Source: Flavobacteriales bacterium (lineage in GTDB: Bacteria > Bacteroidota > Bacteroidia > Flavobacteriales > BACL11). Taken from it: a DNA stretch of 33,776 nucleotides. Where the stretch lies: contig JACNLP010000020.1 of assembly GCA_014381465.1 (NCBI GenBank), positions 1 through 33,776 on the forward strand, in the 5' to 3' direction. Position numbers and translations under genes: made by a program. How positions within the stretch are numbered: position 1 is the stretch's first letter; every line of letters starts with the position of its first letter. The notes below the pieces were generated by a model. It ran no database searches, had not been told where the DNA came from, and saw only the letters and a list, made by a program, of their open reading frames with translations. Of this stretch, positions 1 through 33,776 are shown piece after piece.

Positions 1-1627
1 ACCAGTTTAAATCTACCTTTGTGAATTGAATTATTGCTGCTCTAAAATCTTCATTGTAAGGATGTGCAATTTTCCATGTTTCAAAATAGTGTTGCATTGC
101 AGCTAAGAATAATTCATCTCCTAAAACATATTGAAGATTATATAGCATTGATGCTGTTTTGTAATATACATGTCTGTAACCTCCTCCATGGCGTAAAGCT
201 CCATTAAAACAATCAGAGTGAGTTGAGATTACTGGGTCATTATATTTTGTTGCATCAGCAATATATGCATAATAAACACGGCTATCAATTGCTTTAGTTG
301 GCTTTTCAAATCTTACTTTGTATTTATCAGTAGGTTTATCTTCTACAAGGTTATCTCCATCAATTTTGATAAGTGCCCATGCTGTTAAGAATTGAGTAAA
401 TCCTTCATCTAGTAAAGCTCTGTATGTTTCATTATTTCCTACTTGCCCAAAGAACCAGTTATGCCCAATTTCATGCGCTAACAAACCTCTATATCCTGGA
501 TCCATACCGCCATCTAAAGTTAGCATAGGGTATTCCATTCCATCACGAGCATCAGCAACAATCATTTTGTGGTAAGTATACATTCCAAAGTCTTCTGAGA
601 ATACTCGAATACATTCTGCTGCATATTCTGCTGCATTTTGCCACCGGCTTGCATGTGGCTCTTGCACTAAGGAATAGCAAACTTTATCTTTCCACCATGC
701 TTCACCAATTCTGTAATTAGGATCAGCAGTAAAGGCAAAATCATGAACATTTTCAGCATGGAATCTCCAAGTTTTTCTATCATCTTTATTGTATTCTGAA
801 ATTACAGATGGTGCTGAATTCCATTGTTTGTCAGCAAAGTTTTTTATCTCTAACTTGTCTCTTAAATCTTTTGGTAACATTTCATCACGATTTAAAAGAA
901 ATCCAGTTGCACCAACAACCATATCTGATGAGAAAGTTAAGGATACATCAAAACAACCAAAATCACCATAGAATTCTTTGCCTAAATGTTGATCGGTTGT
1001 CCAGCCAAATTTAGCGTCATAAACTGAAATTCTAGGATACCAATGCACTCCATCATAATGTTTAAAGCCCCAAGAATTAAATGTTTTCATTCTTCTTCTA
1101 ACGCCTCCATTGTCAAAATGAGTACGAAAATTAATATCAAAAGTGATAGAAGTATTTGGCTTCAAAGTAGAAGGTAAATACACTTTTAAAATAGTATTGT
1201 CAAGTTCCATTTTTACATCATTCCCATCAATAGTCATTTTGTCAATAACAGTTCCTAATTTTTGAGATTCATACTCTCCATAAGAAGGGTTTCTATGATT
1301 TTGGTGTTGCAATTCATCAAGATATGAATCTGGTTGAAAGGCATTTTGATATAAATGAAAGTAAACAAAATCCAATCCATCAGGCGAATTATTAGTATAA
1401 GTTAACCTCTGAGTCCCTTCAATAATATCAGTTTGTTCATCAATATTTACATCAATCGTATAATGCACATCTTGTTGCCAATATGCTTTATTAGGCATTT
1501 TGTTTTTCCAATAATTAGGGTTATCGGCATTCCTGTAAGTATTTGGTTTTGCTAGAGGATTGTATTTTTCCTGTGCAAAAGTAAGCGCGCTCACTAGAAG
1601 TGAAGCAATAAGTAATATTCTGGTCAT
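1..1627 (-). CDS. Secreted M1-family metallopeptidase, 3' end cut off by window edge
   Basis: Zinc-dependent peptidase of the M1 (gluzincin) family, probably exported to the periplasm or cell surface. The ATG at 1627 is followed by a typical signal peptide (MTRILLIASL, cleavage near Ala18-Gln19). The frame stays open for 542 codons to base 1. It contains the M1 signatures: a GMEYP segment at residues 363-367 (the GxMEN-type substrate motif) and HEIGH at 385-389, with the third zinc ligand Glu at 408 exactly 18 residues later. The N-terminal region resembles the second M1 protein at 11311-14163 (both have a YxIDVxxD strand and an NNSPD.L.F motif), so the two are distant paralogues. The last visible residues (VDLNW) match the KDLSW segment of that paralogue, so only the part after the catalytic domain is missing. 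It follows yihY by 30 bases and is probably the last gene of the nadC-yihY unit. Confidence 0.9.
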   Translation of the reverse strand, partial: MTRILLIASLLVSALTFAQEKYNPLAKPNTYRNADNPNYWKNKMPNKAYWQQDVHYTIDVNIDEQTDIIEGTQRLTYTNNSPDGLDFVYFHLYQNAFQPDSYLDELQHQNHRNPSYGEYESQKLGTVIDKMTIDGNDVKMELDNTILKVYLPSTLKPNTSITFDINFRTHFDNGGVRRRMKTFNSWGFKHYDGVHWYPRISVYDAKFGWTTDQHLGKEFYGDFGCFDVSLTFSSDMVVGATGFLLNRDEMLPKDLRDKLEIKNFADKQWNSAPSVISEYNKDDRKTWRFHAENVHDFAFTADPNYRIGEAWWKDKVCYSLVQEPHASRWQNAAEYAAECIRVFSEDFGMYTYHKMIVADARDGMEYPMLTLDGGMDPGYRGLLAHEIGHNWFFGQVGNNETYRALLDEGFTQFLTAWALIKIDGDNLVEDKPTDKYKVRFEKPTKAIDSRVYYAYIADATKYNDPVISTHSDCFNGALRHGGGYRHVYYKTASMLYNLQYVLGDELFLAAMQHYFETWKIAHPYNEDFRAAIIQFTKVDLNW

Positions 1628-1657
1628 AATAAAAATTTAGTTTGCGAATTTACAATT

Positions 1658-2551
1658 CTATTCTGATAAATCAGAATTTTCTTTAGCATTTGATATGCTT
1701 GCGTTTAACTCAAATCCTGTAAGTAGGATAATGGAGTTAAAATACATCCATAAAAGGATGATCATAAGTGTTCCGATTGAGCCATAAACCTTATTGTATT
1801 GTGAGAAATGATTGATGTAATAATTAAAACCGATTGATGTAATAATAATAAAAATTGCTGCAAAAAGTGTTCCAGGACTGAAGAGTTTCCATTTTGTTTT
1901 TTTTGCAGGACCAAAATGAAATAAAGTTGAAATTCCAAAAAATAGCATGAGTAATAAAGTAAGCCATTTCCCATATAAAATTAATTCTCCTTGATATTCG
2001 GAAATCAATTCAAAATCCGTGAGATAGTTTACAGCAACTTTACCAAAAATAATAGAACTAATTGCTAAAATCAACATTATTGATAGGAGCAAAGTAAGTC
2101 CTAATGATAAAATTCTTTGCTGAATTAAAGGTCTGATTTCCCTAATGTGATAAGAAGAGTTGAAGGCCTCAATTAGTGAATTGATTCCGTTAGTGGAGAA
2201 GTAAAGTGCTAAAATAAAACCAACTGAAAGTAAACCTCCTCTAGGATTGTTAATTATATCGTCAAGTGTATCAAAAGTAATTTCATTTGTTGATGGAGGT
2301 AAAACAGTTGCTAAAAGTTCCATCAATGTTTCTTGTAATCCCTCAATTGGTATGTAGGGTATAAGCGTAAAAAAAACTATAATAGACGGAAAAAATGCTA
2401 AGAAAAAATTAAAAGCAAGTGATGATGCTCTTGTTGTAATTGCTCCTTCTATTAGCCCTTTCCAAAAGAATATTGCTACATCATAAATGCTAAGACCTGC
2501 AAAACCAAGTGGTTTTATTTTTTTAGCAATATTTAAGATAAATTGTAGCAT
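1658..2551 (-). CDS. YihY/virulence factor BrkB family inner-membrane protein
   Basis: Polytopic membrane protein of 297 aa in the YihY/BrkB (UPF0761) family, which was once mis-annotated as RNase BN. About six membrane segments are visible (near 44-65, 107-125, 146-170, 192-214, 228-250 and 257-282). The family-typical segments are present: RASSLAFNFFLAFFPS around residue 41 and YGSIGTLMIILLWMYF around 256. The biochemical function of the family is not settled; transport or envelope integrity has been suggested. Its ATG shares one base with the stop codon of nadC (TAATG), so translation is probably coupled to nadC. The partial M1 peptidase follows. Confidence 0.9.
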   Translation of the reverse strand: MLQFILNIAKKIKPLGFAGLSIYDVAIFFWKGLIEGAITTRASSLAFNFFLAFFPSIIVFFTLIPYIPIEGLQETLMELLATVLPPSTNEITFDTLDDIINNPRGGLLSVGFILALYFSTNGINSLIEAFNSSYHIREIRPLIQQRILSLGLTLLLSIMLILAISSIIFGKVAVNYLTDFELISEYQGELILYGKWLTLLLMLFFGISTLFHFGPAKKTKWKLFSPGTLFAAIFIIITSIGFNYYINHFSQYNKVYGSIGTLMIILLWMYFNSIILLTGFELNASISNAKENSDLSE

Positions 2552-3396
2552 TAAATAGCCTTTAAACTAAGGTCAAAATTTAGAACCGAATGGGTTAGTG
2601 CTCCTACTGAAATAAAATCAACACCACATTTAGCATATTCAGCAATTGTTTCTTCTGTTATTCCTCCACTTGATTCTGTTTGGCATTTATCGCCAATAAT
2701 GCTTACCGCTTCTTTTGTAGTTTTGTAATCAAAATTATCAAGTAGAATCCTTTTTACTCCTCCTTCAGCAAGTATCTGATTTACTTCATCAATATTTCTT
2801 GCCTCAACAATAATTTCTAGTTGTTTGTTATTGTCTTTTAAATATTTTTTTGTTTTACTAATTGCCTTTCCAATTCCTCCTGCAAAATCAATGTGATTGT
2901 CTTTAATCATAATCATGTCATAAAGTCCAAACCTATGATTGACTCCACCACCAATTTTTACTGCCCATTTTTCAATGCTTCTGTTCAAAGGAGTAGTTTT
3001 TCTAGTGTCTAATAATTTACAATCAGTATCTGAAAGCAAGGTGTTGAGGTAAGCTGTTTTTGTGGCAATAGCACTCATATGTTGCATGCAGTTAAGCATC
3101 AAGCGTTCTGCAGTTAATATTGAGATAGAACTTCCTTTAACAATAAAAGCTATGTCCCCAAATTTTACTTTATCACCATCTTGAAGAAATTGTTCTATTT
3201 CTAATGAACTATCAACTTCATTAAAAATCATTTTTGCAAGCTCAATTCCAGCAATTATGCCTTTATCTTTAACTAATAAATGAGCTTTATTTGTTGCGTC
3301 TTTTGGAATACTTGCAATTGAAGTATGGTCGCCATCTCCCACATCTTCTTTTAAAGCATTAGTTATGAACTTTTTCAAATCCTTTTGTTTAGTCAA
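2551..3396 (-). CDS. nadC: Nicotinate-nucleotide pyrophosphorylase (quinolinate phosphoribosyltransferase)
   Basis: Cytoplasmic NAD biosynthesis enzyme that converts quinolinate and PRPP to nicotinate mononucleotide, CO2 and pyrophosphate. Visible signatures, numbered from the chosen start: EDVGDGDHTS (17-26), an ER pair (97-98), LDTRKTTP (129-136), GGGVNHRFGL (149-158) and KDNH (165-168), in the family order. The frame is open further upstream, but that extension would run into the rlmH coding region, is hydrophobic and unlike NadC. No ATG lies between it and the conserved part, so I chose the TTG at 3396, giving 281 aa, a normal length for the family. A -7 box at 3418-3425 would start transcription about 15 bases before this codon. 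The stop overlaps the yihY start by one base. nadA and nadB are not in the window. Start uncertain, product secure. Confidence 0.93.
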   Translation of the reverse strand: MTKQKDLKKFITNALKEDVGDGDHTSIASIPKDATNKAHLLVKDKGIIAGIELAKMIFNEVDSSLEIEQFLQDGDKVKFGDIAFIVKGSSISILTAERLMLNCMQHMSAIATKTAYLNTLLSDTDCKLLDTRKTTPLNRSIEKWAVKIGGGVNHRFGLYDMIMIKDNHIDFAGGIGKAISKTKKYLKDNNKQLEIIVEARNIDEVNQILAEGGVKRILLDNFDYKTTKEAVSIIGDKCQTESSGGITEETIAEYAKCGVDFISVGALTHSVLNFDLSLKAI

Positions 3397-3416
3397 AATA
3401 CAAATTGTTAATTTCG
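3384..3416 (+). promoter_or_regulatory. Probable rlmH promoter (-33 TTTG, -7 TAATTTCG)
   Basis: TTTG at 3384-3387 is followed after 21 bases by TAATTTCG at 3409-3416, one mismatch from the Bacteroidota TAnnTTTG element. Initiation near 3421-3423 would leave a leader of about 10 bases before the rlmH ATG at 3432. The -33 element lies inside the nadC coding region. Confidence 0.4.
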
Positions 3417-3417
3417 C

Positions 3418-3425
3418 CAAAAATA
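3418..3425 (-). promoter_or_regulatory. Probable -7 promoter element of nadC
   Basis: On the minus strand this reads TATTTTTG, an exact fit to the Bacteroidota TAnnTTTG -7 element, about 22 bases before the proposed TTG start of nadC. The best -33 candidate (ATTG at 3451-3454) is 25 bases away, slightly longer than ideal. It lies one base from the rlmH -7 box on the other strand. Confidence 0.4.
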
Positions 3426-3431
3426 CAAAAA

Positions 3432-3905
3432 ATGAAGATTGTATCACTAACAATAGGAAAGACAAGCGAGAAGTATTTGATAGAGGGTATTGCTCAGTTT
3501 CAGAAAAGATTGAAACATTATACGCAATTTGAAATAATAGAGATTCCTAATATTAAAAAAGCTCAAAATTTTTCTAAATCTGAATTGATGAAAAAAGAAG
3601 GGGAATTAATATTGGGTAAATTACAAACTTCTGATTATTTGGTTTTACTTGATAATAAAGGGCAAGATTTTACATCACTTAAATTTTCCAAAAAAGTACA
3701 ACAATGGATGCTCTCAGGAAAAAAGAGAATCGTTTTTGTAATTGGAGGTGCTTATGGTTTTTCAGATGAAGTTTATAAAAGAACAACCGAAAAACTATCC
3801 CTTTCGAAAATGACTTTCTCTCACCAAATGGTGCGACTATTTTTTGTAGAACAACTCTATAGAGCATATACCATTTTAGGAAATGAACCTTACCACCATG
3901 AGTAA
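3432..3905 (+). CDS. rlmH: 23S rRNA (pseudouridine1915-N3)-methyltransferase RlmH
   Basis: SPOUT-class methyltransferase that methylates pseudouridine 1915 in helix 69 of 23S rRNA on assembled 70S ribosomes, using S-adenosylmethionine. At 157 aa it matches the E. coli protein (155 aa). The knotted SAM-binding region is seen as GGAYGFS (105-111), and the C-terminal family signature as EQLYRAYTI (140-148) followed by PYHH (153-156). An in-frame codon upstream at 3405 is not used here, because homologues begin with MKI and the promoter elements overlap that extension. It is divergent from nadC with only 35 bases between start codons. Confidence 0.95.
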   Translation: MKIVSLTIGKTSEKYLIEGIAQFQKRLKHYTQFEIIEIPNIKKAQNFSKSELMKKEGELILGKLQTSDYLVLLDNKGQDFTSLKFSKKVQQWMLSGKKRIVFVIGGAYGFSDEVYKRTTEKLSLSKMTFSHQMVRLFFVEQLYRAYTILGNEPYHHE

Positions 3906-3997
3906 TAATAAAATGAGATAATAGATGTTAGATTTTAGACTTACTTTTGAAACTTATTTAATATCTCAATGCTAGTTACAAAAATCTAATCGTAAGA

Positions 3998-6430
3998 ATG
4001 AATCAAATTTTTGCAGATGTAATTTTACCTCTTCCTGTAAAAGGAAGTTTTACCTATGCGGTTCCAGAAGGTATAGATTTAACAATTGGACAAAGGGTAG
4101 TGGTGCAGTTTGGAAGTAGAAAATTCTATACAGCTATTGTACTGAAAATTCATAATGAAAAACCAAAAAAATATGATGCTAAAGAACTTTTAGCAATTTT
4201 GGATGAAAAAGCAATTGTGAATGAAAAGCAGTTGCAGTTTTGGTTGTGGATAACAGAATATTATATGTGTAATTTGGGAGATGTAATGAATGCTGCTTTG
4301 CCTTCTTCCTTTAAATTAGCAAGTGAAACCAAAGTAATGATTCATGCTGATTTTGATGGTGATTTGCAAGATTTGAATGAACATGAAACAGCAATTGTAA
4401 ATGCACTTTTGCATCAAGAAGAATTGTCAGTTCAAGAAATTATTCCATTAATAAATAATAAAAGTGTTTTCGGTATTATCAATGAAATGATTCGAAAAGA
4501 AATTGTGCTTCTAAAAGAAGATTTACATGATAAATACAAAGAAAAAATTATTAGAATTGTAGAATTAGCAAGTGAAAATTTACAACTAAAACTTACTGAA
4601 AAACAAGAACAATTACTCCTTCATTTTTCTGATTTAAAAATACAATTTCCAAAGAAAAAATGGACTGTTACAGATTTAATAAAAAAAGCAAAAGTTAGTA
4701 GAGGCGTTTTAGATGCTCTCGTAAAAAAAGGTGTTTTTAAAATAGAATTGCAAAGCATCAGTCGATTGTTGAATGACTTTGAAAAAACAGAGACAACAAA
4801 AGAGTTGACAGCCCCTCAACAAAAAGCATTTGAGCAAATAAAAGATAGCTTTAAAGATAAAAAAATTTGTCTTTTGCATGGAGTAACTTCATCAGGGAAA
4901 ACCGAAATTTACATAAAACTCATGGAGGAGCAATTAGCCAAAGGAAAACAAGTGCTTTATTTATTGCCTGAAATTGCCCTTACTACTCAAATCATCAGCC
5001 GCCTGAGAAAACATTTCGGAAACAAAGTGGGTGTTACGCATTCTCACCTTAATAATTCTGAAAGGGTAGAAGTGTGGAAAGCAGTGCAAGAAAAGGGTAA
5101 AAGTAAACCACAATACCCTATTATGTTGGGGGCTCGTTCTGCACTATTTTTGCCTTTTGATAATTTAGGCCTAATAATTGTAGATGAGGAGCATGACCCT
5201 TCTTACAAACAGCATCAACCCGCACCAAGGTACCATGCCCGAGATACAGCAATTTATTTGGCAAATATTCATAAAGCACCTCTGCTTTTGGGTTCTGCCA
5301 CTCCTAGTTTGGAAAGTTATTATAATGCAACAGAATCTAAATATAATTTGGTGGAATTAAATAGTAGATATCAAGGATTAGAAATGCCAAAAATTAAATG
5401 TGTGGACATCAGAAAAGCACATTTAAAGAAGCAAATGCAAGCTCAGTTCTCCCCTAAACTTCTTAATGAAATTAAAGAAACTATCGCAAGTGGAAAGCAA
5501 GTTATTCTTTTTCAAAATAGAAGAGGTTATTCGCCCATTTTGAGTTGCACTACTTGTGCTTTTACGCCAAATTGTAAGCATTGTGATGTGAGCTTGACAT
5601 ACCACAAATGGCAAAATCAAATAAAGTGTCATTATTGTGGATATGCAGAAAATATCCCAACCGTTTGCCCCTCTTGTACTGCTACCGATTTTGATAGTAA
5701 AGGATTTGGTACCGAGCAAATTCAGGAGAGTTTGAATGCTTTATTACCAGAAGCAACTATAAGTAGAATGGATTATGACACTACTAGAAAAAAGTATGCT
5801 CATCAAGAGATTATCAGAGAGTTTGAGCAAGGTAGAATCGATATATTAGTCGGCACACAAATGGTTACAAAAGGTTTGGATTTTGATAATGTAGCGGTTG
5901 TTGGTATTCTTAATGCCGATAATATGTTGCATTATCCTGATTTTAGGGCTTATGAAAGAGCCTTCCAATTGATGATGCAAGTAGCGGGAAGAGCAGGGCG
6001 GAAAGGAAAACAAGGAAAGGTTTTATTGCAAACTTATGATGAAAAACATAAGGTAATTCAACTTTTGAAAGCTCACAATTTTAAACAATTTTATTCCGAG
6101 CAAATTGACGAAAGAAAAATATTTAACTATCCTCCTTTTAGTAGAATAATAGGTATTACCCTAAAACATAAAGATAAAAACAGATTGGACAAAGCATCTA
6201 ATCAGTTAGCTATTCAATTGCGAAAAAGTTTTTTACACAGAGTTTTAGGTCCTGAGTATCCGTCCATATCAAAAATTAGAAATTATTACCATAAAGATAT
6301 TTTGCTAAAAATAGAACATAAAGCATCTGTAAAAAAAGCAAAAACTATTCTAAACTCTATAATTAAAAAGTTGCAAGAACAAAAAGATTTTCGCTCTGTT
6401 CGGATTATTTTAGATGTGGATCCTGTATAA
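3998..6430 (+). CDS. priA: Primosomal protein N' (replication restart helicase PriA)
   Basis: Superfamily 2 3'-to-5' DNA helicase that recognises stalled forks and reloads the replicative helicase. Length is 810 aa, normal for Bacteroidota PriA. It shows an N-terminal fork-binding region (FADVILPLPVKGSFTY near residue 5), Walker A GVTSSGKT at 295-302, the DEEH motif at 396-399 and a GSATPS motif III. A zinc-binding insertion has paired cysteines (CTTC, CKHC, CHYCG, CPSC), and helicase motifs V and VI follow (GTQMVTKGLDF; QVAGRAGRKG). All key residues are present. It starts 92 bases after rlmH; the 22 bases after the stop lead directly towards the next gene. Confidence 0.97.
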   Translation: MNQIFADVILPLPVKGSFTYAVPEGIDLTIGQRVVVQFGSRKFYTAIVLKIHNEKPKKYDAKELLAILDEKAIVNEKQLQFWLWITEYYMCNLGDVMNAALPSSFKLASETKVMIHADFDGDLQDLNEHETAIVNALLHQEELSVQEIIPLINNKSVFGIINEMIRKEIVLLKEDLHDKYKEKIIRIVELASENLQLKLTEKQEQLLLHFSDLKIQFPKKKWTVTDLIKKAKVSRGVLDALVKKGVFKIELQSISRLLNDFEKTETTKELTAPQQKAFEQIKDSFKDKKICLLHGVTSSGKTEIYIKLMEEQLAKGKQVLYLLPEIALTTQIISRLRKHFGNKVGVTHSHLNNSERVEVWKAVQEKGKSKPQYPIMLGARSALFLPFDNLGLIIVDEEHDPSYKQHQPAPRYHARDTAIYLANIHKAPLLLGSATPSLESYYNATESKYNLVELNSRYQGLEMPKIKCVDIRKAHLKKQMQAQFSPKLLNEIKETIASGKQVILFQNRRGYSPILSCTTCAFTPNCKHCDVSLTYHKWQNQIKCHYCGYAENIPTVCPSCTATDFDSKGFGTEQIQESLNALLPEATISRMDYDTTRKKYAHQEIIREFEQGRIDILVGTQMVTKGLDFDNVAVVGILNADNMLHYPDFRAYERAFQLMMQVAGRAGRKGKQGKVLLQTYDEKHKVIQLLKAHNFKQFYSEQIDERKIFNYPPFSRIIGITLKHKDKNRLDKASNQLAIQLRKSFLHRVLGPEYPSISKIRNYYHKDILLKIEHKASVKKAKTILNSIIKKLQEQKDFRSVRIILDVDPV

Positions 6431-6499
6431 TTGTTAAGCTTTTAACTAGCAGTGACTATGAGAATTAATAGATTAATTTCATTAGTTTTGAAGCCAATT

Positions 6500-6973
6500 A
6501 TGAAACGAATTATTTACATCTTATTATTTATTGCTACTGCAGCAATACTACTTTGTACAATGGAAGAAAACAGTCAATCAAAACCTGTAAATCAAAATCC
6601 TGATGAGCTTATAGCAATTAAAGAAGTATTAAGGAAACAACAAGAAAACTGGAACAGTGGCGATATTGATGGATTTATGCAAGGGTATTGGAAATCAGAA
6701 GAATTGATTTTTACATCAACAAAATACAAACCAACTTACGGATGGAAAAACACATTGGAACGCTATAAAGAAAGCTACCCAACAAAAGAAAGTATGGGGG
6801 AACTTAAATTTGAATTTTTAGATTTGAAACTTGTTTCAAAGAATACAGCACAAATGAAAGGAAAGTGGGAATTGATAAGAAAAGATGACAACCCAAATGG
6901 ACTGTTTTGGTTAAATTTTGAAAAGTTTGATAACAATTGGGTAATCACTAAAGACTCAACAACAGAGCTTTAA
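6500..6973 (+). CDS. Exported DUF4440/SnoaL-like (NTF2-fold) protein of unknown function
   Basis: Small protein of 157 aa with an N-terminal hydrophobic segment (MKRIIYILLFIATAAILLC) and then an NTF2-like domain of the DUF4440/SnoaL-like type. Visible family features are WNSGDIDGFMQGYW, YGWKNTLERYKESYP, a central GELKFEF strand and a final WVITKD strand. These proteins form a cone-shaped pocket, but substrate and function cannot be told from sequence. The frame is open from a GTG at 6452 and an ATG at 6458. I prefer the ATG at 6500 because it puts the hydrophobic segment at the N-terminus as a signal or anchor; the cysteine after LL makes a lipoprotein possible but the lipobox is poor. It ends one base before the ubiA start, so the two are probably co-transcribed. 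Confidence 0.8.
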   Translation: MKRIIYILLFIATAAILLCTMEENSQSKPVNQNPDELIAIKEVLRKQQENWNSGDIDGFMQGYWKSEELIFTSTKYKPTYGWKNTLERYKESYPTKESMGELKFEFLDLKLVSKNTAQMKGKWELIRKDDNPNGLFWLNFEKFDNNWVITKDSTTEL

Positions 6974-6974
6974 T

Positions 6975-7823
6975 ATGAATAAATACCTTTCCTTAATAAA
7001 ATTTAGCCATACCATATTTGCAATGCCTTTTGCTTTTATTGGTTTTTTCTTGGCAACTCAAAATTACGAATTTGAGTGGATTACTCTTTTATATGTTGTT
7101 CTATGCATGATTTTTGCACGCTCTGCAGCCATGGCATTTAACAGATATATTGATAGAGATATAGATACTGCAAACGAAAGAACTGCAAAGGTGAGAGAAA
7201 TACCAAATGGAAAAATAAAAGCAGGTTCTGCTTTAAACTTTGTAATTATTAATTCCTTACTTTTTATTGGCACTACCTATTTTATAAATACACTTTGCTT
7301 GGCTCTTTCACCAATTGCACTTTTGGTAATTTTAGGATATAGTTATACCAAACGATTTACTGCCCTTTGTCATTTAGTACTAGGATTAGGATTAGCACTT
7401 GCTCCTATTGGAGCTTATCTAGCTGTAAGCGGTAAGTTTGATATTATTCCTTTATTATTTTCGGCAGCAGTACTGTTTTGGGTTAGTGGTTTTGATATTA
7501 TGTACGCCCTACAAGATGAAGGGTTTGACAAAAAACAAAAACTACATTCTATTCCTGTTTTACTAGGAGTAAAAAATGCTTTAACACTATCTAACTTTTT
7601 ACATTTTCTTTCATTTATTACTTTAACTTTTGCAGGAACTATGGGTAGTTTTGGGAAATTTTATTGGATTGGATTTTCTATTTTCTCCGCCCTACTTATT
7701 TACCAACACTCTTTGGTAAAAGAAAATGATTTAAGCAAAATCAATCTCGCATTTTTCACCACAAACGGTATTGCATCCGTCATTTTTGGGGCATTTGTTA
7801 TTGCTGACTTATTGTCTAAATAA
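6975..7823 (+). CDS. UbiA-family prenyltransferase (4-hydroxybenzoate polyprenyltransferase-like)
   Basis: Integral membrane prenyltransferase of 282 aa with about eight to nine hydrophobic helices. Both Asp-rich Mg/diphosphate-binding motifs are present: NRYIDRDID at 56-64 and DIMYALQDEGFD at 174-185. The sequence resembles the 'other UbiA' subgroup that includes MqnP of the futalosine menaquinone pathway. No other quinone genes are in the window, so the aromatic acceptor is unknown and I give no gene symbol. The ATG is one base after the preceding stop, which suggests coupling to the DUF4440-like gene. No clear terminator follows; the 97 bases up to the next gene hold the PadR operator and promoter. 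Confidence 0.9.
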   Translation: MNKYLSLIKFSHTIFAMPFAFIGFFLATQNYEFEWITLLYVVLCMIFARSAAMAFNRYIDRDIDTANERTAKVREIPNGKIKAGSALNFVIINSLLFIGTTYFINTLCLALSPIALLVILGYSYTKRFTALCHLVLGLGLALAPIGAYLAVSGKFDIIPLLFSAAVLFWVSGFDIMYALQDEGFDKKQKLHSIPVLLGVKNALTLSNFLHFLSFITLTFAGTMGSFGKFYWIGFSIFSALLIYQHSLVKENDLSKINLAFFTTNGIASVIFGAFVIADLLSK

Positions 7824-7851
7824 GTATTTATTTACTTTTTTAAACCTTACT

Positions 7852-7885
7852 TACATCTAGTATTATAAATATATACTACTATGTA
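7852..7885. promoter_or_regulatory. Inverted repeat, candidate PadR operator
   Basis: Arms TACATcTAGTAT (7852-7863) and ATACTActATGTA (7873-7885) are separated by 9 bases. Eleven positions pair, with one or two unpaired bases in the middle of each arm. PadR-type repressors bind dyads with ACAT/ATGT-like half-sites, usually at their own promoter. The repeat ends on the -33 element of the padR promoter. There is no T-run after it, so it is not a good terminator for ubiA. Confidence 0.45.
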
Positions 7886-7916
7886 TTGCATGGTTCTATA
7901 TTTTTATATATGTTTG
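7885..7916 (+). promoter_or_regulatory. Promoter of the PadR-PspC operon
   Basis: A -33-like ATTG (7885-7888), 20 bases, then TATGTTTG (7909-7916), an exact TAnnTTTG -7 element. The -7 box ends only four bases before the padR ATG at 7921, so the transcript is predicted to begin at or within a base or two of the start codon. Confidence 0.55.
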
Positions 7917-7920
7917 CAGC

Positions 7921-8259
7921 ATGAAAATTGAGAACACTAAATCGCAAATGAGAAAAGGAATTTTGGAATACTGCATCCTTTCCATATTAAAAAATGGAGA
8001 GGCCTACCCTTCTGATATTATTGAAAAGCTTAAAAAAGCAAAAATGATAGTTGTTGAAGGGACGCTTTACCCCCTACTCACTCGCTTAAAAAATGCTGAA
8101 ATACTTACTTACAGATGGGAAGAATCTTCCTCAGGACCTCCTAGAAAATATTACTCTTTAACTGTAAAAGGAATAGGTTTTTTAACAGAATTAGATAATA
8201 CTTGGAAGGATTTAGCAAAAGCAGTACGATTAACAACTAAAACAAAAAAAGATGAATAA
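7921..8259 (+). CDS. PadR-family transcriptional regulator
   Basis: Winged helix-turn-helix repressor of 112 aa, a small PadR subfamily-2 type lacking the long C-terminal dimerisation region. Conserved segments are GILEYCILSILKNGEAY (helix 1), EGTLYPLLTRL (recognition helix, roughly 47-57) and GPPRKYYSLT (wing). It probably controls this operon: a palindrome overlaps its own -33 element. It overlaps the PspC gene by 8 bases, so the two are translated together, an arrangement that links a sensor-like membrane protein to its regulator. The inducing signal is unknown. Confidence 0.93.
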   Translation: MKIENTKSQMRKGILEYCILSILKNGEAYPSDIIEKLKKAKMIVVEGTLYPLLTRLKNAEILTYRWEESSSGPPRKYYSLTVKGIGFLTELDNTWKDLAKAVRLTTKTKKDE

Positions 8260-9790
8260 AACAGTAAACATTAACCTAGCAGGAATTGTATTTCATATTG
8301 ATGAGGATGCTTTTGAAATATTGAACAATTACCTAAATGCACTTAAAAATCATTTTAAAAATGAAGAAGGAGCTGATGAAATATTAAAAGATATTGAAGG
8401 AAGAATTGCTGAACTTTTTACAGAACGATTAGATAAAAAAGAGGCGATTTCAATTGCAGATGTGAATGAGGTAACTGCAATAATGGGAAATCCATCTGAC
8501 TATGATGATGATTTTATTGAAGAAAAAGTTGAAAAAACAGAAGACTTACTAAAAAATAAAAGAAAGCGAATTTTTAGAGATGAAGATGAGCGAATGATTG
8601 GTGGAGTTTGTAGCGGATTGGGAAATTATTTTGATATTAATGTTTTTTGGTTCAGAATAATTTTTCTTGCACTCCTTTTCACAGTTGGTGGAGGAACATT
8701 AATCTACATTATCTTATGGATTGCTATTCCTTCAGCAAAAACAACTGCTGAAAAACTAGAAATGAAAGGAGAAAAAGTAAACATCTCAAATATTGAAAAA
8801 AATATTAAGGATGAACTAGACAACCTAGAAACAAAAGTTAAAGATTTTGACAAGAAAGTTACTTCAGAATATGGCTCTAAGGCAGTAAGTTTTGTTCAAA
8901 AAATTACAGATTTATTTATCAGTTTATTTAAAGGAATTTTCAAATTTTTAGGAAGTTGCTTTGGGATTTTTGCAGTTGTAATAGGTGGAATTCTATTATT
9001 TGTAATTGTATCAGCACTACTTTCTAATGGTATAATCTTTTTAGAAATCAATCAATTACTGAGTTATATTTTTGAATCAGGAACAATCCCTGGAAACTTA
9101 AAAGCAGGGCTTGTACTATTCATTGGGATACCTATAATTTCCGTAATATTATTTGGTTTAAAACTAGTAAACAATACAACAATTCATTCAAATCATAAAA
9201 TTGCATTACTATTTCTCTGGTTAGCATCTTGGGTAATACTTGGAAGTTCTGGTACAAACATTGCAGCAGAGTTTCAAAAGAATGCTAAACACTCAACAAC
9301 TGAAATTATCAATTTTCAAAATGACACACTATACTTAAGCATGAATGATGTTGATAGAGAATTTGATATTGTTTTTGATGCAAAAGGGTTTAAAGTGAGT
9401 CCGTTTGAGGATGAACTTATAGGAATTGGAATGAGATTAGACCTTAAAGAAAGTCAAGATTCCATCTTTAGTTTGATTAAAGAAGCAACTGCTTTTGGAA
9501 AAAGCAAATCTAATGCTAAGATAAGTGCACAGGGAGTTTCTTTTAACTTCCTAGTAGAAGATGACAATCTTATATTTGATGATTTTTTCTCCATTGAAGA
9601 GCAAAAATGGCGTATGCAAGAATTAGATTTAACCCTAGAAATTCCAATTGGAAAAGTGATTTATTTAGACCATAGTATAGAAGATTTAATTTATGACATA
9701 AAAAATCAAGAAAACATGTGGGATTACGATATGCTAGGGCATTACTGGAAAATGGAAAAAGAAGGACTTAGTTGTATTAGTTGCCGATAG
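8252..9790 (+). CDS. PspC-domain membrane protein
   Basis: Membrane protein of 512 aa. The N-terminal 1-100 region (NKTVNINLAGIVFHIDEDAF...) is the cytoplasmic extension often found with PspC domains in Bacteroidota. A PspC domain follows at about 104-165, with KRIFRDEDERMIGGVCSGLG and a membrane helix pair ending IILWIAIP. Further hydrophobic segments lie around 227-250, 281-300 and 318-335. The last 170 residues are soluble, and the C-terminus carries a CxxC pair (SCISCR). In proteobacteria PspC takes part in the phage-shock envelope stress response; here a role in sensing membrane state together with the PadR regulator is an inference from the overlapping genes. Confidence 0.9.
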   Translation: MNKTVNINLAGIVFHIDEDAFEILNNYLNALKNHFKNEEGADEILKDIEGRIAELFTERLDKKEAISIADVNEVTAIMGNPSDYDDDFIEEKVEKTEDLLKNKRKRIFRDEDERMIGGVCSGLGNYFDINVFWFRIIFLALLFTVGGGTLIYIILWIAIPSAKTTAEKLEMKGEKVNISNIEKNIKDELDNLETKVKDFDKKVTSEYGSKAVSFVQKITDLFISLFKGIFKFLGSCFGIFAVVIGGILLFVIVSALLSNGIIFLEINQLLSYIFESGTIPGNLKAGLVLFIGIPIISVILFGLKLVNNTTIHSNHKIALLFLWLASWVILGSSGTNIAAEFQKNAKHSTTEIINFQNDTLYLSMNDVDREFDIVFDAKGFKVSPFEDELIGIGMRLDLKESQDSIFSLIKEATAFGKSKSNAKISAQGVSFNFLVEDDNLIFDDFFSIEEQKWRMQELDLTLEIPIGKVIYLDHSIEDLIYDIKNQENMWDYDMLGHYWKMEKEGLSCISCR

Positions 9791-9813
9791 AAATAAAAAG
9801 ATATATTTACAAA

Positions 9814-11292
9814 ATGAAAAAAACCTTCTTTTGTTTAGTAAGTATTTTTCTCCTGCTTACTAATGCTACTGCACAAACTAATATTCCCTCTGACACAATA
9901 GTTAGCGCTACTTTAAGTGGCACTATATTGGATGAAAAAAATGAACATCCTCTTCCCTATGCAAATATTATAAACTTAAATAACGGAAAAGGAACCATCA
10001 GTAACGAACACGGAAATTTCACAATAGATATTGCGAACTTAAAAATGAATGACACTATTCGTTTCCAGTGTATTGGTTACAAAACAAAAGAGTTAACGAT
10101 TGAGCGTATTGCAAACACCACTCCTATTTTATTGAGTGAAAATATTTATACCCTTGATGAAGTGCTAAATCTAGGAACTTTTCCTAATCCAGTAGAAATT
10201 GTAAAAGGTATTTTAGAAAATAGAGAACTGAATTACAAAAACACACCACATAAAAAACAAGTTTTTATCAGAGAAAGAAGCACTACAGATATTCTAAATT
10301 TTAAACTAAATTTCAAAAAAAGTAACATCTCAGAACTAAACCCTGAAATGATACAAAAAATTGAAGAAAAAACACCAAAGCACTCACAATCTTACTCTGA
10401 TTTATTAACTAATATTTATATTCAAGAAGAGGCGAACTTAAAACTTGTCCCAATAAAAACGGTAGCATTAAAATCAGAAGATATTACCGAATTAGATAAC
10501 TTTATGCCATTAATAGAAAGTGTATTTAAAAACACTACAGAAGAAGAGTATTGGAGAGTTAAAACTGGAATACTTGGAATTAAAGTAAACTTTATTGCTC
10601 CAGACTCTACAAAAAAAGAAAAGTTAAGACCTTATAAGAATAGTATAAAAGATTATTTAGGTTTTACAACTTTTAATGATGAAGATCAGTGGGAATTTTT
10701 ACACAAAACAAAAAAGTATAATTTTAAAATCATTGGAGGAACATCTATAGATAATGAAAGTGTTTACATTATTGATTTCACACCAAAAAAGAAAGGGGTA
10801 TATGAAGGCAGGCTTTATATTTCTGTTGAAACTTCTGCTTTAATTAGAGCGGATTACAAATATAGTCCTGATAAATTAGGAACAAATATTCAAATTCTAG
10901 GAATTGGATATAAACAAACTAATTTTACTGGCTCAATCTATTTTGAGAAGAAAGAACATAATTACCAACTGAAGTATCTTTCCTATCAAAATAACTACAA
11001 AGTAAGTATTGACAGAAAAATTGCTTTACAAAAGAAGAAAAAACGATTCTTAATTAACAAAAAACTTCAAGAGATAAAAGTAGGTTTAGACTTTACTCAG
11101 GAGAATAATGAATCAATAGAGTTATTGGTGATTGATCAATTTCCAATATCAGAACAAAGTTTTGACAAATTTGAAGAAGGAAAATATATGGACATTACAT
11201 ATGTTAATCAATTTAACGAAAACCTTTGGAAAGGCTACACTACAATAACCCCTACTAAACAAATGAAGGAATACAAAAAATTAGAAAAATAA
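9814..11292 (+). CDS. Secreted protein with carboxypeptidase-regulatory-like domain
   Basis: Exported protein of 492 aa. I chose the ATG at 9814 because it gives a clean signal peptide (MKKTFFCLVSIFLLLTNATA); an upstream in-frame TTG at 9781 would overlap the PspC stop. After the signal comes a CarboxypepD_reg-like beta-sandwich (LSGTILDEKNEHPLPYANI ... GKGTISNEHGNFTIDI), common in Bacteroidota surface proteins. The remaining 370 residues are rich in beta strands and Lys, with no catalytic motif that I recognise. There is no TonB plug or barrel, so it is not a SusC-type receptor. It lies 23 bases after the PspC gene and 18 before the M1 peptidase, in the same operon. Function unknown. Confidence 0.82.
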   Translation: MKKTFFCLVSIFLLLTNATAQTNIPSDTIVSATLSGTILDEKNEHPLPYANIINLNNGKGTISNEHGNFTIDIANLKMNDTIRFQCIGYKTKELTIERIANTTPILLSENIYTLDEVLNLGTFPNPVEIVKGILENRELNYKNTPHKKQVFIRERSTTDILNFKLNFKKSNISELNPEMIQKIEEKTPKHSQSYSDLLTNIYIQEEANLKLVPIKTVALKSEDITELDNFMPLIESVFKNTTEEEYWRVKTGILGIKVNFIAPDSTKKEKLRPYKNSIKDYLGFTTFNDEDQWEFLHKTKKYNFKIIGGTSIDNESVYIIDFTPKKKGVYEGRLYISVETSALIRADYKYSPDKLGTNIQILGIGYKQTNFTGSIYFEKKEHNYQLKYLSYQNNYKVSIDRKIALQKKKKRFLINKKLQEIKVGLDFTQENNESIELLVIDQFPISEQSFDKFEEGKYMDITYVNQFNENLWKGYTTITPTKQMKEYKKLEK

Positions 11293-11310
11293 AACATACA
11301 AATTAAACAA

Positions 11311-14163
11311 ATGAAAAAAATAACTCTAGCCCTACTTAGCATATTAAGTATCAACTTATCAGCTCAAGAATATTTTCAACAAGAAACAAACTATATTATT
11401 GATGTAGAACTTGATGATGAAAACCATACACTAAATGGAACAGAACACATTGATTATTTCAATAATTCACCTGATGATTTAGAATTTCTGTGGTTTCATA
11501 TCTGGCCAAATGCTTATAAGGATAATACTACTATGCTTGCAAAACATGAATTAGAAGGTGGAAGCACTCAACTTTATTATGCAAGTGAGGAAGAAAGAGG
11601 TTATATAAATGGATTAGACTTTAAAGTAAATGGAGAAAGAGTAAGATGGGATTACCATCCTGAGCATATTGATATTTGTAAATTATTCTTAAACAAACCT
11701 TTAAAATCTGGACAATCCATCAGAATTTCCACTCCCTTTTTTGTGAAAATTCCTGATGCAAAATTTTCTCGTTTAGGTCATGTTGATCAATCCTACATGA
11801 TAACACAATGGTACCCAAAACCTGCGGTATATGATGTGGATGGTTGGCATCCTATGCCCTACCTAAGTCAAGGGGAATTCTATTCAGAATTTGGGAGCTT
11901 TGATGTAAGCATTACATTGCCAAGCAACTACACAGTTGGGGCAACTGGTGATTTGCAAAACAAAGGAGAAATTGCTCGCTTAAATAAAATTGCAGAAGCA
12001 ACAGATACTATTACAAAATATGGAGATGATATGAGTTTCCCCTTATCAGATTTAAGTACAAAAACATTAAGATATATTCAACATAATGTGCATGATTTTG
12101 GTTGGTTTGCTGATAAGCGTTTTCATGTATTAAAAGGAGAAGTTGAAGTGCCTCATACTAAAGAAAAAGTTACCCTTTGGACTATGTTTACCAATAATGA
12201 AGCTCACCTTTGGAAAAACTCCATAGAGTATATGCATGATGCTGTTTATTATTATTCTTTATGGAATGGTGACTATCCTTACAAACATTGTACTGCAATA
12301 GATGGAACTATTGCTGCAGGAGGAGGAATGGAATATCCGAATGTTACTGTAATTGGAGCTAGTGGAACTGCAAGAGCACTAGAAGAAGTAATAATGCATG
12401 AAGTAGGACACAATTGGTTTTATGGAATGTTAGGATCTAACGAAAGGGATCATGCTTGGATGGATGAAGGAATAAATTCTTATAATGAACATAGGTATAT
12501 GAGAACTAAATATCCGAATGAAAAGATAACAGACAACCTACCAAAAATTGCTACTAAATTATTCGATTTGGAAAAAGTAACCAATAAAAATATAAGGGGA
12601 GAAATGATGTATTTTATGGGAGCATGGACTGCAAAAGATCAACCTATTGAACTCCATTCAGCAGAATATACAGAAATGAATTATGGCGGAATAGTGTACA
12701 TGAAATCTGCTATTTGTTTTGATTATCTGGCAGCATATTTAGGACAAGAAATTTTTGATGATTGTATGAAAGAATATTTTGAAACTTGGAAATATAAACA
12801 CCCACAACCAAAAGATGTAAGAGCAATTTTTGAGGAAGTAAGTGGTAAAGATTTATCATGGTTTTTTGATGATATGATAAAAACAACCAAGCAATTAGAC
12901 TATGCAATTGTTGGCATGAAAAAAGAAACTAAGGATTTACTCATTACATTAGAAAATAAAGGAGAGATAAACGGGCCTGTTATTATAAGCGGAATTAAAG
13001 ATGGACAAAGTATGACTCCACTATGGATTGAAGGCTTTGAAGGTAAAAAAACAATTCGTTATTTTAATGGTGATTACGATCATATCCGAATTGATTATAA
13101 TGGAGATATGCCTGAAACAAACAGGAACAACAATATCATGCGTACTAAAGGAATTTTCCGAACAATTGAACCTATAAAACCTCAGCTAATTGGAAGTTTG
13201 TACCATCCAGAAAAGACACAAATATTCTTTCATCCAATGATGAATTACAATATTTACAATAAGCATTCTTACGGATTAAGTTTATACAATCATTTTATAC
13301 CAAAAAAGGGATTTTCTTACAAACTAACTCCTCTTTACAATATAGAAAATCAGAACCTATTAGGACAAGGTAAGATATCTTATAAAAAACACTTAAAAAA
13401 TAATTTAATTGAGAGTTATAAAATAGAATTAGATGCAAAAAAGAATAAGTACGCATATGAAAGCAATTACCTCCGTTTGGTTCCAAATCTTGAGATAAAT
13501 TTAAGGAACTCATCATTAAGAAGCAAAACAAGAAATACAATTAATGCGAATATTATTGACATAACAAAAGGAGAAAACAAGGATCGTTTCTTTAAAAGCA
13601 CCTTTAATCATAGCAATGGCAGAGCAATAAATCCTTATAGTATTTTTACTTCTTATGAAAAAGGCAAGGATTATTATAAATTAGGACTTGTTGCAAAATA
13701 TACTTACAATTTGAACAAAAGCAAGCTGCTCAAATTCAGAGGATATTTAGGATACACTGACAAACATATTCTTCAAATGAGCGCTTGGAACGGTAGCATG
13801 GATTACGCCTTAAGCAATGAAGCTATAAGTAGAGAAACTGACAACAATCATGATTTACCTTATGCTCAACAACTATTTATGAATGAGGGAGGGTTAAAGC
13901 ATTTCACTGGAATTACATCTAGCCAATATCTTGCAACTCTATCAGCCGAATACAATTTAACGAATAGATTCAGGCTATATGCTGAAGGAGGAACAAATGG
14001 TACTGACCTAGCTTATGGGGCTGGTTTACGCATTCCTTTACTCCAAAATATTGTTAATATTTACTTGCCTGTTTATACTAAAAATGGAATGGCAGACTTT
14101 AAAAATTACCAAGATATTTTCAGGTTTAATATCAACTTTGACTTTAAACTAAGTTTATTTTAA
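11311..14163 (+). CDS. M1-family metallopeptidase with C-terminal beta-barrel-like domain
   Basis: Exported zinc metallopeptidase of 950 aa with a signal peptide (MKKITLALLSILSINLSAQ). The M1 catalytic core has GGGMEYP (Met340, Glu341), HEVGH at 363-367 and the third ligand Glu386 (HEXXH-X18-E). From about residue 625 to the end the sequence changes character: alternating hydrophobic/polar strands, many Tyr, turns rich in Asn/Gly, and a final strand FRFNINFDFKLSLF ending in Phe, as in outer-membrane beta-barrel proteins. I infer that the protease is held on the outer membrane by its own barrel; this needs a structural test. It is the last gene of the PadR-PspC operon and a distant paralogue of the M1 gene at the left edge. 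The terminator at 14269-14299 follows. Confidence 0.93.
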   Translation: MKKITLALLSILSINLSAQEYFQQETNYIIDVELDDENHTLNGTEHIDYFNNSPDDLEFLWFHIWPNAYKDNTTMLAKHELEGGSTQLYYASEEERGYINGLDFKVNGERVRWDYHPEHIDICKLFLNKPLKSGQSIRISTPFFVKIPDAKFSRLGHVDQSYMITQWYPKPAVYDVDGWHPMPYLSQGEFYSEFGSFDVSITLPSNYTVGATGDLQNKGEIARLNKIAEATDTITKYGDDMSFPLSDLSTKTLRYIQHNVHDFGWFADKRFHVLKGEVEVPHTKEKVTLWTMFTNNEAHLWKNSIEYMHDAVYYYSLWNGDYPYKHCTAIDGTIAAGGGMEYPNVTVIGASGTARALEEVIMHEVGHNWFYGMLGSNERDHAWMDEGINSYNEHRYMRTKYPNEKITDNLPKIATKLFDLEKVTNKNIRGEMMYFMGAWTAKDQPIELHSAEYTEMNYGGIVYMKSAICFDYLAAYLGQEIFDDCMKEYFETWKYKHPQPKDVRAIFEEVSGKDLSWFFDDMIKTTKQLDYAIVGMKKETKDLLITLENKGEINGPVIISGIKDGQSMTPLWIEGFEGKKTIRYFNGDYDHIRIDYNGDMPETNRNNNIMRTKGIFRTIEPIKPQLIGSLYHPEKTQIFFHPMMNYNIYNKHSYGLSLYNHFIPKKGFSYKLTPLYNIENQNLLGQGKISYKKHLKNNLIESYKIELDAKKNKYAYESNYLRLVPNLEINLRNSSLRSKTRNTINANIIDITKGENKDRFFKSTFNHSNGRAINPYSIFTSYEKGKDYYKLGLVAKYTYNLNKSKLLKFRGYLGYTDKHILQMSAWNGSMDYALSNEAISRETDNNHDLPYAQQLFMNEGGLKHFTGITSSQYLATLSAEYNLTNRFRLYAEGGTNGTDLAYGAGLRIPLLQNIVNIYLPVYTKNGMADFKNYQDIFRFNINFDFKLSLF

Positions 14164-14268
14164 TAGGAAATTGGATTATTTTCTTTCCTTATGCAGCTGT
14201 AATACACCTACTTTTTTCAGAAATAAATACTGATTGGAATTTTGTTAGAAAATATTTTTGAAACAAAA

Positions 14269-14299
14269 AACCCAGCAAATAGCTGGGTTCATTTTTTTT
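14269..14299. terminator. Bidirectional rho-independent terminator
   Basis: Stem AACCCAGC (14269-14276), loop AAATA, stem GCTGGGTT (14282-14289). The plus strand continues into eight T (14292-14299), and the minus strand into six T (complement of 14265-14270). It therefore ends both the plus-strand M1 operon and the minus-strand rpoBC/DUF3467 operon. Its plus-strand T-run overlaps the stop codon of the DUF3467 gene. Confidence 0.85.
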
Positions 14300-14612
14300 A
14301 AGCTTCTGCCGTAGGTCCGCCAAAATTCATGGGGATACCGCCAGTGGGATCAACATCTTTAATCTCACCATGCTGAGCTTCAAACTTTGAAATATTATCT
14401 ATCAAAGCTTTCATCAACCTTTTAGCATGTTGAGGTGTAAGGATAATTCTTGACTTTACTTTTGCCTTTGGAACGCCTGGCATCATTTGAATAAAATCTA
14501 CTACAAACTCAGAGGGAGAGTGGTTGATTATAGCAATATTGCTATAAGTTCCTTGTGCTACTTCCTCACTTAGCTCAATGTTTAATCCTTCTTGTTTTTT
14601 TTCTTCTGACAT
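14298..14612 (-). CDS. DUF3467 family protein
   Basis: Small cytoplasmic protein of 104 aa. Its features match DUF3467: an N-terminal GTYSNIAIINHSPSEFVVDF segment, MMPGVPKAKVKSRIILTPQHAKRL in the centre, and a helix with ALIDNISKFE. Proteins of this family often sit directly after rpoC in Bacteroidota. The molecular role is unknown; the position suggests a link to transcription but nothing in the sequence proves it. It begins 12 bases after the rpoC stop and ends inside the terminator hairpin region, so it is the last gene of the long operon. Confidence 0.88.
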   Translation of the reverse strand: MSEEKKQEGLNIELSEEVAQGTYSNIAIINHSPSEFVVDFIQMMPGVPKAKVKSRIILTPQHAKRLMKALIDNISKFEAQHGEIKDVDPTGGIPMNFGGPTAEA

Positions 14613-14624
14613 AATAATAAGTTT

Positions 14625-17600
14625 TTATTCTTCTGTTACGGTTGCTTCCTCTTGCACAACTTCTTCTGTTTGTTCTTCCAATAATTTGTCGAATTCGGCT
14701 TGAGAACCAACTATCAAATCACTACCATCAATAAGACCAGTTCCAGCAGGAATTTTATGCCCAACAATTACATTTTCTTTCAATCCTCTTAGACCATCTC
14801 TTTTAGCTCTAATTGCTGCTTCATTCAGCACTTTTGTAGTTTCCTGGAAAGAAGCTGCTGAAATCCAACTATCTGTTTGTAATGAAGCCCTTGTAATACC
14901 TTGTAATACAGGAGTAGAAATTGCAGGAATTGCATCACGCGATTCTATGAGTTTTAAATCCTTTCTTTTAAGCCTAGAGTTTTCTTCTCTTAACTGCCTT
15001 GCAGTAATTAATTGCCCTTGTTGGTAATTGGTTGAATCGCCAGCTTCTTCAATATACTTTTTATCAAAAATCCAATCATTTTCTTCCATGAAATCGATTT
15101 TGTTTACCAATTGTTTTTCTAATAATTTAGTGTCACCAGAATCAATTACTTCCACTTTACGCATCATTTGTCTTACTACAACTTCAAAGTGTTTGTCATT
15201 AATTTTCACTCCCTGCAATCGGTAAACTTCTTGCACCTCATTCACAATATATTCTTGAACAACAGTTGGACCTTTAATTGCTAAAATATCTCTTGGCGTA
15301 ATTACCCCATCACAAAGTGGCGTTCCAGCTTTTATAAAATCATTTTCTTGAACCAAAATATGTTTTGACAGAGGCACTAAGAATTTCTTTTCATCTCCTG
15401 TTTTTGGAGTAACAATAATTTCTTTATTTCCTCTTTTAATTCTCGGACCAAAAGAAATAATACCATCAATCTCAGAAACAACTGCAGGATTAGAAGGGTT
15501 TCTTGCCTCAAAAAGTTCCGTAACTCTTGGAAGACCACCAGTAATATCACCTGATGAACCTTGTGCTCTTGGAATTTTAGCAACTATCGTTCCTGCTTTA
15601 ATAGTTTCCCCTTCTTCTATCGCAATATGTGCTTTTACAGGAATACTATAAGATCTTTCTTCATTTTTTCCTTTAATAATAATTGAAGGACTTTTCTTTT
15701 TATCTCTACTATCAATTATTACTTTTTCCTGATGTCCAGTTTGCTCATCTGATTCTACTCTATAAGTATAACCTTCTTCAATATCTTGGAACTCTATTAT
15801 TCCAGAAATCTCAGAGATAATAAGTGCATTATAAGGATCCCAGTCGCAAACTACATCTCCTTTTTTAACCTTTCCTGATTTTTTGTAAATATTTGAACCA
15901 TAAGGAATAATGTGAGTAGCAAGAGTAACATCAGACTTTTGATCAATAATTCTAAGTTCGGCTGTTCTACTAATTACAATTTCAACATCTCCTTTATCAT
16001 TTTTAGTTTTTACAGTTTTTAAATCTTCTATTTCTATCTTTCCGTCATTCTTAATTGTAATACTAGAATCAGCAGCAGTTCTGGAAGCAGTACCCCCAAC
16101 ATGGAAAGTTCTTAGAGTAAGCTGTGTACCTGGCTCTCCAATGGATTGAGCGGCAATAACACCAACTGCCTCACCTCTTTCAGCCATTTTTACAGAAGAC
16201 AAACTTCTACCATAACATTTACTACAAATTCCTTTTCTGGTTTCACAAGTTAAAGCTGAACGAATTTCAACTGCCTCAATATTTGCTTCTTCAATTTGTT
16301 TAGCAATAAGATTTGTGATTTCACTTCCAGATTCTAAAATAATCTTATTGTTAGTTGGATTATAAATATCATGCAAGCAAACCCTTCCAGAAATTCTTTC
16401 AGATAAGGTTTCTACAATATCTTCATTGTTTTTTAGTGCAGTAGTTACAAGCCCACGCAAAGTTCCGCAATCCTCTTCTGTAATCACCACATCTTGGGAA
16501 ACATCTACCAATCTTCTTGTAAGATAACCAGCATCTGCCGTTTTTAAAGCCGTATCAGCAAGTCCTTTTCTGGCACCATGAGTAGAGATAAAGTACTCTA
16601 AAATAGAAAGCCCTTCTCTAAAATTTGTAATAATTGGATTTTCAATAATAGATTCTCCATGATCACCTGATTTTTGTGGTTTTGCCATTAAACCCCTCAT
16701 ACCAGAAAGCTGACGAATTTGCTCTTTAGAACCCCTTGCACCAGAATCAAGCATCATATATAGGGAGTTGAATCCTTGTCTCTCATTTCTTAATCGGCTC
16801 ATTACCGTTTCAGTTAATCTAGCGTTGGTATTGGTCCAAATATCAATTACCTGATTATATCTTTCATTATTAGTAATTACCCCTAAATTATAGTGAGAAT
16901 AAACCTCATCTACTTTTTCGTAAGCATCTTTTACCATTTGCTTTTTCTCTAGTGGTACAACCACATCTCCTAAGTTAAAGGAAAGACCTCCTTTAAAAGC
17001 CATTTGATAACCAATATCCTTAATATTATCTAAAAATTTCACTGTTTTAGATACTCCACATTTATCAAGAATATCTCCAATGATTGTTCTCAATGCCTTT
17101 TTGGTAAGCAATTCATTGATAAATCCGATTTCCTCAGGAACAAATTCATTAAACAACACCCTACCAACTGAAGTTTCAATAATAGTTGATTTTCCATTTG
17201 TATCATTTACACTCAGTTTTATCATGGCATGAAGTGCTATAATTTGCTCATTATAAGCAATTTTTACTTCTTCATCAGAATAAAAAGTCATTCCCTCTCC
17301 TTTAACTGTAACCGACTTTTCTATTACTTTTCCTTTTTCATTTTTCAGTTCATCTGCCGATACTTTTTGCTTTGTCATATAGTAAAGCCCAAGCACCATA
17401 TCTTGTGAAGGAACCGTAATTGGCGCACCATTTGCTGGGTTTAAAATATTATGAGAAGCCAACATTAAAATTTGTGCTTCTAGAATTGCTGCAGAACCAA
17501 GTGGTAAATGCACAGCCATTTGATCACCATCAAAATCGGCATTAAATGCAGTACAAACAAGTGGATGTAGTTGAATAGCTTTCCCTTCAATCATTTTTGG

Positions 17601-18968
17601 TTGGAATGCCTGAATACCTAACCTATGAAGTGTAGGTGCTCTATTTAAAAGTACGGGATGTCCTCTCATTACATTTTCTAAAATATCCCAAACCACTGGC
17701 TCCCTTGCATCAATAATCTTTTTAGCTGATTTTACCGTTTTTACAATTCCTCTTTCGATAAGTTTTCTTACAATAAATGGCTTATAAAGTTCGGCTGCCA
17801 TGTCTTTTGGTAAACCACATTCGTGTAATTTTAAACTTGGTCCAACCACAATTACCGAACGAGCAGAATAATCTACCCTTTTTCCTAAAAGATTCTGACG
17901 AAATCTTCCTTGTTTCCCTTTTAGATTATCTGATAATGATTTTAATGCTCTATTTCCATCTGTTTTTACTGCAGATGATTTTCTTGAATTATCAAAAAGT
18001 GCATCAACAGATTCTTGAAGCATTCTTTTTTCATTTCTTAAAATTACCTCAGGAGCAGAAATCTCCATTAATCTTTTCAAACGATTATTTCTGATTATTA
18101 CTCTACGATATAAATCATTCAAATCAGAAGTTGCGAATCTTCCACCATCAAGGGGAACAAGTGGTCGTAACTCAGGCGGAGTAACAGGAACAACTTTTAT
18201 TATCATCCACTCTGGTTTATTTTCTGTATGTTGATTTGCCTCACGAAATGCTTCTACTACTTGCAATCTTTTTAGTGCTTCTGTTTTTCTTTGCTGAGAA
18301 GTTTCCGTATTTGCTTTATGTCTTAACTCAAAAGATAAGGAGTCCATATCAATACGAGAGAGTAAATCAGAAATAGCCTCTGCACCCATTTTAGCAATAA
18401 ATTTATTTGGATCTTCATCAGGTAAATATTGATTATCTGAAGGAAGCGCTTCTAAAATATTTAGATACTCTTCTTCAGTAATAAAGTCCTTGTCTTTTAT
18501 TGGTTCTCCTTCCTCATTTACTCCTCCAATTCCAGTTTGAATAACAACATATCTTTCATAATAGATAATCATATCCATTTTTTTGGTTGGAAGCCCTAAA
18601 AGGTATCCAATTTTATTTGGAAGTGTACGGAAATACCAAATATGAGCCACAGGAACAACCAAATTGATGTGCCCTACTCTTTCTCTTCTTACCTTTTTCT
18701 CAGTTACTTCTACACCGCATCTATCACAAACAATTCCTCTGTAACGAATTCTTTTATACTTCCCACAATGGCATTCAAAATCCTTTACTGGACCAAAAAT
18801 TCTTTCACAAAAAAGCCCATCTCTTTCTGGCTTATAAGTTCTATAATTTATAGTTTCTGGTTTTAACACTTCCCCAGATGATTTTCCTAGAATATCTTCC
18901 GGAGAAGATAAACTAATCTTTAAGTGTGTAAAATCTTTATGTTGTATTTTATCTTTAGTTATTGGCAT
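14625..18968 (-). CDS. rpoC: DNA-directed RNA polymerase subunit beta'
   Basis: Largest RNA polymerase subunit, 1447 aa, which carries the catalytic magnesium. The N-terminal zinc site ([19 protein letters not shown], near 66-84) is visible, as is the catalytic NADFDGD loop at 476-482. The second zinc site has [14 protein letters not shown] and the bridge-helix/trigger-loop region has [16 protein letters not shown]. Length and the C-terminal EE-rich tail fit Flavobacteriia. The start is an ATG 17 bases after the rpoB stop. No frameshift or large lineage insert was noticed. Confidence 0.99.
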
Positions 18969-18985
18969 AATTTTATTAAATATTT

Positions 18986-21900
18986 TTATTCAAAAGATAC
19001 TTTTAATCCTAATCCGCTTAATTCATGTAGCAATACATTGAATGATTCTGGGATTCCTGCTTTTGGTAAAGGGTTTCCTTTTACAATGGCTTCATAAGCT
19101 TTTGCTCTTCCTATTACATCATCCGATTTTAAGGTTAGCATTTCTTGTAAAATGTTGGAAGCACCATAACCCTCCAATGCCCAAACCTCCATTTCACCCA
19201 ACCTTTGCCCACCGAATTGTGCTTTACCCCCAAGTGGTTGCTGTGTTATAAGGGAATATGGTCCGATTGAACGAGCATGCATTTTATCATCAATTAAATG
19301 TCCAAGTTTTAGCATATAAATAATACCAACAGTTGCTGGTTGATCAAACTTTTCGCCAGTACCACCATCATACAAATAAGTTTCTCCATATTCTGCTAAT
19401 CCAGCTTCTTTTAATTCTTTATTAATATCATCAATACTTGCACCATCAAAAACAGGTGTGAAATACTTTTTATTTAATTTCTGACCGGCCCATCCTAAAA
19501 TGGTTTCGTAAATTTGACCAAGATTCATCCTTGAAGGTACCCCAAGTGGATTAAGCACAATATCTACTGGAGTTCCATCTTCCAAAAATGGCATATCTTC
19601 ATCACGAACGATTTTCGCTACAATACCTTTGTTTCCATGTCGCCCTGCTAATTTATCTCCTACTTTTACTTTTCGCTTTTTAGCTACAAAAACTTTGGCT
19701 AATTGCAATATTCCTTTTGGCAATTCATCTCCAACAGTAATAGCAAATTTATCTCTTTTATGCAGACCAAAGATCTCATTATACTTTTTAATATAACCTA
19801 ACAAAATTTTATTTACTATTTTGTTATATTTTACATTTGTAGTCCATTTTTTAGTATCTACTGTTAAGAAATCAACTTCATGAAGCATTTTTTGAGTAAA
19901 CTTTGTGCTTTTTGGGATAATAACTTCTCCTAACACATTTGTTACTCCTTGTGATGCTTTACCGCCAATTAAAGTATATAATTTATCAATAAGTACTTTC
20001 TTTAATTTAGCTGTTTTCTTTTGGAATTCTATTTCAAGTTCATCTAATACATCTTTATCTTGTGCAACTAATCGTTTATCTTTTATTGATTTTGAGAATA
20101 ATGTTTTATTGATAACTACTCCTTCATGTGATGGTTGTGCTTTTAAAGATGCATCTTTTACATCTCCAGCTTTTTCACCAAAAATAGCTCTTAATAATTT
20201 CTCTTCTGGAGTTGGGTCAGACTCTCCTTTTGGAGTAATTTTCCCTATAAGAATATTCCCAGTGCGAATATTTGCTCCAATTCTTATCATTCCATGTTCA
20301 TCCAAATCTTTAGTTGCCTCCTCACTCATATTCGGAATATCAGCAGTAAGTTCTTCTGCTCCCCTTTTGGTTTCTCTTACTGAAACACTATGTTCTTCAA
20401 TATGTAGTGAAGTAAACAAATCTTCACGAACAATTCGCTCTGAAAGTACAATCGCATCTTCAAAATTATATCCTTTCCAAGGCATAAATGCCACTTTCAA
20501 ATTCCTTCCAATTGCTAGCTCTCCATTTTGAGTTGCATATCCTTCACAAAGCACTTGCCCTTTTGTAACCTTATCTCCTATTTTTACAATAGGCTTTATA
20601 TTCATACAAGTACTTTGGTTTGTCTTTTTGAATTTAGTAAGCTCATAAGTTTTGACATCATCATCAAAAATAAAGAGTTGCTCATCTGGGGTGTAATTAT
20701 AACGAACTGTAATTTTACAAGCATCCACATATTCAACTACCCCATTACCTTCTGCATTGATAAGCACTCTAGAATCTCTTGCAACATGTGGTTCTAATCC
20801 TGTCCCAACAATTGGAGCATCCGTTTGTAAAAGTGGAACTGCTTGCCTCATCATATTAGATCCCATCAAAGCTCTGTTGGCATCATCATGTTCCAAAAAT
20901 GGAATAAGTGATGCAGCAATTGAAGCAATCTGATTTGGAGCAACATCCATTAGTTTTATTTCTTTTGGGCTTACAACTGGATAATCTGCTTCTAATCTTG
21001 ATTTAATTCTTCTGTTTGTAAACTTTCCTTCTTCACTGATAGGAGCGTTTGCTTGGGCAATCAGTTTATCTTCTTCATCTTCTGCATTCATATAGATTGG
21101 TTCCTTATCTAATTGAACCACTCCATTTTCTACTTCACGATAAGGTGTTTCAATAAATCCTAAATCGTTAATTTTTGCAAAAACACAAAGGGAAGAAATC
21201 AGTCCAATATTTGGTCCCTCAGGAGTTTCAATTGGACACAATCTTCCATAATGCGTATAGTGTACATCACGCACCTCAAAACCTGCTCTCTCTCTAGATA
21301 AACCACCAGGTCCTAAAGCCGATACTCTTCTTTTGTGAGTAACTTCCGCCAGTGGATTGGTTTGATCCATAAATTGAGACAACTGACTTGTTCCAAAAAA
21401 TGAATTAATTACAGAAGAAAGCGTTTTGGCATTTATTAAATCTATTGTGGTAAATACTTCATTATCTCGAACATTCATTCTTTCTCTGATGGTTCGAGCC
21501 ATTCTGTTAAGTCCTACAAAAAATTGATTTGAAAGTTGCTCTCCAACTGTTCTTACCCTTCTATTTGATAAATGATCGATATCATCAACATCCGTTTTAG
21601 AGTTTACAAGTTCAATTAAGTTTTTAATAATAGAAACAATATCCTCATTTGTTAGAACCTGTTTTGTTTCTGGAACATCTACTCCTAATCTTTTATTTAT
21701 TCTGTATCTACCAACATGTCCTAAACTATATCTTTGATCAGAGAAAAATAATTTATCAATCACACTTCTTGCTGTATCTTCATCTGGCGGCTCGGCACTT
21801 CTTAATTGTCGGTAAATATGTACAACCGCCTCTTTCTCAGAATTTGTAGGGTCTTTTTGTAGTGTATTGTAAATTAGTGCATGGTCCACAACATTTGCAT

Positions 21901-22795
21901 CTTCTTTGTGAAGTAGAATAGTTGGAGAACCAGAATCTACAATCTGATCAATATGTTCTTTTTCTAAAACAACCTCCCTGTCAATGATTACTTCATTTCT
22001 TTCAATAGAAACAAGCTCTCCTGTATCTTCATCCACAAAATCTTCAATCCATGATTTTAAAACCCTAGCAGCTAATCTTCTTCCAATGAGTCGTTTCAAA
22101 CCGCTTTTTGTTACCTTTTCTTCATCCGCCAAATCAAATATTTGAAGAATATCTCTATCGCTTTCATAACCGATTGCTCTAAGCAAAGTAGTAACTGGTA
22201 ATTTCTTTTTCCTATCAATATAGGCAAACATTACATTGTTGATGTCGGTAGCAAATTCAATCCAAGATCCTTTAAAAGGAATTACTCTTGCAGAATATAA
22301 TTTGGTTTCATTTGCATGGAAACTTTGTCCAAAGAAAACGCCAGGAGAACGGTGCAACTGAGACACAATAACCCTTTCTGCTCCATTGATTACAAATGTC
22401 CCTTTTGGAGTCATGTAAGGAACATTTCCAAAATATACATCTTGGATAATGGTTTCAAAATCCTCATGATCTTCATCCGTGCAATAAAGTTTTAACTTTA
22501 CTTTTAGGGGCACTTTATAAGTTAAACCTCTGCTGATACATTCGTCAATAGAGTATCTAGGAGGATCAATGGTATAATCAATAAACTCTAGAACAAAATT
22601 ATTTCTAGAATCTGTAATTGGAAAAATACCCTCAAAGGTTTGATAAAGCCCTTCTTTTTTTCTTTCTTCACTTGTAGTTCCTAATTGGAAGAAATTATTA
22701 AATGGTTCTAATTGTATGTCTAAAAAATCTGGATAATCTATCTGATTTCCTATAGATGCAAAATTTATTCTTTCTGAAATATTAGTCTTAGTCAA
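18986..22795 (-). CDS. rpoB: DNA-directed RNA polymerase subunit beta
   Basis: Second-largest RNA polymerase subunit, 1269 aa. Conserved blocks are YPDFLDIQ near the N-terminus, HRSPGVFF, and the rifampicin-pocket segment [22 protein letters not shown]. Also present are [16 protein letters not shown]-type [14 protein letters not shown] and the C-terminal [15 protein letters not shown]. The rifampicin region has the sensitive-type residues Asp, His, Arg and Ser-like positions seen in wild-type enzymes. The reading frame has no ATG near the expected N-terminus; the start is a TTG at 22795, giving (M)[13 protein letters not shown], which lines up with homologues. It lies 98 bases downstream of rplL, with a hairpin in between. 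Confidence 0.98.
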
Positions 22796-22841
22796 GGAAG
22801 TAATCTTTAAATTAAAAAAACGGTTTCTTAAAAAACGAAAT

Positions 22842-22875
22842 GGTTCAGACCTTATATTGCTACAAGATCTGAACC
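22842..22875 (-). promoter_or_regulatory. Attenuator-like hairpin between rplL and rpoB
   Basis: Perfect 8-bp stem, GGTTCAGA at 22842-22849 and TCTGAACC at 22868-22875 (plus-strand reading), with an 18-base loop. On the transcribed minus strand it is followed by an A/T stretch including TTTTTT about five bases later. This resembles the partial terminator that sets the ratio of L7/L12 to RNA polymerase in other bacteria. It could equally be an RNase III site. Confidence 0.5.
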
Positions 22876-22893
22876 TTTATGTTGTGAGTGGAG

Positions 22894-23271
22894 TTATTTT
22901 AACTCTACCTCAGCACCTGCTTCTTCAAGCTGGGTTTTAAAAGCTTCTGCTTCATCTTTAGATACTCCTTCTTTTACTGCTTTTGGTGCACTATCAACAA
23001 TGCCTTTTGCCTCTTTTAATCCTAAGCCAGTAAGTTCTTTTACAAGTTTAACTACTGCAAGCTTAGAACCACCTGCTGCTGTAAGGATTACATCAAACTC
23101 TGATTGTTCCTCACCACCAGCTTCACCGCCACCAGCTGCCGGACCGGCAACAGCAACAGCTGCAGCTGCAGGCTCTATACCATATTCTTCTTTTAATATA
23201 TTAGCCAGCTCATTTACCTCTTTTACTGATAAATTTACTAACTGCTCTGCGAATTCTTTTAGTTCTGCCAT
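22894..23271 (-). CDS. rplL: Large-subunit ribosomal protein bL12 (L7/L12)
   Basis: Stalk protein of the 50S subunit, 125 aa, which recruits and activates translational GTPases such as EF-Tu and EF-G. The N-terminal dimerisation helix region ([20 protein letters not shown]) is followed by a long Ala/Gly hinge around 33-52 and then the C-terminal domain with the GTPase-binding helix ([20 protein letters not shown]). The family's GLGLKEAK motif is intact. It is 72 bases downstream of rplJ; the 98 bases to rpoB contain an attenuator-like hairpin. Confidence 0.98.
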
Positions 23272-23343
23272 TTTATTTGGTTTTTAATTGTTCAACTTTG
23301 GTTTATTATAAATGTTGGAAGCATTCTTTTTTTTATTCTTTTA

Positions 23344-23865
23344 TTAAGATTCTCTTTCTGCTAATGTTTTAATAATCCCTGACAATTTGTTTCCGCCAGA
23401 TTGTAAGGATGAAATTACATTTTTAGCAGGAGATTGTAATAAGGTAATTATTTCACCAATCAACTCCTCTTTCGATTTTAGTTCTACTAATGAATCTAGA
23501 TTTTCATCTCCTAAATAGAAGCAGCTTTCAATCACAGCAGCTTTCAAAATAGGTTTGTTGTGTTTCTTTCTAAATTCTTTGATGATTTTAGCTGGAGAAT
23601 TACCAACTTCTGTAAACATAATAGAAGTATTTCCGTTAAGGGTTTGGTAAAACTCCTCAAAATTAGAATCATTTCTTTCCATTGCTTTTTTCAAAAGCGT
23701 ATTTTTCACAACCTTTAAAGACACATCTCTTTTAAAACATAATCTTCTCAAATCACTAGATTCTTCTGCAGAAAGCCCAGAAATATCTGTTAAATAAAAA
23801 TTCTTATTCTCACTTAGAAGAATGTCTAAATCTTCAATAAATTTATTTTTTTCCTCTCTTGTCAT
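23344..23865 (-). CDS. rplJ: Large-subunit ribosomal protein uL10
   Basis: Base of the ribosomal stalk, 173 aa; it binds 23S rRNA with L11 and holds the L7/L12 dimers through its C-terminal helix. The N-terminal half shows YLTDISGLSAEESSDLRRL and LKVVKNTLLKKAM, typical of bacterial L10. Only 11 bases separate it from rplA, so there is no room for the long L10 autoregulatory leader that lies at this junction in enterobacteria. The C-terminus ends in a short helix (IIKTLAERES). Confidence 0.97.
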   Translation of the reverse strand: MTREEKNKFIEDLDILLSENKNFYLTDISGLSAEESSDLRRLCFKRDVSLKVVKNTLLKKAMERNDSNFEEFYQTLNGNTSIMFTEVGNSPAKIIKEFRKKHNKPILKAAVIESCFYLGDENLDSLVELKSKEELIGEIITLLQSPAKNVISSLQSGGNKLSGIIKTLAERES

Positions 23866-23876
23866 ATTTTTTTCTT

Positions 23877-24566
23877 TTAATACGCATTTGTAGAAACGGA
23901 CACTCCTAATCCCATTGAACTTGAAATAGAAATGCTTTTAATGTAAATTCCTTTTGCAGCTGACGGCTTTAACTTCATAATAGTTTGGATTAATTCTTCC
24001 GAATTTTCAGCAATCTTTTGTGCATCAAATGATGTTTTGCCAATTGAAGCGTGTACAATTCCAGTTTTATCGACCTTAAAATCAATTTTACCTTTTTTTA
24101 CATCTGACACTGCTTTAGCCACATCATTACTTACCGTCCCTGACTTTGGATTTGGCATAAGTCCTCTAGGTCCTAAAATTCTTCCTAAAGCCCCAATTTT
24201 CCCCATCACAGATGGCATAGTAATAATTACATCTATATCAGTCCAGCCACCTTTGATTTTTTCAATGTACTCTTCCAGACCCACAAAATCAGCACCAGCA
24301 TTTTTCGCCTCATCTTCTTTATCAGCAGGTACAAGTGCAAGCACTTTTACATCCTTACCCGTACCGTTAGGAAGCGTTACAACACCTCTCACCATTTGAT
24401 TTGCTTGTTTAGGATCTACACCCAAACGGATAGCCATATCAACAGAAGCATCAAAGTTTTCAGATGCCGTTTTCTTTACAATATCAACAGCATCTTGCAC
24501 ACTATAGCTAATAGTTGCATCATAGCCATCCAATGCACTCTTTCTTTTTTTACTTAACTTACTCAT
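23877..24566 (-). CDS. rplA: Large-subunit ribosomal protein uL1
   Basis: 23S rRNA-binding protein of the L1 stalk, 229 aa, and in many bacteria the translational repressor of its own operon. Diagnostic segments are [20 protein letters not shown] near residue 38, [14 protein letters not shown]-type [20 protein letters not shown] in the centre, and [14 protein letters not shown] at the C-terminus. It normally follows rplK directly; here two csp genes lie between them, so any L1/L11 translational coupling is broken. The start ATG is 47 bases after the csp stop. Confidence 0.98.
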
Positions 24567-24613
24567 CTTTAATTTTTGATTTAAAGCGGTTAAGTAACTA
24601 CCAAAAAAAATAT

Positions 24614-24811
24614 TTAAGCAGCTACTATATTCTTTGCTACAGGACCTTTTTCTCCATCAGCTACTTCAAAAGTAACCGCTTGTCCTTCTTTTAATGTTTT
24701 AAAACCCTCCACCTGAATTTCTCCAAAATGTGCGAAATAATCTGTTCCGTCTTCTCCTTCAATAAAGCCGTAACCCTTGCTAGCATTAAACCATTTTACT
24801 GTACCTTCCAT
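24614..24811 (-). CDS. Cold-shock domain protein, downstream copy of a tandem pair
   Basis: Single cold-shock domain of 65 aa, an OB-fold that binds single-stranded RNA and DNA. Family members act as RNA chaperones and some as transcription antiterminators. RNP1 is KGYGFI (12-17). RNP2 is DYFAHF (24-29), which departs from the usual VFVHF: Tyr replaces the first Val and Ala the second, and GEI replaces the common SAI. The protein is identical to that of the copy at 24878-25075; the genes differ at six synonymous third positions. It sits between rplK and rplA inside the ribosomal/RNA polymerase operon, with no promoter that I can recognise in its spacer. It is therefore presumably expressed with nusG and rpoBC. 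Confidence 0.95.
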
Positions 24812-24834
24812 AATTGTTTGTTTTTAAAATTTAT
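24614..24834. repeat. Direct repeat copy 1 (csp gene plus 23-nt leader)
   Basis: 221-bp unit covering the csp stop codon through 23 bases upstream of its ATG. It is repeated at 24878-25098, 264 bp away, with six mismatches and no gap. The identity begins exactly at the stop codon. Farther downstream the two spacers share only scattered blocks (TAGTTA, GCTT, AATCA). Confidence 0.95.
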
Positions 24835-24877
24835 CTAAATTGTGATTCAAGCAACCACCTAACTATATAATCTGCAA

Positions 24878-25075
24878 TTAAGCAGCTACTATATTCTTTG
24901 CTACAGGACCTTTTTCTCCATCAGCTACTTCAAAAGTAACTGCTTGTCCTTCTTTTAATGTTTTAAAACCTTCCACTTGAATTTCTCCAAAATGTGCAAA
25001 ATAATCTGTTCCGTCTTCTCCTTCAATAAAGCCGTAACCTTTGCTTGCATTAAACCATTTTACTGTACCTTCCAT
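24878..25075 (-). CDS. Cold-shock domain protein, upstream copy of a tandem pair
   Basis: Same 65-aa protein as the copy at 24614-24811, 48 bases after the rplK stop. RNP1 (KGYGFI) and the variant RNP2 (DYFAHF) are intact. Compared with the other gene, the changes are in codons for Lys, Ala (two), Phe, Gln and Glu, all silent, so both copies are under purifying selection or are kept alike by gene conversion. The leader is short and A-rich, unlike the long thermosensing leader of E. coli cspA, so temperature control through such a leader is unlikely here. Confidence 0.95.
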
Positions 25076-25098
25076 AATTGTTTGTTTTTAAAATTTAT
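24878..25098. repeat. Direct repeat copy 2 (csp gene plus 23-nt leader)
   Basis: Second member of the tandem 221-bp repeat with the unit at 24614-24834. The 23-base leader before the ATG is identical in both copies, including an A-rich stretch that probably serves as the ribosome-binding region. Confidence 0.95.
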
Positions 25099-25123
25099 AA
25101 TTGTTTTACTATTTGTTAGTCTT

Positions 25124-25564
25124 TTATTTTGTTGGAGCTGTTCCTTTCACTTTTAACCCCATACTTCTAGCAGTACCTGCTACCATTAGCATTGCCGATT
25201 CTACTTTAAAAGCATTCAAATCTGCCATTTTATCTTCTGCTATTACTCTAATCTGATCCCAACTCACTGTTCCTACCTTTTGTCTATTTGGTTCACCAGA
25301 TCCTTTTTTCTTTTTTGCAGCTTCCAAAAGCTGAGATGCCGCAGGAGCTGTTTTAATGATAAACTCAAATGATTTATCAGCATATACTGTAATAACCACC
25401 GGAACAATTTTTCCTGCTTTATCTTGAGTTCTTGCATTAAACTGCTTACAGAATTCCATGATGTTTACACCCTTTGCCCCTAATGCAGGTCCAACTGGTG
25501 GAGCAGGATTTGCAGCCCCTCCTCTAATTTGTAATTTGATTATTCCTGTTACTTCTTTTGCCAT
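25124..25564 (-). CDS. rplK: Large-subunit ribosomal protein uL11
   Basis: 146-aa component of the GTPase-associated centre; binds the 1070 region of 23S rRNA together with thiostrepton-type antibiotics and is needed for RelA activation in many bacteria. The N-terminal domain shows the proline-rich [20 protein letters not shown] segment, and the C-terminal RNA-binding domain has [10 protein letters not shown] and GTARSMGL. It starts three bases after the nusG stop, so translation is probably coupled. It is followed by the tandem csp genes instead of rplA. Confidence 0.98.
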
Positions 25565-25567
25565 TTT

Positions 25568-26122
25568 TTAAACTTTTTCTACTTGCATGAAATTCAACTC
25601 CAGTGGAGTTTTTCTTCCAAATATTTTCACTATTAATTTTAACTTTTTCTTCTGCTCATCAATCTGTTCAATCTCTGCATGGAAACTATTAAAAGGACCA
25701 TCAATTACTTTTACCGTTTCTCCCACTACAAAAGGAATATTTACATGCTCATCACTTATCGATAATTCATCTACTTTTCCTAAAATCCTATTAATTTCAG
25801 ATTGTCTCATTGGAACAGGTTCCCCACCTTTTTTCTCTCCTAAAAACCCAAACACTCCCGGCAAAGCTCTTAAAGTATGTGCTATTTCTCCTACCAAATT
25901 TGCTTCAATCAATACATATCCAGGAAAAAAATTTCTTTCTTTACTTACCTTCTTTCCTTTTCTTATTTGATAAACTTTCTCAGTTGGCACCAATACTTGG
26001 GTAACATATTCATTCCAATTCAGCCGACTCACTTCTTTTTCTATATAAGTGCTTATCTTCTTTTCTTGGCCTCCTTTTACCCTTACCACATACCACTTAT
26101 ATTGTATTGCCTCCTGCTCCAT
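25568..26122 (-). CDS. nusG: Transcription termination/antitermination protein NusG
   Basis: Transcription elongation factor of 184 aa that binds the RNA polymerase clamp through its NGN domain and couples to the ribosome or Rho through its KOW domain. The N-terminal KWYVVRVKGGQEKK and the FFPGYVLIEA segment mark the NGN domain; GETVKVIDGPFNSFHAEIEQID marks the KOW motif. An in-frame ATG at 26146 would overlap secE by 17 bases. The ATG at 26122 fits homologues better and leaves seven bases after secE. Confidence 0.97.
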   Translation of the reverse strand: MEQEAIQYKWYVVRVKGGQEKKISTYIEKEVSRLNWNEYVTQVLVPTEKVYQIRKGKKVSKERNFFPGYVLIEANLVGEIAHTLRALPGVFGFLGEKKGGEPVPMRQSEINRILGKVDELSISDEHVNIPFVVGETVKVIDGPFNSFHAEIEQIDEQKKKLKLIVKIFGRKTPLELNFMQVEKV

Positions 26123-26129
26123 TTTTATT

Positions 26130-26324
26130 TTATCCAAAGAAATCATAAAAAACCTTCATCATACTACTAAAAATAGTGTCCATAAAATAAATAAGTAATG
26201 AAATTATTAAAGTTGCAACAGCAACTACTATTCCACTACTTTGTAATTCCGACCAACTCGGCCAACTTACTTTATGTAACAATTCATCAACCGACTCTTT
26301 TATATATAAACCTATCTTTATCAC
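26130..26324 (-). CDS. secE: Preprotein translocase subunit SecE
   Basis: Short single-span SecE of 64 aa that clamps SecY in the inner-membrane translocon. An amphipathic N-terminal helix contains the conserved ELHKVSWPS-like block (ELLHKVSWPSWSEL, 14-27), followed by one transmembrane helix (roughly 31-55). Length is normal for Bacteroidota, which lack the two extra helices of E. coli SecE. It lies between tRNA-Trp (16 bases upstream) and nusG, the common bacterial order. Confidence 0.95.
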   Translation of the reverse strand: MIKIGLYIKESVDELLHKVSWPSWSELQSSGIVVAVATLIISLLIYFMDTIFSSMMKVFYDFFG

Positions 26325-26340
26325 TCTTTTTCTCTTTTAG

Positions 26341-26413
26341 CACGGGTGGAGAGACTCGAACTCCCAGCCAATGGTTTTGGAGACCACTACTCTACCAATT
26401 GAGCTACACCCGT
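26341..26413 (-). tRNA. tRNA-Trp (anticodon CCA)
   Basis: 73-nt cloverleaf. Acceptor ACGGGTG pairs with CACCCGT; anticodon loop CTCCAAA contains CCA; T-loop TTCGAGT. The CCA tail is not encoded. It sits between tuf and secE, as in many bacteria, and is probably released from the operon transcript by processing. Confidence 0.97.
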
Positions 26414-26418
26414 TTATA

Positions 26419-26455
26419 CAGCAATAGGAAGGCTCAATGCCTTCCTCTATTGCTG
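26419..26455 (-). promoter_or_regulatory. Long hairpin between tuf and tRNA-Trp (probable RNA-processing stem)
   Basis: Arms 26419-26433 and 26439-26455 pair over 15 bp with one two-base bulge and a five-base loop (TCAAT). On the transcribed strand the hairpin is followed by TATAAAC, without a T-run, and then the tRNA 5' end six bases later. It is therefore unlikely to be a simple terminator. It is placed to protect the tuf 3' end or to serve as a double-strand nuclease site. Confidence 0.75.
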
Positions 26456-26469
26456 ATAAAACTATGTTT

Positions 26470-27657
26470 TTACTCAATTATTGAAGTAATTTGTCCCGCA
26501 CCAACTGTTCTTCCACCTTCTCTAATAGCAAATCTCAATCCTTCAGTCATTGCTACTTTATTTATCAATTCAACTGTTATTGTTAAGTTATCTCCTGGCA
26601 TAACCATTTCAGTCCCATCAGGCAATTGAATCTCTCCTGTTACATCAGTTGTTCTCAAATAAAATTGAGGTCTGTAATTATTATGGAAAGGAGTGTGCCT
26701 TCCACCCTCTTCCTTCTTTAAAATATAAACCTCAGCTTTAAACTTAGTATGAGGAGTTACAGATCCTGGTTTACAAATAACCATTCCTCTTCTAATGTCT
26801 GATTTCTCAATGCCTCTTAATAAAATACCAACATTATCACCAGCTTCACCTCTATCTAATATTTTTCTAAACATCTCTACACCAGTAATTGTTGAAGCTA
26901 ATTTCTCAGCTCCCATTCCAATGATATCTACAGCATCTCCAGTATTAGCAACACCTGTTTCGATTCTACCTGTTGCTACAGTACCTCTACCAGTAATTGT
27001 AAACACATCTTCTATTGGCATTAAAAATGGTTTTTCATTGTCTCTTACTGGTTCCTCTATATAAGCATCAACTGCATCCATAAGTTCATCAATCTTTCCT
27101 ACCCATTCCGCTTCACCATTTAATGCTCCAAGTGCTGAACCCGCAATAACAGGAGTATTATCCCCATCATAATCATAAAATGAAAGTAATTCTCTTATTT
27201 CCATATCTACCAGTTCAATCAGTTCTTCATCATCTACCATATCTACTTTATTCATAAACACTACCATTCTAGGAATACCAACTTGCCTCCCTAATAAAAT
27301 ATGTTCCCTCGTTTGAGGCATAGGACCATCAGTTGCAGCACACACCAATATTGCTCCATCCATCTGAGCAGCACCTGTTACCATATTTTTTACATAATCC
27401 GCGTGTCCTGGACAATCAACATGGGCATAATGCCTATTCCCTGTCTCATACTCAACATGAGCAGTATTAATTGTAATTCCCCTTTCTTTTTCTTCTGGAG
27501 CATTATCAATCGAATCAAAAGCTGTTACTTCAGCTAATCCTTTTTCTGACAACACTTTTGTAATTGCTGCAGTTAAAGTTGTTTTCCCATGGTCAACATG
27601 ACCAATAGTACCAATGTTTAAATGCGGCTTAGTACGATTAAAATTTTCTTTTGCCAT
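26470..27657 (-). CDS. tuf: Elongation factor Tu
   Basis: Translational GTPase of 395 aa that delivers aminoacyl-tRNA to the ribosome. G1 is GHVDHGKT (19-26), G3 DCPGH (81-85) and G4 NKVD (136-139). The effector region has [12 protein letters not shown]; domain 2 has [13 protein letters not shown]; domain 3 has [22 protein letters not shown]. All key residues are intact. It lies after four tRNA genes (92-base spacer) and before tRNA-Trp, matching the tufB locus order of enterobacteria. Confidence 0.99.
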
Positions 27658-27749
27658 TGCTTTGTTTTTTAGTTACTATTTTTACTTATTTTCAATTTAC
27701 TTCATTTATTTATTCCATGATCAAATCATTCCTTATCAAATAACATTAG

Positions 27750-27821
<72 letters not shown>

Positions 27822-27834
27822 TAAATATAGCTTG

Positions 27835-27907
27835 AGCGGGAGACGGGATTCGAACCCGCGACCCTCAGCTTGGAAGGCTGATGCTCTACCAACTGAGCTA
27901 CTTCCGC
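27835..27907 (-). tRNA. tRNA-Gly (anticodon TCC), with an acceptor-stem mismatch
   Basis: 73-nt cloverleaf; anticodon loop CTTCCAA contains TCC and the T-loop is TTCGAAT. The acceptor 5' strand GCGGAAG faces CTCCCGC, giving an A5-C68 mismatch where an A-T pair is expected. The rest of the molecule looks normal. Confidence 0.95.
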
Positions 27908-27917
27908 TTGAAATTCG

Positions 27918-27999
27918 TGGGGAGAACAGGATTCGAACCTGTGAAGGCTATGCCAACAGATTTACAGTCTGTCCTCGTTGACCGCTTGAGTATCTCCCC
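27918..27999 (-). tRNA. tRNA-Tyr (anticodon GTA)
   Basis: 82-nt class II tRNA with a long variable arm. Acceptor GGGGAGA pairs with TCTCCCC; anticodon loop CTGTAAA contains GTA; discriminator A; T-loop TTCGAAT. Confidence 0.97.
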
Positions 28000-28010
28000 A
28001 GCTATGTTAG

Positions 28011-28084
28011 AGCCGATAGAGGGACTCGAACCCACGACCTGCTGATTACAAATCAGCTGCTCTAGCCAACTGAGCTATATCGGC
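28011..28084 (-). tRNA. tRNA-Thr (anticodon TGT)
   Basis: 74-nt cloverleaf. Acceptor GCCGATA pairs with TATCGGC; anticodon loop TTTGTAA contains TGT; T-loop TTCGAGT; discriminator T. It is the first gene of the long operon, 52 bases after the promoter -7 element. Confidence 0.97.
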
Positions 28085-28135
28085 AATCACTCTTCCCTAA
28101 TTTTCACAAAGAACTATTCCCCTAAAAAGGGGTTG

Positions 28136-28168
28136 CAAATGTATTAAAGTTTTTTAATTCTACACAAA
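28136..28168 (-). promoter_or_regulatory. Promoter of the tRNA-tuf-rpoBC operon
   Basis: On the minus strand, TTTG (complement of 28165-28168), 21 bases, then TACATTTG (complement of 28136-28143): a full match to the Bacteroidota -33/-7 consensus. The expected start is near 28131, so the RNA would begin with, or very close to, a small hairpin (CCCC/GGGG, 28119-28132). This is the best promoter ahead of the 14-kb operon. Confidence 0.7.
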
Positions 28169-28214
28169 CAATAAAACAGATTTTTTTTAAAAGTTGTTTT
28201 ACTCTAGTAAATGG

Positions 28215-28505
28215 CTACTTTTTTTCTTTATTTTTGAGAATTTGTTTTCGTAATGCCTGTAAAACTTGCGTAGTTGACTCTTCAAATGTGTCGGATTTTC
28301 TTTTGGCAAAAAATTCAGATCCTGGATATTTTACCTTTATTTCGGTTATTTTGTTAGAATAAGATTCTGGCTTGCTTAATTTCAAAAAAATATCAGTACT
28401 AATTATCTTATTATCTAATTTTAATAATTTATTTACTCTTTTTTCAATAAATTCTTGCAAATCGTTATCAAGATGGAAATGAATGGAATGAATATTAATA
28501 GTCAT
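28215..28505 (-). CDS. hpf: Ribosome hibernation promoting factor / RaiA family
   Basis: Short HPF/RaiA-type protein of 96 aa that binds the 30S decoding centre of idle ribosomes and blocks translation in stationary phase or stress. The fold is seen as an N-terminal strand-helix (INIHSIHFHLDNDLQEFIEKRV), a central DIFLKL strand and a basic C-terminal helix with TTQVLQALRKQI. It lacks the C-terminal dimerisation domain of long HPF. It is 11 bases after xerC, in a block with rpsU and next to the tRNA-tuf operon. Confidence 0.92.
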   Translation of the reverse strand: MTINIHSIHFHLDNDLQEFIEKRVNKLLKLDNKIISTDIFLKLSKPESYSNKITEIKVKYPGSEFFAKRKSDTFEESTTQVLQALRKQILKNKEKK

Positions 28506-28516
28506 AATTTAATGTT

Positions 28517-29380
28517 TTATGCTCTTGGATGAGCTTGATTGTAAACTGTTTTTAATTTTTCGATAGTATTATGAGTGTAAACCTGTGTGGCGCTCAAATT
28601 TGCGTGACCTAAAAGTTCTTTTATAGCATTAATATCCGCACCATTATTAAGCATATGGGTTGCGAATGTGTGCCGTAAAATATGAGGGCTTTTTTTATCT
28701 AAAGTAGTAACCATCCCTAAATATTTATTTACTAATCGATACACCTGTTTTGTTGATATTTGTTTCTTTTTATTGGTTGTAAATAAAAATTGGCTTTGTT
28801 GAGAGGAAATCAAATCTTTAATTTTTAATAAAACATCAGCCGTAAGAGGAATTAACCTTTCTTTATTTCGTTTTCCTAAAACTAGGATTGTAGAGTTTGA
28901 AAAATCTATATTCTTATTTTTAAGATTTATGAGTTCTGACAATCTGATGCCAGTAAAATAAAAAAGCTCTAAAATCAATCTATCTCTTTTGGCTAAAAAC
29001 CCTTCTCCAAAATTTATTTCTCTTAGCAATTTTTCCATTTTTACCTCTTCAACAAAAACAGCTAATCGCTTTGATGTTTTAGGGGAAATAATTTTTTGCA
29101 TTGGACTTACTCTTATAACATCTTCTTTTATCAAAAAACGAAAATAAGTTTTAAGAGTAGTGATTTTCCTATTAACAGAACGAGAGGAGATATTAGAATT
29201 TAGCAATTTAGCAATCCAATTTCTTACCAATTGAAAGCTAACTTCTTTTGCTAATCTTATATTATATTCAGAAGATAAAAATACTGTAAATTGTTCCAAA
29301 TCAGTAGAGTATGATGTTATCGTATGAGCGGAATACCGTTTTTCGTACTTTAAATAGTGGAGGAATTTTTTTGTCTGCAT
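28517..29380 (-). CDS. xerC: Tyrosine recombinase XerC
   Basis: Site-specific recombinase of 287 aa that resolves chromosome dimers at dif with XerD. The SAM-like N-terminal DNA-binding domain spans about 1-85 and the catalytic domain about 105-287. Active-site residues are visible: Arg146 (TGIRLSEL), Lys170, His233 and Arg236 (HILRHTFATH), His259 (LLGHANL) and nucleophile Tyr268. The stable context with rpsU and hpf and the absence of phage genes or attachment repeats favour the housekeeping recombinase over an integrase. The XerC/XerD assignment rests on context. Confidence 0.92.
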   Translation of the reverse strand: MQTKKFLHYLKYEKRYSAHTITSYSTDLEQFTVFLSSEYNIRLAKEVSFQLVRNWIAKLLNSNISSRSVNRKITTLKTYFRFLIKEDVIRVSPMQKIISPKTSKRLAVFVEEVKMEKLLREINFGEGFLAKRDRLILELFYFTGIRLSELINLKNKNIDFSNSTILVLGKRNKERLIPLTADVLLKIKDLISSQQSQFLFTTNKKKQISTKQVYRLVNKYLGMVTTLDKKSPHILRHTFATHMLNNGADINAIKELLGHANLSATQVYTHNTIEKLKTVYNQAHPRA

Positions 29381-29457
29381 TAACTAATTTAAAGATTTAT
29401 ACGAATATAAACAAAAAAAGTGAAGTAACTTTAGAAAAAAGAAATAAAATTTAAGGA

Positions 29458-29649
29458 TTAATAATCTTCTTGAAGAAGTTTCTGAGAGTATGCAGCTTTT
29501 AATTTTTGCTCGCGTAAAATTACCGATTTTTTTGTAAATTGTTTTCTAGATCGTAATTGCTTCATAGTGCCCGTTCTCAAGAACTTCTTCTTGAATCTTT
29601 TAAGTGCTCTATCAATTTGCTCTCCTTCTTTTACTGGTATTACTAACAT
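29458..29649 (-). CDS. rpsU: Small-subunit ribosomal protein bS21
   Basis: Basic 63-aa protein of the 30S platform near the 3' end of 16S rRNA. The sequence MLVIPVKEGEQIDRALKRFKK and the KKFLRTGTMKQLRSR segment are typical. In Bacteroidota bS21 helps hide the anti-Shine-Dalgarno sequence. The leader before the ATG (TTTAAAAAAAGAAT) has no Shine-Dalgarno motif. It has its own promoter and is followed after 77 bases by xerC. Confidence 0.96.
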   Translation of the reverse strand: MLVIPVKEGEQIDRALKRFKKKFLRTGTMKQLRSRKQFTKKSVILREQKLKAAYSQKLLQEDY

Positions 29650-29672
29650 ATTCTTTTTTTAAATTTGGGCTG

Positions 29673-29703
29673 CAAAAATATAAATATCTTTACAACTAAC
29701 AAA
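29673..29703 (-). promoter_or_regulatory. rpsU promoter
   Basis: On the minus strand, TTTG (complement of 29700-29703), 19 bases, then TATTTTTG (complement of 29673-29680): an exact -33/-7 match. Start is expected near 29668, giving a leader of about 20 bases. It lies in the 56-base gap after the acyl-CoA dehydrogenase gene. Confidence 0.65.
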
Positions 29704-29705
29704 CA

Positions 29706-30845
29706 TTATCCTATAATTTGTTTTGAAATCACTAACTTTTGTATTTCTGAAGTTCCCTCTCCTATAGTACACAGCTTAGAATCACGATAAAAACGCTCAA
29801 CTGGAAAGTCCTTAGTGTAGCCATACCCTCCTAGTACTTGCACTGCATCAGTAGCAACTTTTACAGCAACTTCTGATGAGTAATATTTTGCCATAGCCCC
29901 TTCTAAAGTCATGCGCTCTCCCCTATTCTTTTTATCAGCAGCATTATAAATAAGTAATTCAGCAGCCTCAATTTCAGTTGCCATGTCAGCTAATTTAAAC
30001 GCAATTGCCTGAAACTTTGAGATTGCTTGCCCAAACTGATGTCTTTCTTTTGAATATTGCAAAGCCGCTTGATACGCTCCTTTTGCAATTCCTAAACCAA
30101 GTGCAGCAATTGAAATTCTACCTCCATCCAGAACTTTCATTGCTTGAATAAATCCATCACCTACATTTCCTAATATATTTTCCTCAGAAACACGACAGTT
30201 ATCAAAAACAAGTTCAGCAGTTTCAGAAGCACGCATTCCCAATTTATCTTCTTTTTTTCCTGAAGTAAAACCAGGCGTTCCTTTTTCAACAACAAAAGTT
30301 GTCATTCCATGCGAATCTCCTTTTTCACCGGTACGCACAATTACAACCGCTATATCTCCTGAAATTGCATGAGTAATAAAATTTTTCGCACCATTAATCA
30401 CCCATTCATCCCCATCCTTTACTGCTGTAGTTGACATCCCACCAGCATCAGAACCTGTGTTATGCTCGGTTAAACCCCAAGCACCAATCCACTCAGCTGT
30501 TGCTAGTTTTGGCAACCATTTTTGTTTTTGCTGCTCATTTCCAAACTGTAAAATATGACCTGTACATAATGAATTATGTGCAGCCATAGAAAGCCCAATA
30601 GAAGGATCTAAAATAGAAAGTTGTTCAATTGCTGTTACATATTCAGTATAGGAAAATGCAGAACCGCCATACTCAGTTGGCACTAGCACGCCCATTAATC
30701 CTAATTCCCCTAATTTTTTAAAAACTTCTACTGGAAAAGTTTGAGTGTCATCCCACTCACGCACAAAAGGAGTAATGTTTTGCTTTCCGAATTGCTGAAT
30801 CATATCAGCAATCATTTTTTGATTTTCGTTTGTCTTAAAATCCAT
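29706..30845 (-). CDS. Acyl-CoA dehydrogenase
   Basis: FAD-dependent acyl-CoA dehydrogenase of 379 aa, a soluble enzyme that makes the trans-2-enoyl-CoA in beta-oxidation or branched-chain amino acid breakdown. It shows WGLTEHNTGSDAGGM (FAD/substrate region), AELVFDNCRV, RHQFGQAISKFQAIAFKLADM and VQVLGGYGYTKDFPVERFYRD. The catalytic base Glu is at 363 in GEGTSEIQ. Closest in type to short-chain (butyryl-CoA-like) dehydrogenases, but the chain length cannot be fixed from the sequence. It starts four bases after the apt stop, so it is in the same unit. Confidence 0.95.
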   Translation of the reverse strand: MDFKTNENQKMIADMIQQFGKQNITPFVREWDDTQTFPVEVFKKLGELGLMGVLVPTEYGGSAFSYTEYVTAIEQLSILDPSIGLSMAAHNSLCTGHILQFGNEQQKQKWLPKLATAEWIGAWGLTEHNTGSDAGGMSTTAVKDGDEWVINGAKNFITHAISGDIAVVIVRTGEKGDSHGMTTFVVEKGTPGFTSGKKEDKLGMRASETAELVFDNCRVSEENILGNVGDGFIQAMKVLDGGRISIAALGLGIAKGAYQAALQYSKERHQFGQAISKFQAIAFKLADMATEIEAAELLIYNAADKKNRGERMTLEGAMAKYYSSEVAVKVATDAVQVLGGYGYTKDFPVERFYRDSKLCTIGEGTSEIQKLVISKQIIG

Positions 30846-30849
30846 CTAT

Positions 30850-31377
30850 TTAATAATCTTTCAGACTAATAATATTGTCTGAATATTGTGTTAATTTTTC
30901 TTTTCCATTTAAAAAGTCAAGGGAAACTACAAAAGCAAATCCTGCTACTTTTGCGCCTAATTGTTTGATTAATTCGGCAGCAGCACATGCTGTACCTCCA
31001 GTTGCCAACAAATCATCATGTATTAAAATATTCCAGTCTTTTTGGATATCAGATTTATGAATTTCAACTTCTGAAGAACCATACTCTAAATTATACTTAT
31101 ACTTTAAAGTTTCACCTGGTAGCTTACCAACTTTTCTGATAGGCACAAAAGGAATTCCCATTTTGTTTGCCAATAAAAACCCAAATAAAAACCCCCTACT
31201 TTCAATGCCAACAATAGCATCCAACTGTATTCCATTTAACTGGCTGATGAAAGCATCAATTATACCATTTGTTAACTGAGCATCCATCAATAAAGGTGTA
31301 ATATCCTTAAAATTAATACCCTTTTTGGGAAAGTTAGGAACCTCCCGAATTGCTTTGTCTAATTTTTCGCTAATCAT
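30850..31377 (-). CDS. apt: Adenine phosphoribosyltransferase
   Basis: Purine-salvage enzyme of 175 aa that makes AMP from adenine and PRPP. Visible segments are NFPKKGINFKDITPLL (N-terminal, 15-30), GIESRGFLFG (57-66), VPIRKVGKLPGET (78-90) and the PRPP-binding DDLLATGGTA (121-130). Length matches the family. It overlaps the preceding helix-hairpin-helix gene by 8 bases and is followed after four bases by the acyl-CoA dehydrogenase. No functional link among these neighbours is evident. Confidence 0.96.
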   Translation of the reverse strand: MISEKLDKAIREVPNFPKKGINFKDITPLLMDAQLTNGIIDAFISQLNGIQLDAIVGIESRGFLFGFLLANKMGIPFVPIRKVGKLPGETLKYKYNLEYGSSEVEIHKSDIQKDWNILIHDDLLATGGTACAAAELIKQLGAKVAGFAFVVSLDFLNGKEKLTQYSDNIISLKDY

Positions 31378-32224
31378 GGGTTTTTAAATAGGGTGCAATT
31401 TTACGAAATTTTTCTGTGCTAATAGGTCTAATTTTTTGAATGTCTCTTACCTCTTTAAAATTGCCATGTTGCTTGCGGAAATTCACAATCATTTTTGCCT
31501 CTTTATAATTTAAGTATGGATGATTGCGTAAATTTTCAATACTTACTGTATTGATATTTATCTTCCTTATATATAATGTGTCAATTGTTGTTTGAGGCTT
31601 GATTTTTTCTATTTCTAATTTTTCTAAACCCCAAATTTCAGTGAATTGATTGTAATTTAAAAACCCTCCTAATTCTTCTCGATATTTCAGAATCTGTTTG
31701 GCATAAAAAGGACCAATACCTTTAATAGAGATAAGTTTCAGACTATCAGCATTATTGAGTTCTATTATTTGATTTATAGTTGGTGGTTTGTAGTTGTTAA
31801 TTTGTAGTTTTTTAACTTTTGGAATAACAATATACGCTTTTATTTTATTGTAAAAATCATCACCAATGGCAAAGCATCTTTTCAAATCTTGCTTTTCTTT
31901 GAAATAACCACCACTTTTTTGGTAATTCCTCAGTACTTTTATTTTTCCTTCTGACAAACCCAAAGCAAACCAACCTTCATCATTTAAAGTATTTGGATTA
32001 AAAGCAAAAAGAGAATCTTTCTTTTGCTCCTTCTGCTTATCATCAGCATATTCTAATTCCCGGATTGCTTTTTCAAAATCGGAAAAATCAGTCTTAGTTT
32101 CTTTTTGTAATAAGTGTGAGAATTGATAGAAAACAACTAATAATAACAGTACAAAAGAAAGGAGCAAAATTCCGTTTCGCTCCTTTTTATTGAATGTAAA
32201 ATAGTTTTTAAATTTATTTATCAC
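31370..32224 (-). CDS. Membrane-anchored helix-hairpin-helix (ComEA-like) protein
   Basis: Protein of 284 aa with a single N-terminal membrane helix (about 18-36) and three successive helix-hairpin-helix modules at about 76-132, 155-208 and 223-280. Each begins with an N.NT/NNAD-type turn. The second has the clearest hairpin, KGIGPFYA (168-175). Such modules bind DNA without sequence specificity. ComEA proteins take up DNA in competent bacteria but usually have one module; this three-module form is common in Bacteroidota and its role is not established. It starts with GTG, sharing one base with the symporter stop (TAGTG), and overlaps apt by 8 bases. Confidence 0.85.
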   Translation of the reverse strand: MINKFKNYFTFNKKERNGILLLSFVLLLLVVFYQFSHLLQKETKTDFSDFEKAIRELEYADDKQKEQKKDSLFAFNPNTLNDEGWFALGLSEGKIKVLRNYQKSGGYFKEKQDLKRCFAIGDDFYNKIKAYIVIPKVKKLQINNYKPPTINQIIELNNADSLKLISIKGIGPFYAKQILKYREELGGFLNYNQFTEIWGLEKLEIEKIKPQTTIDTLYIRKININTVSIENLRNHPYLNYKEAKMIVNFRKQHGNFKEVRDIQKIRPISTEKFRKIAPYLKTHD

Positions 32225-33732
32225 TATTTGAATTTCTTAATCGCTCCACTTTTTAATTTATCATAATAAGTATCTAAATCAAAACGAACTTCCTTAGATA
32301 AAATTAACAATCCTATAATATTAGGAAACGCCATTGCCAATATCATCATATCAGAAAAATCAAGTACTGCCCCTAACTTTACGGAAGAACCTATCACAAT
32401 GAAAATAAGAAATAATAACTTGTAAGAATACTCAGAAGTTTTACTTTTTCCGAATAAAAACTCCCAAGATTTAAGACCATAGTACGACCAAGAAATCATA
32501 GTAGAGAAAGCAAAAAGGAAAATGGCAACTACCAAAAGGTAAGGAAACCAAGAGAATACAGAACCAAATGCTTTGGAAGTAAGTTGTGCTCCTTCCAAAC
32601 CTTCTACATTATACATGCCTGTAAAAATAATAACTAAAGCAGTCATAGTACAAATTACAACTGTATCAATAAACGGCTCTAACAATGAAACTATCCCCTC
32701 AGAAACAGGTTCGTGAGTTTTAGCAGCTGCATGCGCAATAGAAGCAGAACCAACACCAGCCTCATTTGAAAATGCTGCCCTTCTAAATCCTTGAATCAAT
32801 ACTCCAATCACCCCTCCAAGTGCAGCATCAGGAGCAAAGGCGCCTTTAAAAATAAGTCCAAATACATTCCCAATTTCTGAGATGTTCATTATTATTATAA
32901 TAAGTGCTGTTCCTACATAAAGTGCTGCCATCAATGGAACAATTTTCTCTGTTACATTTGCAATAGATTTAATTCCTCCAATAATAACAACCCCAACTAA
33001 AATTGCTAAAATCAAACCAAACATTGGTCCGTTACCAGCTAAAATTGGGAACTGACCTGAAAGTTGAGCATATGCCTGATTGGCTTGAAACATATTACCG
33101 CCACCAAAAGAACCTCCAATGCACAGAATTGCAAAAAGCACAGCCAATACTTTACCAAATCCAGCCATTTTATATTTTGCCAAACCATCTCGCAAATAAT
33201 ACATAGGACCACCAGAAATCTCACCATTGCTATCTTCTTTCCTATATTTAACACCTAAAGTACATTCTACAAATTTTGCTGACATACCTAGCAAACCAGC
33301 CACTATCATCCAGAAAGTAGCCCCAGGACCACCAATAGAAATAGCAATAGCTACCCCTGCAATATTACCCAGACCAACAGTTGCTGAAAGTGCAGTTGTT
33401 AGCGCTTGAAAGTGAGAAACCTCTCCCTTATCATTCGGATCATCATAATCACCTTTTACCAATTCAACAGCATGTTTAAAACCTCTAATATTGATAAATT
33501 TCATTTTAAAGGTAAAATAAATAGCTCCAAAAACCAACCAGATAACAACAATTGGAACATCAGCCCCAACATCAAAACCAAAGAATTTAATTGGATCCCA
33601 AAAAATAACGGGAACTAAATAATCATCAACAATAGGCTTAAAGAAACCATCAATAGTTTCACTTAAAGTTTCTGCTTGTGCTGAAGCAAAAGCCATAATC
33701 ATAGTTGTAAAAAGTAATAATTTTTTCATCAT
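32224..33732 (-). CDS. Alanine/glycine:cation symporter (AGCS family)
   Basis: Sodium-coupled amino-acid importer of 502 aa with about eleven membrane helices. Family signatures are [19 protein letters not shown] (around 112), [21 protein letters not shown], the GGPMYYL segment and [18 protein letters not shown]. The N-terminus begins [20 protein letters not shown], which looks like a cleavable signal sequence placed before the usual first helix, a feature of some Bacteroidota homologues. Substrate is probably alanine or glycine, not proven. It is the first gene of the unit with the HhH protein, apt and the acyl-CoA dehydrogenase; its promoter is probably beyond the right edge or in the last 44 bases. 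Confidence 0.94.
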
Positions 33733-33776
33733 TTTTTGTTGTTTTATTTTATTGTTTTAACCCACCCCTAACCCCT

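Follow-up and report, generated by a model that had tools for sequence, protein, structure and literature searches.

A peptidase family M1 protein with a predicted Omp85-like outer-membrane barrel in Flavobacteriales, and relatives that have lost the M1 active site

Enzymes joined to Omp85-type barrels of the outer membrane are few to our knowledge. Barrels of the Omp85 type have both of their ends in the periplasm. Classical autotransporters (type Va) have a C-terminal barrel of 12 strands, and the usual C-terminal domain of an M1 aminopeptidase is helical.

The best studied enzyme-Omp85 protein is PlpD of Pseudomonas aeruginosa, a patatin-Omp85 (type Vd) in which an N-terminal enzyme is carried on a C-terminal, 16-strand barrel. 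Contrary to earlier belief, its enzyme domain has been shown to be periplasmic, according to the text available from PMC11116518. Ten Omp85 subfamilies, patatin and “Metallo” among them, were defined by the part that precedes the barrel (Heinz and Lithgow 2014, PMC4104836); in the available text of that paper, some subfamilies also lack POTRA domains. The subfamily section of PMC4104836 describes no M1 group, and the word “peptidase” has 0 matches in its main text.

The protein analyzed here would be of the same known kind, i.e., an enzyme on an outer-membrane barrel; what is new is an M1 version of it with a recurrent pseudo-enzyme. It shares with PlpD the order of enzyme and predicted barrel, but has an M1 domain rather than a patatin, and its family shows recurrent loss of the active site. 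In the “Metallo” subfamily (PF00149 plus barrel), a metal-dependent hydrolase likewise takes the place of the POTRA domains (PMC4104836, available text), whereas in the present protein the hydrolase is an M1 peptidase (PF01433) and not PF00149. A fusion of an M1 domain to a barrel was not found described in the open-licence literature searched, which is a weak negative.

The window, that is, the whole stretch of 33,776 nucleotides analyzed (contig JACNLP010000020.1 of assembly GCA_014381465.1), contains an open reading frame at 11311-14163 on the plus strand that encodes 950 amino acids (Table 1). A Pfam scan matched Peptidase_M1 (PF01433) at aa 352-520 with 65.8 bits against a cut-off of 27.7, and all six active-site residues (E341, H363, E364, H367, E386 and Y463) are in place, which bears out the complete M1 core claimed in an earlier note on this DNA. 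By the PF01433 match, HExxH-x18-E, the GxMEN-type motif and the tyrosine, the window protein is assigned to peptidase family M1. All 50 Foldseek matches listed for the full-length model are M1 aminopeptidases, and they come from the front part. Up to about aa 595, motifs and domain order are the same as in LTA4H, PepN and the cold-active aminopeptidase 3cia; in the full-length AlphaFold2 model the M1 small beta domain ends before aa 600. Beyond this point, a membrane barrel is predicted where these enzymes usually have their helical domain.

Table 1. Features of the M1-barrel gene and of the left-edge paralogue, with coordinates in the window.
Feature	Residues (aa)	Window position	Strand	Basis or remark
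Probable signal peptide	1-19	11311..11367	+	Sequence reading only; lipobox Cys absent
M1 (gluzincin) peptidase part	20-595	11368..13095	+	PF01433 match; Foldseek of full-length model; order: N-terminal beta domain, catalytic domain, small beta domain
GGGMEY, GxMEN-type substrate motif	337-342	12319..12336	+	N replaced by Y
Zinc site HEVGH-x18-E	363-386	12397..12468	+	Kept in 32/32 active-type rows
Catalytic Tyr position, Tyr463	463	12697..12699	+	
Conserved linker, M1 part to barrel	596-635	13096..13215	+	Alignments A1 and A2; conservation; low-confidence in model
Predicted 16-strand outer-membrane beta-barrel, Omp85-like	636-941	13216..14133	+	AlphaFold2; full-length model; Foldseek; VIA-align
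Long conserved loop, strands 11/12, at place of Omp85 loop 6	817-872	13759..13926	+	
YGAGLRIPLL, strand 14	902-911	14014..14043	+	G905 invariant in 45 rows
N-terminal part of M1 paralogue, cut by contig end		2..1627	-	Relatives ~1055-1100 aa, with second barrel-like tail bearing LRGY

The remaining ~330 residues (aa 621-950, 13171-14163) had been described from the letters as having lost peptidase-like features, and they match nothing in Pfam or NCBIfam, nor any PDB sequence even at an E-value of 10. Scanning 45 relatives of the tail singly produced scattered matches only, with no consistent family. AlphaFold2, supplied with a shallow alignment of 16 aligned tails (A2), returned a model with a pLDDT of 70.9 and a pTM of 0.70, in which 16 strands were counted by eye, the final one being four residues long. 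A full-length model built from 18 rows (pLDDT 63.9, pTM 0.42) has nearly the same strand boundaries. Both sequence marks noticed earlier are present, since YGAGLRIPLL forms a strand of the model and the protein ends in Phe.

When the tail model was searched against the PDB with Foldseek, the best 50 of 81 matches (E<=0.001) were all to TamA, BamA or Sam50. The top match was to TamA (E 5.1e-7) and the matches listed include BamA of Flavobacterium johnsoniae; TM-scores by query length were low, at 0.29-0.43. VIA-align also placed Sam50 first (Z 14.4, 255 aligned residues, rmsd 5.4), with porins and TonB receptors within one Z unit. Hydrophobic alternation in the tail strands scored 2.70 compared with 1.36 for shuffled strands, and 0 of 2000 shuffles scored as high. 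However, strands of the soluble M1 part alternate about equally (2.52), so alternation alone is no proof of a barrel; the alternating strands reported earlier are thus real but not barrel-specific. This similarity, and the moderate confidence of the model, are what one would expect if the tail were a soluble, beta-rich accessory domain of the peptidase that forms no membrane barrel. That reading is nonetheless improbable: the predicted topology is one of long neighbouring strands, the Foldseek matches listed are only to membrane barrels, and the small beta domain of M1 enzymes is already complete upstream of the tail. A beta-sandwich, a HEAT-like domain and a described M1 C-terminal domain, which the earlier note had set against its own proposal, were all not found. 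On the models, therefore, the proposed architecture of an M1 peptidase with a C-terminal outer-membrane barrel is well supported.

The segment that leads from the linker into strand 1 (aa 596-645, 13096-13245) is among the best conserved parts of the protein, in forms with and without an active site alike, and yet the model renders it poorly; it may act as a plug or touch the M1 part.

An Omp85-like fold is the best reading of the predicted barrel, short of proof. With BamA, TamA and Sam50 it shares the predicted barrel fold and the position of the long conserved loop, in which D831, Y832, R841, Q854 and G860 are near-invariant. In contrast to those proteins, and to PlpD with respect to the first two of these traits, the window protein lacks the loop-6 RGF/Y and POTRA domains and has no sequence-profile link to the group. 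The tetrapeptide (V/I/L)RG(F/Y) occurs in loop 6 in none of 45 rows; it is present in four of them, always in strand 11. No POTRA domain was found in the window protein, for which the Pfam scan gives M1 only. Profile searches of the PDB with alignments A2, A3, A4 (40 of the 45 rows) and, for the paralogue tails, A5 (32 of 35) yielded no Omp85 match, and in hhalign the barrel reached 0.2-1.9% against the family's BamA barrels (28 of 30 loci). With TonB receptors and the paralogue tail included alongside BamA, the values were 0.2-17%, with the TonB control about equal to BamA, so the power of this comparison is low. The Pfam Omp85 model (PF01103) did not match the tail, but it gives no match anywhere in this genome and so misses even its BamA (L084). 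Because the loop-6 RGF/Y and POTRA domains are absent, the barrel is called Omp85-like here and the protein is kept outside the Omp85 family, membership in which is not proved.

Two other candidates were considered and rejected. DUF5686, a suspected relative, did not turn up in any of 41 genomes from the window's family. The BAM complex of F. johnsoniae was examined as a possible home of the protein, and in the available text of PMC12611786 and PMC12578637 it has no peptidase-like subunit (“peptidase” occurs 0 times in each).

A second M1 gene lies at the left edge of the window. It had been described as cut off just where a tail would begin; this cut is a contig break, and the other half of the gene (G000:C15:1-1635, L107) carries its own tail with an RGY motif. 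The paralogue and the family of the window protein are aligned by hhalign at 100% over profile columns 49-685 (about aa 20s to 659), i.e., homology spans the M1 part and reaches the first strands of the barrel. When the remainder was aligned by force, which has no statistical weight, GGL was set against GGLNLRGY and the last four strands matched. The GGLNLRGY of the paralogue tail resembles loop 6 of BamA (LRGYSNNSxSP), and [LIVM]RG[YF] is present in 32 of 35 rows of paralogue tails, compared with 29 of 30 rows of BamA. The paralogue is possibly a second, and truer, M1 fusion of the Omp85 type.

These comparisons bear on whether the barrel could derive from another outer-membrane family, such as a porin-like protein or a transporter, that merely resembles Omp85 and serves as a plain anchor for the enzyme. 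The near-equal VIA-align scores of porins and TonB receptors would fit such an origin, as would the missing sequence link, loop-6 motif and POTRA domains. Even so, it is unlikely, given that all 50 Foldseek matches listed belong to the Omp85 superfamily, that in the 16-strand model the only long conserved loop joins strand 11 to strand 12, the Omp85 arrangement, and that a homologous paralogue carries the loop-6 motif at nearly the frequency of BamA. A plain anchor would also leave unexplained a barrel that is more conserved than its enzyme, a point taken up below.

The architecture was first taken to be unusual, which did not hold up: 102 of the order's 196 genomes have the tail, a conserved stretch and no junk. 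Phylum-wide it was found in 66 of 395 genomes, which include several families of the class and also other orders. The barrel-anchored M1 form is old in the class. Within the phylum-wide listing, 47 genomes of the same order besides the window's own have the tail and one (G088) does not. In the window's own family, a match that reaches the C-terminus was found in 16 of 52 genomes, its own included, many of these genomes being incomplete. On these counts the barrel form is patchy in that family, so it is not a core protein there.

In close relatives, the gene is accompanied by ubiA, padR and pspC upstream and by DUF3467 and rpoC downstream, and in farther relatives this neighbourhood dissolves. 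Inspection of a LOG-like protein, a dehydrogenase E1-like protein (both labels given by sequence reading) and PspC/PadR revealed no functional partner among the gene neighbours. In the window, the segment at 7921-9790 (+) encodes a PadR regulator and then a 512-aa PspC protein fused to HAAS-, LiaI/LiaF-TM- and toast-rack-like domains; the padR-pspC pair is kept before the M1-barrel gene in several families. Directly upstream of the gene, at 9781-11292 (+), is a 503-aa protein with CarbopepD_reg_2 at aa 45-128 and ~370 further residues without a convincing Pfam match, which does not stand beside the M1-barrel gene in the close loci compared.

Other arrangements of M1 genes were encountered as well. 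For example, at locus L185 (G440, family f18) a 524-aa, barrel-less M1 protein with HExxH directly precedes a barrel-bearing one, forming a tandem of free and anchored enzymes. Five genomes of family f1 (G042, G043, G049, G050 and G051; loci L019-L023) are close relatives with a barrel-less M1 protein of 646 aa. In family f19, a barrel match at G249:C45:59501-60625 is split over two reading frames, one of them interrupted by a TAG, and may represent an M1-barrel pseudogene.

While the window protein has a complete active site, many of its relatives do not. In six families of the order (labelled f2, f3, f4, f6, f8 and f13), the M1 active site is gone and the barrel is kept. Among 47 tail-bearing loci, HExxH-x18-E is missing in 40 and kept in seven, one of which (L108) is the window itself; several genomes are represented twice in this set, and some recur among 32 loci chosen separately. 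The latter, which were hand-picked for their spread over families, keep the motif in 19 cases and lack it in 13, so that 13/32 is not to be read as a frequency. In the 45-row set, which excludes five partial rows of A1 (L068, L072, L073, L075 and L076), 32 active rows keep all six residues. The 13 rows without HExxH-x18-E have other residues at nearly all six sites, E341 and E364 persisting in one row each and E386 in two.

Loss of the active site is accompanied by a reversal in the order of conservation. Mean pairwise identity of the active rows (n=32) is 0.49 in the catalytic part and 0.27 in the barrel, whereas in the dead rows (n=13) it is 0.24 and 0.36, respectively. The front parts of the dead forms are still homologues of M1: hhalign against active forms of other orders gave 100% with an E-value of 8.3e-64 over 524 columns. 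One dead copy (L181) follows padR-pspC, as does the window gene, and this shared position supports orthology. When the dead label was mapped on a tree built only from the linker and the barrel, three changes were needed, at least two of which are forced by well-supported branches. A single dead clade was rejected at a modest p-AU of 0.037, with four end branches that are long. On this tree, the active site has been lost at least twice in the order.

It could be argued that decay has turned the dead relatives into pseudogenes, or that they are unrelated proteins with only the barrel in common, since Pfam finds M1 weakly or not at all in them and five of eight dead proteins have no M1 match at E<=0.01. 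This is very improbable in light of the homology described above, open frames of 893-970 aa and the tail being held by all but one of the same-order genomes of the phylum-wide listing. Moreover, dN/dS is about 0.04-0.07. In the two closest dead pairs whose synonymous sites were unsaturated in both parts (L119-L135 and L129-L133; dS about 0.7-1.1), the M1 part gives 0.04 and 0.07, respectively, and the barrel 0.04 in each pair; both halves are thus under purifying selection, and the dead M1 domain is not debris. A separate, barrel-less M1 protein of 611-649 aa with HExxH is kept in all 11 dead-lineage genomes checked; only the anchored copy has thus been affected by the loss. Catalysis was repeatedly lost while the barrel, linker, loop 6 and M1 fold were kept, hence the lasting function most likely lies elsewhere. 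This suggests that cutting of peptides is not the indispensable function of the anchored form.

From these features, a route for the protein can be proposed. The probable signal peptide would direct export by Sec, and the tail is predicted to form a 16-strand, Omp85-like barrel inserted in the outer membrane. The M1 domain would then be suspended from strand 1 on the periplasmic side, much like the POTRA domains of BamA or the patatin of PlpD. Since both ends of an Omp85 barrel are periplasmic, the M1 domain is expected in the periplasm. The earlier note had allowed for a surface or a periplasm-facing enzyme; by analogy with Omp85 topology and PlpD, the periplasmic side is more likely and the surface less so.

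A surface location would follow if the barrel acted as in autotransporters and passed the M1 domain to the outside, where it would serve as a surface aminopeptidase. An enzyme at the N-terminus and a barrel at the C-terminus is how type V secretion proteins are built, and surface peptidases would help marine Flavobacteriales to use peptides as food. Such export is quite unlikely, however: the modelled barrel has 16 strands rather than the 12 of the classical type, in the dead relatives there is no working catalytic domain for which export would pay, and PlpD itself was once thought to work in this way and was found to be periplasmic (PMC11116518, available text).

A probability of about 0.72 is placed on the periplasmic reading, namely a self-anchored M1 protein of the outer membrane whose enzyme domain is periplasmic and whose conserved role at that membrane is non-catalytic. 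In the window species, with its complete active site, the M1 enzyme is probably active, with the trimming of peptides at the outer membrane's inner face as its likely task. Across the family the lasting role at the outer membrane would be structural or one of binding, the M1 fold serving as a periplasmic arm of the barrel; handling of outer-membrane proteins or lipoproteins is one example of a possible task. A bolder and less probable extension is that in Bacteroidota the M1 fold replaced the POTRA domains as the periplasmic arm of an Omp85-like machine. Cutting would then be an ancestral activity that can be spared, and in several Flavobacteriales families the protein would be a pure pseudo-peptidase, binding client chains that are to be inserted into the outer membrane or passed across it.

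For the family, these losses amount to a natural experiment that has been run several times across a class-wide architecture, each time taking away the active site and sparing the barrel. The co-existence of two barrel-bearing M1 paralogues, one with RGY and one without, offers a route to how loop 6 was lost or reshaped. The M1 label alone is insufficient for counting such genes as peptidases, and a gene annotated as a peptidase becomes a candidate outer-membrane factor.
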